From Modestobacter sp. VKM Ac-2982 (GTDB lineage Bacteria > Actinomycetota > Actinomycetes > Mycobacteriales > Geodermatophilaceae), in assembly GCF_026967935.1 (NCBI RefSeq), contig NZ_JAPVBL010000002.1, positions 62,001 through 126,000 on the forward strand: a stretch of 64,000 nt of DNA. Reading direction: 5' to 3'. The notes beneath the pieces were generated by a model. The model ran no database searches. It was not told where the DNA came from and saw only the letters and a list, made by a program, of their open reading frames with translations. Positions 1-64,000 of this stretch are shown piece after piece (positions within the stretch are counted from its first letter, which is position 1; each line of letters opens with the position of its first letter). The translations under genes and the position numbers were made by a program.

Positions 1-1
1 G

Positions 2-688
2 TCACCGCTGTCCACCGGCCCGGCGGGCGACGGTGATCGCGTAGTCGAAGCGCCGGCCGTCACGCTGCACCGGCAGCACCAGGTGCGCGGCGTCGACCGC
101 GTCGGGCAGCGCGGACAGCCGGCCGGCGAGCTCCGGCGCAGGGTCGCTGGACCAGACGGCCAGCACGCCACCGGGCCGCAGTGCGGCGATCGCGGTGGCC
201 AGCCCGGCCTCCTCGTACAGCGGCGCGTTCGTGTGGTGGACGAGGAACGCAGGCCCGTTGTCGACGTCCAGCAGCACCGCGTCGTAGCGGCCGGGGGAGC
301 CGGCGAGGTGGTCGGCCACGTCGGTCACGTGCAGCCTCAGCCGCCGGTCGACGCCGCTCAGCGCGGGCAGCAGGCCGCGGCCCGCCCACCCCACCAGTGC
401 ACCCTGCAACTCCGCCACGTCGACCGCGGCCACCCGGGGGTCGGCCAGTGCGGTGGCCGCGGTCCAGCCCAGGCCCAGCCCGCCGACCAGCACCCGGAGC
501 CGGTCGCCGGCGCAGCGGGCCAGTGCCTCGGTCGCCAGCGCCCGCTCGGTCGAGGTGTCCACGTCGTCCATCGCGAAGACGCCGTCCACGATGAGCTCGA
601 GGTGCGTGGCGCCGTCCTCGGCGGTGCGCCGGCGCAGGACGACCTCGCCGTGCGGGCCGCTCGCCCGGCCGAGCTCGGTGACCGTCAT
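2..688 (-). CDS. Spermidine synthase-like class I SAM-dependent methyltransferase fold protein
   Basis: 228 aa, starting at an ATG whose protein begins MTVTELGR; the upstream open frame is low-complexity and was rejected. A Rossmann motif VLVGGLGLGW lies near residue 70, an acidic strand end (VAAVDVAELQ) follows, and RYDAVLLDVDNGP resembles the spermidine synthase active-site loop. The protein is shorter than true spermidine synthases (about 280 aa), and actinobacteria carry many such SpeE-like proteins with no demonstrated aminopropyltransferase activity. It therefore binds a nucleoside-sulfonium or SAM-type cofactor by family knowledge, but the substrate cannot be named. It lies downstream of pxpC on the same strand with a 158-nt gap, so co-transcription is possible but not evident. 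The stop codon is at the extreme left edge. Confidence 0.8.
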   Translation of the reverse strand: MTVTELGRASGPHGEVVLRRRTAEDGATHLELIVDGVFAMDDVDTSTERALATEALARCAGDRLRVLVGGLGLGWTAATALADPRVAAVDVAELQGALVGWAGRGLLPALSGVDRRLRLHVTDVADHLAGSPGRYDAVLLDVDNGPAFLVHHTNAPLYEEAGLATAIAALRPGGVLAVWSSDPAPELAGRLSALPDAVDAAHLVLPVQRDGRRFDYAITVARRAGGQR

Positions 689-846
689 CGCGCGCTGCCC
701 GGGCGGAGCCGGCCAGAGGAGGGTGCGGGGCGGGGGAGCAGCGGGGCCTCCGGGGGTGGTTCCGCGTCGGCGTGGCTGACCGAGCAGGACGGACTCTGCC
801 ACGGGGCCGACCCCCGCACCCACCGGCGTCGCGTGCCGGGGGCAGC

Positions 847-1686
847 TCAGCGGGCCGGGCGCAGCCGCAGGGTCTGGCCAGGGCGCAGCTGCGCGCACCG
901 GTCGACGTCCGCGTCGGTGACGTACCCGATCACCGGGTAGCCGCCGGTCACCGGGTGGTCGGCGAGGAACAGCACCGGCAGCCCGGACGGCGGCACCTGC
1001 AGCGCCCCGCGGACCATCCCCTCGCTGGGCAGCTCACCCGAGCGCAGCCGGTCCAGCGGCGTGCCGTCCAGCCGCAGGCCGACCCGGTTGCTCTCGCTGG
1101 TGACCGCCCAGGCCTGACCGATGAGCGCGGCCCAGACGGCCTCGCCGAACCAGTCGGCCCGCGGGCCGGGCAGCACGGTGACGGTGAGCTCGCCCGCGGC
1201 CGGCTCGGGCACCGGGGCCAGGTCGACCCCGGGGGCCGGGTCGACCGGCTCGCCGACCGGCAGCACGTCACCGACGGCGACCACCGCGGGGCCGAGACCG
1301 GCCAGGACGTCGGTGGCCCGGGAACCCAGCACCGGCGGGACGGCGATGCCGCCGCGGACCGCCAGGTAGGTGCGCAGCCCGGCGACCGGTGGGCCGAGCC
1401 GGAGCTCCTGTCCCCGGCGCAGCACCGTCGGGGCGGCGTGCGGGGCACCGGGGCAGCGCGCCCCGGCGGTCACCACGAGCAGGTCGGCCTCGGCGCGGAC
1501 GGCCAGCCCGCCGAACGTCACCTCGAGCACCGCGGCGTCGGTGCGGTTGCCGAGCAGCCGGTTGGCCAGTGCGGCCGACGCCCGGTCGCAGACGCCGGAG
1601 CGGCCGATGCCCAGTGCGGCCTGTCCCGGGCGGCCGAGGTCCTGCACGGTGGTCAGCGGCCCGGTGGCCAGCACGGTCAGGCTCAT
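847..1686 (-). CDS. pxpC: 5-oxoprolinase subunit C (biotin-dependent carboxyltransferase family, KipA-like)
   Basis: 279 aa. The N-terminal motif TVQDLGRPG, the stretch GIGRSGVCDRAS and the C-terminal LADHPVTGGYPVIGYV are typical of the KipA/PxpC family. With PxpA and PxpB it forms the ATP-dependent prokaryotic 5-oxoprolinase that opens 5-oxoproline (pyroglutamate) to glutamate, a metabolite-repair and nutrient-use reaction in the cytoplasm. Its ATG overlaps the pxpB stop by 4 nt (ATGA), so the two are translationally coupled. It is the last gene of the pxpA-pxpB-pxpC run on the minus strand. The older name KipA comes from the Bacillus sporulation kinase literature; the 5-oxoprolinase role is preferred here because all three subunits are contiguous. 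Confidence 0.92.
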   Translation of the reverse strand: MSLTVLATGPLTTVQDLGRPGQAALGIGRSGVCDRASAALANRLLGNRTDAAVLEVTFGGLAVRAEADLLVVTAGARCPGAPHAAPTVLRRGQELRLGPPVAGLRTYLAVRGGIAVPPVLGSRATDVLAGLGPAVVAVGDVLPVGEPVDPAPGVDLAPVPEPAAGELTVTVLPGPRADWFGEAVWAALIGQAWAVTSESNRVGLRLDGTPLDRLRSGELPSEGMVRGALQVPPSGLPVLFLADHPVTGGYPVIGYVTDADVDRCAQLRPGQTLRLRPAR

Positions 1687-2297
1687 CGCGGTGCCGCCAC
1701 GAAACGCACCCGGGTGCCCGGCCGGAGCAGCGCGGCCGGTTCACGACCGAGGTCGAACACGGCGACGTCGGTGCGCCCGATCAGCTGCCAGCCGCCGGGC
1801 GACTCGCGCGGGTAAACGCCACTGAACTCCCCGGCCAGCGCGACCGAGCCCGGCGGCACCTTGGTGCGCGGGGTGGCCCGGCGGGGCACGTCCCACTGCC
1901 CGCCGGGCTCGGTGAGGTAGCCGAAGCCGGGCGCGAAGCCGCAGAAGGCCACCGTCCACTCGGCGCCGGTGTGCCGCTCGACCAGCCCGGCCGGGGTGAG
2001 GCCGAGCAGCTCGGCGGCCTCGCTCAGGTCGGCGCCGTCGTAGTGCACCGGCAGCTCGACGGTGTCGCCGACGGCCTGCGCGTCCGGGCGCGGGGTCGTC
2101 GCCCGCACGGCGTCGGCGACCGCGGTCAGGGTGGTGACCGCGGGGTCGGTCATCAGCAGCACGGTGCGGGCGGCCGGCACGACGTCGACCACCCCGGGCG
2201 GCGGGTCGGCGCTGAGCGCCGCGTACAGCGCCAGGACGTCGTCCAGCCCGTCCAGCTCGACCAGCAGGGCGGCGCTCCCGCTGGGGAGCAGCCGCAT
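1683..2297 (-). CDS. pxpB: 5-oxoprolinase subunit B (allophanate hydrolase subunit 1-like, KipI-like)
   Basis: 204 aa. The protein starts [15 protein letters not shown] and carries the conserved CGFAPGFGYLTEP loop and a VPPGSVALAG motif near the C-terminus, both typical of the KipI/PxpB family. It is the second subunit of the ATP-dependent 5-oxoprolinase. The start codon overlaps the pxpA stop by a single base (TGATG), and its own stop overlaps the pxpC start by 4 nt, so the three subunits are made from one tightly coupled message. Length is normal for the family. Confidence 0.92.
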   Translation of the reverse strand: MRLLPSGSAALLVELDGLDDVLALYAALSADPPPGVVDVVPAARTVLLMTDPAVTTLTAVADAVRATTPRPDAQAVGDTVELPVHYDGADLSEAAELLGLTPAGLVERHTGAEWTVAFCGFAPGFGYLTEPGGQWDVPRRATPRTKVPPGSVALAGEFSGVYPRESPGGWQLIGRTDVAVFDLGREPAALLRPGTRVRFVAAPR

Positions 2298-3058
2298 CAG
2301 CTGGTGAAGGGGGCCAGCTCGACCCCCGCCGTGGTCAGCGCCGCGCGCACCTGCCGGGCGATCTCCACCGCACCCGGGGTGTCGCCGTGCACGCAGATCG
2401 ACCCGGGGTGCAGCGTCAGCTCGCCACCCTCGACGTCGGTGATCGGTTCACCGGTGGCCATGGCCACGCACCGGGCGGCGATCTCGGCCGGGTCGTGCAG
2501 CACCGCGCCGGGCAGCCGGCGGGACACCAGGGTGCCCTCCGGGGTGTAGGCGCGGTCGGCGAACGCCTCGTGCACCACGGTCAGCCCCGCCTCGGCGGCC
2601 AGCCGCAGCCACACCGACCCGGGCAGACCCAGCACCGGGAGCGTCCGGTCGTAGGCCACGACGGCTGCGACCACCGCGGCCGCCTGCTCCTCGTGGTGGA
2701 CGATCGCGTTGTAGAGCGCGCCGTGCGGCTTGACGTAGCGCACCCGGTCGCCGGCGATCCGGGCGAAGCCCTCCAGCGCGCCGATCTGGTAGACGACGTC
2801 GGCGGTCAGCGCCTCGGGCTCCACGTCGATGAACCGGCGGCCGAAGCCCGGCAGGTCGCGGTAGCCGACCTGGGCGCCGATCGCGACGCCGGACTCGACG
2901 GCCTTGGCGCAGACCCGCCGCATGATCGAGGCGTCACTGGCGTGGAAGCCGCAGGCGACGTTGGCGCTGGTGACCACGCCCAGCAGCGCGTCGTCGTCGC
3001 CGAGCGTCCACTGGCCGAAGCCCTCGCCGAGGTCCGAGTTCAGGTCCACACGGGTCAT
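2297..3058 (-). CDS. pxpA: 5-oxoprolinase subunit A (LamB/YcsF family)
   Basis: 253 aa, starting at the ATG of [15 protein letters not shown]; the open frame extends further upstream but overlaps the permease gene and is not coding in character. Diagnostic YcsF/LamB blocks are [11 protein letters not shown] (residues 4-14), [30 protein letters not shown] and [14 protein letters not shown]. PxpA is the lactam-binding TIM-barrel-like subunit of 5-oxoprolinase. It follows the permease gene at 3073 by 14 nt and overlaps pxpB by 1 nt, consistent with a permease-pxpA-pxpB-pxpC operon. Confidence 0.95.
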
Positions 3059-3072
3059 GTCGACAGCCTCCC

Positions 3073-4308
3073 TCACGCGAACAGGTCGATGACCGGGCGG
3101 ATCGAGTTGATCGCCAGGTACAGCGTGAGCAGCCAGGCGACCCAGCCGATCACCAGCAGCCAGCGCGGGTAGCGGTAGCCGTTGAGCAGGTCGGCGCGGC
3201 GGGTGGCCACCCAGAGCAGGACGGCGATCCCGATCGGCAGCAGCAGCCCGTTGAACGCCCCGGCGAAGACCAGCAGCGTCGTGGGTGCGGTGCCGATCAG
3301 CACGTAGACCAGCGAGGTGAAGGCGATGAACCCGACGACCAGCAGGCTGCGGGTGCGGTCGGAGGTCGTCGTCCGGGAGGTCACGAAGGACACCGAGGTG
3401 TAGGAGGCGCCGATGACGCTGGTGATCGCCGCGGCCCACAGCACGATGCCGAACACCCGCAGGCCCACCTCGCCGGCGGCCTGCTCGAAGGCCGACGCCG
3501 CCTGGTTGGTCGGGTCGAGCGCTGCGCCGCCGGTGACCACACCGAGGATCGCCAGGAAGAGGACCACCCGCATCACGGCGGTGATCAGGATGCCGGTGAC
3601 CGAGCCGCGGGTGATGTCCCGGACCCGGCCGGGCCCGGAGATGCCCGAGTCGAGCAGCCGGTGGGCGCCGGCGTAGACGATGTAGCCGCCGATCGTGCCG
3701 CCGACCAGCGTGGTGATCGCCAGGATGTCGATGTCCTCGGGCAGCACGACGTTGCGCAGCGCCTCACCCACGGGCGGCCCCGAGGTGATCGCGACGTACG
3801 TGGTCAGCACGATCATCACCAGCCCGAGGACGACGACGATCCGGTCGACCGCCACCCCGGCCCGCTTGCTCAGGAAGATGCCGATGGCGATCAGCGCCGA
3901 CAGCGCCCCGCCGATCTTCGGGTCCAGCCCGAGCATGGCGTTGGTGCCCAGGCCGGCGCCGCTGACGTTGCCGATGTTGAACACCAGCCCGCCGATCAGC
4001 AGGAAGGCGGCCATCACCCAGCCCAGACCGGGGGCGACCAGGTTGCCCAGCTCCTGGGCCCGCCGGCCGCTGACGCCGATCACCCGCCACACGTTCAGCT
4101 GCAGCGCGATGTCGATCAGGATCGAGATGACGATCGCGAAGGCGAACGCGGCGCCCAGCTGCACGGTGAAGGTGGTCGTCTGGGTGATGAAGCCAGGGCC
4201 GATGGCCGAGGTGGCCATCAGGAACATCGCGCCGAGCAGGGTGGAGCGGGTGCTGGAGGCCAGCCGCCCGGGGGGCGCGGTGGACGGCTCGGCTGGGGTG
4301 GAGGCCAT
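3073..4308 (-). CDS. NRAMP-family permease of the 5-oxoproline cluster (YcsG-like)
   Basis: 411 aa, starting at the ATG giving [10 protein letters not shown]; an in-frame extension to 4428 crosses a probable regulator site and was rejected. About 11 hydrophobic segments in the NRAMP arrangement are visible. The first membrane helix reads [10 protein letters not shown] where true Mn/Fe NRAMP transporters have DPGN, and no MPHN-like motif is obvious in the sixth helix, so the classical metal-coordinating residues appear to be missing. The same kind of protein (YcsG) sits beside pxpA homologues in Bacillus. The likely role, by inference from position, is uptake of 5-oxoproline or a related small acid rather than of a metal. 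It is the first gene of the minus-strand operon and is divergent from the GntR gene. Confidence 0.85.
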
Positions 4309-4393
4309 GGCTGCTCCCGGGTCGGGTGAGGTGCTCCGGCGGCGAGGGGTCGCTGCCCGCGGGCTGGTGCCGCTGGCGACCGAACCTAGAGAG

Positions 4394-4404
4394 TTGTTGA
4401 ACAA
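4394..4404. promoter_or_regulatory. Candidate GntR/FCD operator palindrome
   Basis: TTGTTGAACAA, an 11-bp perfect inverted repeat around a central G. It lies in the 160-bp gap between the permease start (4308) and the gntR start (4469), where it could control both divergent units. FCD-type GntR regulators usually bind short palindromes of this kind. No experimental support exists here, and the promoter elements were not assigned. Confidence 0.5.
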
Positions 4405-4468
4405 TCCCTCAAGGGGATCGGACGACATTTAACTGCGCGGACACATCAGGAGACGGCAGGATGACGGC

Positions 4469-5176
4469 ATGCCCGAGCCCGCCGACACCGCCTGGCTGCG
4501 CACCGTGGCGCACGAGGTGCGCAGCTTCGACCGGTCCAGCACCGCCGAGCGGGTCGCCGAGCTGCTCCGCTCCCGGGTGATCGAGGGCGACCTGCCGCCG
4601 GGCACCCGGCTGTCGGAGGAGCAGCTGGTCGAGGTCCTGCACGTCAGCCGGAACACGCTGCGCGAGGCGTTCCGGCTGCTCACCCACGAGGGCCTGCTGG
4701 TGCACCGGCTGCACCGCGGGGTCTTCGTGCCCGAGCTGGACGAGGACGACCTGGTCGACCTCTACCGGCTGCGGCGGACGATCGAGTGCGACGTCGTCCG
4801 CCGGCTGGAGGGGCTGGACGCCGTCCGGCTGCGGCCGCTGTACGACGCCGTCGCCGCCGGCGAGGACGCCGCCCGGCGCGGCGACTGGGGGGCGGCGGGC
4901 ACCGCCAACATGCGGTTCCACCAGCAGCTCGTGGCGCTGGCCGGCAGCCGCCGGCTCGACGAGACGACGGCCCGGCTGCTCGCCGAGCTCCGGCTCGCGT
5001 TCCACGCCATCGCCGTCCCGCAGCGGCTGCACGAGCCCTACGTCAGCCGCAACCGCGGTCTGCTGGACCTGCTGACCGCCGGGGAGGTCGAGCAGGCGGC
5101 CAAGGAGCTCGAGGCCTACCTGCACGACTCGGAGGCCGAGCTGCTGGCCGCCCACCGCGAACGCCCGAGGAGCTGA
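4469..5176 (+). CDS. GntR-family transcriptional regulator, FCD (FadR-type) subfamily
   Basis: 235 aa. The winged helix spans about residues 25-92 ([20 protein letters not shown], then [21 protein letters not shown]). An FCD ligand-binding helical domain (about 95-225) carries the usual acidic and histidine pattern: [10 protein letters not shown], then [11 protein letters not shown], then NRGLLDLL. It is divergent from the permease-pxpABC operon and is followed by the ycsI-like gene after 2 nt, so it is probably the local regulator responding to 5-oxoproline, glutamate or a related organic acid. In Bacillus the equivalent position is taken by the IclR-type KipR, so the regulator family has been exchanged. 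Autoregulation is possible through the palindrome at 4394. Confidence 0.9.
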
Positions 5177-5178
5177 CC

Positions 5179-5967
5179 GTGACCACGATCGTCCCCGCCG
5201 CCCGTCCCGCCGCCGCCCGGGCCGCGTTCCGCGCCGGGCTCGCCGTGCCCTCGTCGGGCTGGGCGCCCGGGCACACCCAGGCCAACCTCGTCGTCCTGCC
5301 CCGGGACTGGGCCTGGGACATGCTGCTGTTCGGCCAGCGCAACCCGCAGCCGGTGCCGCTGCTGGACGTGACCGACGCGGGCTCCTGGGAGACCACGCTG
5401 GCCCCGGGCGCCGACCTGCGGACCGACCTGCCGCGCTACCGGGTGTGGCGGGACGGCGAGCTGGCCGACGAGCCCACCGACGTCACCGACCTGTGGACCG
5501 ACGACCTGGTCGCCTTCCTGATCGGCTGCAGCTTCAGCTTCGAGACCGCCCTGCTGGACGCCGGGGTGCCGGTGCGCAACATCGAGCAGCGCCGGAACGT
5601 GTCGATGTACCGCACCGATCGGGAGTGCCGGCCGGCCGGGCGGCTGTCCGGGCCGCTGGTCGTGTCGATGCGCCCGGTGCCCGGGCACCTGGTGGCCACC
5701 GCGGTGCAGGTGACCGCGCGGATGCCCGCGGTGCACGGGGCCCCGGTGCACGTGGGGTCGCCGGCCGCGCTCGGCATCGCCGATCTGGCCCGGCCCGACT
5801 TCGGCGAGCCGGTCGACCTCGCGGACGGCGACGTCCCGGTGTTCTGGGCGTGCGGGGTGACGCCGCAGGCAGCGCTGATGGCGTCGCGTCCGCCGTTCGC
5901 GATCACCCACGCCCCGGGGCACGTGTTCGTCACCGACGTCCCGGACGCGGTGTACCGGCAGCCCTGA
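5179..5967 (+). CDS. DUF1445 (YcsI-type) protein, putative hydro-lyase or D-glutamate cyclase-like
   Basis: 262 aa, GTG start 2 nt after the gntR stop; the upstream frame is a shadow of gntR. Recognisable DUF1445 blocks are [43 protein letters not shown] and the C-terminal [13 protein letters not shown] and [12 protein letters not shown]. In mammals a DUF1445 domain is part of D-glutamate cyclase (DGLUCY), which forms 5-oxo-D-proline; in bacteria the family is annotated as putative hydro-lyase. Together with pxpABC this supports a role in 5-oxoproline or D-glutamate metabolism. The exact reaction is not established. Confidence 0.88.
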
Positions 5968-5973
5968 GCCGGC

Positions 5974-6996
5974 TCAGGGCTCCGCCGCGCGGAAGCAGGC
6001 GGCGATCTCGTGTTCCCGTGCAGCCTCCTCCGCGCTGCTCAACTGCTCGGACTCTTCCCAGCTCAAGCCGGGCCGGGTCTGGACGTCGAGACCGAGCTGC
6101 TCCAGACACGGGGCGACGAGGGCCTCGTCGACCGGGCCGGTCGGGAACGCCGGCCACGACGGCAACGGACCGCTGAGCATCGGGGACAGCGACTGCTGCC
6201 CGACCGGGCTGGTGACCTGCACCTCCCCGGCGTTCCAGGTGACCGGGGTGATGACCACCCCCAGCGGGACCCCGTCGACCAGTGGCAGCGGGTCGAAGTC
6301 GCGCACCAGCTCACCGCCGGAGGTCCGGTCCAGACTGGGGGAGTACTCGGCCTCGAGTCCGGGCTCGCCGAGCACGACCAGCGTGCTGGTCTCCGCAGAG
6401 CCGTCCATCAGGGCCAGCGGATCGGCCCACAGCGGCACTCCGCCGATCACCGGCGTCATCTCAGCGGGCTCCGCGCCGCGCGGCCCGGTGAACCACGTCC
6501 AGACCCATTCCGTCCCGGCGCGGGCGACCACCACCGCCCACCGGTGACCGCCGGGGACGTCGGCGGCGTACACCACCCGCTGGGTGCCCGGGTCCGGCGA
6601 CGGTCCGCCCCAGTCGACCAACTGGCCGTCCGGCGCGGTCGGGTCGGTCCAGTCGGCACCCGCCATCGCGGTCAGGAACTCCTCGTCGTCGGCGAGCGAA
6701 CCGCGGACGGGCGCCTCGACCAGCCCCGGGGTCGGCGCGACGTACGTGCTGGTGACCGGGGCCGGAATCGGGGTCGCCGCCGGCGGTGCCGCGGTCACCG
6801 CCGTGCGGGCGAACGAGGCACCGGAGACCAGCAGCACGACGGCCAGGACGCCGGCGGCCCAGCCGGTTCCCCGGCGCCGGCGGTGCCGGTCCAGCGCGAC
6901 GGCGCGGGCCGCCGTGGGACCGTCGTCCACCCGGTGCGCGCCCTCGGCGAGCCGGCGCAACCGCTCCGCGACGGCCTGGCCGGCGTCCGCGGTCAT
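5974..6996 (-). CDS. Single-pass membrane protein partnered with a sigma-like factor (putative anti-sigma or sensor)
   Basis: 340 aa, starting at MTADAGQAVAERLRR. A basic, cytoplasmic N-terminus (1-45) is followed by one membrane helix (about 46-61, WAAGVLAVVLLVSGAS) and an external C-terminal domain of about 280 aa with no motif I recognise. The C-terminus contains two cysteines (in APCLEQLG and IAACFRAAEP). The ATG overlaps the stop of the sigma-like gene by 4 nt (ATGA), the usual arrangement for an ECF sigma / anti-sigma pair. There is no HxxxCxxC zinc anti-sigma motif, so the anti-sigma role is inferred from order and topology only. It ends 6 nt from the convergent ycsI-like stop. Confidence 0.7.
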   Translation of the reverse strand: MTADAGQAVAERLRRLAEGAHRVDDGPTAARAVALDRHRRRRGTGWAAGVLAVVLLVSGASFARTAVTAAPPAATPIPAPVTSTYVAPTPGLVEAPVRGSLADDEEFLTAMAGADWTDPTAPDGQLVDWGGPSPDPGTQRVVYAADVPGGHRWAVVVARAGTEWVWTWFTGPRGAEPAEMTPVIGGVPLWADPLALMDGSAETSTLVVLGEPGLEAEYSPSLDRTSGGELVRDFDPLPLVDGVPLGVVITPVTWNAGEVQVTSPVGQQSLSPMLSGPLPSWPAFPTGPVDEALVAPCLEQLGLDVQTRPGLSWEESEQLSSAEEAAREHEIAACFRAAEP

Positions 6997-7787
6997 GTCG
7001 GCCTCCGGTAGATCGCGTACGGGTCGTCGTCCGGGTGCGGCCGGACGGCGGCCGGCCCGGGCACCGAGCCGGCCGTCGGGGCTGCGGACCGTGCCGGTCG
7101 GGGGGCCGGTCCGGCCGACGAGGCGGGTGACGTTGCGGCCGACGAGGCGGGTGACGGCGGGGGTGGCGGTCGCAGGTCCGGTCGCGGGGCCGGGGTCCCC
7201 GGGTGGCGGTAGATCGCGTACGGGTCGGCGGGGTCCGCGCTGGGGACGGGGGGCCCTGGCCGGTCCGGGACCGCCGGCGCCGGCTGCGGGTCGACGACCT
7301 GGTCGGCCGGCTCCGTCGGCGGTGCGGGCTCGTCCACGAGGAGGGGGCTCAGGGTGTCCAGGGCGTCGGCGAGGGCGGCCCCGACCTCGGCGGGCGAGCA
7401 GCCGAGCAGCATCGCGACGGCGTCCTCCTCCTCGCCCTCGTGCAGCCGGAGCACGGCCACCGCCCGGGTGCGCGCGTCCAGCTCGGCGAGCGCTCGCAGC
7501 CACCGCCGGTCGGGCTCGTGCTGACGTCCCGCGACCAGTGCGCTGCCCCGGCCGGCCGCCGGGAGCCGCGTGCGGCCGAGGGCGGCCGACAGCAGCGCCT
7601 CCCGGGCGTCGGTCAGCGCGGCCGCCGGCGAGCCGAACCGCCGCCAGCGCCGGTGCGTCCGCGCCAGTGCCGCCACCAGCAGGTCGTCGGCCTCGGCCGG
7701 GTCGGCGGTGAGGAGGAGGGCGGTGCCGCGCAGCTGCTGTTCGTGCTCGGCGACGAACGCCGGGAAGCCGTCCTGCCGCTGGTCCAC
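6993..7787 (-). CDS. ECF-like sigma factor protein with a proline-rich tail carrying two DPYAIYR motifs
   Basis: 264 aa, GTG start chosen because GGGAGG lies about 7 nt upstream; another GTG 6 nt earlier would overlap that site. Residues 8-70 resemble sigma region 2 (FPAFVAEHEQQLRGTALLLT, then ADDLLVAALART), and 95-150 resemble region 4 (LDARTRAVAVLRLHEG, then AVAMLLGCSPAEVGAALADAL). The family is the divergent SigE-like group common in actinobacteria. After residue 150 comes a 110-aa Pro/Ala-rich tail with the motif DPYAIYR at 188-194 and again at 255-261, the second almost at the end. A tail of this type is unusual for a sigma factor. The gene overlaps its membrane partner by 4 nt and is divergent from the PrmC-like gene. 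Confidence 0.75.
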   Translation of the reverse strand: MDQRQDGFPAFVAEHEQQLRGTALLLTADPAEADDLLVAALARTHRRWRRFGSPAAALTDAREALLSAALGRTRLPAAGRGSALVAGRQHEPDRRWLRALAELDARTRAVAVLRLHEGEEEDAVAMLLGCSPAEVGAALADALDTLSPLLVDEPAPPTEPADQVVDPQPAPAVPDRPGPPVPSADPADPYAIYRHPGTPAPRPDLRPPPPPSPASSAATSPASSAGPAPRPARSAAPTAGSVPGPAAVRPHPDDDPYAIYRRPT

Positions 7788-7871
7788 GCCCACCCCTCCC
7801 GGTCCGCCGTCGATGGCGGCACCATATCGGTGCGATCGCGTTCCGTCAGCCAGGCGGCACACTGGCCGCCG

Positions 7872-8642
7872 ATGACCACCGCCCCGGATCCTGCTGTCGT
7901 CGCCCGGCTGCGCGCGGCGGGGTGCGTGTTCGCCGAGGAGGAGGCGGTGCTGCTGGCAGAGGCCGCCGCGTCGGCCGGCCAGCTCGACGGCCTGGTCGCG
8001 CGGCGGGTGGCGGGCGAGCCGCTGGAGCAGGTGCTGGGCTGGGCGGAGTTCTGTGGGCTGCGGTTCGCGGTCGAGCCGGGGGTGTTCGTGCCACGGCAGC
8101 GCACCCGGCTGCTGGTCCGGGAGGCGGTGGTCCGGGCGGCGCCGGGGGCGGTCGTCCTGGACCTGTGCTGCGGGGTCGGCGCGGTGGGGGCGGCGGTGGC
8201 GGCCGCGGTCCCGTCGGTCGAGCTGCACGCAGCGGACCTCGACCCGGTCGCGGTCCGCTGCGCCCGGCGAAACGTGTCCGGGTCGGTCTACGTCGGGGAC
8301 CTGTACGACCCGCTCCCGGAGGCACTCCGCGGCCGGGTCGACGTGCTCGTGGCGAACGCGCCCTACGTGCCGACCGACGCGATCGGGCTCATGCCACCCG
8401 AGGCCCGTGACCACGAGGCGCGGGCCGCGCTGGACGGCGGGGCCGACGGGCTGGACGTGCAGCGCCGGGTGGCGGCGGCGGCGCCGGACTGGCTGGCGCC
8501 CGGCGGTGCGCTGCTCATCGAGACGGGCCGGCAGCAGGCGCCCGGGACGGTGGCTGCGTGCACCAGCGCCGGGCTCACCGCCCGGGTGGTCGAGGACGAC
8601 GACCTGGCGGCCACCGTGGTCGTCGCCGTCCGCGAGGCCTGA
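7872..8642 (+). CDS. PrmC/HemK-related N5-glutamine methyltransferase-like protein
   Basis: 256 aa, starting at the ATG of MTTAPDPAVVARL. An N-terminal helical domain (1-75) with ARRVAGEPLEQVLGWAEFCG is followed by the SAM-binding domain with VLDLCCGVGAVG (about 98-109), and the catalytic motif reads NAPYVP in place of the NPPY of canonical PrmC. That variant marks the PrmC-related actinobacterial subfamily (putative protein N5-glutamine methyltransferase) whose target is unknown; the true PrmC is expected elsewhere next to prfA. A strong bidirectional terminator follows immediately. Confidence 0.85.
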   Translation: MTTAPDPAVVARLRAAGCVFAEEEAVLLAEAAASAGQLDGLVARRVAGEPLEQVLGWAEFCGLRFAVEPGVFVPRQRTRLLVREAVVRAAPGAVVLDLCCGVGAVGAAVAAAVPSVELHAADLDPVAVRCARRNVSGSVYVGDLYDPLPEALRGRVDVLVANAPYVPTDAIGLMPPEARDHEARAALDGGADGLDVQRRVAAAAPDWLAPGGALLIETGRQQAPGTVAACTSAGLTARVVEDDDLAATVVVAVREA

Positions 8643-8645
8643 GAC

Positions 8646-8684
8646 GCGAACGGCCCCCTCCCGGTGCGGGAGGGGGCCGTTCGC
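8646..8684. terminator. Strong bidirectional hairpin terminator
   Basis: An 18-bp perfect stem (GCGAACGGCCCCCTCCCG pairing with its complement) closed by a 3-nt loop (GTG). It sits between the convergent ends of the PrmC-like gene (8642) and the CitE-like gene (8695), so it can stop transcription from both sides. There is no long T tract, as is usual in high-GC actinobacteria. Confidence 0.85.
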
Positions 8685-8694
8685 GGCAGTCGGA

Positions 8695-9531
8695 TCAGGA
8701 GGGCTCGACGCCGAAGGCGGTGGCCAGCTTCTCGATCTTGCGGGCCCGGCCGAGGCGGGGCAGGTCACTGCCGTCGCGGATGACCTGGCCGCGGGCGTCG
8801 AAGTCGGCCAGGAAGTCCCGGGCCCAGGCGACGTCCGACGGTGCCGGGCTGATGACCTCGTTGATCACCGGCAGCTGGTCCAGCTGCAGGCAGAGCTTGC
8901 CGGTGAGGCCCAGGGAGACCGTCAGCGCCGACTGCTCGCGCAGGATCGGGTGGCTGGTGCCCACCGTGGGGCCGTCGATCGGGCCGGGCAGGCCGCCGAC
9001 CCGGCTGGCGATGACCAGGCGGGAGCGGGGGTAGGCCATCGCCAGGTCGTCGGCGCTGGTGCCGGTGTCGCGCCGGTAGTCACCGCTGCCGAAGGCGAGC
9101 CGGAAGGCGCCGCGGGCAGAGGCGATCCGCACGGCCTCCTCGATGCCCAGCGCCGACTCGACGAGGGCGAGCACCGGGGTGGAGCCGCCCAGCCGGTCGT
9201 AGGTCTCGGTGACGTGCTCGGCGGCCTCGGTCTTGGCGAGCATCACGCCGGCCAGGCCGGGCAGCCCGGCGAGCGCGGCGACGTCGTCGGCCCAGAACGG
9301 GGTCGCGTGGTCGTTGATCCGGACCCAGGCCCGGTTGCCGGGGACGGAGAGCCACTCGACGACGTCGGCCCGGGCATCCGGCTTGCGGGCCGGGTCGACC
9401 GCGTCCTCGATGTCGAGCACGATCTGGTCGGCGCGCGACTCGTGCGCCTCGTCGAACAGTTCCGTGCGGGCGCCGTTGACCAGCAGCCACGAGCGCGCGA
9501 TTCCGGGGTCTACGTTCCTGCCTCTGTGCAC
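8695..9531 (-). CDS. HpcH/HpaI aldolase / citrate lyase beta-like (CoA ester lyase)
   Basis: 278 aa, GTG start; homologues begin near SWLLVNGARTELF, so the start is at most a few residues long. A TIM-barrel CitE-type fold is indicated by DQIVLDIEDAVDPARKPDAR, NRAWVRINDHATPFW, GVMLAKTEAAEHV and ALVESALGIEEA, which carry the conserved Glu and Asp metal ligands of the family. These enzymes cleave or hydrolyse CoA esters such as malyl-CoA, citramalyl-CoA or citryl-CoA. No citrate lyase alpha or gamma partner is present, so it is a stand-alone lyase or thioesterase of undefined substrate. It ends at the shared terminator at 8646. Confidence 0.85.
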   Translation of the reverse strand: MHRGRNVDPGIARSWLLVNGARTELFDEAHESRADQIVLDIEDAVDPARKPDARADVVEWLSVPGNRAWVRINDHATPFWADDVAALAGLPGLAGVMLAKTEAAEHVTETYDRLGGSTPVLALVESALGIEEAVRIASARGAFRLAFGSGDYRRDTGTSADDLAMAYPRSRLVIASRVGGLPGPIDGPTVGTSHPILREQSALTVSLGLTGKLCLQLDQLPVINEVISPAPSDVAWARDFLADFDARGQVIRDGSDLPRLGRARKIEKLATAFGVEPS

Positions 9532-9613
9532 CGGGACATTGTGGGGCCCCGGGGTGCGCCGGTTCCCGCGGGGGTGCTGCAGGGTGCCGCTCGCGATGCC
9601 CGGCGCCGGCCGG

Positions 9614-10210
9614 TCAGGCTGCGCGCCGGCCGAGCAGGTCGAGCAGGCCCACCCGCCAGTCGACGTCGACCCGGCGCCCGGCCCAGTCGCGCGGACGGAC
9701 CAGGTCGAACCGGACCAGTTCCGGCTCCCGGCCGAGCGTGCGTTTGTCGGCCCACAGCAGCGCCAGGTGGTCGCGCCGGCGCAGATCGGGAGCGCCGTCG
9801 ATCGCCAGCTGCAGGCGCTGCTGGGCGACCGGCGCCTGCCGGTAGAAGTCCCGCAGGCCCTGGGTGTCGGCGGCCGGCAGCTCGCCGTCGTCGGAGTGCC
9901 ACACCCGCAGCACCTCGGTGGGGGTGCGCAGGATCAGCCCGCTCATCGGCAGCCCGAGGTTCTCGTTGCCGGGGTCGAGCAGCTCCAGCTGGGTGCCGAA
10001 CGGGTGGTCGTCGTGCTCGGCGTAGGGGCGCAACCGCTCCATCGCCTCCCGGCGGACCAGCTGGTGGTCCAGGTGGCGGTCGGCGGCCGGCTGCCAGCCG
10101 TGCGCCGCGTGGATCTCCCGGCTGACGGTCAGGCCTCCGAGGAGTGCGTCGCGCACCTCGACCAGCAGCGGGTGCAGTCGCCGGAAGGCGGCTTCGGGGC
10201 TGTTGTCCAC
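9614..10210 (-). CDS. Hypothetical cytoplasmic protein
   Basis: 198 aa with a GTG start (VDNSPEAAFRRLHPLLVEV). The annotated open frame reaches 10384, but the upstream part overlaps the start of the divergent SDR gene and has shadow character. Soluble, rich in Arg, Leu and Asp, with no transmembrane segment and no motif I recognise. Clear codon bias supports coding. Stretches such as HGWQPAADRHLDHQLVRREAMERL and RRDHLALLWADKRTLG give no functional hint. It is divergent from the SDR gene with about 60 bp between starts. Confidence 0.65.
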   Translation of the reverse strand: MDNSPEAAFRRLHPLLVEVRDALLGGLTVSREIHAAHGWQPAADRHLDHQLVRREAMERLRPYAEHDDHPFGTQLELLDPGNENLGLPMSGLILRTPTEVLRVWHSDDGELPAADTQGLRDFYRQAPVAQQRLQLAIDGAPDLRRRDHLALLWADKRTLGREPELVRFDLVRPRDWAGRRVDVDWRVGLLDLLGRRAA

Positions 10211-10270
10211 GTCGGGCAGTCTGCCGGGCGGGGGTGACAGTCCCGGCTCGTGGCGCGGCAGGATCACCGC

Positions 10271-11050
10271 GTGTCCACCCCGCCGCCCGCGCCGTCCGCT
10301 CCGTCCCGCCCGGTCACGGTGGTGACCGGCGGCAGCCGCGGCATCGGTGCGGCCACCGCCGTCCACCTCGCCCGGCAGGGCCACGACCTGGTCGTCGGGT
10401 ACCGGTCAGGCCGCCTCGAAGCCGAGGCCGTGGTGACCGCCGCGCGCGACCTCGGCGTGCGGGCGGTCGCCGTCCGGGCCGACGTGGCCGACCCCGATGA
10501 CGTCGACGCGCTCTTCGCCGCCGCGGCCGAGCAGCTCGGGCCGGTCACCGGGCTGGTCGCCAACGCCGGCCTGACCGCGCACCTCGGCGACCTGGCCGAC
10601 ACGCCTGTCGAGGTCGTCCGGCAGGTGATCGACGTGAACCTGCTGGGCGTCGTCCTGTGCGTCCGCCGGGCGGCGCAGGTCATGTCCCGGCGGCGGGGCG
10701 GGCCGGGTGGGGCGATCGTCACCGTCTCCTCCAGTGCGGCGACGCTGGGCTCGGCGCACGAGTACGTGCACTACGCAGCGGCGAAGGCGGGCGTCGACGC
10801 GCTCACCATGGGACTGGCGAAGGAGCTCGCGGACGACGGGGTCCGGGTCAACGCGGTGGCGCCGGGGCTGGTCCGCACCGACATCCACGCCGGTGCCGGC
10901 GACGCCGGTCGGCTGGAGCGGGTCACGGCCCGCGTGCCGATGGGCCGTCCCGGGGAACCGGACGAGATCGCGCCGGCGATCGCCTGGCTGCTGGGGCCGG
11001 AGGCCGGCTACGTCTCGGGCGCGGTGCTGCGGGTGGCCGGCGGGCTCTGA
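10271..11050 (+). CDS. Short-chain dehydrogenase/reductase (SDR), FabG-like
   Basis: 259 aa. GTG at 10271 is chosen because AGGA lies 7 nt upstream; a GTG at 10250 is possible. The cofactor motif TGGSRGIG lies at residues 19-26, NAG in LVANAGLT, the catalytic serine in VTVSSSAATLG and the YxxxK motif in HYAAAKAG. The C-terminus (PEAGYVSGAVLRVAGGL) is the classical SDR end. It is probably an NAD(P)H-dependent oxidoreductase acting on a ketone or 3-oxoacyl substrate, with the specific substrate unknown. It is followed by a tandem-repeat tract and the HNH locus, with no operon partner. Confidence 0.88.
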   Translation: MSTPPPAPSAPSRPVTVVTGGSRGIGAATAVHLARQGHDLVVGYRSGRLEAEAVVTAARDLGVRAVAVRADVADPDDVDALFAAAAEQLGPVTGLVANAGLTAHLGDLADTPVEVVRQVIDVNLLGVVLCVRRAAQVMSRRRGGPGGAIVTVSSSAATLGSAHEYVHYAAAKAGVDALTMGLAKELADDGVRVNAVAPGLVRTDIHAGAGDAGRLERVTARVPMGRPGEPDEIAPAIAWLLGPEAGYVSGAVLRVAGGL

Positions 11051-11099
11051 TCAGGAGGCCCTAGCCCGGCCGGCGGCGCGCGTCGGTCCTCCGACCTTG

Positions 11100-11171
11100 T
11101 CTCGCTGTCTCGCTGTCTCGCTGTCTCGCTGTCTCGCCGAGTCGCCGAGTCGCCGAGTCGCCGAATCGCCG
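11100..11171. repeat. Nine-copy 8-bp tandem repeat (TCTCGCTG / AGTCGCCG)
   Basis: Nine head-to-tail copies of an 8-bp unit: five TCTCGCTG-type, then AGTCGCCG three times and AATCGCCG once. The tract drifts gradually from one version to the other. It is followed by a further TCGAC/ACTCG-rich stretch to about 11240 with partial inverted symmetry. It occupies the 253-bp gap between the SDR gene and the DUF222-HNH gene and holds no gene. Because the unit is 8 bp, copy-number change would not preserve a reading frame. It may be replication slippage sequence or part of the mobile HNH unit. Confidence 0.9.
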
Positions 11172-11303
11172 TGTCGGGACGTCGACTCGACGAGTTGTCG
11201 ACTCGTGGGCCCGCCGACTCGTGAGGTCGCCGACTCCGACCCCCGCTCTCGGGATGCGTCCCATCCGCTGAGAACTGTCAGACCCTCTCCGTAGGTTCGG
11301 GGT

Positions 11304-13110
11304 GTGTTCGAGACGGGCGGGTTCGGGGTCGCGGTGACGGTGTCACTGGCCGATCCGGGGCTGCCTGCTGAGCTGGATCCGGCGCCTGCTGGGGTGACGC
11401 GGCGTCGGACGCGGTTGTCGGAGGTGGTGGCGTCGGCGCGGCTCTCCGATGCCGGGCTGGCGGGGGAGCTGCGCGCGGTGGTGGACATCGGTGCGCAGCT
11501 GGCCGCCTACGAGGCGGTCGTGGTGGCCGAGTTGGCGCGGCGTCGCCCGGTGGAGTGGGACCTGACCGAGCAGGAGCCGGGGCACGGGGTGGAGGGCTGG
11601 CGTCCGGTTCGGGTGCCGGCGGGGGTGAGTGAGTTCCCCGCCGATGAGCTGGCACTGCTGAAGGGCATGTCCCGGACGGCGGCGACCCTGTTGGCGGAGC
11701 GGTCGCTGGTGTGGGTGCACGAGCTGCCGGCGACGTGGGCGGCGTTGGCTGATTCGCTGATCGACCCGCCGCGGGCAACGGCGATCGCGAAGGCGTTGGG
11801 TGGGCAGTCGCAGGCTGCCGGTGGCCGGGTCGAGCCGGCGATCGTGGCCGAGGTGGAGGCCCAGGCGCTGGGCTGGGCGGTGGCGGGGGAGACGCCGGTG
11901 CGGTTGCAGGAACGGACGGCGGCGGCGTTGATCGCGCTGGACGATGCGGCGGCCGATCGGCGGCGGAAGAAGGCCGAGCAGTGTGCTGATGTGACCACCC
12001 GGGCCACCGCCGATGGGATGGGTCAGCTGGTGGCGGACCTGCCGATGCCGGTGGCCGCGGCCTGCCGGGAGACAGTGGACAGCTATGCGCGGATGGCGAA
12101 GGCCGAGGGCGACGGGCGGCCGATCGGGCAGCTGCGCACCCAGGTGATGGCCGATCTGATCCTGCGCCCGTGGGACACCAGCCGGGAGCCGGTGACCGCC
12201 CATCTGACGGGTCCTGGCGCCGCTGCCGGCGCTGCACACCCGCCCGTTCGACGGTCCGACCCCGCCGGGTGAGGGCCACGGCACGTCCGAAGAGGGCCAC
12301 CAGGCGCCGGGCGAGGATCTCCTTGTGTCAGGCGAGGGTCACGCCTCGGGCGAGGATCTCCTCGCACCGGGCGGGGGTCACGCGGCGGGCGAGGGCGGGC
12401 TCCCGCCGTGCGATGACCGGGACGCTGCGACGGTGGACGGGGCGCCGATCACCGCCGGGCAGCTCCGGCAACTGCTGGCCCAGCTGGACGCGATCTGCCC
12501 CGGCGGGCTGCAGGCCCCGACCGGGGGCACGCTGAACATCGACCTGGTCGATCCGGTCACCGGGGCGCTGCGGGCGACGGTGACCCGCCCGGAACTGGAG
12601 CGGCTGGCCCGCCGCGGCTGCCCCGCTCATCCCGACCGGGACTGCGGGTGCGGGGTGCTGGACCGGCCACCGCCGATCGACCGCTACACCCCGACCCCGG
12701 CCCAGGCGCGGTTCGTCCGTGCCCGGGACCGCACCTGCCGGCATCCGGGCTGCCGTCGGCCGGCCGCGCGCACCGACCTGGACCACGTCTGCGCCCACCG
12801 CGCTGGTGGGGCCACCGACTGCACCAACTTGTGCTGCTTGTGCCGGCGACACCACCGGTTGAAGACCCACGCACGCCGATGGCGGTTCGTGATGACCGCC
12901 GACGGCGCCCTGTCGGTCACCACCCCCTCCGGGGTCACCCGGACCACCCGACCACCGGGCCTCCACCTGCCCGGCCACCGAACACCGAGCTCCCGAACAC
13001 CGAGCTCGCGAACACCCGGCCGCCAGCCGCCGGGTCCCCGGCTGTCCGCCGCCGGACAGCTGACCGGAGGCGGGAGCCCACCCGACCCGGAGGACCCGCC
13101 GCCCTTCTGA
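11304..13110 (+). pseudogene. DUF222 / HNH endonuclease (13E12 repeat family), frameshifted
   Basis: Two open frames make one gene. 11304-12272 (GTG start, MFETGGFGVAVTVSL) holds the DUF222 domain. A second frame, open to 13110, holds the end of DUF222 and the HNH nuclease with a zinc-ligand pattern (CRHPGCRRPAARTDLDHV, then NLCCLCRRHHRLKTH). Around 12209-12211 the DNA reads ACGGGTCCTGGCGCC; removing one G of the GGG restores the frame through VLAPLPALHTRPFDGP and joins both parts into about 600 aa. This is therefore a one-base insertion or a sequencing error. Such proteins are abundant repeated elements in actinobacteria, of uncertain function. A Gly-rich linker and an SRTPSSRTPG-type repeat occur in the second part. 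Confidence 0.85.
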
Positions 13111-13196
13111 GGTCCATGGCCTGTGGCCGCCCCGCTTTCTGAGGCCCCATGACATGTGCCCCCGCTTCCTGAGGCCCCATGGCGTGGGGCCGCCCT
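13105..13196. repeat. Three imperfect tandem copies of a ~30-bp unit after the HNH gene
   Basis: Each copy begins T(T/C)CTGAGG and continues CCCATG(G/A)C(A/C/G)TG(T/G)GG(C)CGCCC-like; copies start near 13105, 13137 and 13167. The first copy contains the stop codon of the HNH frame, so repeat expansion would alter the 3' end of the gene. No gene is seen from here to about 13390. Confidence 0.7.
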
Positions 13197-13391
13197 GGGA
13201 TGGGGGAAGCCGCGTCGACTGTCCTCGACAGCGCGCGAGGAGGTCGCCTGGCGGGTCCATCCGGGGGCGAGAAGGCGAGACCTCTGGGGCGGGTGTGACA
13301 CGAGTGCCCGGAGAGGAAGAACGGCAGCTCAGGGGCGCCAGTGCGCCCTGTTCGAGTCACAGCGAGCACACAACGGGCCGATAAGCACAGC

Positions 13392-13685
13392 GTGATCCGT
13401 CACCACCTCGCAGCGAGTTCGCCGCGGAGCCCTCAGTGGTTCGACCCGGCGCACCAGGCCGACATCCTCGCGGCCTTCGACAGTCAGCTCGCCGCCGGGC
13501 TGCACGATCGGAAGCCGCACAGCCCGCGACCGGAACGGGTCCGCGAACTGGGCCAGCTGGCTGCGGCCAGTGCGCTCCCGGCCCGGGCGGCTCTGCTCCG
13601 CTGGGGTGCGCTGCCCGCCTCGGTCCGCGCGCACCTGCTCACCAGCTGGTACGGCAGTCAGGTCGCCAGGAGCTCCGCCGCCTGA
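13392..13685 (+). CDS. Small hypothetical protein
   Basis: 97 aa from a GTG (VIRHHLAASSPRSPQWFDP); a further in-frame GTG at 13341 exists, but the DNA before 13392 lacks the third-position G/C bias. The body reads HQADILAAFDSQLAAGLHDRKP and ALPARAALLRWGALPASVRAHLL, predicted helical and soluble. There is no family match I know. It sits alone between the HNH locus and the DyP genes and may be a cargo gene of the HNH region. Confidence 0.45.
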   Translation: MIRHHLAASSPRSPQWFDPAHQADILAAFDSQLAAGLHDRKPHSPRPERVRELGQLAAASALPARAALLRWGALPASVRAHLLTSWYGSQVARSSAA

Positions 13686-13810
13686 GCCGCTCGGCGGCCA
13701 GCACCGGCGGCCGGCAGTGGCGGACAGATCCTCGGCGCCTCCGCTGCCCAGACCCGGCAGGGACCCGTCCGCTCACCTGCCGCCGTTGCGGGTGACCTGA
13801 TCGGGGACGG

Positions 13811-13951
13811 TCAGTCCCAGGGCTCCCCGCAGGTGGCGCAGCGGCCCGAGGGCAGCCGCTCGGTCAGGCGGCCGCACACCGGGCAGACCTGGTCGAGCCA
13901 GCACGCCGGGTCACCGCCCTCCGGCTCCGGCTGCTCTGGCTCCCGCGTCAC
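13811..13951 (-). CDS. 46-aa zinc-ribbon-like protein coupled to the DyP peroxidase
   Basis: 46 aa, GTG start overlapping the DyP stop by 4 nt (GTGA). The sequence contains CPVC (residues 23-26) and CATC (38-41), giving a CxxC-x11-CxxC zinc-ribbon or rubredoxin-like pattern, plus a Cys at 17 and a final EPWD. Nothing else fits in so small a protein, so it probably binds one metal ion. The overlap means it is translated together with DyP, suggesting a role linked to the peroxidase, for example metal or haem handling or a cargo tag. The function is not known, and no named family is claimed. Confidence 0.7.
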   Translation of the reverse strand: MTREPEQPEPEGGDPACWLDQVCPVCGRLTERLPSGRCATCGEPWD

Positions 13952-14880
13952 GGCGCCCGTCGGTCCTCGTCGGGGGGCGCGAACCGGGCCAGGGCGTCGA
14001 TCGACGGGCACGTGTAGTACGCCCCGCTCAGCGGGGTCAGGAAGCCGGTCAGCCCGTCGCGCACCCCGTCGGTCGCCCCGGCCATCCGGCGGAGCATCTC
14101 GGTGAGGCGCCACTGATCGCGGGCGAACCCGACGAACGCCGTCCCGTGGTCGGTGACCCCGCCGTAGGCGACGTTGCGCCGGAAGATCTGCTTCTCCTCG
14201 CCGTCCACCTCGACGGTGGTGCGGGCGACGTGCGCGCTCGGCAGCATCACGTCGTCGGGCAGCTCGACGCTGTCCGGCTTGGTCCGGCCCATCATCATCT
14301 CCTGGCCGTGCATCCCCAGCGATTCCCAGGCGGCGCTGTCGTGCCGCCACACCTGGTAGAGCACGATGCTCGCCCCCGCACCCGGCTCGCCGGCCGGCAC
14401 TGCCGCGACCTCGGCGGCGGTCAGCAGTGAGGGGTTCTCCGTGCCGTCGATGAAGCCGGTCAGGTCCCGGTCGTGCTGGTACAGCCAGCCGGTGACCTCC
14501 GCGGTCACTCGTGCAACGCCGGCGAGGGCGGCGAGCACGGCCCGGGCGTTGTCGAAGACCGCGGTGCGATCGCCCCCGGCGACCCAGATCCAGGCGTCGT
14601 GCTGGGTCGCCAGCATCCGGTAGCGGCCGGCGCCGACGAGGTCCTCGGTCCAGCTGGCGGCGTCCGCCGGGGCGTCGGCCGGGGCGACGGCGGCCCACAG
14701 CTCCGGCCGGAAGCCGACCACCAGGTTCACGCCACCGGTGGAGGAGAGCGGACCGGTGAGCCCGGCCACCCCGCGGACCAGGTCCTCCGCGGAGCAGCCG
14801 GGCTCGAGGTCGAGCTCCAGGTAGCAGTGCTCAGGGGTGCCGAGGGCGAAGATGCCCGGCTGCGTCGTCACGCCGTCCAC
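13948..14880 (-). CDS. Dye-decolorizing (DyP-type) haem peroxidase
   Basis: 310 aa. The DyP signature GFIDG is at 142-146 (catalytic Asp 145) in GFIDGTENP. The proximal haem histidine is probably His 217 (PSAHVART) and the distal Arg 234 (QIFRRNVAYGG). No twin-arginine signal is present, so it is a cytoplasmic class-B-like (YfeX/DypB) enzyme; such enzymes are often loaded into encapsulin shells, but no encapsulin gene is in the window. It oxidises phenolics, dyes or Mn(II) with H2O2. The C-terminal end (DEDRRAP) lacks an obvious encapsulin targeting tail. The next gene is the coupled mini zinc ribbon. Confidence 0.92.
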   Translation of the reverse strand: MDGVTTQPGIFALGTPEHCYLELDLEPGCSAEDLVRGVAGLTGPLSSTGGVNLVVGFRPELWAAVAPADAPADAASWTEDLVGAGRYRMLATQHDAWIWVAGGDRTAVFDNARAVLAALAGVARVTAEVTGWLYQHDRDLTGFIDGTENPSLLTAAEVAAVPAGEPGAGASIVLYQVWRHDSAAWESLGMHGQEMMMGRTKPDSVELPDDVMLPSAHVARTTVEVDGEEKQIFRRNVAYGGVTDHGTAFVGFARDQWRLTEMLRRMAGATDGVRDGLTGFLTPLSGAYYTCPSIDALARFAPPDEDRRAP

Positions 14881-14896
14881 CCTGCCCGATCGGGCC

Positions 14897-15289
14897 TCAG
14901 CTGGTCGGCGGCTCGTCCTTGCCGGCCTCCTCGAGCGCGTCGGCCTCCTCCTTGGTCTTGTGCACCGCCTTGTCGGCGTGCTCCGGCGGGCCGTAAACCG
15001 TGTAGAGCACCAGCGGGTTCACCCCGGTGTTGAGGAAGTTGTGCTTCTTGCCGGCGGGGACGACGACGAGGTCACCCTGGGCGACGTTCTTCTTCTGCCC
15101 GCCGACGACGGCCTGGCCGGTGCCGCTGACGAAGGTGAGGATCTGGTCGATGTCCTCGTGCACCTCCTCGCCGATCTCCCCACCCGGCGGGATCGTCATG
15201 ATCACCAGCTGGGTGTGCTCGCCGGTCCACAGCACCCGACGGAAGTCGGCGCTCTCCTCGGCGACGGTGGCGATGGTGAAGTGCTCCAT
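14897..15289 (-). CDS. Small cupin-domain protein
   Basis: 130 aa. A single cupin barrel is shown by the motif GGEIGEEVHEDIDQILTFVSGTG (metal-ligand HxD/E region) and the second motif GDLVVVPAGKKHNFLNTG. Metal-binding histidine positions are partly conserved. Charged C-terminal tail (KTKEEADALEEAGKDEPP). Similar small cupins are of undefined function, possibly metal-dependent isomerases or binding proteins. It is on the same strand as DyP with 16 nt between (this gene is upstream), so the order cupin-DyP-zinc ribbon may be one operon. It is divergent from the universal stress gene. Confidence 0.85.
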   Translation of the reverse strand: MEHFTIATVAEESADFRRVLWTGEHTQLVIMTIPPGGEIGEEVHEDIDQILTFVSGTGQAVVGGQKKNVAQGDLVVVPAGKKHNFLNTGVNPLVLYTVYGPPEHADKAVHKTKEEADALEEAGKDEPPTS

Positions 15290-15504
15290 GGCTGCCGTTC
15301 CTCCTCGATCCAGTCGCTCCTGCCGGCGCGCGCCGGCTCATGATCAGTGAAGAGCAGAGTGGCCTCCGCCGCGATCCGAAGCCCTCGGGTCGGGCGACAC
15401 GGGGGAACAGGCCCTCCGACTCTGCCGTCGACCGGCCGGGTGGGGGAGGCTTCCCGGTGCCGGGTACCGGCGGAGCACTTGCACACGAGCACAGGAGGAC
15501 GGCG

Positions 15505-16059
15505 TTGACGCAGCAGCCAGCAGACCGGTCGGGGAACGCAGCACTCGCTGCCGAGCGGGACGAGGCGGCCACCGAGCTGGCCGCGGTCGAGGGCGAGGTG
15601 TCGACCCGCGCCGCCGTCGAGGGTGGCGTCGTCGTCGGTCACGACGGCTCGGACTGCGCGCAGGAGGCGCTGCAGTGGGCGGCGACGCTGGCCGAGCGCG
15701 CCTCGTGGCCGCTGCACGTCGTCCGCGGCTGGCGGATCGCCACCGCCCCGCAGCCGCCGAGCTGGGAGCTCGGCTACGTCCCGCCGATCGGTGAGTACGA
15801 GCAGGCGGTGCAGGCCGACCTGGAGGCCGACGTCCGGGCCGCGCTGGGCGCCGAGCGGGCCGGGAAGGTCACCTGCCACGTGGTGCACGCCGCGCCGGTG
15901 CGGTCGCTGCTCGAGGCCGCGCAGCACGCCGACCTCCTGGTGGTCGGGGCCCGCGGGCGGGGCGGCTTCGCCGGGCTGCTGCTCGGCTCGGTGAGCGACC
16001 AGGTCACCCGGCACGCCCCGTGCCCGGTCACCGTCGTGCGCACCGAGCGCAAGGCCTGA
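15505..16059 (+). CDS. Universal stress protein (UspA family)
   Basis: 184 aa, TTG start supported by AGGAGG exactly 6 nt upstream; there is no ATG or GTG in a better position. The USP fold begins at GGVVVGHDGSDCAQEAL and ends with the ATP-binding motif GARGRGGFAGLLLGSVSDQV followed by HAPCPVTVV. The first 40 residues are an acidic, helical extension not found in minimal USPs. ATP-binding USPs accumulate in dormancy and oxidative or low-oxygen stress. The methyltransferase gene follows after 5 nt, suggesting co-transcription. Confidence 0.9.
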   Translation: MTQQPADRSGNAALAAERDEAATELAAVEGEVSTRAAVEGGVVVGHDGSDCAQEALQWAATLAERASWPLHVVRGWRIATAPQPPSWELGYVPPIGEYEQAVQADLEADVRAALGAERAGKVTCHVVHAAPVRSLLEAAQHADLLVVGARGRGGFAGLLLGSVSDQVTRHAPCPVTVVRTERKA

Positions 16060-16064
16060 CCGGC

Positions 16065-16712
16065 GTGGCGGTCCAGCACCCCGTGCCACCGGCCTTCCTG
16101 CGGGCGCACACCCGGCTGGACCGCCCGTCGCTCGTCCCCGAGGTGCAGCTGCACGTCGCCGACGACGTCGTCGCGCTCTGGGAGGCGATGGAGACCGAGG
16201 GCGGCGGCGCCGGCGAGGACCCGCCGTTCTGGGCTGCCGCCTGGCCCGGTGGCCAGGCGCTGGCCCGCCACGTGCTCGACCACCCGGAGCTCGTCGCCGG
16301 CCGCCGGGTGCTGGACCTGGGAGCCGGCAGTGGCCTGGTGGCCGTCGCCGCGCTGCTGGCCGGGGCGAGCAGCGTGCTGGCCAGCGACGTCGACCCGTAC
16401 TCGCACGCCGCGGTCGGGCTGAACGCCGAGGTCAACGGGGTCGCCGGGATCGAGGTCGTCGGGGACGTCCTGGACGAGGAGCTCCCGGAGATCGACGTCG
16501 TCCTGGCCGGCGACGTCTGCTACGACCGGGAGATGACCGCCCGGGTGCTGCCCTTCCTCGGCGCGGCCTGGCTCCAGGGGGCCACCGTCCTGCTGGGCGA
16601 CCCCGGACGGGCCTACGTCCCTAAGGAGGGGCTGGTGGCCCAGGCGGAGTACGACGTGCCGGACGCCGCCGGGGGAGCGGTGCGCCGGACGACGGTCTGG
16701 CGGCTCCCCTGA
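16065..16712 (+). CDS. Class I SAM methyltransferase (ETFB-lysine / nicotinamide N-methyltransferase-like)
   Basis: 215 aa, GTG start 5 nt after the usp stop. The stretch EDPPFWAAAWPGGQALARHVLDHP and the SAM motif VLDLGAGSGLVAVAAL, then ASDVDPYSHAAVGLNAEVNG and DVVLAGDVCYDREM, match the METTL20/nicotinamide N-methyltransferase-like group. The members known in bacteria methylate protein lysines (ETF beta or ribosomal proteins), but the substrate here is not predictable. It is probably expressed with the stress protein. Confidence 0.82.
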   Translation: MAVQHPVPPAFLRAHTRLDRPSLVPEVQLHVADDVVALWEAMETEGGGAGEDPPFWAAAWPGGQALARHVLDHPELVAGRRVLDLGAGSGLVAVAALLAGASSVLASDVDPYSHAAVGLNAEVNGVAGIEVVGDVLDEELPEIDVVLAGDVCYDREMTARVLPFLGAAWLQGATVLLGDPGRAYVPKEGLVAQAEYDVPDAAGGAVRRTTVWRLP

Positions 16713-16849
16713 GGCCCACCGGCACCAGCCGTCCCGCTGCTGCCGCCCCGCCCCGCCACCGGATGGGAGACGTGGCACATGGCGACGAAATCCGCCTCCG
16801 GGCATTGTCACGCCCAGGCGACGGCCTCTACCGTGGCCAGGTCCGGTCG

Positions 16850-17022
16850 GACGTCTCGTCCCCACCCGGGGAGCCCGCACCGGATGCCGCCGAATCGCTG
16901 CACGCAGCGAACCGGGGACCCACCGCACCACTGGGGTGAATCCCGCCCGGGCAGCCGCCCGGCTGGGTAGGGCGACTTCCCGCCCGAACCCGTCAGCTGA
17001 CTCGGTAGGCGGCCGCGGAAGA
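16850..17022 (+). ncRNA. c-di-AMP (ydaO-yuaA type) riboswitch
   Basis: The 330-bp gap before the transglycosylase gene contains the actinobacterial ydaO signature blocks in the correct order: GGGGAGCCCGCAC (16868-16880), GGGGACCCA (about 16914), CTGGGGTGAATCCCGC (about 16931), TAGGGCGACTTCCCGC (16968 onward) and GTCAGCTGACTCGGTAGGCGG (16992-17012). The downstream gene is a cell-wall lytic enzyme, the usual target of this riboswitch in actinobacteria. c-di-AMP binding normally turns expression off. The outer boundaries are approximate. Gene-free sequence from 16713 to 16849 probably holds the promoter. Confidence 0.93.
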
Positions 17023-17042
17023 CCCACGGAGCCCCTCTCTTC

Positions 17043-17942
17043 ATGTCCCGTCGCACCACCGCGTCCTCGTCCGACGAGCAGCTGCCCGCCACCGAGGTGC
17101 TCCCCGTGCTCTCGACCGGTGCCGATGACGCCCCGGTCGCCCGGCGGGCTCGTCGTCAGCCCCCGGGGGGCCTCCGTCGGCCCACGCTGTACCTCGGCGT
17201 CGCCGCCGCCGGCGCGATCCTGGTCAACGTCCTCGTCGGCGGTGAGCCCGGCACGCGGGCCGAGGCCGCCGTCGAGCCCGCCAGCGTCGCCGCCCAGCTC
17301 GACCTGAGCTCGCAGCAGACCGGGACGGCCCTCGTCGACGGCCCGCTGGCCGACCGGCTCGGCCAGCTCGCCGCCAACCGCAGCCAGCGCGAGGCCGCGC
17401 AGGCCGCCGCCGCGCAGGCGCAGGCCGCCGCCGACCAGGCTGTGCTCGACGCGCAGGCAGCCGCGGCAGCGCAGGCCGCCGCCGAGGCACAGGCCGCGGA
17501 AGAGGCGCGGATCGCCGCCGAGGCCCAGGCCGCCGCCGAGGCGAAGGCCGCGGAGGAGGAGGCAGCGGCTGCCGCCGCTCGGGCGGCGACCCCGGCCCCG
17601 TCCAGCACCACCAGGACGCCGGCTGCGCCTGCCCCCGTCGCGTCCTCGGGGTCGGGCTCGTTCCAGGACTACGCCCTGGGCAAGCTCGGCGGCGACCAGA
17701 CGCAGTTCTCCTGCCTGGAGAGCCTGTGGGGCAAGGAGAGCGGCTGGAACCCGAACGCGCAGAACCCGAACAGCACCGCGTACGGCATCCCGCAGTTCCT
17801 GGACTCCACCTGGAAGAGCACCGGGATCGCCAAGACGTCGGACGGCTACCGGCAGATCGACGCGGGGCTGATCTACATCAACAACCGCTACGGCTCGCCG
17901 TGCGCCGCGTGGTCGCACTCGAAGGCCACCGGCTGGTACTGA
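17043..17942 (+). CDS. Secreted/membrane-anchored lytic transglycosylase (Rpf/SLT-like) under riboswitch control
   Basis: 299 aa. Cytoplasmic head 1-45, signal or anchor helix about 47-67 (RPTLYLGVAAAGAILVNVLV), a long Ala/Gln/Glu-rich coiled coil (about 105-182), a Pro/Thr/Ser linker, then a C-terminal transglycosylase domain (206-299) with the catalytic glutamate E232 in WGKESGWNPNAQN and the GIPQFLDSTWKSTG block. It cleaves peptidoglycan glycan strands outside the membrane during growth or resuscitation. The coiled coil before the domain resembles NlpC/P60-type regulatory hinges. Control by c-di-AMP through the upstream riboswitch ties its expression to turgor and cell-wall state. A 15-bp hairpin terminator follows. 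Confidence 0.92.
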   Translation: MSRRTTASSSDEQLPATEVLPVLSTGADDAPVARRARRQPPGGLRRPTLYLGVAAAGAILVNVLVGGEPGTRAEAAVEPASVAAQLDLSSQQTGTALVDGPLADRLGQLAANRSQREAAQAAAAQAQAAADQAVLDAQAAAAAQAAAEAQAAEEARIAAEAQAAAEAKAAEEEAAAAAARAATPAPSSTTRTPAAPAPVASSGSGSFQDYALGKLGGDQTQFSCLESLWGKESGWNPNAQNPNSTAYGIPQFLDSTWKSTGIAKTSDGYRQIDAGLIYINNRYGSPCAAWSHSKATGWY

Positions 17943-17959
17943 TCCAGCGGCGGTGCACG

Positions 17960-17993
17960 GCGAGGCCCGGGTCCGGCTGGACCCGGGCCTCGC
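17960..17993 (+). terminator. Intrinsic hairpin terminator of the transglycosylase gene
   Basis: Perfect 15-bp stem (GCGAGGCCCGGGTCC with its complement) and a 4-nt loop, 18 bp after the stop codon. No U tract, as is typical in this GC range. Confidence 0.8.
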
Positions 17994-18103
17994 TGCGTCC
18001 GGTGCAGTGCTGGCGTGCCGGGCTGATGGCCCTCCTGTGCACCGGCGGGGGACCATCGGGGAGGATCGAGGGGTTCGACCACCGAGACGAGGAGCGCTGA
18101 CCC

Positions 18104-18703
18104 GTGGGCAAGCACCGCGCACCCGAGGGCGCCGCGACGGACTTCGACGCCGCCACCAGCGCCCTGGCCGACGTGACGGGCGACTACACCGTCGACGTCA
18201 CGCACACCCGGATCGGCGTCCGGGCCCGGCACGCCATGGTGACCACCGTGCGGGGTGCCTTCACCGACTTCTCCGGCACCGCCCACCTGGACACCGCGAC
18301 GCCGGCGGCCAGCAGTGTCCGTCTGCGGATCGCCGCCGCCAGCATCGACACCGGGACGCCGGACCGCGACGCGCACCTGCGCTCGGCCGACTTCCTGGAC
18401 GTCGAGCAGCACCCCGAGATGGTCTTCGTCTCCACCGCGGTCGAGCAGGTCGACCGGGACGTCTACCGCGTCACCGGCGACCTCACGATCAAGGCGGTCA
18501 CCCGGCCGGTCTCGATCGACTTCACCCTCACCGGCTCGGCGCTGGACCCGTTCGGCAACATGCGGGTGGGCTTCGAGGGCGCGCTGGCGATCAAGCGCAG
18601 CGAGTGGGACCTCACCTGGAACGCGATGCTGGACACCGGCGGCGTGCTGGTCAGCGACCGGATCCAGGTGGAGTTCGACGTCTCGGCGATCAAGGACGCC
18701 TGA
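18104..18703 (+). CDS. YceI-family lipid-binding protein
   Basis: 199 aa, GTG start. The YceI beta-barrel is visible as GDYTVDVTHTRIGVRARHAM, FTDFSGTAHLD, AASIDTGTPDRDAHLRSADFLDVEQHPEMVF, DLTIKAVTRPVSIDFTLTG and KRSEWDLTWNAMLDTGG. These proteins bind polyisoprenoid or amide lipids in a long pocket. There is no signal peptide, so it is cytoplasmic here, as is usual in actinobacteria. It appears monocistronic. Confidence 0.93.
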   Translation: MGKHRAPEGAATDFDAATSALADVTGDYTVDVTHTRIGVRARHAMVTTVRGAFTDFSGTAHLDTATPAASSVRLRIAAASIDTGTPDRDAHLRSADFLDVEQHPEMVFVSTAVEQVDRDVYRVTGDLTIKAVTRPVSIDFTLTGSALDPFGNMRVGFEGALAIKRSEWDLTWNAMLDTGGVLVSDRIQVEFDVSAIKDA

Positions 18704-18848
18704 CCGGCGCACTGTGTCCCACGCCACCGTCGGCCGCTAGGGTGGCACTCAGTGCCACGTAGGGCGCCGGGGGACCGGCCGGCCCGCGACGGCAACCCCG
18801 GCGACGACGGCGTCGCCCGGGACGAGTCGAGCAGCAGGGGGTCCGCAG

Positions 18849-20078
18849 GTGGCGAACGCGTGGTTCGAGTCGGTGGCGGAGGCACAGCGGCGGGCGAAGC
18901 GGCGGCTGCCCAAGGGCGTCTACGGGGCGCTGGTGGCCGGCTCCGAGCGCGGGCTGACCGCGCAGGACAACCTCGCCGCCTTCGCCGAGCTCGGGTTCGC
19001 CCCGCACACCGCCGGGCTCAGCAACGAACGGCAGCTGGCCACCACGATCATGGGCCAGTCGGTCTCCATGCCGATCATGATCAGCCCCACCGGCGTCCAG
19101 GCGGTCGACCCCGAGGGTGAGGTCGCCGTGGCCCGCGCCGCCGCCTCCCGCGGCGTCGCGATGGGCTTGTCCTCCTTCGCCAGCAAGCCGATCGAGGAGG
19201 TCGTGGCGGCGAACCCGCAGACCTTCTTCCAGATGTACTGGGTCGGCACCCGCGAGGAGATGCTCGGCCGCATGCAGCGGGCGAAGGACGCCGGCGCGGT
19301 CGGCATGATCGCCACGCTGGACTGGTCCTTCGCCTACGGCCGCGACTGGGGCAGCCCGTTCATCCCGGAGAAGATCGACTTCGAGGCGGCCCGCCGGTAC
19401 GCCCCGCAGGTGCTGGCCCGGCCGCGGTGGCTGCTCGACTTCGCCCGCACCCGCAAGCTCCCGGACCTCACCGTGCCGAACATGGTGGCGAAGCCGGGGG
19501 ACGAGCCCCCGACGTTCTTCGGGGCCTACGGGCAGTGGAGCGCCTCGCCGATGCCCTCCTGGGACGACGTCGCCTGGCTGCGGTCGCAGTGGGACGGGCC
19601 GTTCATGCTCAAGGGCGTCATGCGCGTGGACGACGCGAAGCGTGCCGTGGACGCCGGGGTCTCCGCGATCTCGGTGTCCAACCACGGTGGCAACAACCTC
19701 GACGGCACCCCGGCGGCGATCCGCGCGCTGCCCGCGGTCGTCCAGGCGGTGGGCGAGCAGGTCGAGGTGCTGATGGACGGCGGCATCCGGCGTGGCGGCG
19801 ACGTCGCCAAGGCACTCGCGCTGGGCGCCCGGGCGGTCATGATCGGTCGGGCCTACCTGTGGGGCCTGGCCGCCAACGGCGAGGCCGGGGTGGGCAACGT
19901 GCTCGACCTGCTGCGTGACGGGCTCGGCTCGGCGCTGGTCGGCCTCGGCCACCGTTCGGTCGACCAGCTCAGCCCGGCCGACCTCGTCGTCCCGCCGCAC
20001 TTCGAGCGGCACCTCGGTGAGGACGGCGCCGACGCCCCGGCGGCCCAGCGGTCCTCGGGCAAGGGCACCACCGCCTGA
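18849..20078 (+). CDS. MftD-family FMN-dependent alpha-hydroxy-acid oxidoreductase (pre-mycofactocin synthase-like)
   Basis: 409 aa, GTG start. Blocks such as WFESVAEAQRRAKRRLPKG, LVAGSERGLTAQDNLAAF, LSSFASKPIEEV, LPDLTVPNMVAKPGDEPP, TFFGAYGQWSASPMP, SVSNHGGNNLDGTPAAIRAL, DGGIRRGGDV and MIGRAYLWGLAANGEAG are those of the mycofactocin-associated heme/flavin dehydrogenase (MftD) rather than of lactate dehydrogenase. MftD converts the deaminated peptide AHDP into pre-mycofactocin. No mftA, mftB, mftC, mftE or mftF lies within the window, so it is either an orphan paralogue acting on a different hydroxy acid or belongs to a split mycofactocin pathway. The C-terminal tail (EDGADAPAAQRSSGKGTTA) is disordered. 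Confidence 0.85.
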   Translation: MANAWFESVAEAQRRAKRRLPKGVYGALVAGSERGLTAQDNLAAFAELGFAPHTAGLSNERQLATTIMGQSVSMPIMISPTGVQAVDPEGEVAVARAAASRGVAMGLSSFASKPIEEVVAANPQTFFQMYWVGTREEMLGRMQRAKDAGAVGMIATLDWSFAYGRDWGSPFIPEKIDFEAARRYAPQVLARPRWLLDFARTRKLPDLTVPNMVAKPGDEPPTFFGAYGQWSASPMPSWDDVAWLRSQWDGPFMLKGVMRVDDAKRAVDAGVSAISVSNHGGNNLDGTPAAIRALPAVVQAVGEQVEVLMDGGIRRGGDVAKALALGARAVMIGRAYLWGLAANGEAGVGNVLDLLRDGLGSALVGLGHRSVDQLSPADLVVPPHFERHLGEDGADAPAAQRSSGKGTTA

Positions 20079-20187
20079 GGGTCCCGGTGGCGGTGCGATG
20101 ACTTCCGCCGGCCGCCGCCGTCCTCCCTGCTGAGCGCACCGTCCCCCGGACGCGGGGTGCGCCACCCCTCGGACGCAGGAGGCCGGC

Positions 20188-21327
20188 ATGACCCAGCTGT
20201 CCCGGTTCGTCACCGTGTGGTCGGCCCTGCAGGCCCAGGTGGAGAGCGGCCGGCTGCCCGGCTACGCCGCCGCCGTGCGCCACCACGGCGAGGTCGAGGT
20301 GCACACCGGCGGCTCCCTCGAGCTGGGGGGCCGCACCCGGGTACGGCCGGACTCGCTGTTCCGGCTGGCGTCGCTGTCCAAGCCCTTCGCCGGCGTGCTG
20401 ACGCTGTCGCTGGTCGAGGACGGGCTGCTGGACCTCGACGACCCGGCCGGGCGGTGGCTCCCGGAGCTGGCCGAACTGCGGGTGCTGGTCGACCGGGCCG
20501 GCGCACTCACGGACACGGTGCCCGCTGATCGCCCGATCACCGTCCGCCACCTGCTCACCAGCACGCCCGGCTTCGGTGGGCTGTGGGACGGCTCGCCGCT
20601 GGACCAGGCTCTGTACCGGGCCGGCCTCGGACCGGGTCCGCTGCCGCCGGAGCTGACGCCGGAGGAGTACCTGGCCCGGTTGGGCGAGCTGCCGCTGGCC
20701 GCGCAGCCGGGGGCCAGCTGGCTGTACCAGCTCAGCACCGAGGCGCTCTCGGTGCTGCTGAGCCGGGTCACCGGGTGCCCGCTGCGCGACCTGCTGCGCG
20801 CGCGGGTCACCGGCCCGCTGGGCCTGGCCGACACCGGCTTCTGGGCGACCGACCCCGCGCGGCTCGGCCCGGCGTACCTGCCGGCCGGTGACGGGTTCGA
20901 GCTCCTCGACCCGGCCGACGGGCGGTCGTCCGTGCCACCGGTCTTCGAGGGGCTGGCGGCCGGGCTGGTCTCCAGCGCACCGGACGTGCTGGCCTTCTTC
21001 GGCGCGCTCGCCGACGGGGGCGGGCCGCTGCTGAGCCCGCGATCGGTGGCCGCCATGACCACCGGAGCGCTGACCACGGCGCAGCGGGTGGAGGCCGCCG
21101 ACTTCCTCGGCGCCGGCCGCTCCTGGGGCCTGCAGGTCGGCGTGCAGGTCGAGCCGGGGGAACCGTGGGCGCAGCCGGGCCGGTTCGGCTGGGACGGCGG
21201 GACGGGCACGACCGCCTACGCCGATCCGGACCGGGACCTCGTCGCGGTGCTGCTCACCGCGCGCGGCATGGCCGGGCCGGGCGACGGCCTGGACACGTTC
21301 TGGCGGGCGCTGTACCGCTGCCTCTGA
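20188..21327 (+). CDS. Beta-lactamase-family serine hydrolase (esterase/DD-peptidase-like)
   Basis: 379 aa, ATG with AGGAGG about 5 nt upstream. The SxxK nucleophile is S62-x-x-K65 (ASLSKPFAGV). The second motif, normally YxN or YSN, reads YQL in GASWLYQLSTEALSVLL, and the third motif region is GWDGGTGTTAYADP. No signal peptide is present, so it is likely an intracellular class C-like esterase rather than a resistance enzyme. The deviation in the second motif lowers certainty about activity. It is not clearly in an operon. Confidence 0.82.
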   Translation: MTQLSRFVTVWSALQAQVESGRLPGYAAAVRHHGEVEVHTGGSLELGGRTRVRPDSLFRLASLSKPFAGVLTLSLVEDGLLDLDDPAGRWLPELAELRVLVDRAGALTDTVPADRPITVRHLLTSTPGFGGLWDGSPLDQALYRAGLGPGPLPPELTPEEYLARLGELPLAAQPGASWLYQLSTEALSVLLSRVTGCPLRDLLRARVTGPLGLADTGFWATDPARLGPAYLPAGDGFELLDPADGRSSVPPVFEGLAAGLVSSAPDVLAFFGALADGGGPLLSPRSVAAMTTGALTTAQRVEAADFLGAGRSWGLQVGVQVEPGEPWAQPGRFGWDGGTGTTAYADPDRDLVAVLLTARGMAGPGDGLDTFWRALYRCL

Positions 21328-21356
21328 CCCACCCCTGCGGGAGCTCGCCCGACGGC

Positions 21357-22208
21357 TCAGCGGGGTCGGTCAGCACCCAGCGCGAGCACCGTGCGCAGCG
21401 CGGTGACCAGGGCGAGCGGCTGGTCCAGCATCGGGTGGTGCCCGCTGTCGGGCAGGTCGACCACGGGCATCCCGGCTCGGGTCAGCCCGACCATCTCGGT
21501 GGCCATCTCCGGGCTGACCAGCCCGTGCTCGCAGCGCAGGAAGGTCAGCGGGACGGCGACGCCGGGCAGCAGGTCGCGCAGTCGCAGCCGGGTGCCGAAG
21601 AAGTCCGGGTCGAACTTCCACGTCCACCCGCCCTCGACCGCGCGCAGCGAGCCGGCGGCCACGTGCTCGCGGACGAAGGGGAGCAGGACCTCCTGCGGCG
21701 GCAGGGTCCGGAAGCGGGCCCGGGCCTCGTCCGGGTCCGGGTACACCCGGTGCGGCCGGCGGCGCTCCCGCAGCCGCCGCTCGTCCGGCGGCCGGTCGTT
21801 GAGCGGGGAGTCCACGACGACGACCGAGCCGATGTCGCCCGGGTGCTCGACCCCCACGGTCACCGCCACCCAGCCACCCATGCTGTGGCCGACGACGACG
21901 GGCCGGTCGAGGCCCGCATCGGCGGCGACGGCCACCACCTCACGCGCCCACAGCAGCGGGTCGTAGTCAGCGCGCCGGTCGCTGTCGCCGTGGCCGGTCA
22001 GGTCGAGGGCGACCACCCGGCGGCCGGTGAGCAGGGGAGCGACGTGGTCCCACCAGCCGGAGTGGGCCGCCCCGCCGTGCACCAGGACCACGCCCGGTGC
22101 CCCGGCCGGCCCCCAGGCCCGGTAGTGCACCCGGGACCCGGCGACGACGACGTCCCGGTGTTCCGGCTGCTGGGCGAGGGCCTGGGTGAACCACGTCGGC
22201 GGGGTCAT
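21357..22208 (-). CDS. Alpha/beta hydrolase
   Basis: 283 aa. The oxyanion region VVLVHGGAAHSGWWDHVAPLL is followed by VALDLTGHGDSDRR and the nucleophile elbow GHSMGG (Ser 109); the acid and the histidine (in LPDSGHHPMLDQPLALVTAL) complete the triad. A cytoplasmic soluble hydrolase of unknown ester or C-C substrate. It is convergent with the serine hydrolase, the two stops being 29 nt apart. Confidence 0.88.
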   Translation of the reverse strand: MTPPTWFTQALAQQPEHRDVVVAGSRVHYRAWGPAGAPGVVLVHGGAAHSGWWDHVAPLLTGRRVVALDLTGHGDSDRRADYDPLLWAREVVAVAADAGLDRPVVVGHSMGGWVAVTVGVEHPGDIGSVVVVDSPLNDRPPDERRLRERRRPHRVYPDPDEARARFRTLPPQEVLLPFVREHVAAGSLRAVEGGWTWKFDPDFFGTRLRLRDLLPGVAVPLTFLRCEHGLVSPEMATEMVGLTRAGMPVVDLPDSGHHPMLDQPLALVTALRTVLALGADRPR

Positions 22209-22232
22209 CCCCGGATCCTGCCCGACGGCGGC

Positions 22233-22300
22233 AGCTCGACGAGAACGGGCTGGGAGCTGCCTCCGGGACGCGGAGGCAGCTCCCAGCCCGATGTCGAGCT
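22233..22300 (-). terminator. Very stable long inverted repeat, probable terminator
   Basis: A perfect 20-bp stem (CGGGCTGGGAGCTGCCTCCG at 22246-22265 with its complement at 22271-22290) around a 5-nt loop, extended by an outer AGCTCGAC / GTCGAGCT arm. It lies 11 nt beyond the stop of the CE1759-like gene on the minus strand and about 25 bp upstream of the hydrolase start. It resembles the inverted repeat at 34330, suggesting a dispersed element. Confidence 0.8.
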
Positions 22301-22310
22301 GCGGTGCGGG

Positions 22311-22931
22311 TCAGCGGCCCTTCAGCAGCTCCTCGAACGAGGTGGTCGGGTCGGCGAAGGGGTCCGCCGGGCGGGTGGCCGCGGGACGGCCGCTGACCAG
22401 ACCGGCGAGTTCGCCGGCTGCGCGGTCGATGCGGCCGGCCAGCGACCGGTCGACGCCGCCGCCGGCCCAGTCCTCCGCGGCGGCGAAGACGCCGGTGGGG
22501 ACGACGACCGCCCGCAGGTAGGCGAACAGCGGGCGCATCGCGTGCTCTACGACCAGCGAGTGCCGCGGCGTCCCGGCGGTGGCGCCGAGCAGCACGGGCT
22601 TGCCGGTCAGCGCGTCCTTGTCCAGGACGTCGAAGAACGTCTTGAACAGGCCGCTGTAGGAGGCGGAGAACACCGGGGTGACCGCGATCAGCGCGTCGGC
22701 GCCGACGACCGTGTCGATCGCCGTCTGCAGCGACCCGTTGGCGAAGCCGCTGGTCAGGTTGTCGGCCAGGTCGCGGGCGTGCCCGCGGAGCTCCACCACC
22801 TCGACGGTGGCGTCCTCCCCGCGGGCGCGCAGCGCCTCGACCGTGGCGGCGGTGAGCCGGTCGGCCAGCAGCCGGGTCGAGCTGGGGTCGCTCAGCCCGG
22901 CGCTGACGACGGCGATGGTGCGGGTGGTCAT
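22311..22931 (-). CDS. NADPH-dependent FMN reductase, CE1759 family
   Basis: 206 aa. A flavodoxin-like NADPH-dependent FMN reductase fold is indicated by IAVVSAGLSDPSSTRLLADRL (phosphate loop), the middle block ADALIAVTPVFSASYSGLFKTFFDVLD and GKPVLLGATAGTPRHSLVVEHAMRPLF. It supplies reduced flavin to the luciferase-like partner encoded immediately upstream, whose stop overlaps this start by 4 nt. This two-gene pair (CE1758/CE1759 type) is conserved in actinobacteria, though its physiological substrate is unknown. Confidence 0.9.
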   Translation of the reverse strand: MTTRTIAVVSAGLSDPSSTRLLADRLTAATVEALRARGEDATVEVVELRGHARDLADNLTSGFANGSLQTAIDTVVGADALIAVTPVFSASYSGLFKTFFDVLDKDALTGKPVLLGATAGTPRHSLVVEHAMRPLFAYLRAVVVPTGVFAAAEDWAGGGVDRSLAGRIDRAAGELAGLVSGRPAATRPADPFADPTTSFEELLKGR

Positions 22932-24073
22932 GCCTGCGCCGCCGTCTCCACGGTCCGGCCGGTCACGTCGTCGGCGGCGTGCACGGTGCTGTCGTGCCCG
23001 CCGCCGGCGGCGGCGACCAGGCTGGCGTGGGTGGGCGCGTCCGGCACGTGTGCCGGCTTGAGCGCGGCGAACTCGCGGCGGAGCACCGGCACGACCTCCT
23101 CGCCCAGGATGTCCAGCTGCTCGAGCACCGTCTTCAGCGGCAGCCCGGCGTGGTCGATGAGAAACAGCTGCCGCTGGTAGTCACCGACGTAGTCGCGGAA
23201 GCCGAGCGTCCGCTCGATCACCTGCTCCGGAGAGCCGACGGTCAGCGGGGTCTGCGAGGTGAACTCCTCCAGCGACGGGCCGCCGCCGTACACGGGCGCC
23301 TTGTCGAAGTAGGGGCGGAACTCGCGGACGGCGTCCTGGCTGTTCTTCCGCATGAACACCTGGCCCCCCAGCCCGACGATCGCCTGGTCGGCGCTGCCGT
23401 GGCCGTAGTGCTCGAACCGGCGGCGGTAGAACTCGACCATCCGCTCGGTGTGCTCCGGCGGCCAGAAGATGTGGTTGTGGAAGAACCCGTCGCCGTAGTA
23501 GGCCGCCTGCTCGGCGATCTGCGGGCTGCGGATCGAGCCGTGCCAGACGAACGGTGGGACGCCGTCCAGCGGGCGCGGCGTGGAGGTGAAGCCCTGCAGC
23601 GGGGTGCGGAACTGGCCCTCCCAGTTCACGACGTCCTCCCGCCACAGCCGGCGCAGCAGCTGGTAGTTCTCCACGGCCAGCGGGATGCCGTCCCGGATGT
23701 CCTTGCCGAACCAGGGGTACACCGGGCCGGTGTTGCCCCGGCCCATCATCAGGTCGACGCGGCCGTCGGCGACGTGCTGCAGGGTCGCGAAGTCCTCGGC
23801 GATCTTCACCGGGTCGGTGGTGGTGATCAGCGTCGTGGACGTCGACAGGACCAGCTTCTCGGTCTTGGCCGCGATGTAGCCCAGCGTGGTGGTGGGGGAG
23901 GAGACCACGAACGGCGGGTTGTGGTGCTGGCCCTGGGCGAAGACGTCGAGCCCCACCTCCTCGGCCTTGAGCGCGATCGTGATGAGCGACTTGACCCGCT
24001 CGGCCTCGGTGGGGGCCCGGCCGGTGGTCGGGTCAGGGGTGACGTCGCCGACGGTGAAGATCCCGAACTGCAT
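22928..24073 (-). CDS. Luciferase-like (LLM) flavin-dependent oxidoreductase, CE1758 family
   Basis: 381 aa, starting at MQFGIFTVGDVTPDPTTG, with AGGGAG in the expected position; the frame is open to 24295, but this ATG is the family start. LLM TIM-barrel blocks include DVFAQGQHHNPPFVVSSPTT, LVLSTSTTLITTTDPVKIAEDFATLQHVADGRVDLMMGRGNTG and VWHGSIRSPQIAEQAAYYGDG. It uses FMNH2 from the coupled reductase and O2 to mono-oxygenate an unknown compound. The last 35 residues (HASLVAAAGGGHDSTVHA onward) are an Ala-rich extension. Confidence 0.92.
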   Translation of the reverse strand: MQFGIFTVGDVTPDPTTGRAPTEAERVKSLITIALKAEEVGLDVFAQGQHHNPPFVVSSPTTTLGYIAAKTEKLVLSTSTTLITTTDPVKIAEDFATLQHVADGRVDLMMGRGNTGPVYPWFGKDIRDGIPLAVENYQLLRRLWREDVVNWEGQFRTPLQGFTSTPRPLDGVPPFVWHGSIRSPQIAEQAAYYGDGFFHNHIFWPPEHTERMVEFYRRRFEHYGHGSADQAIVGLGGQVFMRKNSQDAVREFRPYFDKAPVYGGGPSLEEFTSQTPLTVGSPEQVIERTLGFRDYVGDYQRQLFLIDHAGLPLKTVLEQLDILGEEVVPVLRREFAALKPAHVPDAPTHASLVAAAGGGHDSTVHAADDVTGRTVETAAQA

Positions 24074-24170
24074 CGCGTGCTCCCTCTCGTCTGAGCCGCA
24101 CTGGTTGAGAGCGCAACTACTGGCTCGTGGAACCGTACGGCACCCGGGCGCATTCCCGGCCCCGGACGCG

Positions 24171-24207
24171 GCAGCGCCCCCCGGCCGGGTGGGCAGAGGG
24201 GCGCTGT
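24171..24207 (-). terminator. Possible hairpin terminator of the acyl-CoA dehydrogenase operon
   Basis: A 9-bp stem (CAGCGCCCC pairing with GGGGCGCTG) around a 17-nt loop, about 15 nt after the stop of the downstream acyl-CoA dehydrogenase gene on the minus strand. Confidence 0.5.
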
Positions 24208-24221
24208 CGAGCGGGTGCTGG

Positions 24222-25358
24222 TTACTGCAGGGCGTCGACCGTCTGGTGCTCGCCCACCGAGCCGGCCAGCCGGGCCAGCGCCCAGTCGCCGTCACCGAGG
24301 AGGTGGTCGATCGCGGTGAGTCGGCTGGTGTAGTGGCCCACCTTGTACTCGGCGGTCACGCCGATCCCGCCGTGCAGCTGGATCGCCTCCTTGCCGATGT
24401 GCCGCGATGCCCGGCTGGTCTGCAGCCGGGCCCGGTCGGCGGCGGCGACCACGTCACCGTCGGCGTCGACGACCAGCGTCGCCCACATGACGGTGCTGCG
24501 GGCCAGCTCCAGGGAGACGTACATGTCCGCCGCCCGGAAGGTCAGCGCCTGGAACTTGTTCAGCGGCACCCCGAACTGCTTGCGGGCCTTGAGGTACTCC
24601 GCCGTCGTGGTCAGCGCCGTCTCCATCGCCCCCAGCGCCTCGTGCCCGTAGGCGACCCGGGCGCGGGCCTGCGCCTTCTCGATGGCCGGTGCCTGGTCGC
24701 CGGTGCCCTCGCCCAGCGGCTGGGCCGGGGTGCCGGCGAAGGTGACCTTCGCCGAGCGGGTGCCGTCGTGGTTGCGGTACCCGGTGCGGGTCAGCCCCTC
24801 GGCGTCGCCCGGCACCAGGAACAGCCGGGTCGCGCCGCCCACGAGCGCACTGACCACCAGCAGGTCGGCGCGGGCGCCGTTCGGCACCGGCTCCTTGACC
24901 CCGGTCAGCCGCCAGGAGCCGCCGTCCTCGGTCGCGGTGACCGACTGGGCGGACGCCTGCCAGCGAGAGCCGATCTCGGTGTGCGCGAAGGCCGGGAGCA
25001 GCGTGCCCTCGGCCAGTGCACCGAGCACCTCGGCGCGCTGGGCGTCGGTGCCGAGGTCGGCCACCAGCCCACCGGCGAGGACGACGGCCTCCACGAACGG
25101 CTCGGGCGCCAGCACCCGGCCGATCTCCTCGGCCACGATGGACACCTCCACCGGACCTGCGCCCATGCCACCGTCGGCCTCGGCGAACGGCAGCCCGAGC
25201 AGGCCCATCTCGGCCAGCTGGCCCCAGGTCTTCTCGTCGAAGCCGGGGTCGGTGCCGACCACCCGCCGGCGCTGCTCGCTGTCCCCGTAGGCCCGGGACA
25301 GCAGAGCGCTCACTGCCTCCCGGAGACCGTTCTGCTCGTCGTCGTAGCTGAACTCCAT
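24222..25358 (-). CDS. Acyl-CoA dehydrogenase, FadE-type (second subunit of pair)
   Basis: 378 aa. Fold features are MEFSYDDEQNGLREAVSALL, the middle block FAHTEIGSRWQASAQSVTA, GHEALGAMETALTTTAEYLKARKQFGVPLNKFQAL and the C-terminal IHG-like block EAIQLHGGIGVTAEYKVGHY. The flavin-binding serine/tryptophan motif is degenerate, a pattern seen in the non-catalytic or half-active subunit of heteromeric acyl-CoA dehydrogenases such as the steroid-degradation FadE pairs. It is 7 nt downstream of another acyl-CoA dehydrogenase gene and probably forms an alpha2beta2 enzyme with it. No cholesterol genes are nearby, so the substrate is unknown. Confidence 0.88.
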   Translation of the reverse strand: MEFSYDDEQNGLREAVSALLSRAYGDSEQRRRVVGTDPGFDEKTWGQLAEMGLLGLPFAEADGGMGAGPVEVSIVAEEIGRVLAPEPFVEAVVLAGGLVADLGTDAQRAEVLGALAEGTLLPAFAHTEIGSRWQASAQSVTATEDGGSWRLTGVKEPVPNGARADLLVVSALVGGATRLFLVPGDAEGLTRTGYRNHDGTRSAKVTFAGTPAQPLGEGTGDQAPAIEKAQARARVAYGHEALGAMETALTTTAEYLKARKQFGVPLNKFQALTFRAADMYVSLELARSTVMWATLVVDADGDVVAAADRARLQTSRASRHIGKEAIQLHGGIGVTAEYKVGHYTSRLTAIDHLLGDGDWALARLAGSVGEHQTVDALQ

Positions 25359-25365
25359 GGTCAGA

Positions 25366-26541
<1,176 letters not shown>

Positions 26542-26784
26542 GGGTCCTCATTCCTGACGGCAACCCTGCCGTCTCGACGTGGGGTGTCGAACATCCCACA
26601 TCCGCTACCCGGCAGTAACTCGGGGTCGGCGGCGGCGCCGGGGTCACCCGCCGTGGTCCCCGGGGACCCACCCCGCCCGAAGGAGGGAAGTCCCCCCGAT
26701 CGGCTGGAGCACCGACCCCGGCAGGACGACGCTGTGGACAGGTTGCGCCGAGGCGTGCGGCTGGACGGCGGGAGGAGGGGCGGC

Positions 26785-28899
26785 ATGTCGGCACGGACCC
26801 GAACGGTGAGCGAGCCCCACGCGTCCCCCGAGGTCGTCGCCGCCGTCTTCCACGGGGTGACCGTCAGCGATGCCGCGGCGGTGCTCGTGGTGGAGCAGGT
26901 GGGCGCGGTGCTGCGGGTGGGCTGGAGCAACGAGCGGGTCGCGACCCTGCTCGGCTACGGGCCCGAGGACCTGCGCGCGGTGGCCGTCGAACAGCTGCTG
27001 CCCTCGCTCGGTGGTGGGGAGCTGAAGCTGCTGCTCCGCCGCGAGCGGACGGTGCACATGACGCTGCCGGTCCGGTGCGCCAGTGGTGCGCTGCTGGACT
27101 GCGTGGTCTCCGCCGTCCCGGTGCCGCCACCGGCCGGGCGGCGCTGGACGCTCCGGGTGACCTCCACGGCCAACGAGACCGAGCGGGCGCTGCGGGCGAC
27201 CGCCGACGCCTCCGAACGCCGCTTCGCCACCCTCACGGAGCGCTCGCCGGTGCCCACGCTGCTGTCCGAGCAGGGCATGCGGCTGGCGCACGTCAACGAC
27301 GCGTTCTGCGCGCTGGTCGGCATGCAGGCCGAGCAGCTGCTGGGCACCGGCTGGCTGGACGCCGTGCACCCCGACGACCTCGAGACGGTGATCGGCCAGG
27401 CCGTCGCCGTCCTCGAGGGTGGCGACCAGACGGCGCAGGCGCGGCTGGTCCGCCAGGACGGCAGCGAGCGCAGCACCGTGATCCGCTTCGCGCACGTCTT
27501 CACCCCGGGCGTGGGCACGGGGTTCATCGGCACGATCGAGGACATCACCGACCGGCTGGCCTTCGAGGCGCGGTTGGCGCACCAGGCCAACCACGACCCG
27601 CTGACCGGGCTGCCCAACCGCACCCGGCTGGCCGAGCACGTGGCCGCGCGCTTCCGGCCCGGCGCGGGCGGCCTGGCGTGCATCTTCCTGGACCTGGACA
27701 ACTTCAAGGTGGTCAACGACTCCCTCGGGCACACCGCCGGCGACGCCCTGCTGGTCGAGGTGGCCGGCCGGCTGCGCGCGACGGTGCGACCGGGTGACCT
27801 GGTGGCCCGGTTCGGTGGCGACGAGTTCGTCGTCGTCTGCCAGCAGGTGTCCGAGGACGACGCGGTGGCCCTCGCCGAGCGGATCGGGGAGGCGCTGCAC
27901 CGGCCGCTCACCCTCGCCGGGGTCGAGCTGCACCCCCGGGCCAGCGTCGGCGTCACGGTGCAGACCGCCGAGCACACCGCTGCGGAGGAGTTGATCCGCG
28001 ACTGCGACATCGCCATGTACCAGGCGAAGGCAGCCGGCAAGGGCCGGATCACCGTGCTCGACTCCGAGGCCCGGGCCCAGGCCCGGGACAAGCTGCGGCT
28101 GGTCGCCGACCTGCGCGAGGCGATCGACCACCGGGAGATCACGCTGATGTACCAGCCGATCTTCAGCACCACCGAGCGGACCGCCGTGACGGTGGAGTCG
28201 CTGGCCCGGTGGCAGCACCCCGAGCGCGGCGCGATACCGCCCAGCACGTTCGTCGCGCTCGCCGAGGAGAGCGGGCTGGTGTCGGCGCTCGGCCTGCTGG
28301 TGCTCGACGAGACGTGCCGGCAGCTGGCCGAGTGGGACGGCCGGCTGGGGTCGGCGGCGCCCCAGCGGGCCAACGTCAACGTCTCGGCCCTCCAGCTGGA
28401 CGCCAACCTGCACGGCCACGTGCGGTCGGCGCTGCTGCGGCACGGCCTGCAGCCGTCCCGGCTGTCCATCGAGATCACCGAGTCCGCCCTGATGACCGAC
28501 CCGGCCGCGGCCCGCGCCGTGCTCCTGCAGCTGCGCGAGCTCGGGGTGCGGATCTCCATCGACGACTTCGGCACCGGCTACTCCTCGCTGGCCTACCTGC
28601 GGCACCTGCCCGTCGACTGCCTCAAGGTCGACCGGTCCTTCGTGGCCGAGCTGGCCGACGGGCACCCCGAGATCACCACCGCGGTCATCGCGCTGGCCCG
28701 CAGCCTCGGTCTGGACACCGTGGCCGAGGGCGTGGAGACCGAGCAGCAGGCCGACGAGCTGGCCCGGCTGGGCGCCACCTACCTGCAGGGCTTCAGTCTC
28801 GCCGCGCCGCTGTCCGGCGACGACGCCGCCACCTGGTTCGCCGACGCGCAGACCGCCGCCACCGGACCCGCCCGACACCCCGACCTGGAGCTGACGTGA
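26785..28899 (+). CDS. PAS-containing GGDEF-EAL bifunctional cyclic di-GMP enzyme
   Basis: 704 aa, ATG with GGAGGAGGGG just upstream; the longer open frame is a shadow of the acyl-CoA dehydrogenase genes. Residues 15-135 and 140-258 are two PAS-like sensor domains (second: FATLTERSPVPTLLSEQGMR). GGDEF follows: FLDLDNFKVVNDSLGH, intact GGDEF at 344-348 and the inhibitory I-site RPGD at 335-338. The EAL domain has ESL (471-473) for EAL, plus NVNVSALQL, EITESALM, DDFGTGYSSL, LKVDRSFV and VAEGVET, keeping the catalytic Glu. It is soluble. It is translationally coupled to the HDOD gene (GTGA), so c-di-GMP turnover and an HDOD output are probably linked. Confidence 0.92.
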   Translation: MSARTRTVSEPHASPEVVAAVFHGVTVSDAAAVLVVEQVGAVLRVGWSNERVATLLGYGPEDLRAVAVEQLLPSLGGGELKLLLRRERTVHMTLPVRCASGALLDCVVSAVPVPPPAGRRWTLRVTSTANETERALRATADASERRFATLTERSPVPTLLSEQGMRLAHVNDAFCALVGMQAEQLLGTGWLDAVHPDDLETVIGQAVAVLEGGDQTAQARLVRQDGSERSTVIRFAHVFTPGVGTGFIGTIEDITDRLAFEARLAHQANHDPLTGLPNRTRLAEHVAARFRPGAGGLACIFLDLDNFKVVNDSLGHTAGDALLVEVAGRLRATVRPGDLVARFGGDEFVVVCQQVSEDDAVALAERIGEALHRPLTLAGVELHPRASVGVTVQTAEHTAAEELIRDCDIAMYQAKAAGKGRITVLDSEARAQARDKLRLVADLREAIDHREITLMYQPIFSTTERTAVTVESLARWQHPERGAIPPSTFVALAEESGLVSALGLLVLDETCRQLAEWDGRLGSAAPQRANVNVSALQLDANLHGHVRSALLRHGLQPSRLSIEITESALMTDPAAARAVLLQLRELGVRISIDDFGTGYSSLAYLRHLPVDCLKVDRSFVAELADGHPEITTAVIALARSLGLDTVAEGVETEQQADELARLGATYLQGFSLAAPLSGDDAATWFADAQTAATGPARHPDLELT

Positions 28900-29726
28900 C
28901 CCCGTCCGCGGCACCGTCCCTGACCGTCGCCCCGGTCTTCGACCTGGAGCGGGTGCTGGGCAGCATCGACAGCATGGCCGCCCAGCGGCCGGTCGCCGCC
29001 CAGGTCGTCGCCGAGACGAACTCCGACCGGTCGAGCGCCAAGGAGCTGTCCCGGTTGCTCGGCGCCGACGTCGCGCTGGCCGGCCGGGTGATGAAGCTCG
29101 CCAACTCCGCCTTCTACGGGATGCGGGGGCGGGTGACCTCGTTGCAGTTCGCGGTCACCGTCGTCGGGTTCGGCACGGTGCGCACGATGGCGACGGTCGC
29201 CCTGACCGACCTGGACGACGAGTCGCGGCTGCCCGAGGACTTCTGGGAGGTCAGCACCACCCTGGCGCTGGCCGCGTCCACCCTCGCGCCGCGGTTCGCC
29301 GAGCGCCCGCAGGACGCGCTCTGCCTCGGGCTGCTGGCCCAGATGGGCGTCGCGCTGCTGCACCACAACGACGCGGAGGGCTACGCCGAGCTGTGGACCA
29401 CTCACCGGTCGGCGGTCTCCCGGCGGACGGCGGAGGTGCAGCGGTACGGCATCTCGGCGTTGCGGCTGACCTCGGTGGCGCTGGAGCAGTGGGGCTTCCC
29501 GGCGGGGATGCTCCTGCCGCTCCAGCAGGTGGACGACGAGACCTCCTTCCAGGGTGCCCTGCTCCGCTCCGCCCTCGAGGTCACCGGCCGGCTCACCGAC
29601 GGCGCGCACGAGGAGACCCCGATCGAGCGGGTCAGCTGCGGCCAGCTGCGAGAGCGCGACGTCGCCCCGCTGCTCGCCCAGGTCCGCACCGACGCCGAGG
29701 AGCTGCGCGCCGCCCTGCTCGGCTGA
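28896..29726 (+). CDS. HDOD-domain signalling protein
   Basis: 276 aa, GTG start overlapping the GGDEF-EAL stop by 4 nt. The HDOD domain spans about residues 20-220: SSAKELSRLLGADVALAGRVMKLANSAFYGMRGRVTSLQFAVTVVG (first helices), then LGLLAQMGVALLHHNDAEGY. No HD catalytic pair is clear, as is normal for HDOD. It probably transduces or receives signals with the c-di-GMP enzyme encoded just before it. Confidence 0.88.
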   Translation: MTPSAAPSLTVAPVFDLERVLGSIDSMAAQRPVAAQVVAETNSDRSSAKELSRLLGADVALAGRVMKLANSAFYGMRGRVTSLQFAVTVVGFGTVRTMATVALTDLDDESRLPEDFWEVSTTLALAASTLAPRFAERPQDALCLGLLAQMGVALLHHNDAEGYAELWTTHRSAVSRRTAEVQRYGISALRLTSVALEQWGFPAGMLLPLQQVDDETSFQGALLRSALEVTGRLTDGAHEETPIERVSCGQLRERDVAPLLAQVRTDAEELRAALLG

Positions 29727-29750
29727 GCAGGGCAGCGCGCAGCTCGCCGC

Positions 29751-31469
29751 TCAGGTGGCGGGCTCGGGGTTGTCCGGCTGCGGGTCCACGCCCACCGTGG
29801 GCAGGTAGCCCGGCGCCTCGCGCGCCGCGGCCTGGTCCTCGAAGTCCGCGGCGATGTCCAGCACCCGGGCGTCGTCCCAGCGGGTCCCGAAGAACGAGAC
29901 GCCCACCGGCAGCGAGTCCCGCGGGCCGGCGAAGCCGGCCGGGACGGTGACGTTCGGGTAGCCGGCCACCGCGGCCGGGCCGGAGGTGCTGTAGACGAAC
30001 GCGTCGGCCCTGCCGTCCAGGTACTCGTACTCGGTCAGCCACGCGGGGGTGTTGGTCAGCCCGACGATCGCGGCCAGGTCGTCCTCCGGGCCGGCGCCCT
30101 GGGCGAGCACCTCGTCGATCGAGGCGCGGGCCAGCGTCCGGATCCGGTCCCGGGTCTCCCGGATCGCCGGGTCCTCGGCCGGCACCGTGGCCGCCTGGGC
30201 CTGCTCGAGCAGCTCCTGGCCGAAGTAGGCCAGCTCCACCGGGTCCTGCTCGTTGAACTCGATGATGCCGGCGAGGTCGGCCGGGTGGTCACCGGGCGTG
30301 GCGGCCAGGTAGGCGTTCAGGTCCCGCTTGAACTCCGCCAGCAGGGCCGGCAGCTCACCGGCACCGATCTCCTCCTGGTAGGCCAGCTGCACCGGGACGG
30401 CGGTCGCGCCGGCGGCCTCGATCTGCTTCACCGCCGCGGCGAACACCTCCTCGGTCCGGTCGTCGACGGCCGCCGACTGTTCGGGGGTGAGCGTCCAGAC
30501 GCCGATCCGGGCGCCCTCCAGCGCGTCGAGGTCCAGGTCGGCGAAGTCGGTGTCCAGGTCGGCGGGGATCTCGGCGGTGGCGGCGTCGGCGTCGTCGGAG
30601 CCGGCCAGCACCTCCAGCACCAGCGCCGCGTCGACGGCGTGCCGGGCCATCGGGCCGGCGGTGTCCTGCTCGGCGGAGATCGGGACGATGCCGGTCCGGC
30701 TGACGAGGCCGAGGGTCGGCTTGACGCCGATCACGCCGTTGGCCCCGGCCGGGCAGACGATCGAGCCGTCGGTCTCGGTGCCGATCGCCACCTGGGACAG
30801 CGAGGCGGCGACGCCGACCGCGGAGCCCGAGGAGGAGCCGCACGGGTTGCGGTCGAGCACGTAGGGGTTGGCGGTCTGGCCGCCGACGCCGCTCCAGCCG
30901 CTGGAGGAGGCGCTGCCGCGCAGGTTGGCCCACTCGGAGAGGTTGGCCTTGCCCAGCACGATCGCGCCGGCGTCCCGGAGCCGCCGGGTGATCTCGGCGT
31001 CGTCCGGGCGGCTGTCCAGCATCGCCCGGGAGCCCGCCGTGGTCGGCAGCTGCTCGGTGTCCACGTTGTCCTTCAGCAGCACCGGGATGCCCTCGAGCGG
31101 CCGGCGGTCCTGGCCCCGCTGCCGTGTGCGGTCGCTGGCTGCCGCGTCGCGCAGGGCGTCGGGGTTGATGCTGAGCACGGCGCCGAGGTCGTCGTTGACG
31201 GCGGCGATCCGTGCCAGGTAGGCCCCGGTGAGCTGGACGGCGGTCAGTTCGCCGGCGTCCATCCGCTCCTGCAGCTCGGGGATGGTCGACGCGTCGAGGT
31301 CCAGGCCGCGGATCGGCAGGGTCCCGGAGCCGGCCGCGTCGGCGACGCCGGGGCCGGCCTGGCCCGTGTCGGCCGGCGCGGCGACGGCGCTGGCCGGGAC
31401 CAGCAGGGCGGCGGCGAACGCGGCGGTCACCGCGGCCCTCCGACGCAGGGGAAGGGCGGGAACGCGCAT
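29751..31469 (-). CDS. Secreted amidase-signature (AS) family amidase
   Basis: 572 aa. An N-terminal secretion signal of about 31 residues (RRRAAVTAAFAAALLVPASAVAA) is followed by an AS-family hydrolase domain. The catalytic Ser-cisSer-Lys triad is visible: Lys in EGIPVLLKDNVDTEQL, the Gly/Ser-rich cluster NPCGSSSGSAVG, and the nucleophilic Ser in GTETDGSIVCPAG. Secreted enzymes of this group cleave peptides, lipids or amides outside the cell; the specific amide is not predictable. GGAGGACCC precedes the ATG. It is convergent with the HDOD gene. Confidence 0.92.
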   Translation of the reverse strand: MRVPALPLRRRAAVTAAFAAALLVPASAVAAPADTGQAGPGVADAAGSGTLPIRGLDLDASTIPELQERMDAGELTAVQLTGAYLARIAAVNDDLGAVLSINPDALRDAAASDRTRQRGQDRRPLEGIPVLLKDNVDTEQLPTTAGSRAMLDSRPDDAEITRRLRDAGAIVLGKANLSEWANLRGSASSSGWSGVGGQTANPYVLDRNPCGSSSGSAVGVAASLSQVAIGTETDGSIVCPAGANGVIGVKPTLGLVSRTGIVPISAEQDTAGPMARHAVDAALVLEVLAGSDDADAATAEIPADLDTDFADLDLDALEGARIGVWTLTPEQSAAVDDRTEEVFAAAVKQIEAAGATAVPVQLAYQEEIGAGELPALLAEFKRDLNAYLAATPGDHPADLAGIIEFNEQDPVELAYFGQELLEQAQAATVPAEDPAIRETRDRIRTLARASIDEVLAQGAGPEDDLAAIVGLTNTPAWLTEYEYLDGRADAFVYSTSGPAAVAGYPNVTVPAGFAGPRDSLPVGVSFFGTRWDDARVLDIAADFEDQAAAREAPGYLPTVGVDPQPDNPEPAT

Positions 31470-31606
31470 GGGTCCTCCGAGGCAGCCGGGGCTGGGGTAG
31501 CTGCACGCTAAGCCGACCGCCCGGAGTGCGCTCGGTCAACCCGGAGGGCCGACGTCACAGGCCCGCCGGGTCACCCCGACCGGCCGTGGGAGGGCATGGT
31601 GGAGGG

Positions 31607-32458
31607 GTGTTCGACAGCGACTTCGGTCCGGACCTGATGGCCCTGCTCAGCCGGGAGGTGCTCCGCGAGCGCGTCGGTGCGCTGATCGCGGAGGCCTGCG
31701 CCTGGTCGGTCGGCCTCTCCGACCACGACCACCACCTGCGGGTCCGCGGCCGCGTGACGGCCACCGGGCTGACCCTCGGCGCCCGGGCGGTGACCGGCCA
31801 GCCGCTCAGCGGTGAGGAGGACGGCCGCCTCGAGCTGGGCGACGCCCGCCCCGGGAGCTTCCAGGACGCGCTGAACGCGGTCACCGCCGACGGCACCCTC
31901 TACGCCGAGCACTTCGACCGGGAGGTCGTCGAGCCGTTCGTGCTCGCCACCTGCGTCGCTGCGGCCGAGCGCGCCCGGACGACCCGTTCCGCCGACTGGG
32001 CCGAGCTCCTCGACGAGCTCGGCGAGGACGACGGCGACCTGGTCGAGGTCGTCCGGGTGGGGGAGTGGGAGGCGCCGCTGCGGATCGAGGCCGAGCACCT
32101 GGTGCTGGCGGCGCTGGGCACGGTGCCGCTGGTCGAGGTGGAGGCGGAGGGGCTGCCGCTGTCGCTGGTCCGCGCCGCGGAGGCGGTCACCCGGGCGGCG
32201 GCGCCGGCCGCCGTCCCGGAGGTCGGGCCGGCGGCGGACGAGCTGGCGGGCGCCCTGTTCCTGGCCGAGGCGGCGATCAGCTCCGCCGGGCTGCCGGTCC
32301 CCGTGCCGGTGTCCACCGCCGACCGGTTGCTGGACGTGCTGCTGGCCGAGGGGCTGCTGCCCGAGGAGGTGCCGGCGCTGCTGCCGCACCTGCCGGTGGA
32401 GCCGGGCACGGCGGCCGAGGTCCGGGCGACGATCGCCGCCCTGGGGCGGGGGGCCTGA
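31607..32458 (+). CDS. Hypothetical acidic protein
   Basis: 283 aa from a GTG (VFDSDFGPDLMALLSREVLRERV); in-frame alternatives are GTG 31586 and ATG 31637. Glu/Asp/Ala-rich, soluble, no membrane segment. The blocks VGLSDHDHHLRVRGRVTATGLT and GRLELGDARPGSFQDALNAVTADGTLYAEHFDREVVEPF give no family match I know. It is convergent with the DUF3616 gene, the stops being 2 nt apart. Coding is supported by strong codon bias. Confidence 0.65.
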   Translation: MFDSDFGPDLMALLSREVLRERVGALIAEACAWSVGLSDHDHHLRVRGRVTATGLTLGARAVTGQPLSGEEDGRLELGDARPGSFQDALNAVTADGTLYAEHFDREVVEPFVLATCVAAAERARTTRSADWAELLDELGEDDGDLVEVVRVGEWEAPLRIEAEHLVLAALGTVPLVEVEAEGLPLSLVRAAEAVTRAAAPAAVPEVGPAADELAGALFLAEAAISSAGLPVPVPVSTADRLLDVLLAEGLLPEEVPALLPHLPVEPGTAAEVRATIAALGRGA

Positions 32459-32459
32459 G

Positions 32460-33548
32460 TCAGCCGGCGGTGGGCGGGGGCAGCCGGACGACGTCGGCGG
32501 TGACCCCGTGCTCGTGCAGCCGACCGGGCGCCGGGCTGTCGTAGACGACCAGCAGCTGCGGGCCGGCCGGGTCGTCGTCCAGCAGGCCGATGCCCTCCGC
32601 GTGGTCGACGCCGACGCCGAACGGCAGGTCGACCTCGCAGCTGAGCAGCTCGTCGCGCACCACCTGCGGGGTGTCCGCGGTCAGGGCGCCGTGCCAGCGG
32701 AACACGTGCACCGGCCCGTCCAGGTCCATCGTCGGGCCGGCGAGCACGAGCAGGTCGGCGCCGTGCGGGCACAGGTCCCGCACCCCGAGCCCGGCGAGGT
32801 CCAGCACGTGCTTGCGGTAGCGGCGGCCGTCGGCGAACGGCTCGAGCAGCAGCCGGCCGGGATCGTCCGGGTCGACCGTGGGGCGGAGCTCGAGCACCAT
32901 CGCCCAGCCGCGCAGCACCGGGCCGCGCAGGCCCAGGTACACCCGCTCCCTGGCCACCGCGATGCCCTCGACGTCCAGGCCGTTGTCCTTGCCCGGGATC
33001 GCCAGGAACGGGGCCAGGTGCTCGTCGTCGGCGAGCAGGTCGCGCAGGTCCGGGCCGTGCGCCCCGAACACGGCGGCCCGCTGCGTCCGGCCGGCGACGG
33101 TCGTCTCCCGCACCGGCGTGGGCAGGCCGTCGACGTCGATGACCGGGATCCGCACGAGCACCTGCCGGTTGGCCTGCCCGGTCACCCGGGCCAGCCGGCG
33201 CAGCGCCTTCTCCCCGTCGTGGCGTGGCTTGATCCGCTTGCGCCGCAGGCTGTGCGACCCGACAGCCCAGAGGAAGTCCCCGGCCCGGGCGATCCCCTCG
33301 ATGTCGGCCTCCTCGTCGGCGTCCTCGCCCGGGAGCTCGACGAGGTCGGCGAGCCGGCAGCTGGTCTGGTCGGCGTAGTGCCGCGGCTCCCGGGGGTCGT
33401 CGGCGACGAGCCGCTCGATCGTCGCGGTCTCGTCCCCGGCGACCCAGAGCACCGGGCCGTCGCTGCGGACGGCGGAGAGGTTCGTGTGGGTGCCCGACTC
33501 CCGGGCCCCGGCGGTGAAGGACAGCCGGACGGTGCGCTCGATGCTCAC
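32460..33548 (-). CDS. DUF3616-family protein (beta-propeller-like)
   Basis: 362 aa with a GTG start (VSIERTVRLSF). The pattern of VLWVAGDETATIERL, ADIEGIARAGDFLWAVGSHSLRRKR, GLDVEGIAVARERVYLGLRGPVLRGWAMVLEL and FRWHGALTADTPQVV is that of DUF3616, a repetitive propeller-type protein with EGI motifs. The function is unknown; related folds act as lactonases or sugar-phosphate sensors. It is cytoplasmic, with no signal peptide. It is divergent from the small gene at 33654. Confidence 0.82.
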   Translation of the reverse strand: MSIERTVRLSFTAGARESGTHTNLSAVRSDGPVLWVAGDETATIERLVADDPREPRHYADQTSCRLADLVELPGEDADEEADIEGIARAGDFLWAVGSHSLRRKRIKPRHDGEKALRRLARVTGQANRQVLVRIPVIDVDGLPTPVRETTVAGRTQRAAVFGAHGPDLRDLLADDEHLAPFLAIPGKDNGLDVEGIAVARERVYLGLRGPVLRGWAMVLELRPTVDPDDPGRLLLEPFADGRRYRKHVLDLAGLGVRDLCPHGADLLVLAGPTMDLDGPVHVFRWHGALTADTPQVVRDELLSCEVDLPFGVGVDHAEGIGLLDDDPAGPQLLVVYDSPAPGRLHEHGVTADVVRLPPPTAG

Positions 33549-33653
33549 GCCCGCCACCTTGGCACGCCGGCGACGGCGTGCACGGGGGACTTCTCCCGGC
33601 CGCCGTCCGGGGTGACCATGGGAGGGCACGCATCCTCCTGGAAGGACAGTGCC

Positions 33654-33878
33654 ATGAGCACCTCCGCCGACCGCCCTCGCCGGCCGCACCCCGACCCGCT
33701 GACCATGACCCCCGCCGAGAAGGTGATCGCCGAGTGGGAGGCCCGCCACGACGTCGCGGCCCGGGGCTCCCGGCCGACCTTCGGGACGGTGCAGCACTAT
33801 CTGGCCGAGACCCGGTCCCGGGAGCGCTGCGACGAGGCGGCCCGGCCACGCGCCGCCGAGCGGGACAAGCGGCGCTGA
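33654..33878 (+). CDS. Small highly charged hypothetical protein
   Basis: 74 aa, ATG with AAGGA upstream. The sequence contains TPAEKVIAEWEARHDVAARGSRPTFGTVQHYLAETRSRERCDEA and ends in DKRR. Small, basic and probably partly disordered; no family recognised. It is separated from the zinc-ribbon gene by 43 nt on the same strand and may be co-transcribed with it. Confidence 0.55.
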   Translation: MSTSADRPRRPHPDPLTMTPAEKVIAEWEARHDVAARGSRPTFGTVQHYLAETRSRERCDEAARPRAAERDKRR

Positions 33879-33921
33879 GCCGGTCGGGGAACTCCGGGAC
33901 GGCCGGCCCCGTTGGCGGGCC

Positions 33922-34302
33922 ATGGACCTGGTCTGCCCGAAGTGTCAGGGGACGATGCGCACGTACGAGCGCAACGGCGTCCACGTCGACCAGTGCACCG
34001 ACTGCCGGGGCATCTTCCTCGACCGCGGCGAGCTGGAGCGCCTGGTCGACGCGGAGAACGCCTGGCACGACGGCCCGGCCCCGGCCGCCCCGCCCGCGGC
34101 CCGGCCCTCGGCCCAGCAGCCGTTCTCGCACGCGCCGGCGCAGCACCCGCAGTCATCCCCGTCGAGCTCCCAGCCGGCCTCGCTGGGCGCCGTGGTCAGC
34201 GAGGTGCTGGGCCAGGTGCGGGCCAGCAGCTCCGGCTCGGCGCACGGTGCGTACGGCAAGCCGCGCAAGAAGAAGTCGCTGATCAGCGAGCTCTTCGGCT
34301 GA
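33922..34302 (+). CDS. TFIIB-type zinc-ribbon (zf-TFIIB) protein with a disordered tail
   Basis: 126 aa. An N-terminal zinc ribbon with CPKC (5-8) and CTDC (26-29), then RGIFLDRGELERLVDAEN, is the zf-TFIIB signature. Residues 50-100 are Pro/Ala/Ser/Gln-rich and disordered. The C-terminus is a short basic plus hydrophobic end, KPRKKKSLISELFG, typical of this family in actinobacteria. The function is unknown, possibly nucleic-acid or protein binding. Confidence 0.9.
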   Translation: MDLVCPKCQGTMRTYERNGVHVDQCTDCRGIFLDRGELERLVDAENAWHDGPAPAAPPAARPSAQQPFSHAPAQHPQSSPSSSQPASLGAVVSEVLGQVRASSSGSAHGAYGKPRKKKSLISELFG

Positions 34303-34329
34303 CAGGGGCGCGCGCCCACTGATCGGCGT

Positions 34330-34386
34330 CGAGATCGGGCTGGTGGCGGTCTTGCCGTGCGGGAGGCAGCCACCAGCCCGATCTCG
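34330..34386. repeat. Long inverted repeat, possible terminator of the zinc-ribbon gene
   Basis: An 18-bp perfect stem (CGAGATCGGGCTGGTGGC with its complement) around a 21-nt loop, beginning 28 nt after the zinc-ribbon stop. It shares the core CGGGCTGG...CCAGCCCGAT.TCG with the inverted repeat at 22233, suggesting a common dispersed element used as a terminator. Confidence 0.7.
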
Positions 34387-34414
34387 GCGGGCGGGCGGGC
34401 CGTACGGTCGCGGG

Positions 34415-35077
34415 GTGGCTGACGACGACCTCACCCCGTTCACCCCTGCCGGGGCCGAGCGGCTGCGTGCCGCCGCGGCCGAGCTGGCTGCGGCGGTGAC
34501 CGCGCACGCCGAGGCGGTGGCGGCGGTGACCGGGGACGCCGGCATGCCCGAGGTCTTCGCTGCCAGCGACCGGCTGCTCCCTGCGGTGCTGGCCTACGCC
34601 GACGCGCAGTTCGACCTCACCGGCAACGACTTCCCGTTCGGCGTCCTGCACGGCTACGCCGAGGACGACGAGCAGGACGACGAGCCGCAGGTCGGTGACG
34701 CCGCGGTCGGCGACGTGGCGGACGGCGGGGGGACCGCCTCCGGGACGACCGACGTCTCGGTCCTGCAGCGGCACGACCTGCGGGTCACCGACGAGGCCGC
34801 GGTGCTGGCCGCCGGCCGCCGGGCGTACCTGCGTTCGCGGCCCGACGGCGACGCCGCCGCGGCGGCCGCCGACGTGACGGACCTGGGCCGGGCGCTGTCC
34901 CAGCTGGCCGACGCCGACGGCTGGGACGCCGTGGGGGAGACGCCGGGGCTGCGGGCGACGGGCCGGTCGGTGCTGGTCATCGGTCGGGAGCTCGACCCTG
35001 GCGCCGACCCGGACGACGACACCGAGGACGACGGCGGCGAGCTGCTGTGGTCGCAGCAGGACGTGTTCCCCGGCTGA
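34415..35077 (+). CDS. Hypothetical acidic protein
   Basis: 220 aa, GTG start (VADDDLTPFTPAGAERL). Ala- and acid-rich, soluble; the middle carries HGYAEDDEQDDEPQVGD and the end DDDTEDDGGELLWSQQDVFPG. No motif of known function. It is 23 nt upstream of the next small gene on the same strand, so the two may form an operon. Confidence 0.68.
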   Translation: MADDDLTPFTPAGAERLRAAAAELAAAVTAHAEAVAAVTGDAGMPEVFAASDRLLPAVLAYADAQFDLTGNDFPFGVLHGYAEDDEQDDEPQVGDAAVGDVADGGGTASGTTDVSVLQRHDLRVTDEAAVLAAGRRAYLRSRPDGDAAAAAADVTDLGRALSQLADADGWDAVGETPGLRATGRSVLVIGRELDPGADPDDDTEDDGGELLWSQQDVFPG

Positions 35078-35100
35078 CCCGCGTGGGGTAGGGGAGCGGC

Positions 35101-35451
35101 ATGCCTGACTACGACGTGAACGAGGCCGGGGTCGCCCACGCCCGGGAGCTGATCGACGCCGGGGAGTACGACGACCAGACCGAGTGGTCCGACGCCGCGC
35201 CGTCGACCGACGAGGAGAACGAGGAGCGGGACGACGAGGGCCAGGAGGGCTACGCGCAGTGGCACCTGGCGGTCGACCCGGACAAGGGCGAGGGCACCAA
35301 GGGCCGCTACCGGTTCCCCTACGGCGACTTCGCCAAGGTCAACCGGGCGGCGCTGATCCACGCCAAGCAGCGGGCCAGCCAGAACGACCACCCGGAGATC
35401 GAGAAGGCCGCCGACGACCTGCTGCAGCGCCTGGACGCCAAGCGTTCGTGA
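35101..35451 (+). CDS. Small acidic hypothetical protein with a phage-protease-like C-terminal motif
   Basis: 116 aa. The acidic N-terminal half (ELIDAGEYDDQTEWSDAAPS) is followed by QWHLAVDPDKGEGTKGRYRFPYGDFAKVNRAALIHAKQRASQNDHPEIEKAADDLLQRL. The pattern HLAxDPDxxEGTKxxYxFPYGDFxxVxRxxL with a following Arg-rich helix is also found in phage prohead-protease or portal-associated proteins; here it stands alone with no other phage genes, so the relation is only suggestive. Function unknown. Confidence 0.7.
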   Translation: MPDYDVNEAGVAHARELIDAGEYDDQTEWSDAAPSTDEENEERDDEGQEGYAQWHLAVDPDKGEGTKGRYRFPYGDFAKVNRAALIHAKQRASQNDHPEIEKAADDLLQRLDAKRS

Positions 35452-35469
35452 CCCCGCGCGGTCGAGGCG

Positions 35470-36987
35470 TCAGCCCGGCAGCATGCTGCCGGTCTCCAGG
35501 TAGCGGGTGTGCCAGCTGAGCGCCTCGGCCAGCAGGTGCGGGGTGTGCCGGCCGTACGCGCTGCGCTCGGCCCGCTCGTAGTAGTCGGCCAGCAGCGGCC
35601 GGTAGTCCGGGTGCGCGCACTTGTCGATCACCAGCTGCGCCCGCTTGCGCGGCGGCAGGCCGCGCAGGTCGGCCAGCCCGTGCTCGGTGACGACGACCGA
35701 CACGTCGTGCTCGGTGTGGTCGACGTGGGACACCATCGGCACGATCGAGGAGATCGCGCCGCCCTTGGCCGTCGACGGGGTGAGGAAGAAGGAGACGTAG
35801 GCGTTGCGGGCGAAGTCGCCCGAGCCGCCGATCCCGTTCTGGATGCGGCTCCCCATCAGGTGCGTGGAGTTCACGTTGCCGTACAGGTCGGCCTCGATCA
35901 TCCCGTTCATCGCCAGCACCCCCAGCCGGCGGACGATCTCCGGGTGGTTGCTGATCTCCTGCGGCCGCAGCACGATCCGGTCCCGGAACTCGGCCACGTG
36001 CGCGTTGAAGTCCGCGATCGCGGTGGGGCTCAGCGAGAACGCCGTCGCCGACGTGGAGGCGAGCGTGCCCGAGCGCAGCAGGTCCAGCATGCCGTCCTGG
36101 ATCACCTCGGTGTAGGCGGTCAGCTGCTCGAACCGCGACTCCTGCAGCCCGGACAGGACGGCGTTGGCCACGTTCCCGACGCCGGACTGCAGCGGCAGCA
36201 GCTCGGCTGGCAGCCGGCCCACGGTGACCTGGTGCTCGAGGTACTCGATCAGGTGCCCGGCGATGGCCCGCGCGGTGTCGTCCGGCTCGCTGAACGGGGT
36301 GTTCCGGTCCGGGGAGTGGGTCTCGACGACGGCGACGACCTTGTCCGGGTCGACCCGCAGGTGCGGCACCCCGATCCGGTCGCCGGGCCGGGTCAGCTGC
36401 ACCGGCCGGCGGTTCGGGGGCAGCGCCGTCCCGTAGTAGACGTCGTGCATGCCGTCCAGCCCGGCCGGCTGCCAGCTGTTGACCTCCAGCACCACCCGTT
36501 CGGCGAGGTCCAACCAGGTCTTGTTGTTCCCGACCGAGGAGGAGGGGATCAGCTGCCCGTCCTCGGTGATCCCGCTGACCTCCACGACGGCGACGTCCAG
36601 CGGGCCGAGGAACCCCTCCCAGGCCAGCTGGGCCACGTGGGACAGGTGGACGTCGACGTAGTCGATCTCCCCGGCGTTGATCTTCTGCCGGGCGACCGGG
36701 TCGGACTGGTAGGGCAGCCGCAACCCGATGCCGTCCGCGGCGGCGAGCGCGCCGTCCAGCTCCGGGGCGGTGGAGGCGCCGGTCCACAGGTCGACCTGGA
36801 ACGGCTCTCCGGCGGCGTGTGCGGCGGTGATCCGCTCGGCCAGCAGTCCCGGGACCGCCTTCGGGTGCCCGGCGCCGGTGAACCCGCTCATCCCGAGCGT
36901 GTCCCCGGGCCGGATCAGCGCGGCCGCCTCGTCGGCCGGCACCACCTTGCGGGCCAGGGCTGCGTTGCGGATCCGACCGGTGTCCAT
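35470..36987 (-). CDS. Acetyl-CoA hydrolase/transferase family CoA-transferase (succinyl-CoA:acetate type)
   Basis: 505 aa, ATG with GGAGG upstream; the longer frame overlaps phoD and is spurious. CoA-transferase motifs: GMSGFTGAGHPKAVPGLLAERI, YVDVHLSHVAQLAWEGFLGPLDVAVVEVSGI, QSGVGNVANAVLSGL and the catalytic glutamate in GMIEADLYGNVNSTHLMGSRIQNGIGGSGDFARNA. The family exchanges CoA between short-chain acids (succinyl-CoA:acetate, 4-hydroxybutyrate:acetyl-CoA). It may act with the nearby succinate-semialdehyde dehydrogenase, but phoD lies between them and the specific acid is not established. Confidence 0.9.
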   Translation of the reverse strand: MDTGRIRNAALARKVVPADEAAALIRPGDTLGMSGFTGAGHPKAVPGLLAERITAAHAAGEPFQVDLWTGASTAPELDGALAAADGIGLRLPYQSDPVARQKINAGEIDYVDVHLSHVAQLAWEGFLGPLDVAVVEVSGITEDGQLIPSSSVGNNKTWLDLAERVVLEVNSWQPAGLDGMHDVYYGTALPPNRRPVQLTRPGDRIGVPHLRVDPDKVVAVVETHSPDRNTPFSEPDDTARAIAGHLIEYLEHQVTVGRLPAELLPLQSGVGNVANAVLSGLQESRFEQLTAYTEVIQDGMLDLLRSGTLASTSATAFSLSPTAIADFNAHVAEFRDRIVLRPQEISNHPEIVRRLGVLAMNGMIEADLYGNVNSTHLMGSRIQNGIGGSGDFARNAYVSFFLTPSTAKGGAISSIVPMVSHVDHTEHDVSVVVTEHGLADLRGLPPRKRAQLVIDKCAHPDYRPLLADYYERAERSAYGRHTPHLLAEALSWHTRYLETGSMLPG

Positions 36988-37106
36988 CGTCCTCCGACCT
37001 CGTCGTGGCGGGCCGCTCCGGCCCACCCGGACGACGCTACGGGCGGGACCATGGTCCCGCCCGGGGAGGCCGGCGGACCCGCGCGGTCGGGTCCGCCGGC
37101 CGGTGC

Positions 37107-38903
37107 TCAGGCCGTCCGGGGGGTGTCGGAGCGCGCCCCCAGCTCGGCCGTCGGGCCGCTGACCTTGCGCGAGCCCTTCACCGTGGCGAACGAGGTCTCG
37201 TAGCCGACCGTCGCCTGCGGGTCCAGCCGAGGGTCCACGGCCAGGCCCTTGTCGCCGTTGCTGCGGATGAACCAGAAGTCCGCCTGCACCCGCTCCGGGG
37301 TCACGTCCAGGACGACGAAGCCGTGGCCGATGCCCTCGAGGTAGCGGACCCAGGGGTTGGCGCCCTGGAAGGCGGCGGTGGTGGCGGTGGCGGCGGCCGC
37401 GGAGCCGACGGCCTCCTTGAAGCCGTTGCTGGTCACCGACGGGCAGACGAACTCCACGCCGACCGAGTTGCCGTCGCCGGGGTAGTCGGCCAAGTCGGTG
37501 GGCAGGTCGTTGGCCCAGGAGGAGTGGATGTCGCCGGTCAGCACCACCGGGTCGGTGTGCTGCGCGGCGGCCATCGCCTCCAGCACCGCGCGCTGGTCGG
37601 CCTGGTAGCCGTCCCACTGGTCGGTGTTGAACACCGAGCCGGGCACCGTGCCGGGCCGGGGGACGGAGAACACCCGCGCGAAGACCGTCTGGTTGCCGAC
37701 CAGGTGCCAGTCGGTGCGCCCGGTGCGGATGCCCTTCGTCAGCCAGTCCAGCTGCGGCGGCTCGGGCAGGTGCCGCCGCGGGTCGGTCAGGGCCGGGTTG
37801 AGCGCGCCGTCGACCGTGCCCGGGACCTGCTCGCTGCGGTTCTGCCGGGTGTCGATGACCGACAGCTCGGCCAGGTCGCCGAAGCTGAAGCGACGGAAGA
37901 ACTGCCGGCCCTTGCTGGCGTGCGGCTGCCACATCGCGGGCTCGCGGATCGGCATCCACTCGAGGTAGGCCTGGAACGCCTTGGCCCGGCGGAACAGGAA
38001 GTCGCCCTCGGGCTTGATGCCGTCGGGCTTGCCCGGCTCGGTGTAGGGGGTGGCCGGGTCGTCGTCCCGCTCGTGGTTCTCCGCGCCGAAGTCGTAGGCG
38101 TCGTTGGTGATCTCGTGGTCGTCGAAGATGACGATCCACGGGTGCTGCTGGTGCGCCCGCTGCAGGTCCGGGTCGGTCTTGTACAGCGCGTGCCGGATCC
38201 GGTAGTCCTCCAGCGACACCATCTCGTGGACCGGCTCGTGGTCACGGATGCCGATCAGCGCGTTCGGCCCGTACCGGTCGCCGGAGCCGGCCACGCCCGC
38301 CACCCGCGGGGCGTTGCCGTACTCGTAGAGGTAGTCGCCCAGGTGCAGCACGAAGTCCAGGTCGTCGCGGGCGGCGATCCCGCGGTAGGCGGTGAAGTAC
38401 CCACCGGTCCAGTTGCTGCAGGAGGCGAACGCCATCCGCAGCGCGTGGGTCTGGCCGGGCTCGTCCGGGGCGGTCTGGGTGCGGCCGGCCGGGGAGGTCT
38501 GACCGGCGCAGGTGAACCGGTACCAGTAGCGGGTGTAGGGGGTCAGCCGGTTCACCACGACCTTGACGGTGTGGTCGCGGCTGACGTCGGCGACGACGTT
38601 GCCGCTGCGCACGATGCGGGTGAACGCCTCGTCCGCGGCGACCTCCCAGCGGACCGGGACGGCGGGCCCGCGGCGGCTGCCGGGGAGGGACTCGGGAGTG
38701 GGCGTCACCCGGGTCCAGATGAGCAGCTCGGTGGCCGTCGGGTCGCCGCTGGCGACGCCGAAGCCGAAGACGCCGGAGCGGGCGGTCTCGGCCACGGCCG
38801 CGCGGGCGGCCTCGCTCGTGAGCCCACCGAAGGTCAGGGCGGCGGCGGTGACCGCGCCGCCCTTCAGGACGGTGCGGCGGGACAGGGGTGCTTCGAGGGA
38901 CAT
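37107..38903 (-). CDS. phoD: Tat-exported alkaline phosphatase D (PhoD) family phosphodiesterase/phosphatase
   Basis: 598 aa, starting MSLEAPL. A twin-arginine motif (SRRTVLKGG, residues 8-16) with a hydrophobic segment gives Tat export. An N-terminal fibronectin-like domain (SGVFGFGVASGDPTATELLIWTRV) is followed by the metallophosphoesterase core with metal ligands in FVLHLGDYLYEYGN, PWIVIFDDHEITNDAYDFG, HLVGNQTVFARV and LTGDIHSSW. Fe/Ca-type PhoD enzymes hydrolyse phosphodiesters and phosphomonoesters under phosphate limitation; no PHO box was assigned. It is divergent from gabD with 198 bp between starts. Confidence 0.95.
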   Translation of the reverse strand: MSLEAPLSRRTVLKGGAVTAAALTFGGLTSEAARAAVAETARSGVFGFGVASGDPTATELLIWTRVTPTPESLPGSRRGPAVPVRWEVAADEAFTRIVRSGNVVADVSRDHTVKVVVNRLTPYTRYWYRFTCAGQTSPAGRTQTAPDEPGQTHALRMAFASCSNWTGGYFTAYRGIAARDDLDFVLHLGDYLYEYGNAPRVAGVAGSGDRYGPNALIGIRDHEPVHEMVSLEDYRIRHALYKTDPDLQRAHQQHPWIVIFDDHEITNDAYDFGAENHERDDDPATPYTEPGKPDGIKPEGDFLFRRAKAFQAYLEWMPIREPAMWQPHASKGRQFFRRFSFGDLAELSVIDTRQNRSEQVPGTVDGALNPALTDPRRHLPEPPQLDWLTKGIRTGRTDWHLVGNQTVFARVFSVPRPGTVPGSVFNTDQWDGYQADQRAVLEAMAAAQHTDPVVLTGDIHSSWANDLPTDLADYPGDGNSVGVEFVCPSVTSNGFKEAVGSAAAATATTAAFQGANPWVRYLEGIGHGFVVLDVTPERVQADFWFIRSNGDKGLAVDPRLDPQATVGYETSFATVKGSRKVSGPTAELGARSDTPRTA

Positions 38904-39101
38904 GCGGGCACTGTGGTTGCACCGGGCGACGAGTTGGCGGTGCCTGCGTGAACGGCCGGCGTCCCCCGCTCGGCCGTTTCCCCTCCGGAGGGGGCGGGCA
39001 CGTGCACGAGGCAGGCGAGCTCTGCCGGGCCGCCGGAGCGCCTTCCGCGAGCGCCGCCGTCCGGCACCGACCCGCGACCAGCACGACGACGGGAGACCCC
39101 C

Positions 39102-40526
39102 ATGGCGATCGCCACGATCAACCCCACCACCGGGGAGACGCTGAAGACCTACGAGCCGCTGTCCGACGACGCGCTCGAGGAGAAGATCGGTCGCGCAGCC
39201 GCCGCGTACCGCAGCTACCGGCGCACCTCGGTCGAGGACCGGGTGCGCTGGCTGCGGGCCGCGGCCGACGTGCTGGACTCCGACACCGACGGCGTCGCCG
39301 AGCTGATGACCACCGAGATGGGCAAGACGCTGTCCTCGGCGAAGGCCGAGGTCGGCAAGTGCGCGAAGGCGTTGCGCTGGTACGCCGAGCACGGCCCGGC
39401 GCTGCTGGAGCCGGAACCGAAGGACGCCGAGGCCGTCGGCGCGCAGCAGGCCTACGTCTCCTGGCAGCCGCTGGGCGTGGTGCTGGCGGTGATGCCGTGG
39501 AACTTCCCGCTCTGGCAGGCGATGCGGTTCGCCGCCCCGGCGCTGATGGCCGGCAACGTCGGCCTGCTCAAGCACGCCAGCAACGTGCCGCAGACGGCGC
39601 TGTACCTGGAGGAGCTGTTCCGCAAGGCCGGCTTCCCGGACGACGTCTTCCAGACCCTGCTGATCGGCTCGGGCACGATCGAGCGGGTGCTGCGCGACGA
39701 CCGGGTGGTCGCCGCGACCCTCACCGGCAGCGCGCCGGCCGGACAGTCGGTCGCCGCGATCGCCGGTGACGCGCTCAAGCCCACGGTGCTGGAGCTCGGT
39801 GGGTCCGACCCGTTCATCGTGATGCCCTCCGCGGACCTGGCGGCCGCGGCGGGGGTGGCGGTCACCAGCCGCAACCAGAACAACGGGCAGAGCTGCATCT
39901 CGGCCAAGCGGTTCTTCGTGCACCGCGACGTCGCCGAGGAGTTCACCCGGCTCTTCGCCGAGAAGATCGGTGCGCTGACCGTCGGCGACCCGATGGACCC
40001 CGACACCGAGGTCGGCCCGCTGGCCACGGAGTCCGGCCTGCAGGACGTGCACGACTACGTGGAGGACGCCCGCAGCAAGGGCGCCACCGTCGTCGTCGGC
40101 GGCACCCGACTGGACCGGCCGGGCTGGTTCTACGAGCCGACGCTGCTGACCGGCATCACGCCGGAGATGGACCTCTACGCCGAGGAGGTCTTCGGGCCGG
40201 TGGCCGCGCTGTTCACCGTCGACAGCCTGGACGAGGCGATCGAGATCGCCAACAGCCACCCCTACGGGCTCGGCTCCAACCTGTGGAGCGAGGACGAGGG
40301 GGAGCGGGCACAGTTCATCCGGGACATCGAGTCGGGCATGGCGTTCGTCAACGGCATGACGACGAGCTACCCGGAGCTGCCGTTCGGCGGGGTGAAGCAG
40401 AGCGGCTACGGCCGGGAGCTGACCGAGCTGGGCATGCGCGAGTTCATGAACGGCAAGACCGTCTGGATCGGTGCCCCGAGCAGCGAGCAGGGCACCGGCG
40501 ACACCGCCGGCTCGGCGAACGAGTGA
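39102..40526 (+). CDS. gabD: NAD(P)-dependent succinate-semialdehyde dehydrogenase
   Basis: 474 aa. ALDH catalytic Cys is in NNGQSCISAKR, the general-base Glu in VLELGGSDPFIV and the oxyanion Asn in MPWNFPLWQAM. The length, the NPTTGETLKTY start, the SAPAGQSVAAIAG loop and the NGMTTSYPELPFGGVKQSGYGREL end indicate the succinate-semialdehyde group. It converts succinate semialdehyde to succinate in GABA or 4-hydroxybutyrate catabolism. GGGAG lies upstream of the ATG. The CoA-transferase at 35470 could supply the same pathway, but its distance and orientation leave this open. Confidence 0.9.
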   Translation: MAIATINPTTGETLKTYEPLSDDALEEKIGRAAAAYRSYRRTSVEDRVRWLRAAADVLDSDTDGVAELMTTEMGKTLSSAKAEVGKCAKALRWYAEHGPALLEPEPKDAEAVGAQQAYVSWQPLGVVLAVMPWNFPLWQAMRFAAPALMAGNVGLLKHASNVPQTALYLEELFRKAGFPDDVFQTLLIGSGTIERVLRDDRVVAATLTGSAPAGQSVAAIAGDALKPTVLELGGSDPFIVMPSADLAAAAGVAVTSRNQNNGQSCISAKRFFVHRDVAEEFTRLFAEKIGALTVGDPMDPDTEVGPLATESGLQDVHDYVEDARSKGATVVVGGTRLDRPGWFYEPTLLTGITPEMDLYAEEVFGPVAALFTVDSLDEAIEIANSHPYGLGSNLWSEDEGERAQFIRDIESGMAFVNGMTTSYPELPFGGVKQSGYGRELTELGMREFMNGKTVWIGAPSSEQGTGDTAGSANE

Positions 40527-40557
40527 CCCGAGGCTGCTGCTGTTCGTCGTCCGCCGG

Positions 40558-41436
40558 TCAGCGGGGGAGGGGGACCTTGTCGGGCCGGTCCACGGGCCGC
40601 ACCGGGGTGGGAACGACGTCCGGCCCGTGTTGGAGGCTGCCACGGTGGGCCAGTCGGGCGACGCTGAGCACGGCGTACACGGCGACGGCCATCAGCACGA
40701 TCGTGCCGCCCGAGGGCGTGTCGGCGTAGAAGGAGACGGCGGTGCCGCTGACCGACACGGTCACCCCGATCAGCGCGGCGATCACCAGGCTGCTGCGGAA
40801 GCTGCGGGCCACCAGCTGCGCGCAGCCGGCGGGCAGCACCATGAGCCCGCTGATCAGCAGCAGGCCGAGCACCCGCATGGACAGCGTCACGGTGACCGCG
40901 GTGACCACGGCCAGCAGCAGGTTCAGCCCCAGCACGGGCAGCCCGCTGGCCCGGGCGTGCTCCTCGTCGAGCGCCACGGTGAACAGCGACCGCCCGAGAC
41001 CGATGGTGACCCCCAGGACGACGGCGGCCATCCCGGCGAAGACGACGAGGTCGGCGCGGGTGGTGGTGGTCAGCGCGCCGAACAGGTAGCTGTCCAGGGT
41101 GATCGGGGTGCCGGCCGGCGCGCGGGTGACGACCACGACCCCGCCGGCCAGGCCGCCGTAGAACATGATCGCCAGGGCGACGTCGGTGCCGGTCGACCGG
41201 CGGGCCCGCAGCACCTCGACGACGACCGCGCCGGCCACGGTGGCCAGCAGGGCGGTGAGCACGGGGGCCGAGCGGGTGGCCAGGCCGACCGCGACCCCGA
41301 GCAGCGCGACGTGGCCCAGCCCGTCGCCGATCAGCGACAGCCGGCGCTGCACCAGGTAGACGCCCACGGTGGGTGCGGTGAGGCCGACGAGCACGGCGGC
41401 GGCGAGGGCCAGCCGCATGAACTCGTAGCTCAGCAC
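40558..41436 (-). CDS. znuB: Zinc ABC transporter permease
   Basis: 292 aa, GTG start overlapping the znuC stop by 7 nt; an in-frame ATG at 41418 is an alternative. About eight hydrophobic helices are seen, with LALAAAVLVGLTAPTVGVYLVQRRLSLIGDGLGHVALLGVAV as the family block and the glycine-rich GLLLISGLMVLPAGCAQLVARSF near the coupling region. It forms the inner-membrane channel of the ZnuABC high-affinity zinc importer. Last gene of the znuA-znuC-znuB operon. Confidence 0.92.
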   Translation of the reverse strand: MLSYEFMRLALAAAVLVGLTAPTVGVYLVQRRLSLIGDGLGHVALLGVAVGLATRSAPVLTALLATVAGAVVVEVLRARRSTGTDVALAIMFYGGLAGGVVVVTRAPAGTPITLDSYLFGALTTTTRADLVVFAGMAAVVLGVTIGLGRSLFTVALDEEHARASGLPVLGLNLLLAVVTAVTVTLSMRVLGLLLISGLMVLPAGCAQLVARSFRSSLVIAALIGVTVSVSGTAVSFYADTPSGGTIVLMAVAVYAVLSVARLAHRGSLQHGPDVVPTPVRPVDRPDKVPLPR

Positions 41437-42140
41437 GGGGCGCCCGCGCCCGGCAGCGTCACCGTCCTGGTCACCACCTCGGCCAGCGGGCCCAGCTCGT
41501 GCACGACCACGACGACGGCCGCGCCGGTCTCCGCGAGCCCGGCCAGGGTGCTGGCGACCACCCGCTGGCTGGCTGCGTCGACCCCTGCCGTCGGCTCGTC
41601 GAGCAGCAGCAGCTCCGGGTCGCCGGCCAGCGCGCGGGCCAGCAGCGCGCGGCGCTGCTGGCCGCCGGAGAGCTCCGCGACCAGCCGGCGGTCGAAGCCG
41701 CCCAGCCCGGCGCCCTCCAGCGCGCAGTCCACGGCACACCGGTCGGCCTCACCGAACCGCTGCCAGGTCCGCAGCCGGCTCAGCCGGCCGGAGGAGACCA
41801 GCTCGCGCACGGTCACCGGGACGCCGCCGGCCACGGTGTGCCGCTGGGGCACGTAGCCGACCCGGTGCCAGTCGCGGAACCGAGCCCGGGGGACGTCGAA
41901 GAACCGCACCTCCCCGGCCTGCAGCTCGCACAGCCCCAGCACGCCGCGGACCAGCGTCGACTTGCCGGACCCGTTCGGCCCGCGGACCGCGACCACCTCC
42001 CCGGGGCGCACGGACAGGTCGACACCGGTCAGGACGGCGTCCCGGCCGTGACCGAAACCGCCGCCGCGCACCGTCAGCGCGCTGCCGCAGGCAGCCGGGG
42101 CCGCGGTGGGCGCCTGCCGGGGCCGGGTGCTCAGGAGCAC
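41430..42140 (-). CDS. znuC: Zinc ABC transporter ATP-binding protein
   Basis: 236 aa, GTG start overlapping the znuA stop by 10 nt. Walker A GPNGSGKST, signature LSGGQQRRALLARALAGDP, Walker B LLLLDEP and the switch histidine in VVVVVHELGPL are all present. It powers the ZnuB permease. The N-terminus has a short Ala/Pro-rich extension before the first strand. Confidence 0.93.
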   Translation of the reverse strand: MLLSTRPRQAPTAAPAACGSALTVRGGGFGHGRDAVLTGVDLSVRPGEVVAVRGPNGSGKSTLVRGVLGLCELQAGEVRFFDVPRARFRDWHRVGYVPQRHTVAGGVPVTVRELVSSGRLSRLRTWQRFGEADRCAVDCALEGAGLGGFDRRLVAELSGGQQRRALLARALAGDPELLLLDEPTAGVDAASQRVVASTLAGLAETGAAVVVVVHELGPLAEVVTRTVTLPGAGAPC

Positions 42141-43156
42141 TGCTGCCCCGCCTGCAGGCTGGCCAGGTTGGCCCGCATGAGCTCCAGGTAGTCCCCGCCC
42201 GCCGACTGGTCGGTCAGCCCCTCGATCGGGTCCAGCTGCCGGGTCTCCGCGCCGGTCTCCCGCGCCACGGTCTCGGAGACGGCGGGGCTGACCAGCGTCT
42301 CGAAGTAGATGGTGCGCACGTCGTGCTCGCGGACGAACCCGGTCGCCTCGGTCAGCGCGTCGGTGGAGGGCTCCTCGTCCGGTGCCAGCCCGCTGATGCC
42401 GAACTGCTCGAGGTCGAAGGCGTCGGCCAGGTAGCCGAAGGCGGTGTGGCTGGTGACCAGCTCCCGGCTGGCGCAGTCGGCCAGGCCGTCCCGGAACTCC
42501 CCGTCCAGCTCCTCCAGCTGTCCCCGCAGGTCCGCGGCGTTGGCGGCGTACTGCTCGGCGTTGTCCTGGTCCACGCCTGCCAGGTGCTCGGCCAGCGCAT
42601 CGCCGACCGCGGCCATCCGCATCGGGTCGTGCCAGAAGTGCGGATCGGTCACCGGCTCGTCGGAGTGCTCCTCGTCGGCGTGCTCATCCTCGGCGTGCTC
42701 CTCGTCGGAGTGCTCCTCGTCGGCGTGCTCGCCGTCGGCGTGCTCGTGCTCGTGGGCCTCGAAGGTGAGCGACAGGTCGGCCGGCTCGCCGGCGTCGAAG
42801 GCCCGGTCCTCGGCCTGCTGCTCGACGGCGGCGTCCACGGCGGGCTGCAGCGTCGGCAGGAAGACCACGACGTCGGCCTCGGTCGTGGCGGCGACGTCGC
42901 GCGGGGTGAGCTCGTACTCGTGCGGCTCGGCCCCGTCCGGGGTGAGCGAGGTGACGTCGGCCAGGTCTCCCGCCACCTGCTCGCTCAGCCAGGCGAGGGG
43001 GTAGAAGGCCGCCACGACCGTCAGCCCGTCGTCGCCGGCGACCGCCGCGTCGGCGTCGCCCGTCCCGGAGCAGCCGGCCAGTGCGACCGCCCCCGCGCAG
43101 GCGAGGGAGAGCGCGGACAGTGAGCGGGCGGGACGTCGTCGGGACGGTGACTGCAT
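42131..43156 (-). CDS. znuA: Zinc-binding lipoprotein of the ZnuABC importer
   Basis: 341 aa. Signal peptide with lipobox ALAGC (lipid-modified Cys 29). A cluster 9 (SBP_bac_9) protein: VVAAFYPLAWLSEQVAGDL, DGAEPHEYELTPRDVA (His ligand), a His/Glu-rich loop at about 135-165 made of HAD(E)EHSDEEHA-type repeats, then DPHFWHDPMRM (His ligand), LVTSHTAFGYLAD and TIYFETLVSPAVSETVA. It captures extracellular zinc at nanomolar levels; the His-rich loop probably buffers or senses it. A Zur-box-like palindrome lies 20 bp upstream of the start. Confidence 0.95.
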   Translation of the reverse strand: MQSPSRRRPARSLSALSLACAGAVALAGCSGTGDADAAVAGDDGLTVVAAFYPLAWLSEQVAGDLADVTSLTPDGAEPHEYELTPRDVAATTEADVVVFLPTLQPAVDAAVEQQAEDRAFDAGEPADLSLTFEAHEHEHADGEHADEEHSDEEHAEDEHADEEHSDEPVTDPHFWHDPMRMAAVGDALAEHLAGVDQDNAEQYAANAADLRGQLEELDGEFRDGLADCASRELVTSHTAFGYLADAFDLEQFGISGLAPDEEPSTDALTEATGFVREHDVRTIYFETLVSPAVSETVARETGAETRQLDPIEGLTDQSAGGDYLELMRANLASLQAGQQCS

Positions 43157-43175
43157 GGCTCGATCATCCGTGTAA

Positions 43176-43190
43176 TGACAATCGTTGTCA
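43176..43190. promoter_or_regulatory. Predicted Zur box upstream of znuA
   Basis: TGACAATCGTTGTCA, a 15-bp palindrome with perfect 6-bp arms around a 3-bp centre, ending 20 bp upstream of the znuA ATG. It fits the Zur-box type seen in actinobacteria and matches the boxes at 48168 and 57883. Zn-bound Zur would repress the operon. It is also 48 bp upstream (in + coordinates before) the ABC permease stop, so it serves znuA only. Confidence 0.85.
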
Positions 43191-43223
43191 AAGCACCACG
43201 GGTCAGGGGGACGAGGCCTGCTG

Positions 43224-45014
43224 TCATCCGACCGCGGCGGGCTGCTCCGGGGACGGGGCCGTCGTCCCTGTCGGGACCGCGACCGGCCCAGCCGGCCGGC
43301 GCGGGCGGCGGCTGAGCCCGGACAGCGAGACGGCGAGCACCGAGGCGGTGACCAGGGCCCCGGTCGGGGCGAGCACCGCCCAGGGCGCCCGCTCGACGTA
43401 GGGCATCCCCTCGGCCAGGAGCAGCCCCCACTCCGGTGCCGGCGGGGTGGCGCCCAGGCCCAGGAAGCCCAGCGCCGCCAGGGCCAGCGCGATGCCGGGC
43501 AGTCGCAGCACCGCGTTGCGGGCGGCGGCGGGCAGCACGGTCGGCACGGCGTACCGCCAGGTGACCGCCGCCGGCCCCACCCCGAGCACCGGCAGCACGG
43601 TGACGTGCCGCTGGCGCCGGACCTCCGCCGACGCGGCCGCCACGTACGCGGCGATCGGTGCCCAGGCGACCAGCGCGACGGCCAGCGCAGCGCCGGCCTG
43701 CGAGGTGCCCAGGGCGGCGGCGACCAGGACGCCGACGATGACCGGGGGTGCGGCGTTGGCCACCTCCACCGGCCCGACCGACGCCCGGGGCAGCAGCCCC
43801 ACCAGGACGCCGACGACCAGCGTGACCAGCACGACGAGTGCAGCCGTGCCGACGGTCTGCACCGCGCCGTGCGCCACCCGGGCCAGCAGGTCGCGCCCGC
43901 TGGCGTCGGCGCCGAAGGGCAGCGCGGCGCTGGGCGCGGCCAGCCGGGGGTGGGCGGAGGCGAGCGGGTCGCGGCCGAGCCCGGCGGCCACCACGACCAC
44001 GAGGAGCGCGGCCGCCCCGCCCGGCAACAGCCAGTCGCGTCGCCGGGACGGGCTGGTCCGGGCCGGCACCGGCACGCTCCCGCTGCGCAGCGCCCGGCCC
44101 AGCAGCAGTGCCCGGGTCACCGCGGCCAGCCCGCCGAACAGCGCCGAGATCCCGAGGAGCAACAGCATCCCGGCCTGCAGGGCCGGCAGGTCCTGGGCCT
44201 CGGCGGCGCCGAGCACCGCACGCCCCAGTCCGGGGATGGCGAACACCTGCTCGACGGCCACCGCCCCGCCGGTGAGGCCGACGAGCACCAGCGCCACCTG
44301 GGTGGTCAGCGCGGGCAGGGTGCGGCGCAGCAGGGCGCGGCCCAGCTGCCCGGGCGACGCCCCGGCGACCTGCCAGGTGGCGACCCAGCGCTCGGTGCCG
44401 GTGACGGTGAGCCCGTCGGCGACCAGCCGGCCGATCAGCCCGCCCGCGGGCAGGCCCATCGCCAGCGCCGGCAGCACCACCGAGGAGGGGCCGGTCCAGC
44501 CGTAGGGGTCGAACCAGCCCAGCCACACCGCGCCGACCAGCAGCAGCACCGAGGCCAGCAGGAACTCCGGCAGCGCCGTGAGCGCGGCCCCGGCCGCGCC
44601 GCCGGTGCGGCCCCGCTCGCCTCGGGCGACCCGGTGCAGCGGCGGCCAGCACAGCAGCGCCGCCGTGACGAGGGCGACCAGCAGGGCAGCGCTCATCAGC
44701 GTGACCGAGACACCGAGGGCGTGGACCAGTCCCGGACCCACCGGTCCGCCGGAGATCCAGGAGGTGCCCAGGTCGCCGCGGACCAGCCCGGACAGCCAGT
44801 GCCCGAGCAGCCCGAGCGGGCCGGCGTCCAAGCCGAGCTCGGCCCGGATCGCGGCCAGGGCCTCCAGGGTGGCCTCCTGCTCGGCCGAACGTGCCCGCAG
44901 GATCGACAGCTCCGGGCTGCGCCCGGACAGCCAGGGCAGCACCCCGATCAGCGCCACCACGCCGAGGACGGTGACCGCCCGGGAGGCAGCGGTCACCCAT
45001 CCCCGCCGTGGCAC
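43224..45014 (-). CDS. Fused two-domain Opp/Dpp-type ABC permease (DppB-DppC fusion)
   Basis: 596 aa, GTG start. The N-terminal half has a DppB-like head (VLGVVALIGVLPWLSG), an external segment with GDLGTSWISG and the coupling block LALPAGGL-like GLPAGGLIGRLVADGLTVTGTERWVATWQVAGASPGQLGRALLRRTLPALTTQ. The C-terminal half is DppC-like: GRDPLASAHPRLAAPSAALPFGADASGRDLLARVAHGAVQT, then LPGIALALAALGFLGLGATPPAPEWGLLLAEG. Normally these are separate genes; here a single polypeptide would supply both permeases. It belongs to the minus-strand ABC operon and follows its binding protein by 3 nt. The likely substrate, from context, is a zinc-metallophore complex. Confidence 0.88.
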   Translation of the reverse strand: MPRRGWVTAASRAVTVLGVVALIGVLPWLSGRSPELSILRARSAEQEATLEALAAIRAELGLDAGPLGLLGHWLSGLVRGDLGTSWISGGPVGPGLVHALGVSVTLMSAALLVALVTAALLCWPPLHRVARGERGRTGGAAGAALTALPEFLLASVLLLVGAVWLGWFDPYGWTGPSSVVLPALAMGLPAGGLIGRLVADGLTVTGTERWVATWQVAGASPGQLGRALLRRTLPALTTQVALVLVGLTGGAVAVEQVFAIPGLGRAVLGAAEAQDLPALQAGMLLLLGISALFGGLAAVTRALLLGRALRSGSVPVPARTSPSRRRDWLLPGGAAALLVVVVAAGLGRDPLASAHPRLAAPSAALPFGADASGRDLLARVAHGAVQTVGTAALVVLVTLVVGVLVGLLPRASVGPVEVANAAPPVIVGVLVAAALGTSQAGAALAVALVAWAPIAAYVAAASAEVRRQRHVTVLPVLGVGPAAVTWRYAVPTVLPAAARNAVLRLPGIALALAALGFLGLGATPPAPEWGLLLAEGMPYVERAPWAVLAPTGALVTASVLAVSLSGLSRRPRRPAGPVAVPTGTTAPSPEQPAAVG

Positions 45015-45017
45015 GGC

Positions 45018-46526
45018 TCAGTCCTCGCTGACGGTGGTGTCGGCGTTGATCAGCGCCCGCTCGCGCGGGTCGCGCACGGCACCGGAGACGCCGGCGGCCT
45101 CGCCCTGGATGACCCGCTCGTGCAGCATCGGCACCGCGGCGCCGGTGTCCAGGACGGCCTGCTCGGCCGCGATGACCGCCTGCTGGCGCTCCGGGCCGGG
45201 GGTGGCGGCCGCGGCCGTCTCCAGGGCGGCGTCCACCGCCGGGTCGCACAGCTGAGCGATGTTGAAGGAGCCCTCGCAGGCGAAGTCGCTGTACATGTAG
45301 GCGACCGGGTCACCGGAGTCCAGCACCGTGGCGCGGGACAGGATGAACGCGTCGAAGGCCCCGGCCAGGGCGTCGGCCTCGATGAAGGCGTACTCCCGGA
45401 CGTCCTGCTCCACGGTGAAGCCCACTGCCTCCAGCTGCTGCTCCAGCAGCACCGCGACCTCGGGCAGCTCCGCCCGGTCGGTGAAGGTGCCCAGGGTGAT
45501 CGTCGTGCCGGCCGGCACGGCGGGCGCCGACGGGTCCGCCTGGTCCGCGCGCAGGTCGGCGGCCCAGGGGATCGCCGGGCCGAGCAGTCCCTCGGCGATG
45601 TCGGCGCGGCCCTCGTAGACGGTCTCCACGATGGTCGCCCGCTCGACCGCGGCCCGGGCGGCGGCCCGCACGGCCGGGTCGGCGAACGGCCCGGAGGCGG
45701 TGTTCAGGTAGAGGGTGTTGGTGCGCGGCATCGGCACCTCGTGCACCAGCTCCTCGTCGACCAGCCCGGCCTGGGAGACCGGCACCGCCTCGACGACGTC
45801 GGCGGTGCCGGTGCGGAGCGCCGCGGCCCGGGCGGTGCCGTCGGGCACGAAGGCCACGTCGATGCCGGCGGCGGCCGCGGGGTCGCCCCAGTAGCCGTCG
45901 AAGCGGTCGAGGGTGGCGCCGGAGGTGCCGTCCACGGCGACCAGCTCGAAGGGCCCCGTGCCGGTGCCGACCGGGTCGACCCGGCCGTCCGCCCCGTACG
46001 CGGCCGCGGCGAGCACCGCCAGCTGCGGGCTGGACATCCGCTGCGGCACCAGTGGGTCGGGCTCGCCGGTGGTGACCACGACGTCGGAACCGTCGGCGGT
46101 CGCGGTCAGCTCGACGCCGTCCAGGATGCGCGGCCGCGGCGAGGCCTCGTTCGCGGCGGTCAGCGCGGCGGCGGCCTGCTCGGCGGTCAGCTCCGTGCCG
46201 TCGTGGAACTCGACCCCCTCGCGGACGGTGAAGCGCCAGGTGAGGTCGTCGGTCTGGGTCCACTCGGTGGCCAGCGCCGGCTGGGCGTCGCCGTCGGCGT
46301 CCAGCACGACCAGGGTCTCGGCGGTGCTCCAGCGGGAGAGCTTGAAGGCGTCGTCGGTCAGCGGGTTCAGGCCCGAGCGCGGCGGCTGCAGCATGGCCAG
46401 CGAGATCCGGCCCTCGGCGGCCGGGTCGCTGCTGCCGCCGTCGGCGGAGCTGCTGAAGCAGCCGGTGGTCAGCAGGGCGACGGTGGCGCCGAGCACGAGC
46501 AGGCGGGGGGTGCGGGAGGGAGACAT
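45018..46526 (-). CDS. Extracellular substrate-binding lipoprotein of ABC importer 1 (SBP_bac_5, peptide/nickel type)
   Basis: 502 aa. Signal with lipobox LLTTGC (lipid Cys 23) starting MSPSRTPRLLVLGATV. The cluster C (SBP_bac_5) features are STAETLVVLDADGDAQPALATEWTQ, FHDGTELTAEQAAAAL, VDPVGTGTGPFELV, PRTNTLYLNTASGPFADPAVRAA and the C-terminal FACEGSFNIAQLCDPAVDAAL with a pair of conserved Cys shared with the paralogue at 52043. These proteins bind peptides, nickel or metallophores. It is the third gene of the minus-strand operon after two ATPases. Confidence 0.9.
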   Translation of the reverse strand: MSPSRTPRLLVLGATVALLTTGCFSSSADGGSSDPAAEGRISLAMLQPPRSGLNPLTDDAFKLSRWSTAETLVVLDADGDAQPALATEWTQTDDLTWRFTVREGVEFHDGTELTAEQAAAALTAANEASPRPRILDGVELTATADGSDVVVTTGEPDPLVPQRMSSPQLAVLAAAAYGADGRVDPVGTGTGPFELVAVDGTSGATLDRFDGYWGDPAAAAGIDVAFVPDGTARAAALRTGTADVVEAVPVSQAGLVDEELVHEVPMPRTNTLYLNTASGPFADPAVRAAARAAVERATIVETVYEGRADIAEGLLGPAIPWAADLRADQADPSAPAVPAGTTITLGTFTDRAELPEVAVLLEQQLEAVGFTVEQDVREYAFIEADALAGAFDAFILSRATVLDSGDPVAYMYSDFACEGSFNIAQLCDPAVDAALETAAAATPGPERQQAVIAAEQAVLDTGAAVPMLHERVIQGEAAGVSGAVRDPRERALINADTTVSED

Positions 46527-46561
46527 CGTTCCGTTCTCGGATGGGCGGTGCAGGGCTGGGG

Positions 46562-47362
46562 TCAGGCGGGGAGGGCTGGGACGGCGGCGAGCAGCTCCCG
46601 GGTGCGGGGGTGGGCGGGACGGGTGAGCAGGTCGGCGGTCGGCCCCTCCTCGACGACGAGCCCGTCGGCGAGCACGACGGTGCGGTCGCAGAGCCGGGCG
46701 ACGACGGCGAGGTCGTGGGAGACCAGGAGCAGCCCCAGGCCCTCGCGGGCGGAGAGGTCGGCGAGCACCTGGACCACCTGGTCGCGCACGGGCAGGTCCA
46801 GCCCGCTGACCGGCTCGTCGGCGAGCAGCAGGACCGGGCCCGGCGCCAGGGCACGGGCCAGTGCGACCCGCTGCGCCTGGCCTCCGGAGAGCTCGCCGGG
46901 GCGGCGGCCGGCGAGCTCCGGGTCCAGGCCCACCCGGGTCAGCGCCGTCGTCACGGCGGCGGCGTGGTCGCCGGGCACGTGCAGGTGCCGCAGCGGCACC
47001 GAGACCAGCTCGCGGACCGTCGAGCGGGGGTCCAGCGACCCGGCCGGGTCCTGCGGCACGTACTGCACCAGCCGGCGGTACCAGCGCAGCGAGGCCGTCG
47101 ATCCCGGCCGGACGGTGCGGCCGGCGAGGGTCACCGTGCCCCGATCGGGGCGCTCCAGCCCGAGCAGGCAGCGCAGCAGGGTCGACTTGCCGGAGCCGGA
47201 GGTGCCGACCAGCCCGACCCGTTCGCCGACCGCCACCTGGAGGTCGACCCCCTGCAGCGCCGCAGCGACGTCCCGGGCGCCCCAGGGGCGCCGCCGATGC
47301 AGTGCGTAGTCGTGCTCGATGCCCGCCGCGCTGAGCACCGGACCCTCTACGGGTCGGCTCAC
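46562..47362 (-). CDS. ABC ATP-binding protein 2 of importer 1 (OppF/DppF-like)
   Basis: 266 aa, GTG start overlapping the stop of the first ATPase gene by 4 nt. Walker A GTSGSGKST, Q-loop VQYVPQDPAGSLDPR, signature LSGGQAQRVALARALAPGP, Walker B LLLADEPVSGLD and the H-loop LLVSHDLAVVARLCDRTV. The C-terminal Opp/Dpp extension (RTRELLAAVPALPA) is short. It pairs with the ATPase encoded upstream to energise the fused permease. In-frame starts further upstream belong to a shadow. Confidence 0.9.
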   Translation of the reverse strand: MSRPVEGPVLSAAGIEHDYALHRRRPWGARDVAAALQGVDLQVAVGERVGLVGTSGSGKSTLLRCLLGLERPDRGTVTLAGRTVRPGSTASLRWYRRLVQYVPQDPAGSLDPRSTVRELVSVPLRHLHVPGDHAAAVTTALTRVGLDPELAGRRPGELSGGQAQRVALARALAPGPVLLLADEPVSGLDLPVRDQVVQVLADLSAREGLGLLLVSHDLAVVARLCDRTVVLADGLVVEEGPTADLLTRPAHPRTRELLAAVPALPA

Positions 47363-48177
47363 GACGCGGCACCGGCCCGAGTCGGGAGCGCGCCGGCCCG
47401 CGCGGCGGCCACCAGGGCGGCGCTCTGCTCGTGCTGCGGCGCGGTCAGCAGCCGGGTGATCGGGGCGTCCTCGACGACGGCGCCCGCGTGCAGCACCACC
47501 GCGCGGTCGCACAACGAGGCGGCCACCGCGAGGTCGTGGGTGATGAACAGCAGTGCGGCGTCCCGGCTGGCCTCGCGCAGCACCGCGACGACCTGGGCTT
47601 GGGTGACGAGGTCGAGCGCGGTCGTGGGCTCGTCGGCGACCAGCAGCCCGGCCCGGGAGGCGAGGGCCATGGCGATGCAGACGCGCTGCCGCTGTCCACC
47701 GGACAGCTCGCCGGGGGAGCTGCGCAGCACCCGCTCGGTGTCGTCCAGGCCGACCGCCGACAGCAGCTGCGCGCGCTGGCGCGCCAGTTCGGCGCCGCGC
47801 AGCCCGCGGTGGTTGCGCAGCGGCAGGGCCAGCTGCGCGCCGACCGGCACCAACGGGTTGAGTGCGGCGGCCGGGTCCTGGCCCACCGCGGCCACCCGGG
47901 CGGCCGTGGACCGGCGGGCCGGCGGCAACCGGGACACGTCGGTACCGGCCACCCGCACGCTGCCCCGGACCTCGGCGCCGATCGGGAGGGTGCCCAGGAC
48001 CGCTGCGGCGGTGAGCGACTTCCCCGATCCCGACGCGCCGATCAGCGCCACCCGCTCGGTCGCCGCCATCTCGAACCGGACGCCGCGCACCAGCTCCCGG
48101 CCGCCGAGGGAGACCGTGAGGTCGTCGACGACGAGGGCCGCGTGTCGCTCCGCACACGTGGCCGGACTGATAATCAT
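47359..48177 (-). CDS. ABC ATP-binding protein 1 of importer 1 (OppD/DppD-like)
   Basis: 272 aa with ATG at 48177 (MIISPATCAERHAAL); an in-frame GTG at 48204 is an alternative. Walker A GASGSGKS, VGQDPAAALNPLVPVG, signature SGGQRQRVCIAMALAS, Walker B LLVADEPTTALDLVTQAQ and H-loop LLFITHDLAVAASLCDRAV. It is the first gene of the minus-strand operon. A Zur-box-like palindrome covers the chosen ATG, which suggests a leaderless transcript and direct repression by Zur. The MFS/TauD operon runs the other way from the same 165-bp intergenic region. Confidence 0.9.
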   Translation of the reverse strand: MIISPATCAERHAALVVDDLTVSLGGRELVRGVRFEMAATERVALIGASGSGKSLTAAAVLGTLPIGAEVRGSVRVAGTDVSRLPPARRSTAARVAAVGQDPAAALNPLVPVGAQLALPLRNHRGLRGAELARQRAQLLSAVGLDDTERVLRSSPGELSGGQRQRVCIAMALASRAGLLVADEPTTALDLVTQAQVVAVLREASRDAALLFITHDLAVAASLCDRAVVLHAGAVVEDAPITRLLTAPQHEQSAALVAAARAGALPTRAGAAS

Positions 48178-48182
48178 TGTCG
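48168..48182. promoter_or_regulatory. Predicted Zur box overlapping the ABC operon 1 start codon
   Basis: On the minus strand CGACAATGATTATCA, close to the znuA box TGACAACGATTGTCA (minus strand). It covers the ATG at 48175-48177. If transcription starts at or near that ATG, Zur binding would block it directly. The gap 48183-48341 toward the TauD-like gene contains an ATTGC-N12-GCAAT inverted repeat (48238-48259) but no second Zur-type box. Confidence 0.75.
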
Positions 48183-48341
48183 GCAACCTACCCGGCGCGG
48201 CCACGTGGTCGTCAGCCGCCCGTCACGGGCCGGTCGCATTGCTGCGAACGAGTTGCAATACGGTGCTCGACGCGAGACGCCGCTCGCACCCCGGCCGGGT
48301 GACCTCGTGCCGCTGTCCCGATCCACACCTTGGAGGACCCC

Positions 48342-49154
48342 TTGGCCGCACGCACGCCCTCCGGCCGCCGGGTGGGCGCCGTCCGCCCCGAGCTGTCCGA
48401 CCTGCTCCGCAGCACCGGGGTGGTCCCGCAGTCGGCGAGCACCCCCGAGGAGGCCCGGGAGCTGCTGGCCCGGGACGGTGCGGTCGTCGTCGCCGAGCCG
48501 ACCCCCGGCCCCGAGGCGCTGCCGATCGTGGCGGCCCAGGTCCACGGCGACCGGCTGCGTCAGCTGTTCGCCCTCCGCCCGCTGCGCCAGCAGTCCGGCG
48601 AGCTGCTGGGGCTGCACAGCGACGGCGCCCACGTCGTGGTCGACGTGCACGGCCGCACGGTCAACCTGCGCGACCCGGACGAGGACGGGCTGCTGCAGCG
48701 CTGCGTCCGGCCCGCGCCCGAGGGCGGGGACTCCTTCCTGGTCGACGGGTACGCCCTCGTCGACGCGCTGGCCACCGGGTGCCCGGAGCTGCACGCCTTC
48801 CTGACCGGCACCGACGTCGACTACTTCGGCGGCTGGACCTCCGCACCGCACGAGGTGCCGCGCACCCCGCTGGTCCGCCGGCTCGTCGAGCACACCCGGG
48901 CCGGCCGCCGGGTGGTCCGGGCCAGCGAGACCGCCGTCCCGGTGCCGCGCGAGCCGCGTGCCGCCGAGCACGACGCGCAGCTGGACCTGTGGGCCGATGT
49001 GCTGGCCACGGCGGTCGACGTCGTGCCGCACTTCCGGCTGGAGGCCGGCGAGGTGCTGGTCGTCGACAACTACCGCTGCCTGCACGGCCGCGACCCGTTC
49101 ACCGGCCAGCGCGACGTCGACGTGCTGACGGTGATGACCGCGGACGCCTGGTGA
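48342..49154 (+). CDS. TauD/TfdA-like Fe(II)/2-oxoglutarate-dependent dioxygenase
   Basis: 270 aa, TTG start with GGAGG 5 nt upstream; another TTG lies 12 nt earlier within the ribosome-binding site. The double-stranded beta-helix Fe ligands are H92-x-D94 (LHSDGAHVVV) and H248 (NYRCLHGRDPF), and the 2-oxoglutarate Arg is likely R257 (TGQRDVDVL). The facial triad is intact. It resembles the gamma-butyrobetaine hydroxylase/clavaminate-type group. It is the first gene of a five-partner coupled operon with two ABC ATPases, an MFS transporter, a binding protein and a fused permease. I infer that it hydroxylates or opens a metallophore or its complex; no direct evidence exists. Confidence 0.88.
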   Translation: MAARTPSGRRVGAVRPELSDLLRSTGVVPQSASTPEEARELLARDGAVVVAEPTPGPEALPIVAAQVHGDRLRQLFALRPLRQQSGELLGLHSDGAHVVVDVHGRTVNLRDPDEDGLLQRCVRPAPEGGDSFLVDGYALVDALATGCPELHAFLTGTDVDYFGGWTSAPHEVPRTPLVRRLVEHTRAGRRVVRASETAVPVPREPRAAEHDAQLDLWADVLATAVDVVPHFRLEAGEVLVVDNYRCLHGRDPFTGQRDVDVLTVMTADAW

Positions 49155-49948
49155 ACGACGTCCCACCTCTCCTGCGCGTCCGGGACCTGACCGTCGGGTT
49201 CGGCGGGCACCCGGTCGTCGCCGGGGTCTCCTTCGACCTCGCTGCTGGCGAGCGGGTCGCCCTCGTCGGCGCCTCCGGCTCGGGCAAGACGCTGACCACC
49301 CTGGCGCTGCTCGGGCTCCTCCCGCCGGGCGCCGTCGTCACCGGCAGCGTCCGGGTCGACGGCACCGAGGTGGTGGGGGCCGTGGAACGGGACCTCCGGC
49401 CGCTGCGTGGCCCGGTCACCGCCCTGGTGCCGCAGGACCCGGGCACGTCGCTGAACCCGCAGGTCCGGGTGGGGCGGCAGGTCGCCGCGCCGCTGCGCCG
49501 GGCGGGGGCGCGACGACGGGTGGCTGCCGCGCGGGCCGCCGAGCTGCTGGCCGAGATGCGGCTGCCGGTCGGCAGCGCACGGCGCTTCCCGGTCCAGCTG
49601 TCGGGCGGGCAGCGGCAACGGGCCGCACTCGCCCTGGCCCTGGCCGCCGGCCCGCAGCTGCTGGTCGCCGACGAGCCGACCTCCGCGCTGGACGCGACCG
49701 CGCAGCACGGCGTGCTCGCCGTGCTCGGCCGGGCCACCCGCGAGCGCGGCGCGGGGCTGCTGCTGGTCACCCACGACCTGGCTGCCGCGGCCACCACCTG
49801 CGACCGGGTGCTGGTGCTGGAGGAGGGCGAGCTGCTCGCCGACGGGCCGCTGCGCGAGGTGCTGGCCGGGCACGCGCACCCCGCGGTGCGCGCGCTGGTC
49901 GAGGCCACCGCCGCGCTGAGCCCACCGGCCCTGGTGGGGGCCCGGTGA
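49151..49948 (+). CDS. ABC ATP-binding protein A of importer 2 (OppD-like)
   Basis: 265 aa, GTG start overlapping the dioxygenase stop by 4 nt. Walker A GASGSGKT, LVPQDPGTSLNPQVRVG, signature LSGGQRQRAALALALAAGP, Walker B LLVADEPTSALDATAQHG, H-loop LLLVTHDLAAAATTCDRVLVLEEGELL. Paralogue of 47359. The start codon lies inside the preceding stop, so translation is coupled. Confidence 0.9.
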   Translation: MNDVPPLLRVRDLTVGFGGHPVVAGVSFDLAAGERVALVGASGSGKTLTTLALLGLLPPGAVVTGSVRVDGTEVVGAVERDLRPLRGPVTALVPQDPGTSLNPQVRVGRQVAAPLRRAGARRRVAAARAAELLAEMRLPVGSARRFPVQLSGGQRQRAALALALAAGPQLLVADEPTSALDATAQHGVLAVLGRATRERGAGLLLVTHDLAAAATTCDRVLVLEEGELLADGPLREVLAGHAHPAVRALVEATAALSPPALVGAR

Positions 49949-50709
49949 GCGCCGAGCTGCTGCTCGCCCGCGGGCTGACCCGGTCGTACCGGGGAGCCGC
50001 CGCGCCGGTGCTCGACGGGGTCGACCTCCGCCTGACCGCGGGCCAGCGGCTGGCGGTGGTGGGGGAGTCCGGCGCCGGCAAGTCCACGCTCACCCGGCTG
50101 CTGCTCGGGCTCGAGCGGCCCGACGCCGGAGAGGTCACCTACCGCGGCCGGCCGGTGCGGCCGGGCCGGGCCAGCGCGCTGCACTGGTTCCGCCGCGCCG
50201 TGCAGGTGGTGCCCCAGGACCCGGGTCGTTCGCTCAACCCGCGGATGCGCGTCGGCCAGGCCGTCGCCGAACCGCTGCGCTGCCTGCAGGTGCCGGGTGA
50301 CCACCGGGCCCGCGTCGCCGAGCTGCTGCTCGCCGTCGGTCTGGACCCCGACGCCGCCGGCCGGTTGCCGCACGAGTTCTCCGGCGGCCAGCGGCAGCGG
50401 ATCGCGCTGGCCCGCGCGCTCGCCCCGCGCCCGGAGGTGCTGATCGCCGACGAGCCGGTCAGCGCACTGGACGCCGCCGTCCGGCTGCAGGTGGTGGAGC
50501 TGCTCCGGGCGGTCAGCGACGCCGAGGGCGTTGCGCTGCTCGTGGTGTCGCACGACCTGGGCGTCGTCGCCGCCCTCTGCTCCGAGGTCGTGGTGCTGGC
50601 CGGCGGCCGGGTGGTGGAGTCCGGGCCGGTGGGCCGCGTGCTCACCGAGCCGGCGAGCCGTGAGGCGCACGCGCTGGTGGCCGCCGTCCCGCGGCTGGTG
50701 CTGGCATGA
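49945..50709 (+). CDS. ABC ATP-binding protein B of importer 2 (OppF-like)
   Basis: 254 aa, GTG start overlapping the previous stop by 4 nt. Walker A GESGAGKST, QVVPQDPGRSLNPRMRVG, signature FSGGQRQRIALARALAPRP, Walker B LIADEPVSALDAAV, H-loop LLVVSHDLGVVAALCSEV. Similar to 46562. It works with protein A as a heterodimer driving the fused permease of importer 2. Confidence 0.9.
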   Translation: MSAELLLARGLTRSYRGAAAPVLDGVDLRLTAGQRLAVVGESGAGKSTLTRLLLGLERPDAGEVTYRGRPVRPGRASALHWFRRAVQVVPQDPGRSLNPRMRVGQAVAEPLRCLQVPGDHRARVAELLLAVGLDPDAAGRLPHEFSGGQRQRIALARALAPRPEVLIADEPVSALDAAVRLQVVELLRAVSDAEGVALLVVSHDLGVVAALCSEVVVLAGGRVVESGPVGRVLTEPASREAHALVAAVPRLVLA

Positions 50710-52019
50710 CCGGGCTCATCACCTGGGAGCCGTTCGTGCTGTTCCGGCGGCTGCCGGCCGTGCCCCGGCTGCTGCTGCTGTCCCAGCTGGCGTTCAACAT
50801 CGGCTTCTACCTGGTGGTGCCGTTCCTGGCGGTGCACCTGACCGAGGACCTGGCGCTGGCCGGTGGGCTGGTCGGCCTGGTGCTCGGGGTGCGCACCTTC
50901 AGCCAGCAGGGGCTGTTCTTCCTCGGTGGCGGGCTGGCCGACCGGTTCGGCGTCAAACCCGTCGTGGTCACCGGCTGCCTCATCCGGATCGCCGGGTTCG
51001 GCGTGCTCGCCGTCGCCACCTCGTTGCCCGCCGTGCTCGCCGGCACGGTGCTGGTCGGCTTCGCGGCCGCCCTGTTCTCCCCAGCGGTGGAGTCGGCGCT
51101 GGCCGACCAGGGCCACCGGCTGGAGGCCGCCGGCGTCGTCACCCGGGCCGAGGTCTTCGGGCTGGACGCCATCGCCAGCAAGCTCGGCTCGGTCACCGGG
51201 CCGGCGCTCGGTGCCGTCCTGCTCACCGTGCCGTTCAGCGTCACCTGCTGGGTCTCCGCCGGCGTCTTCGGCGTGGTGCTCGCCGCGCACCTGCGCTGGC
51301 TGCCGCGGGACCTGCGCACCGAGGGCAGCGGGGAGGAGAGCGTGCTCGCCGGGTGGGGGCACGTGCTGCGCAACCGCACCTTCCTGGCCTTCACCGCCTG
51401 CTACTGCACCTACCTGCTCAGCTACAACCAGCTCTACCTGGCCCTCCCCGTCGAGCTCTCCCGGGCGACCGGCGGCCAGGGGGCGCTGGGCTGGCTGTTC
51501 GTGCTGGCCGCGGTGTCGGTGCTGCTGTTCCAGCTGCGGGTCACCGCCCGCGCCCGGCGGGCCGGGGTGCAGCGGGCCCTGCCGTTCGGCTTCGCGCTGA
51601 TGAGCGCGTCGTTCCTGCTGGTCGCGGTCTGCGCCCCGCTCGCCCCGCCCGCCGGGATCTGGGCGCTGGCGCCGGCGGCCGGCATGGTGCTGTTGCTCTA
51701 CACCGGCCAGATGGTCGCCGTGCCCCTCGCCCAGGACCTGGTGCCCCGGCTGGCCGGGGAGCGGCGGCTGGGCGCCCACTTCGGCTTCCTGGCCTCCGCC
51801 GGCGGCGCCGCGGTGCTGGTCGGCAGCACCGGGGTGGGCGCGCTGCTCGACCTCGCCGACCGGCCGCAGCCGGCCGCCGCCGTCCCGTGGCTGGTGCTCG
51901 CCGCCCTGCCCGCGGCCTCGGCCATCGGCCTTGCGGTGCTGACCCGCCGGATCGCCCGCACCCCGGCGGCGGGGCCACCGGCGCCCGCCGTCCCCGCCGA
52001 GGAACCGGCGCACCCGTGA
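50706..52019 (+). CDS. MFS transporter within the metallophore-like ABC operon (possible exporter)
   Basis: 437 aa, ATG overlapping the ATPase stop by 4 nt. Twelve hydrophobic helices with the MFS A-like motif GGGLADRFGVKPVV in loop 2-3; the C-terminus is Pro/Ala-rich (PAAGPPAPAVPAEEPAHP). MdtH/MFS_1-like single-component efflux proteins have this architecture. Its position between ABC ATPases and the binding protein is like that of CntE, the staphylopine exporter, so a role in exporting the ligand that the ABC system later re-imports is plausible. Such a role is inferred, not shown. Confidence 0.88.
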   Translation: MTGLITWEPFVLFRRLPAVPRLLLLSQLAFNIGFYLVVPFLAVHLTEDLALAGGLVGLVLGVRTFSQQGLFFLGGGLADRFGVKPVVVTGCLIRIAGFGVLAVATSLPAVLAGTVLVGFAAALFSPAVESALADQGHRLEAAGVVTRAEVFGLDAIASKLGSVTGPALGAVLLTVPFSVTCWVSAGVFGVVLAAHLRWLPRDLRTEGSGEESVLAGWGHVLRNRTFLAFTACYCTYLLSYNQLYLALPVELSRATGGQGALGWLFVLAAVSVLLFQLRVTARARRAGVQRALPFGFALMSASFLLVAVCAPLAPPAGIWALAPAAGMVLLLYTGQMVAVPLAQDLVPRLAGERRLGAHFGFLASAGGAAVLVGSTGVGALLDLADRPQPAAAVPWLVLAALPAASAIGLAVLTRRIARTPAAGPPAPAVPAEEPAHP

Positions 52020-52042
52020 CCCACCCACCGAGAAGAGGGCCC

Positions 52043-53521
52043 ATGTCCCGCCCCGCAGGTGCCCTGCTCGCGTTGCCCCTCCTGCTCGCCGGCTGCTTCG
52101 CCCCGGCTGCGGAGGGGTCGGCCGACGGCGGGCAGCGGCTGGCACTGGCGCTGGCCTTCCCCCCGGTCGCCGCGCTCTCACCGTTCTCCGACGACGCGGT
52201 GCTCGTCACCCGGATGGGCGTGGGGGAGACGCTGGTGGGGCTGGACGAGGCCGGTGAGCCTGCCCCGCTGCTGGCCGAGAGCTGGAGCCGGGTCGACGAC
52301 CGCACCGTCACCCTCGACCTCCGCGCGGACGTGGCGTTCCACGACGGGACGCCGCTGGACGCCGAGGCCGTCGTCGGCGCCCTGGCGGCGGCGGCCGCTG
52401 CGGTGCCGGCCCCCCGGTCGATCGACGGCCTGGGGCTCACCGCCCGTGCGGTGGACGAGGACACGGTCGAGGTCCAGGTGGCCGAGCCCGACCCGCTGCT
52501 GGTGCACCGGCTGGCGGCACCCGGGCTGGTGGTCCTGGCCCCCTCGGCCTACGCCGACCCGGCGGCGCCGGACCCGGTGGGCACCGGCACCGGGCCGTTC
52601 GAGCTGACCGAGCTGCGCGGCGCGTCGGGCGCGACCCTCACCGCGGACGCCGACCACTGGGCGGGCGCGCCGGAGCTGGCCGGCGTGGACGTCACCTTCC
52701 CCGCCGACGCGGCCGCGCGCACCGCCGGGCTGCGCGCCGGTGAGCTCGACGTGGCGGTCAACCTGCCCATCGCCCAGCTGCCGACCCTCACCGACACCGA
52801 GGTGCTCTCCGTCCCGCTGCCGCGGCTGGTCTCCCTCTCCCTGGACACCGCGGACGGCCCGTTCGCCGATCCGGGCCTGCGCGCGGCCGCCGCCGCGGCG
52901 ATCGACCCGCAGCCCGTGGTCGACGCCGTCTACGAGGGCCGGGCCGACGTCGCCGAGGGGCTGGTGAACGACGACACCGCCGGGGGTCTGGACCGGCCGG
53001 AGGTGACCCTGCCCCGGGCCACCGACCCGGCCGGTGCGAACATCCGGCTGGCCACCTACTCCGACCGGCCGGAGCTGCCCGAGGCGGCCGCGGTGCTCGC
53101 CGAGCAGCTGCGGCAGGCCGGGTTCACCGTCGAGGTCGTGGTGGCCGAGTACGCCACCCTGGAGACCGACCTGCTCGCCGGCACCTACGACGCGGTGCTC
53201 GCCAGCCGGCTGTACCTGGGTGACACCGGGGACCCGGTCGGCTACCTGGCCGCCGACCTGACCTGCGCGGGCAGCTACAACCTGGCCCGGCTCTGCGACC
53301 CGGCGGTGGACGCCGCCGTCGCCGAGGCCGCGACCCTGGCCGACCCCGAGGAGCGCCGGGCCGCGGCGCTGCGGATCGAGGCCCAGGTGCTCTCCACCGG
53401 CGCCGTGGTGCCGGTGCTGCACGAGCGCACCCACACCGGGTACGCCCCGACGGTCAGCGGTCTCGTCGTCGACCCGTTCGACCGGCTGCTGCTCGGCACC
53501 GAGACGACGGTCGAGGAGTGA
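52043..53521 (+). CDS. Extracellular substrate-binding lipoprotein of ABC importer 2 (SBP_bac_5)
   Basis: 492 aa, starting MSRPAGALLALPLLLAGC with lipobox Cys 18; a GTG 27 nt earlier is possible but less likely. SBP_bac_5 pattern: MGVGETLVGLDEAGEPAPLLAESW, FHDGTPLDAEAVVGAL, PDPVGTGTGPFEL, and C-terminal DLTCAGSYNLARLCDPAVDAAV with the same Cys pair as the paralogue at 45018. Both proteins thus belong to one paralogous pair and may bind related ligands; the two Cys could form a disulfide. It follows the MFS gene by 23 nt and its own stop overlaps the permease start. Confidence 0.9.
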   Translation: MSRPAGALLALPLLLAGCFAPAAEGSADGGQRLALALAFPPVAALSPFSDDAVLVTRMGVGETLVGLDEAGEPAPLLAESWSRVDDRTVTLDLRADVAFHDGTPLDAEAVVGALAAAAAAVPAPRSIDGLGLTARAVDEDTVEVQVAEPDPLLVHRLAAPGLVVLAPSAYADPAAPDPVGTGTGPFELTELRGASGATLTADADHWAGAPELAGVDVTFPADAAARTAGLRAGELDVAVNLPIAQLPTLTDTEVLSVPLPRLVSLSLDTADGPFADPGLRAAAAAAIDPQPVVDAVYEGRADVAEGLVNDDTAGGLDRPEVTLPRATDPAGANIRLATYSDRPELPEAAAVLAEQLRQAGFTVEVVVAEYATLETDLLAGTYDAVLASRLYLGDTGDPVGYLAADLTCAGSYNLARLCDPAVDAAVAEAATLADPEERRAAALRIEAQVLSTGAVVPVLHERTHTGYAPTVSGLVVDPFDRLLLGTETTVEE

Positions 53522-55290
53522 CCGCCGCCGGCCGGGTGCGGCCGGTGGCGACGGCCCGGCCGCGGCGCACTCCCGGACGGCGCCGGTCACGCTTGCTCCG
53601 CCCCGTGCTGACCGGGCTGGGCGCGGTCGCCGGCACCGGGCTGCTGGTCGGGGCGCTGCCCTGGCTGTCCGGGGACGACCTGGCGCGGACCGTGCTGCGG
53701 GCCCGGGAGGTGGAGCGCGAGCCGGACCCGGCCGTCCTCGACGCGCTGCGCGAGCAGCTGGACCTCCCGGCCGACCCGGTCCGCGGCACGGTGTCCTGGC
53801 TCGGGCGGGCGGTTTCCGGCGACCTCGGCACCTCCTGGGTCAGCGGGCAGCCGGTCGCCGAGGTCGTCCCGCCGGCGCTGGGCGTGTCGGGGACGCTCGC
53901 CGGGACGGCGGCGGCCGTGGCCGTCGTGCTCGCGGTGCTGTTCGCGTCCCCCGCCGTCCGCCGGGCCGCCGACGGCCGCGCCGACGGCGGCGGCGCGGCC
54001 GGGGTCCTGGCCGCCGCACTCGCCGCGCTGCCGGAGTTCGTGCTGGCCGTCGTCGGCGTCGCGGTGGTGGCCGTGGGCTGGGGGCTGCTGCCGACGTCGG
54101 GGTTCACCGGCCCGGAGCACCTCGTGCTGCCCGTCCTGGCCCTCGCCCTGCCGGCCGGGGGACTGCTCGGCCGGGTGCTGGCCGGCGCCGTTCGGGAGAC
54201 CGCGGGGGAGGCCTGGGTGCGCAGCTGGCGGGCTGCCGGTGTCTCCCGCTCGGCGGTGCAGGGGGCGGTCGCCCGGCGGGCGCTGACCGTCGTCGTCCCG
54301 CAGGTGCTGCTGCTCCTCGTCGGCCTGCTCGGGGCCGGCGCCGTGATCGAGGCGGTGTTCGACGTGCCCGGGCTCGGCCGGGTCGCGCTGGCCGCTGCGC
54401 TGGCCCAGGACCTGCCGGTCGTGCAGGCCGCCGTCGCGCTGCTGGTGCTGCTCGGTCTGGCGGCCGGCGGGGCCGGGGTGCTGGTGCACCGGGCGCTGCT
54501 CGGGCCGGCGGGCACCGACGGCGGGCTGTCGCCGGAGCTCCCGCCCCCGGTGCCCCGCGCCGGCCGATGGGCGGCCGGGCTGCTCGCCGTGCTGGCGCTG
54601 GTGGTCCTCGCCGGCCTGCTGCGCGACCCCACCGCCCAGGACCTCGGCGACCGGCTGGCCGCGCCGTCGTGGGCGCACCCGCTGGGCGCGGACGCGCTCG
54701 GCCGCGACGTGCTCGCCCGGTTCGGCGCCGGTGCCCTGCCCTCGGTGGGGCTGGCCCTGCTGATCAGCGCGGTGGTCCTGGTCACCGGCGTCGCCGCTGG
54801 ACTGCTCGGCCGGGGGCGGGCCGGGCTGGCCGACGTGCTGAACGCGCTGCCGGCGGTGGTGGTGGGCATCGCGGTCGCCGCCGTCGCCGGTCCCAGCCTG
54901 GCGGGCGCGGCCGTGGCGGTGAGCCTGGTCGCCTGGATCCCGCTGGCGGTGCACACCCGGACCCTGGCCGCCGAGGTGCGCGCCTCGGGCTTCCACCTCG
55001 CGGCCCGCACCAGCGGGGCCGGTCGCGGGCACCTGGTGCGGCACCACCTGCTCCCGGCGGTCCTACCGCCCGTCGGCCGGCACGCCCTGCTGCGCGTGCC
55101 GCACACCGCGCTGGCGCTGGCCGGGCTGTCCTTCCTCGGCCTCGGGGCCGGTGCCGAGTCACCGGAGTGGGGGCGCAGCCTCGCCGACGGGGTGGTCTAC
55201 CTGGAGCGGGCGCCCTGGCTGGTGGCGGTGCCCGCAGCGGGGCTGGTGCTGCTCGGGGTCGCCGCCGGGCTGGTCCGCACCGGCCGCTGA
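53518..55290 (+). CDS. Fused two-domain Opp/Dpp-type ABC permease of importer 2
   Basis: 590 aa, GTG start overlapping the binding-protein stop by 4 nt (GTGA). DppB-like half: LPWLSGDDLARTVLRAREVERE, GDLGTSWVSG, LALPAGGLLGRVLAGAVRETAGEAWVRSWRAAGVSRSAVQGAVARRALTV. DppC-like half: GLLRDPTAQDLGDRLAAPSWAHPLGADALGRDVLARFGAGAL, then LALAGLSFLGLGAGAESPEWGRSLADG. Same fusion as at 43224, so it existed before the two cassettes diverged. Its 3' end overlaps the convergent P1B-type ATPase gene by 94 bp. Confidence 0.88.
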   Translation: MTAAGRVRPVATARPRRTPGRRRSRLLRPVLTGLGAVAGTGLLVGALPWLSGDDLARTVLRAREVEREPDPAVLDALREQLDLPADPVRGTVSWLGRAVSGDLGTSWVSGQPVAEVVPPALGVSGTLAGTAAAVAVVLAVLFASPAVRRAADGRADGGGAAGVLAAALAALPEFVLAVVGVAVVAVGWGLLPTSGFTGPEHLVLPVLALALPAGGLLGRVLAGAVRETAGEAWVRSWRAAGVSRSAVQGAVARRALTVVVPQVLLLLVGLLGAGAVIEAVFDVPGLGRVALAAALAQDLPVVQAAVALLVLLGLAAGGAGVLVHRALLGPAGTDGGLSPELPPPVPRAGRWAAGLLAVLALVVLAGLLRDPTAQDLGDRLAAPSWAHPLGADALGRDVLARFGAGALPSVGLALLISAVVLVTGVAAGLLGRGRAGLADVLNALPAVVVGIAVAAVAGPSLAGAAVAVSLVAWIPLAVHTRTLAAEVRASGFHLAARTSGAGRGHLVRHHLLPAVLPPVGRHALLRVPHTALALAGLSFLGLGAGAESPEWGRSLADGVVYLERAPWLVAVPAAGLVLLGVAAGLVRTGR

Positions 55291-57242
55291 CCCGGCGGAC
55301 CGCCCTCGGCCTCTCGGGCGGCGGCCCGCCAGGCCGAGGAGCGCAGCAGTCGCAGCCCGTTCAGCGCGACCAGCACGGTCGACCCCTCGTGCCCGGCCAC
55401 GCCCAGCGCCAGCGGCAGCGTGCCGATCAGGTCCCAGGCCACCAGGGCCACGATCACCGTGCCGGCGATCACCAGGTTCTGCACCACCAGCCGGCGGGCC
55501 CGGCGGGCCAGCGCGATCACCGTGGGCAGCGCCGCCAGGTCGTCCCGGACGACGACGGCATCGGCGCTCTGCAGCGCCAGGTCCGACCCGATGCCGCCCA
55601 TCGCCACGCCGACGTCGGCGGTGGCCAGGGCCGGGGCGTCGTTGACACCGTCGCCGATCAGCGTGACCCGGTGCCCGGCCCGCTGCAGCTCGCTGACCGC
55701 GGCGGCCTTGTCCGCGGGCAGCAGCCCGGCCCGCACGTCGACCAGCCCGGCCTGGGTCGCCAGCACGCGGGCGGCGCCGGCGTTGTCCCCGGTCAGCAGC
55801 ACCGGTTCCGCACCGGTCAGCCGGCGCAGCGCGGCGACGGCATCGGCGGCCTCCGGGCGCAGACGGTCGGCGAGCGCCAGGACGCCGGCCGGGCGGCCGT
55901 CCACGGTGACGACGACGGCGGTCCGGCCGGCCGCCTGCTCCTGCGCCACCAGCTCGGCGACCGCCTCCTGCCCGGGCGCCGGCGCGGCGACGCCGACCGC
56001 GCGCCCCCCGACCGTGGCGGCGACCCCCGACCCGACGGCAGCCCGGAAGTCGGTGGCCGGGGCGGGCGGGAGCCCGGCGACCCGGGCGGCGGTGACGACC
56101 GCGCGGCCGATCGGGTGCTCGCTGGGCCCCTCGGTGGCGGCGGCCAGGGCGAGCAGCTCGTCGCCGGTTGTCCCCGGCAGCGGGCGGACGGCGACGACCG
56201 CGGGCGTGCCGTCGGTGAGGGTGCCCGTCTTGTCCAGCGCCACCATCGTGGTGGCGCCCAGCTGCTCGAGCACCACGGCCGAGCGGACCAGCACCCCGTG
56301 CCGGCTGGCGTTGGCGATCGCCGAGAGCAGCGGCGGCATGGTCGACAGCACCACCGCACACGGCGAGGCGACGATCATGAAGGTCATCGCCCGCAGCAGC
56401 GCCTCCTGCAGCGGCTCCCCGAACAGCTGGGGGACGCCGAACACGGCCAGCGTGCTGACCACGACGCCCATCGAGTACCGCTGCTCCACCTTCTCGATGA
56501 ACAGCTGCGTGCCGGCCTTGGTGGCGCTGGCCTCCTCGACCAGGGCCGCGATCCGGGCGACGACCGCCTCGGCCGCCGGCCGGTCGACCCGGACGGTCAG
56601 CACACCGGTGCCGTTCGACGTCCCGGCCCAGACCTCGTCGCCGGGCGCCTTGTCCACCGGCAAGGGCTCGCCGGTGATGGAGGCCTGGTCGACGTCCGAG
56701 CCGCCGTCGAGCACGGTCCCGTCGGCCGGCACCCGCTCACCCGGCCGGACCAGCACCACGTCGCCGACGGCCAGGTCGGCGGCGGGCACCACCCGCTCCT
56801 GCCCGCCGGCCAGCACGGTGGCCTGCTCGGGGGCGAGGTCGGTGAGCCCGCGGACGGCATCGGCGGTGCGGCGGGTGGCCACCGTCTCCAGCGCCCCGGA
56901 CGTGGCGAAGATGACGATGAGCAGCGCGCCGTCGAAGACCTGGCCCAGCGCGAGCGCGCCGATCGCGGCCAGCACCATGAGCAGGTCGACGTCCAGGGTG
57001 CGGTCGCGCAGCGCGGTGAGCCCGGCCCAGGCCGGCTCCCACCCGCCGGTCACGTAGCAGCAGAGGTAGAGCGCCCAGGCCAGCGGCTGCGGCCCGTCCA
57101 GCAGCTGCACCAGGCCGCCGGCGAGGAAGAACGCCAGCGCGGCGGCGGCCCAGCGCACCTCCGGTACCGCTCCCCAGCCGGGCAGCCGCGGTCGCCGAGC
57201 AGGAGCGGGGACGGCCTGCTGCGGGGTCTGCGTCAGGGTCAC
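55197..57242 (-). CDS. P1B-4-type metal-efflux ATPase (Zn/Co/Fe)
   Basis: 681 aa. Eight-helix P1B topology with no N-terminal metal-binding domain, TGEPLPVDK (dephosphorylation), the membrane metal motif SPC at 293-295 (CPC in ZntA), phosphorylation site DKTGT with Asp 337, TGDN and GDGVNDAPAL, and the C-terminal HEGST (618-622) that marks P1B-4 pumps (CtpD/CzcP/CoaT-type). It exports Co2+, Zn2+ or Fe2+ from the cytoplasm. The last 30 residues (Ser/Thr/Ala-rich) are encoded by the overlap with the permease gene. It is divergent from the ArsR/SmtB gene, with an operator-like TGCGCAGATGCGCA between, so it is probably induced by excess metal. Confidence 0.93.
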   Translation of the reverse strand: MTLTQTPQQAVPAPARRPRLPGWGAVPEVRWAAAALAFFLAGGLVQLLDGPQPLAWALYLCCYVTGGWEPAWAGLTALRDRTLDVDLLMVLAAIGALALGQVFDGALLIVIFATSGALETVATRRTADAVRGLTDLAPEQATVLAGGQERVVPAADLAVGDVVLVRPGERVPADGTVLDGGSDVDQASITGEPLPVDKAPGDEVWAGTSNGTGVLTVRVDRPAAEAVVARIAALVEEASATKAGTQLFIEKVEQRYSMGVVVSTLAVFGVPQLFGEPLQEALLRAMTFMIVASPCAVVLSTMPPLLSAIANASRHGVLVRSAVVLEQLGATTMVALDKTGTLTDGTPAVVAVRPLPGTTGDELLALAAATEGPSEHPIGRAVVTAARVAGLPPAPATDFRAAVGSGVAATVGGRAVGVAAPAPGQEAVAELVAQEQAAGRTAVVVTVDGRPAGVLALADRLRPEAADAVAALRRLTGAEPVLLTGDNAGAARVLATQAGLVDVRAGLLPADKAAAVSELQRAGHRVTLIGDGVNDAPALATADVGVAMGGIGSDLALQSADAVVVRDDLAALPTVIALARRARRLVVQNLVIAGTVIVALVAWDLIGTLPLALGVAGHEGSTVLVALNGLRLLRSSAWRAAAREAEGGPPGQRPVRTSPAATPSSTSPAAGTATSQGARSR

Positions 57243-57256
57243 CGTGGCACCCTATC

Positions 57257-57270
57257 TGCGCAGATGCGCA
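57257..57270. promoter_or_regulatory. Candidate ArsR/SmtB-type operator
   Basis: TGCGCAGATGCGCA: two TGCGCA palindromes separated by GA, itself overlapping ATCTGCGCAGAT. It lies between the divergent P1B-ATPase start (57242) and the ArsR-family start (57306), so a single site can control both. Confidence 0.7.
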
Positions 57271-57305
57271 GGCACGCAAGTCGACGTCCGGCCTAAGGTG
57301 CAGGC

Positions 57306-57653
57306 ATGGCACACACCGGCATCGACGGCTTCTCCATGCCGTCGGGTGATGCCGCCCGGCGGGCCGCGGACGCGCTGCGGATGCTCGGTGACCCCACCCG
57401 GCTCAAGGTGCTGTGGGCACTGATGCAGGGGGAGACGTCGGTCGCCTGCCTCGCCGAGCTGGCCGGCACCTCGCCCACCGCGGTCAGTCAGCACCTGTCC
57501 AAGCTGCGTCTGGCCGGCCTGGTCACCAACCGGCGCGAGGGCACCTTCGTCTACTACCAGCTGGCCGACCCGCACGTGGGTGCGCTGCTGCGGCAGGCGC
57601 TGTCCCACGCCGGGCACCCGGCCGGCGACGACCGGGTGCCCGAGCCCCGCTGA
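57306..57653 (+). CDS. ArsR/SmtB-family metal-sensing repressor with an alpha5 zinc site
   Basis: 115 aa. Winged helix: LRMLGDPTRLKVLWALMQGETSVACLAELAGTSPTAVSQHLSKLRLAGLVTNRREGTFVYYQL. The C-terminal helix contains D88-x-H90-x10-H101-x2-H104, exactly the alpha5 DxH-x10-HxxH site used by SmtB/CzrA zinc sensors; the alpha3 region has a single Cys (VACLAEL), so no arsenic-type CxC. It should repress the divergent efflux ATPase until zinc or cobalt rises. The Fur-family gene follows on the same strand after 322 bp. Confidence 0.92.
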   Translation: MAHTGIDGFSMPSGDAARRAADALRMLGDPTRLKVLWALMQGETSVACLAELAGTSPTAVSQHLSKLRLAGLVTNRREGTFVYYQLADPHVGALLRQALSHAGHPAGDDRVPEPR

Positions 57654-57975
57654 CCCGACGGCGAGGCACAGCCGACAGGAGGCTGGCCGTCGCCGTCCGG
57701 CCGGCTGCCGCACCAACCGGGTTGAGTTCACCGGTACGGCGACCGACGAGGTGTTGTGCAGCACGGCGGCAGGCGCGGGGGAGAGGGCACCGCCGCCGGC
57801 GACGGCCAGCCCGACCCCGTGGACTGCGATCGACGTGCCGTGGTCCTGCCGCACCGCGCCCAGCGTCCACCGCCCCCGTAGTCGACAACAGTTCTCACAT
57901 GCTCCTATCCTCATGCGAAGACCGCCGGGCTCTTCCGCACGACCACGCGGGCCGCCTCGACGAGGAGACGACCAG
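57654..57975. other. Gene-free 322-bp region between smtB-like and zur-like genes
   Basis: No convincing coding frame. It contains the Zur-type palindrome at 57883-57897 and, just after it, the sequence TTCTCACATGCTCCTATCCT, which may include the promoter of the Fur-family gene. The rest shows no obvious structure. Confidence 0.5.
57883..57897. promoter_or_regulatory. Zur-box-like palindrome upstream of the Fur/Zur gene
   Basis: CGACAACAGTTCTCA, sharing (C/T)GACAA(C/T)NNTT.TCA with the boxes at 43176 and 48168. It lies 79 bp upstream of the Fur-family start and could mediate autoregulation. The match is weaker than at the other two sites. Confidence 0.6.
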
Positions 57976-58386
57976 ATGATCCGCAACACCCGCCAGCGCA
58001 CCGCCGTCAACGCCGTCTTCGACGAGCTCGAGGGCTTCCACAGCGCGCAGGAGGTGCACGCCCGGATGCGCGCCTCCGGCGACTCGATCGGGCTGTCGAC
58101 GGTCTACCGGGCCGTCCAGGCGCTGGTCGACGACGGCGAGCTCGACTCGATCCGCACCGATGCCGGCGAGGCGATCTACCGCCGGTGCAGCACCCGGCAC
58201 CACCACCACCTGGTCTGCCGGTCCTGCGGCCGCACCGAGGAGGTCGAGGGCCCCACGGTCGAGCGGTGGGCCGACCGGGTCGCCGCCGAGCACGGCTTCG
58301 TCGACGTCACGCACACGCTGGAGATCTTCGGCACCTGTGCGGCCTGCCACAGCGCCGGAGCGCCCTCGGCCGACCAGCCGGGCTGA
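57976..58386 (+). CDS. zur: Fur-family regulator, probable Zur
   Basis: 136 aa. Fur winged helix: QRTAVNAVFDELEGFHSAQEVHARMRASGDSIGLSTVYRAVQALVDDGELDSIRT. The metal-binding half holds HHHHLVCRSCG (regulatory and structural ligands) and a second CxxC in TCAACH, the four-Cys structural zinc site of Zur/PerR/Fur. The neighbourhood (znuABC, zinc-sensing ArsR, Zn efflux pump and three Zur boxes) makes a zinc-responsive Zur far more likely than an iron Fur or PerR. In mycobacteria the smtB-zur pair is a conserved unit, which this resembles. Confidence 0.92.
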   Translation: MIRNTRQRTAVNAVFDELEGFHSAQEVHARMRASGDSIGLSTVYRAVQALVDDGELDSIRTDAGEAIYRRCSTRHHHHLVCRSCGRTEEVEGPTVERWADRVAAEHGFVDVTHTLEIFGTCAACHSAGAPSADQPG

Positions 58387-58414
58387 ACCACCCGGCCGGT
58401 CGACGCGGAGGGGG

Positions 58415-59452
58415 TCACATCGCACCCTCCCGGGCGGCCTGCCACAGGTCGATGCCGGCGTCGACGGCGTGCTGGTCGATCGCGGACAGCTCCTCGGCGG
58501 AGAACTCCAGGTTCTCCAAGGCGGCGACGTTCTGCTCCAGCTGCCGCACGCTGCTCGCCCCGATCAGCACGGAGGTGACCCGCGGGTCGCGCAGCGCCCA
58601 GGCCAGCGCCAGCTGCGGCAGGCTCTGGCTGCGGGCCTGGGCGAGCTCGTTGAGCGCGCGCACGTGGGTGACGTACTCGGGGGTGATCATCCCGGGGTCC
58701 AGCGACTTGGACTGGCCGGCCCGCGAGCCCTCCGGCACGCCGTCCAGGTACTTGTCGGTGAGCATCCCCTGGGCCAGTGGCGAGAAGGCGATGCAACCGG
58801 CGCCCACGTCGGCGAGGGTGTCCAGCAGCCCTTGGGTCTCGATCCAGCGGTTGAGCATCGAGTAGGAGGGCTGGTGGATCAGCAGCGGCGTCCCCAGGTC
58901 GGCCAGGATCTCCGCCGCCTGGGCCGTCATCTCCGGCGAGTAGGAGGAGATGCCGGCGTAGAGCGCCTTGCCCGACTGGACGGCCGTGTGCAGTGCGCCC
59001 ATCGTCTCCACCAGCGGCGTCGTCGGGTCGGGTCGGTGGCTGTAGAAGACGTCGACGTACTCCACGCCCATTCGTTGCAGTGACTGGTCCAAGCTCGACA
59101 GCACGTACTTGCGGGAGCCGCCGCCCTGCCCGTACGGACCCGGCCACATGTCGTAGCCGGCCTTGGTGGAGAGGACCAGCTCGTCGCGGTACGGGCGGAA
59201 GTCGTCGGCCAGGTGCCGGCCGAAGTTCGTCTCCGCGCTGCCGTAGGGCGGGCCGTAGTTGTTGGCCAGGTCGAAGTGGGTGATCCCCAGGTCGAAGGCG
59301 CGCCGCAGGATGTCCCGCTGCCGGTCGAAGGGGACGTCGTCCCCGAAGTTGTGCCAGAGACCGAGGCTCACCGCCGGCAGGTCCAGGCCGCTGGCGCCGG
59401 TGCGCCGGTAGGTCATCGAGTCGTAACGGGTGCTCTCCGCGCTGTAGCCCAT
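58415..59452 (-). CDS. Aldo/keto reductase (YghZ-like)
   Basis: 345 aa. AKR fold with tetrad: Asp in THFDLANNYGPPYGSAE (with Tyr), Lys in LVLSTKAGYDMWPGPYGQGGGSRKY, His in VDVFYSHRPDP. GHIxxGSAEtnfGR and the long GPYGQGGGSRKY loop are as in L-glyceraldehyde 3-phosphate reductase-type AKR14 enzymes, NADPH-dependent and acting on small aldehydes or methylglyoxal. Convergent with the zur-like gene. Confidence 0.92.
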   Translation of the reverse strand: MGYSAESTRYDSMTYRRTGASGLDLPAVSLGLWHNFGDDVPFDRQRDILRRAFDLGITHFDLANNYGPPYGSAETNFGRHLADDFRPYRDELVLSTKAGYDMWPGPYGQGGGSRKYVLSSLDQSLQRMGVEYVDVFYSHRPDPTTPLVETMGALHTAVQSGKALYAGISSYSPEMTAQAAEILADLGTPLLIHQPSYSMLNRWIETQGLLDTLADVGAGCIAFSPLAQGMLTDKYLDGVPEGSRAGQSKSLDPGMITPEYVTHVRALNELAQARSQSLPQLALAWALRDPRVTSVLIGASSVRQLEQNVAALENLEFSAEELSAIDQHAVDAGIDLWQAAREGAM

Positions 59453-59480
59453 GACCTGATCGTGCCGGGCAGGCAGCAGG

Positions 59481-60374
59481 TCAGCGACGACGGGGGCGTC
59501 GGCGGCCGCGCTCGGTGGGTGGAGCTGCGGTGGAGGTCGACCAGTGTGCGGGCCGGGTCAGCGACTCCGGCAGTGTCGTGCCCGCGTCGCCGACGGCGGC
59601 GGTCAGCTGTGGCTGGGTGAGGAAGAGCGCGCCGGTGAGGTCGGCCCCGCGCAGGTCGGCGGCCCGCAGGTCGGCGCCCAGGAGGTCGGTGTGGCGCAGG
59701 TCGGCGCCGCGCAGGTCGGCCCCGATCAGGTAGGCGCCGCGCAGGCTGGCCCCGCGCAGGTCGGCGCCGCGCAGCGCGGCACCGATCAGGTCGGCGCTGC
59801 GGCGGTCCCGAGCCCGGCCGGGCACGTCGGCCCGGGCGACGTCGCTGACCCGGCCGAGCAGCTCACCGACCTCGCGCCGCAGCTCCCCGGCGTCCAGGCC
59901 GGTCAGCTCGTCGGCGGGTGCCCTCGTCAGCTCGTCGGTGCGGGCGTGGGCCGCGGCGACCTCGGCGGCCAGCGGCCCGGCCGGCAGCAGGGTGCGCGCC
60001 TCGGTGAGGTGCCACAGCAGTTCGGCCAACTGCCGCATGACCGGGAAGACCGCGAACACCGCCGTCCTGGTGGCCGGGTCCGTGCGCCAGTCCGCGCCGC
60101 CGAACACGTCCTGGGTGACCCGCTGGCCGGCGCCGAAGCAGTCGAAGACGACGCAGCCGGGGAACCCGCGGTCGCGCAGCTGGTCGTGCACGCCGCAGCG
60201 GAAGTCCGGCTGCAGGTTCGGGCAGGGGGTGCCGGCCGGCTTGTCGATCGCGAAGTCAGCGGAGGCGGCGAAGGCCGGCGCGACGCAGCACAGCCCGGTA
60301 CAGCGACTGCAGTCAGCGGTCAGGTGTCGCCGTGCCTCCGCGAGCAGGGGGAGGGTGGTGCGCGGGTCGGACAC
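59481..60374 (-). CDS. Pentapeptide-repeat protein with an N-terminal Cys-rich metal-binding domain
   Basis: 297 aa. Residues 20-80 carry C22, C25, C29, C30, C51, C60, C74 and C79 ([28 protein letters not shown]), a YkgJ-like Zn or Fe-S binding pattern. A helical linker leads to about 12 pentapeptide repeats A(D/N)LxG at 194-252 ([15 protein letters not shown]), which fold into a right-handed four-sided helix mimicking DNA in gyrase-protecting proteins. The tail is basic and Pro-rich. The fusion of a Cys cluster to a pentapeptide helix is widespread but poorly understood. Confidence 0.85.
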
Positions 60375-60408
60375 GGGTCCCTCTCTGCAGCGTGAGCGGC
60401 TGCCGGGG

Positions 60409-60597
60409 TCAGCCGATGCGGCAGGCGCAGCCGCGGTCCAGCGTGCCCGCGGCGGTGGCCAGGCAGAACCGGGCCCCGATCGGGTCGTGGGCGTCCATCG
60501 GGTGGGCGCAGGCCGGGCAGCCGGGCTCGTCGCCGGTGCGGTCGGCGGGGGCCGGGAGGGCAGTGGTGGGCGAGGGGGCGTACGTGGGTGCGGTCAT
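60409..60597 (-). CDS. 62-aa zinc-ribbon-like protein with C-terminal RGCxC motif
   Basis: 62 aa, ATG. A Pro/Thr-rich head is followed by [19 protein letters not shown] and the terminal RGCACRIG. Short actinobacterial proteins of this type with CxxC-x2-H...C...RGCxC spacing are common and of unknown function, probably binding one zinc. It is 34 nt upstream-distal of the pentapeptide gene on the same strand. Confidence 0.78.
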
Positions 60598-60837
60598 GGC
60601 GAGGGCCTGACTCCGCCGACGGCTCGGCGGTGGTGCCCCGGGAGGGGATCGCCGCCCCGGACGGCTGTCCGGGACCGGCGAGGTGACCGTGGGCCCGACG
60701 CTACGCCGGTGGCGAGGCCGGGCGCGCCCGCCGGGCCGCGCCACGGCACGCACCCGGGCGGGAGCACTGCCTCGGCCGGGTGGGGCGGCGTACCGTCCGG
60801 CCCCTGGAGCCGACCGGTTCTGCGATGAGGAGTGGTC

Positions 60838-60957
60838 ATGGTCGACAAGAACGCATCGAAGAAGTCCGGCTCGAGCATCAAGGAGAAGCGGGCTGCCAAG
60901 AAGGCGTCCACGGACACCACCTCCGGCATGGAGAAGCTCACGCACGGCAAGAAGTGA
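60838..60957 (+). CDS. 39-aa Lys-rich small protein
   Basis: 39 aa, ATG preceded by GATGAGGAG. The sequence is very basic and helical: VDKNASKKSGSSIKEKRAAKK, ending EKLTHGKK. Ribosome-associated or nucleoid-like basic mini-proteins of this kind are conserved in actinobacteria, usually hypothetical. Its codon use and a good ribosome-binding site support translation. It is below the length usually called automatically. The surrounding gap 60598-60837 shows no other gene. Confidence 0.7.
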   Translation: MVDKNASKKSGSSIKEKRAAKKASTDTTSGMEKLTHGKK

Positions 60958-61001
60958 GCCCCCGCCCGGTCCCCCCAGCCGGGGGACCGGGCGTCAGGTG
61001 G

Positions 61002-61478
61002 TCAGGCCGACTGCTGGGCGACCAGCTCGCGCAGCGCGGCGACGACCATCGCGTGGTCCTCCACCTGCGGCAGTCCGGAGACCACCACCACGCCCACCGG
61101 GCCGACGTCGCGCACCAGCAGCGGGAAGCCCCCGCCGTGCGCCACGTACTGCTGTGGGTCCAGCCCGAACTGCTCCTCGAACGTCGTCCCGGCCTCGCGG
61201 GAGCGCTGGCCGACGTAGAGCGAGCTGTGCCCGAACCGGTGCACGGTGGCGGCCTTGCGCGCGATCCAGGCGTCGTTGTCCGGGGTGGCCCCGGTCATCG
61301 CGGCGTGGAACAGCTGGTGGGAGTGCCGGGAGATCTCGATCGCCACCGGCAGCCGGCCGTCCCGGGCGCGGGCGACCAGTGCCGAGCCCAGCGCCCAGGC
61401 GTCGTCGTTGGTGAAGCCGCGCAGCTGCAGCTCCTCCTCCTGGGCGGCGAGCTCGGTCAGGGCGGGGAAGTCGCTCAT
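61002..61478 (-). CDS. UPF0303 (HbpS/GlcG-like) protein
   Basis: 158 aa. TELAAQEEELQLRGFTNDDAWALGSALVARA, VAIEISRHSHQLFHAAMTGATPDNDAWIARKA and HGGGFPLLVRDVGPVGVVVVSGLPQVEDHAMVV are UPF0303 (YBR137W-type) blocks. The fold is shared with haem-binding HbpS/GlcG proteins; the cellular role is uncertain. It follows pdxY by 2 nt on the minus strand. Confidence 0.88.
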   Translation of the reverse strand: MSDFPALTELAAQEEELQLRGFTNDDAWALGSALVARARDGRLPVAIEISRHSHQLFHAAMTGATPDNDAWIARKAATVHRFGHSSLYVGQRSREAGTTFEEQFGLDPQQYVAHGGGFPLLVRDVGPVGVVVVSGLPQVEDHAMVVAALRELVAQQSA

Positions 61479-61480
61479 GG

Positions 61481-62332
61481 TCAGACCTCGGTCACGTCGA
61501 AGGTGCGGGTGGGGTTGACGTACTCGTCCTGGGCGGCGACCAGGAGGATCTCTCGCGAGCCGGCGTCGGCGGTGCGCTGCAGCAGGCCGAAGACCGACGC
61601 CGCGGCCCGGGCCAGCGCCTCGCCGGCCGACCGGGTGCTCAGCCAGTGCGCCAGGAACAGCGCGGCGATCGCGTCGCCGGCACCGTTCACCGACAGGTCC
61701 AGGCGCGGCGTGCGGACCAGGAAGTGCCGGCCGCCCTCCGACGCCAGCAGGTCCACGGCGTCGTCCGGGGTGTCCGCGGTGACCAGCGAGGTGGTCAGCA
61801 CCACGCGCGGGCCGAGCGCCTGGACGGCGGCCACCGCGTCCTTGACCGAGCCCAGTGACCGGGTCTCGGTCTGGGAGAGCAGGTCCAGCTCGTAGTGGTT
61901 CGGGGTGACGATGTCGGCGGCCGGGACGGCGACCTCGCGCATGAACTCCGGGATGCCGGGCCGGACGAACACCCCGCGCCCGACGTCGCCGATCACCGGG
62001 TCGCAGCACCAGACCGCCGCCGGGTTGGCGCTGCGCACCTTGGCCACCGAGCCGAGCACCGCGTGCCCGATGTCGGCCGAGCCCAGGTACCCCGACAGCA
62101 CGGCGTCGCAGCTGCCCAGCACCCCGCGGTCCTCGATGCCCTGCACCACCTCGTCGACGGCCTGGCCGTCGAACACCCGGCCGGTCCAGGCGCCGTAGCC
62201 GGTGTGGTTGGAGAACTGGACGGTGTGCACCGGCCAGACCTCCACGCCCAGCCGCTGCAGCGGGAACACCGCCGAGGCGTTGCCGGCGTGGCCGTAGGCG
62301 ACGTGGGACTGGATCGACAGGACGTTCACCAT
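61481..62332 (-). CDS. pdxY: Pyridoxal kinase
   Basis: 283 aa, starting MVNVLSIQSHVAYGHAGN (an ATG 12 nt upstream is also possible). PfkB-type kinase: SIQSHVAYG substrate loop, CCDPVIGDVGRGVFV, NHYELDLLS and the catalytic anion-hole DLSVNGAGDAIAALFLAHWL. It phosphorylates pyridoxal to PLP in the B6 salvage pathway. Very close to the UPF0303 gene downstream. Confidence 0.93.
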   Translation of the reverse strand: MVNVLSIQSHVAYGHAGNASAVFPLQRLGVEVWPVHTVQFSNHTGYGAWTGRVFDGQAVDEVVQGIEDRGVLGSCDAVLSGYLGSADIGHAVLGSVAKVRSANPAAVWCCDPVIGDVGRGVFVRPGIPEFMREVAVPAADIVTPNHYELDLLSQTETRSLGSVKDAVAAVQALGPRVVLTTSLVTADTPDDAVDLLASEGGRHFLVRTPRLDLSVNGAGDAIAALFLAHWLSTRSAGEALARAAASVFGLLQRTADAGSREILLVAAQDEYVNPTRTFDVTEV

Positions 62333-62365
62333 GCGGCAGAACATCGCACATCGATCCCGGGCGGG

Positions 62366-62695
62366 TCAGCCGCGGGGCTGGACCTCGCCCATCGGGCCCC
62401 AGCCGGCCAGGTCGGGGGAGTCGACGTACATGATCGACGGCGTCGCCGACACCCAGTCGGGCATCTCGGAGATCGCCTTCCGGAAGTGGTCGGAGGAGGT
62501 GTGCACCGCACCGGCCTCGGCGTCGCGGAACCCCTCCACGAGCACCCAGGTGTGCGGCTCCTCCACGCTGCGGGACCACTCGAAGAAGACGTTGCCCGGC
62601 TCGGCGCGCACCGCCTCGGTGAACTCCCGGACGAGCTCGGGCCAGCGCTCGTCGAACTCGGGGCGGACCGGCCACTTCACCACGATGAGGATCAC
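62366..62695 (-). CDS. Small antibiotic-biosynthesis-monooxygenase (ABM)-fold protein
   Basis: 109 aa, GTG start (VILIVVKWPVRPEFDERW). ABM-type dimeric ferredoxin-like fold with NVFFEWSRSVEEPHTWVLVEGFRDAEAGAVHTSSDHFRKAI. Such proteins oxidise quinone-like compounds or detoxify reactive species; the substrate is not predictable. It is 33 bp upstream of pdxY on the same strand. Confidence 0.85.
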   Translation of the reverse strand: MILIVVKWPVRPEFDERWPELVREFTEAVRAEPGNVFFEWSRSVEEPHTWVLVEGFRDAEAGAVHTSSDHFRKAISEMPDWVSATPSIMYVDSPDLAGWGPMGEVQPRG

Positions 62696-62802
62696 CGGGT
62701 CAGCGTAGGTCGCTCTCGCGCGCCCCACCCGCCGGTGGCGTCCCACCCGATGGGACGCCGTTGACCGGTGCTCGTGTGGTGGGGTTCACTCTCTCGGGCC
62801 AC

Positions 62803-62820
62803 TTCCGATAATTCTCGGAA
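62803..62820. promoter_or_regulatory. Imperfect 18-bp palindrome upstream of the secreted CBM protein
   Basis: TTCCGATAATTCTCGGAA, with 6-bp perfect arms. It lies 55 bp before the start of the secreted CBM protein gene and resembles the CGAAA-type operators reported upstream of actinobacterial xylanase genes. Predicted from position and symmetry only. Confidence 0.55.
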
Positions 62821-62874
62821 CTGGTCAGGTCACGCAGCAGCGCTGCTCGCGCACCGACCCGAGGAGAACGACAC

Positions 62875-64000
62875 ATGGGACGACGACGTCTGGGAGCCGG
62901 GGCAGCGATGCTCGGCATGGTCGCCACGGCGGGGGTGGTGGCGGCGCCGGCAGCCGGTGCCGCGCCCACGACCGTGCACACGGCCGACTTCGAGCAGGAC
63001 ACCGGCGGCTGGTCCGGCCGCGGGACGGCGCAGGTCGCACCCGCCACCGCCCAGGCGCGCAGCGGTGCGCAGAGCCTGGCGGTCACCGGGCGCACCGACA
63101 CCTGGCACGGCCCGGCGCTGGACGCCGCCGCGCTGCTGCCGGCCGGCAGCTGGGAGGTCGAGGCCTGGGTGCGGCTCGCCGACACCACGCCGGAGCCGGA
63201 GACCGACGTCGTCACGATGAGCGCGGCGCGGACGCCCACGGGCGGCTCGACCAGCTACGACACCGTGGCCTGGCAGGTCGCCGTCTCCGACAGCGCCTGG
63301 ACCAGGGTCAGCGGCACCTACGAGTTCGGCACCAGCAACAGCGGCCTGGAGCTCTACCTGGAGAGCCCCGACGCGACCCAGGCGTTCTTCGTCGACGACG
63401 TGACGATCACCGGCGAGGCGGCCGGGCCGGTCGAGCCCGGCACCCGGGTGGACCTGGCCACCGACTTCGAGAGCGGCGCCGGCGGCTGGGGTCCCCGTGG
63501 GGACGCCCGGGTCAGCACCACCACGGCCGATGCGCACAGCGGGTCCACGAGCCTGCTGGCGACCAACCGGCTGCAGGCCTGGCAGGGGCCTGCTCTGGAC
63601 GTCACCGACGGGCTGGCCGTCGGCGAGACCGTGCAGGTGTCGGTCTGGGCGAAGCTGGCGCCGGGTCAGGCACCGGCGTCGCTCAAGGTCTCCGTCCAGC
63701 GGGACCGGGCCGGCGCGACGACCGCCTACGAGGGCGTCTCCGGCGCTTCCGCCGTCGTCACCGCCGACGAGTGGACCCAGCTGCGTGGCACCTACACGCT
63801 CGGTGCGGCGATCGACACCGCGCAGGTGTACGTCGAGGGCGACGCGGGGGTCGACTTCCTGATCGACGACTTCGCCCTGACCGGCTTCGCCGAGACCCCG
63901 CTCCAGGACGTCCCCGGGCTGGCCGCCGTGCTGGGCGAGGACGGCTTCGAGCACGTCGGCGTGGCGATCGACCAGCGGGAGACCGTGGGCCGGCCGGCGC
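62875..64000 (+). CDS. Secreted protein with tandem CBM4/9-like carbohydrate-binding modules (N-terminal part, probable GH10 xylanase)
   Basis: 375 codons are visible, open to the right edge. Signal peptide 1-30 (GRRRLGAGAAMLGMVATAGVV, cut near AAGAAP), then two similar beta-sandwich modules, 34-157 and about 190-335, each starting with the D/E-x-GGW-x-RG-type line (FEQDTGGWSGRGTAQV and FESGAGGWGPRGDARV) and ending VDDVTITGEA / IDDFALTGFA. After residue 345 begins LQDVPGLAAVLGEDGFEHVGVAIDQRETVGRPA, the start of a GH10-like catalytic domain (the GVAI/D-block). It probably binds and cleaves xylan. A palindromic site lies upstream. The gene is cut by the window edge. Confidence 0.85.
   Translation, partial: MGRRRLGAGAAMLGMVATAGVVAAPAAGAAPTTVHTADFEQDTGGWSGRGTAQVAPATAQARSGAQSLAVTGRTDTWHGPALDAAALLPAGSWEVEAWVRLADTTPEPETDVVTMSAARTPTGGSTSYDTVAWQVAVSDSAWTRVSGTYEFGTSNSGLELYLESPDATQAFFVDDVTITGEAAGPVEPGTRVDLATDFESGAGGWGPRGDARVSTTTADAHSGSTSLLATNRLQAWQGPALDVTDGLAVGETVQVSVWAKLAPGQAPASLKVSVQRDRAGATTAYEGVSGASAVVTADEWTQLRGTYTLGAAIDTAQVYVEGDAGVDFLIDDFALTGFAETPLQDVPGLAAVLGEDGFEHVGVAIDQRETVGRPA

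Follow-up and report, generated by a model that had tools for sequence, protein, structure and literature searches.

The small gene that overlaps the end of a DyP-type haem peroxidase (DyP) gene in Modestobacter sp. VKM Ac-2982 is read here as encoding a member of an uncurated family of small actinobacterial Cys4 (zinc-type) ribbon proteins, with a function that is not specific to DyP, a reading to which we give a probability of about one half. It is supported by the conservation of the ribbon, its mostly single copy, its contexts at 90 loci, and its links to MarR, ArsR-type, Rrf2 and cupin-like partners. The pairing with DyP is mostly a local context of the wider ribbon family, and this wider family is more interesting than the pair: a conserved, mostly single-copy micro-domain that reaches no Pfam or NCBIfam cut-off recurs in Actinomycetota, fused to or overlapping unrelated regulators and enzymes. 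A gene pair as striking as ribbon and DyP can be the mere local context of a broader family. In the following, the window means the whole stretch of 64,000 nucleotides that was analysed.

The Ribbon Gene and Its Product

The ribbon gene lies at 13811..13951 (-) and is translated, from a GTG start to a TGA stop, into a protein of 46 amino acids, VTREPEQPEPEGGDPACWLDQVCPVCGRLTERLPSGRCATCGEPWD. Its five cysteines are found in the segments GGDPACW, CPVCG and CATCG. The sequence-only reading had described a 46-aa protein with CPVC and CATC 11 residues apart, overlapping DyP by 4 nt; the translation agrees with this spacing, and the frame coordinates place the overlap at nt 13948-13951 (GTGA), where the GTG of the ribbon meets the TGA of DyP (13950-13948). 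The fifth Cys, in GGDPACW, had been absent from that reading, and is invariant in 31 of 31 rows of one set of ribbon relatives (A1) and in 38 of 38 rows of another (A2). A candidate Shine-Dalgarno site, GAGGAC, at 13963..13968 (-), within the 3' end of DyP (codons for ..DED..) and 11 nt before the ribbon GTG, likely serves the ribbon. No Pfam or NCBIfam model scored above its cut-off with the ribbon protein; in Pfam, Zn_ribbon_NUD reached 14.4 bits (gathering cut-off 24.8), YhfH 12.8 (27), DUF2256 12 (25) and Zn_ribbon_8 10.6 (34.4).

The ribbon is a conserved protein-coding gene. Relatives at E <= 0.001 are present in 88 of the 112 Geodermatophilaceae genomes, including the source genome, which has a single copy at that threshold. 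Across 17 Modestobacter loci, chosen after L046, L062, L066, L072, L080 and L085 had been excluded beforehand, pN/pS was 0.225 in the ribbon frame (29 codons) and 0.471 to 2.967 in the remaining five frames of the same DNA. For 61 loci of other Geodermatophilaceae genera, from which 6 loci missed by a strict pattern had been dropped, the ribbon frame gave 0.296 and the other frames 0.540 to 2.707. One reverse frame thus also lies below 1 (0.471 in Modestobacter and 0.540 in the other genera), which we read, with due caution, as an effect of codon-position alignment. That the 46-aa frame is spurious, or annotation noise, is therefore scarcely credible: although it is very short, and the same frame stays open across much of DyP (13811-14698), its relatives in 88 genomes and its low pN/pS argue against this, as do the ribbon copies that are located away from DyP. 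Conservation of the small frame, on which the sequence-only reading had staked its claim, is thus what was found.

A Ribbon Family of Actinobacteria

What we define in this analysis as the GGDPACW ribbon family has one Cys in a GGDPACW segment, followed by CxxC and CxxC about 11 residues apart, with all five Cys invariant, and the window protein belongs to it. Both A1 and A2 consist of rows chosen as ribbon relatives. The 31 rows of A1 give the consensus EGGDPACWLxRVCPACGRLAExxPPxRCxxCG with five invariant Cys, and the family pattern can also be written EGGDPACWLxRVCPxCGR..CxxCG; in the 38 rows of A2, which span several taxonomic families, one G and the same five Cys are invariant. Two ribbons (L176 and L178) start straight at MGDPACWL. 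When the phylum was searched with A1, 98 of 396 genomes gave a match at E <= 0.001, many of the weak ones spanning the knuckles alone (about positions 19-42); the latter were not counted as ribbon family, and members were taken from the first 22 rows, at E <= 1.1e-6. The search of the class with A2 gave matches at E <= 1e-6 in 36 of 394 genomes, one match per genome.

The ribbon is mostly a single-copy gene: 85 of the 88 matching Geodermatophilaceae genomes have one match each, and 21 of the 22 Modestobacter genomes with a match have a single one at E < 1e-10, the weaker extra matches covering part of the profile. The window ribbon has no match in plasmid and phage records, which rules against carriage by a mobile element. 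Among the best 80 of 184 named relatives, all are, to judge by their titles, from Actinomycetota, except one 'UNVERIFIED Bacillus' record. On these sequences, the family is best read as an uncurated, often regulator-linked, small zinc-ribbon family of actinobacteria.

The Cupin-DyP-Ribbon Block of Modestobacter

In Modestobacter, cupin, DyP and ribbon form a block that ends with the ribbon gene. In the window, the block begins with a Cupin_2 protein of 130 aa at 14897..15289 (-), which scores 59.4 bits with Pfam Cupin_2 (cut-off 27.2) and ends 16 nt before the DyP frame. The DyP gene at 13948..14880 (-) encodes 310 aa counted from the first GTG, several of its orthologues being called by our custom gene caller from VTTQPG, 4 codons after that GTG. 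It contains GFIDG, which we take to be the GxxDG motif, and its identity is confirmed by TIGR01413 (168.6 bits, cut-off 100.5) and Pfam Dyp_perox_C (131.2 bits, cut-off 20), while Dyp_perox_N, at 17.7 bits, falls under its 20.4. Comparison by eye of the sequences upstream of Modestobacter cupin-DyP pairs revealed an inverted repeat, GCCGGC-N4-GCCGGC, at 15322..15337 (-), 32 nt before the cupin ATG; it is present at some of these loci and missing at others (e.g., L094, L097, L211 and L212), and is a possible operator of the block. The encapsulin shell gene (PF04454) was not found in the source genome (0 of 1; the control search matched 3 of 14 known genomes), and DyP as an encapsulin cargo was rejected on this ground.

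Junctions between DyP and the ribbon were read directly from the DNA, and each in-frame start close to the stop was recorded. Only 2 of the 16 DyP-linked loci, the source genome (L001) and L002, have the 4-nt overlap of ribbon start and DyP stop, and the second also offers an alternative start 8 nt past the stop; in the other 14, the ribbon GTG lies 2-9 nt past it. Hence, the overlap holds for the window and is not kept among relatives: it is the close coupling of the two genes that is conserved in linked loci, and not the exact 4-nt overlap. By eye, GAGGA occurs within the last DyP codons in 15 of the 16 loci, with GAGGG in L010, and may be the ribosome-binding site of the ribbon.

Two groups of DyP orthologues do without the ribbon. 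In Modestobacter L211, L212 and L219, a cupin adjoins DyP and no ribbon stands beside them; in L220-L223, from four genomes of other genera, neither cupin nor ribbon occurs in the stretch examined. In the DyP tree, the ribbon-linked loci fall within Modestobacter and the backbone is poorly supported; a single gain of the DyP-linked ribbon in this genus is compatible with the tree, which neither shows nor excludes it.

Other features were noted near the block. A 97-aa protein without Pfam match is encoded at 13392-13685 (+), convergent with the ribbon, and its relatives stand beside the ribbon-less DyP of L212 and near the ribbon of L012. Further away, two successive frames within 11304-13110 (+), at 11304-12272 and 12325-13110, could represent a single gene interrupted by a frameshift; by eye, an HNH-like Cys/His pattern is seen in the second, which has no Pfam match at E <= 0.01. 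Three Modestobacter genomes without a DyP-linked ribbon (L046, L062 and L066) carry a different ribbon copy with a conserved divergent neighbour of 95-102 aa.

Genomic Contexts of the Ribbon in Geodermatophilaceae

The contexts of the ribbon were tallied at 90 loci from 88 genomes, a weak second match in G033 (L090) having been dropped beforehand as degenerate. The tblastn search for neighbours (E <= 1e-6) reached out to 1.5-1.6 kb and misses more distant or more divergent ones, and contig ends cut L008 on the upstream side and L072 on the downstream side. A DyP gene stands upstream of the ribbon at 16 of the 90 loci, all in Modestobacter, and is lacking at 73; the remaining one, L008, is not judgeable, since in this genome (G102) both the ribbon and the DyP gene (L202) are at contig ends. 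A MarR gene is linked to the ribbon at 16 loci in six genera, fused in frame at 9 and adjacent at 7, so that MarR equals DyP in frequency (16 versus 16 of 90) but is much less confined taxonomically. A Rieske/VanA-type gene convergent with the ribbon is present at 49 of the 90 loci, 10 of which are also MarR-linked. Pfam gave the identities of representatives of these neighbours.

Looking for the gene pair in relatives, as the sequence-only reading had proposed, therefore gave a divided answer, with tight coupling to DyP in the linked Modestobacter loci and 73 ribbons without an upstream DyP. The suggestion that the ribbon is a general partner of haem peroxidases is not supported, in view of these 73 loci and of the DyP genes without a ribbon in L211, L212, L219 and L220-L223; in the other direction, DyP as the general partner of the ribbon finds no support in the tally, with 16 loci in one genus. 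The ribbon is probably no dedicated part of the peroxidase. A narrower possibility is a ribbon dedicated to the Modestobacter DyP, as its subunit or maturation factor. This is favoured by ribbon starts that, in all 16 linked loci, fall between -4 and +9 nt from the DyP stop, by a cupin-DyP-ribbon block that is kept while the downstream neighbour varies (a TPP-enzyme-like gene in 9 loci; convergent genes of 97 aa in the window and of 96 aa in L012), and by a DyP tree compatible with one gain. Nevertheless, we consider it unlikely, in view of the 73 ribbons without upstream DyP, the three Modestobacter and four other DyP orthologues without ribbon, the occurrence of the cupin-DyP pair without it, and the fusion of the ribbon to unrelated proteins elsewhere. 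Several observations also count against our main reading: tight coupling in 16 of 16 loci is what a DyP-specific role would give as well, DyP is as frequent a neighbour as MarR, the convergent Rieske gene stands alone, without MarR, at 39 of the 90 loci, and 19 loci, including L008 at its contig end, have none of DyP, MarR and Rieske.

The MarR Link and the Neighbouring Lipoprotein

For all seven adjacent MarR genes, which are of two MarR types, a ribbon start is available that gives a 4-nt overlap (ATGA or GTGA), and three of the seven loci also offer later in-frame starts; among the fusions, MarR was confirmed by Pfam for two representatives. A palindrome, TGTTGC-N6-GCAACA, precedes the type-1 MarR gene in exact form at 9 of 13 loci (e.g., L032:2756-2773). 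Genome-wide, it was searched for in seven of the eight genomes with a fused type-1 MarR (all but G058) and in the source genome: in six of the seven it is the sole exact genomic copy, and the seventh has none. Because the sole exact palindrome precedes MarR in six of seven genomes, MarR and ribbon look like a self-contained unit, which is probably autoregulated via this candidate operator. In the window, 4 sites resemble TGTTGC-N6-GCAACA, each differing from it at 2 positions; 0.89 would be expected, and as many as 4 turned up in 2 of 100 shuffles. None of these sites is near the DyP block, and a MarR operator in the window was rejected accordingly. The one exact copy of the source genome is inside a coding gene on a different contig. 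In the AlphaFold2 model of a MarR-ribbon fusion, the MarR part is confident, the linker at 138-158 has a pLDDT below 50 and the ribbon is at about 65, so that the ribbon is probably tethered flexibly to MarR. Such fusions make the function of the ribbon testable in cis.

At 23 of the 90 loci, e.g., L087 and L280:883-1452 (-), a PCu(A)C-like lipoprotein gene is divergent from MarR-ribbon or from a lone ribbon and shares the intergenic region with it. Of four such proteins scanned, two pass the Pfam PCu(A)C cut-off of 29.4 bits (30.2 and 32.8) and two fall short of it (27.9 and 28.2). The His/Met copper motif, sought as a regular expression in the form we presume it to have, is absent from 23 of 23, and a link to copper homeostasis failed on this point, which also counts against our main reading. 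As side observations, a conserved element like CCGCAACAnAGTTGTCGCAT was seen by eye, with variants, before the MarR-less ribbons of L064, L067, L069, L079, L081, L083 and L087, and L039 has an apparent remnant of the MarR leader before its ribbon.

These regulatory neighbours bear on another possibility, namely that the ribbon is a small protein that buffers metal with its thiolates or serves in stress (Zrd- or metallothionein-like), made under a metal- or redox-responsive regulator, with the fifth Cys taking part in zinc release or a thiol switch. Five invariant Cys within about 35 residues, the coupling to MarR, ArsR-type and Rrf2 regulators, and the published precedent of Zrd, described in the accessible part of PMC12301328 as induced by Zn/Cd via CadR, speak for it. 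The single metal site expected here would make a poor buffer, Zrd having two ribbons by that description, and the copper motif is missing from the PCu(A)C-like lipoprotein nearby; on balance, we regard a buffering role as rather improbable.

Partners outside Geodermatophilaceae

Gene starts and neighbours outside this family, as also at the DyP loci without ribbon, come from a simple custom codon-usage caller, as distinct from a published gene finder. In Streptomyces and Nocardiopsis, the ribbon comes after a cupin-like domain, with Pfam below cut-off or silent for the two that were scanned. A ribbon-DUF309 fusion (L134), a DUF488-ribbon fusion (L150) and a ribbon-FAD oxidase fusion (L189) each have one Pfam-confirmed representative, further fusion examples having been identified by eye. 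The ribbon also overlaps a DUF488 gene by 4 nt in L242, a PAC2 gene by 4 nt in L269, an ArsR-type HTH gene by 8 nt in L148 and a downstream Rrf2 gene by 4 nt in L180, and an aldehyde dehydrogenase gene lies upstream of it in L178. So wide a spread of partners suggests that the ribbon module is portable, and since DUF309, DUF488, PAC2, FAD oxidase and aldehyde dehydrogenase differ so widely, no single pathway unifies them, a further point against our main reading.

Putative Metal Site and Fold

It is the Cys pattern that points to zinc as the putative metal of the ribbon. AlphaFold2 gave a mean pLDDT of 80.4 for a 43-aa ribbon, and Foldseek returned no match of this model in the PDB at E <= 0.001; rubredoxin chains appear among the matches listed with non-significant E values of 2.1-3.0. 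The Cys pairs of rubredoxins are more than 20 residues apart. With a knuckle spacing of 11 and such Foldseek values, the ribbon was not identified as a rubredoxin. There is a likeness to the ribbons of rubrerythrin (E 0.0097), which is outscored by zinc finger proteins (2i13 Aart, E 7.8e-5; 1mey consensus zinc finger, E 0.0016); these likenesses, in which no stretch passes alone, are weak. The window ribbon was not listed for the rubrerythrin-like domain NF033497 at E <= 1, and its relative L178 reached 19.9 bits where the cut-off is 32, so that membership in this domain family was rejected.

On such likenesses one might conceive of the ribbon as an electron carrier with a rubredoxin-like Fe(Cys)4 site, supplying DyP, flavohaemoglobin or oxygenases with electrons. 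The CPxCG knuckles, the weak rubrerythrin likeness (including the NF033497 score of L178), a gene downstream of the ribbon in L046 whose product combines globin, FAD and NAD domains, and the convergent Rieske gene at 49 of 90 loci are in keeping with this idea. The idea is nonetheless quite improbable, as the knuckle spacing is too short for rubredoxin, the NF033497 score is below its cut-off while the zinc fingers 2i13 and 1mey score better, Foldseek found nothing at E <= 0.001, Rieske gene and ribbon lie on opposite strands, and the fusions to MarR, DUF309 and DUF488 point away from electron transfer.

A Possible Role of the Ribbon

Under our main reading of a ribbon whose function is not DyP-specific, the four knuckle Cys would bind a single metal ion, with zinc the likeliest candidate, and the acidic, Pro-rich N-terminus would form a flexible lead into the GGDPACW segment. 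The ribbon may then be a small interaction or regulatory accessory, acting in trans when alone and flexibly tethered when fused, and its synthesis would be coupled to that of a regulator or enzyme that responds to stress or to a ligand. In Modestobacter, the ribbon could be translated by reinitiation on the cupin-DyP message, and would be made under the same conditions as DyP, which it need not touch.

A more speculative extension, to which we attach little probability, is that one-component regulation in actinobacteria uses the GGDPACW ribbon as a portable module for output or sensing: about 35 residues, mostly single-copy, joined to each lineage's own sensor or regulator (MarR, ArsR-type, Rrf2 or cupin), with the fifth Cys as a thiol/metal switch. 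In Modestobacter, what such a module senses or signals from its place in the operon would be the state of the cupin-DyP peroxide pathway.

Comparison with Known Systems

Among the matches listed in a search of the open-licence literature, no description of the DyP-ribbon pair, the ribbon motif or the MarR-ribbon fusion was found. Some MarR-family proteins have a strand-swapped zinc ribbon (PMC5906684), which, from the part of that paper available, we take to be an arrangement different from the MarR-ribbon fusion. Cupin accessory genes have been reported in mycobacterial DyP encapsulin operons (family 1); the accessible description of these operons includes no ribbon accessory gene (PMC8346489), and the cupin accessory is common to both systems, whereas the source genome has no encapsulin gene. 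The rubrerythrin-like ribbon NF033497 resembles the present one in being a single Cys4 ribbon, with the weak profile match of L178.

The accessible part of PMC2253796 defines small CPxCG-related zinc finger proteins for archaea and mentions them in bacteria too. The ribbon shares the sequence features of this definition: a length below 100 aa, a distance of 7-40 residues between two Cys/His pairs, and at least one CPxCG-like motif. One of these, Brz of Halobacterium salinarum, is encoded directly upstream of bop, and its regulatory role has been tested (PMC2253796, same part). The ribbon resembles Brz in having fewer than 100 aa, two Cys pairs, a CPxCG-like motif and a small gene adjoining the relevant operon, but differs from it in GGDPACW and the fifth Cys, in its Actinomycetota hosts, and in its fusions and coupling; the two are likened by description and not by homology. 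Another parallel is Zrd, a small zinc-ribbon protein of Pseudomonas aeruginosa, which, in the accessible part of PMC12301328, shares with the ribbon its small size, its former lack of annotation, a predicted disordered N-terminus and control by a one-component regulator. Zrd is likewise compared by description rather than by homology: it has two CXXC-N10-CXXC ribbons and CadR, a regulator of the MerR family, in contrast to the GGDPACW ribbon family, which has one C-x2-C-x11-C-x2-C ribbon and, in some genera, MarR-type neighbours.
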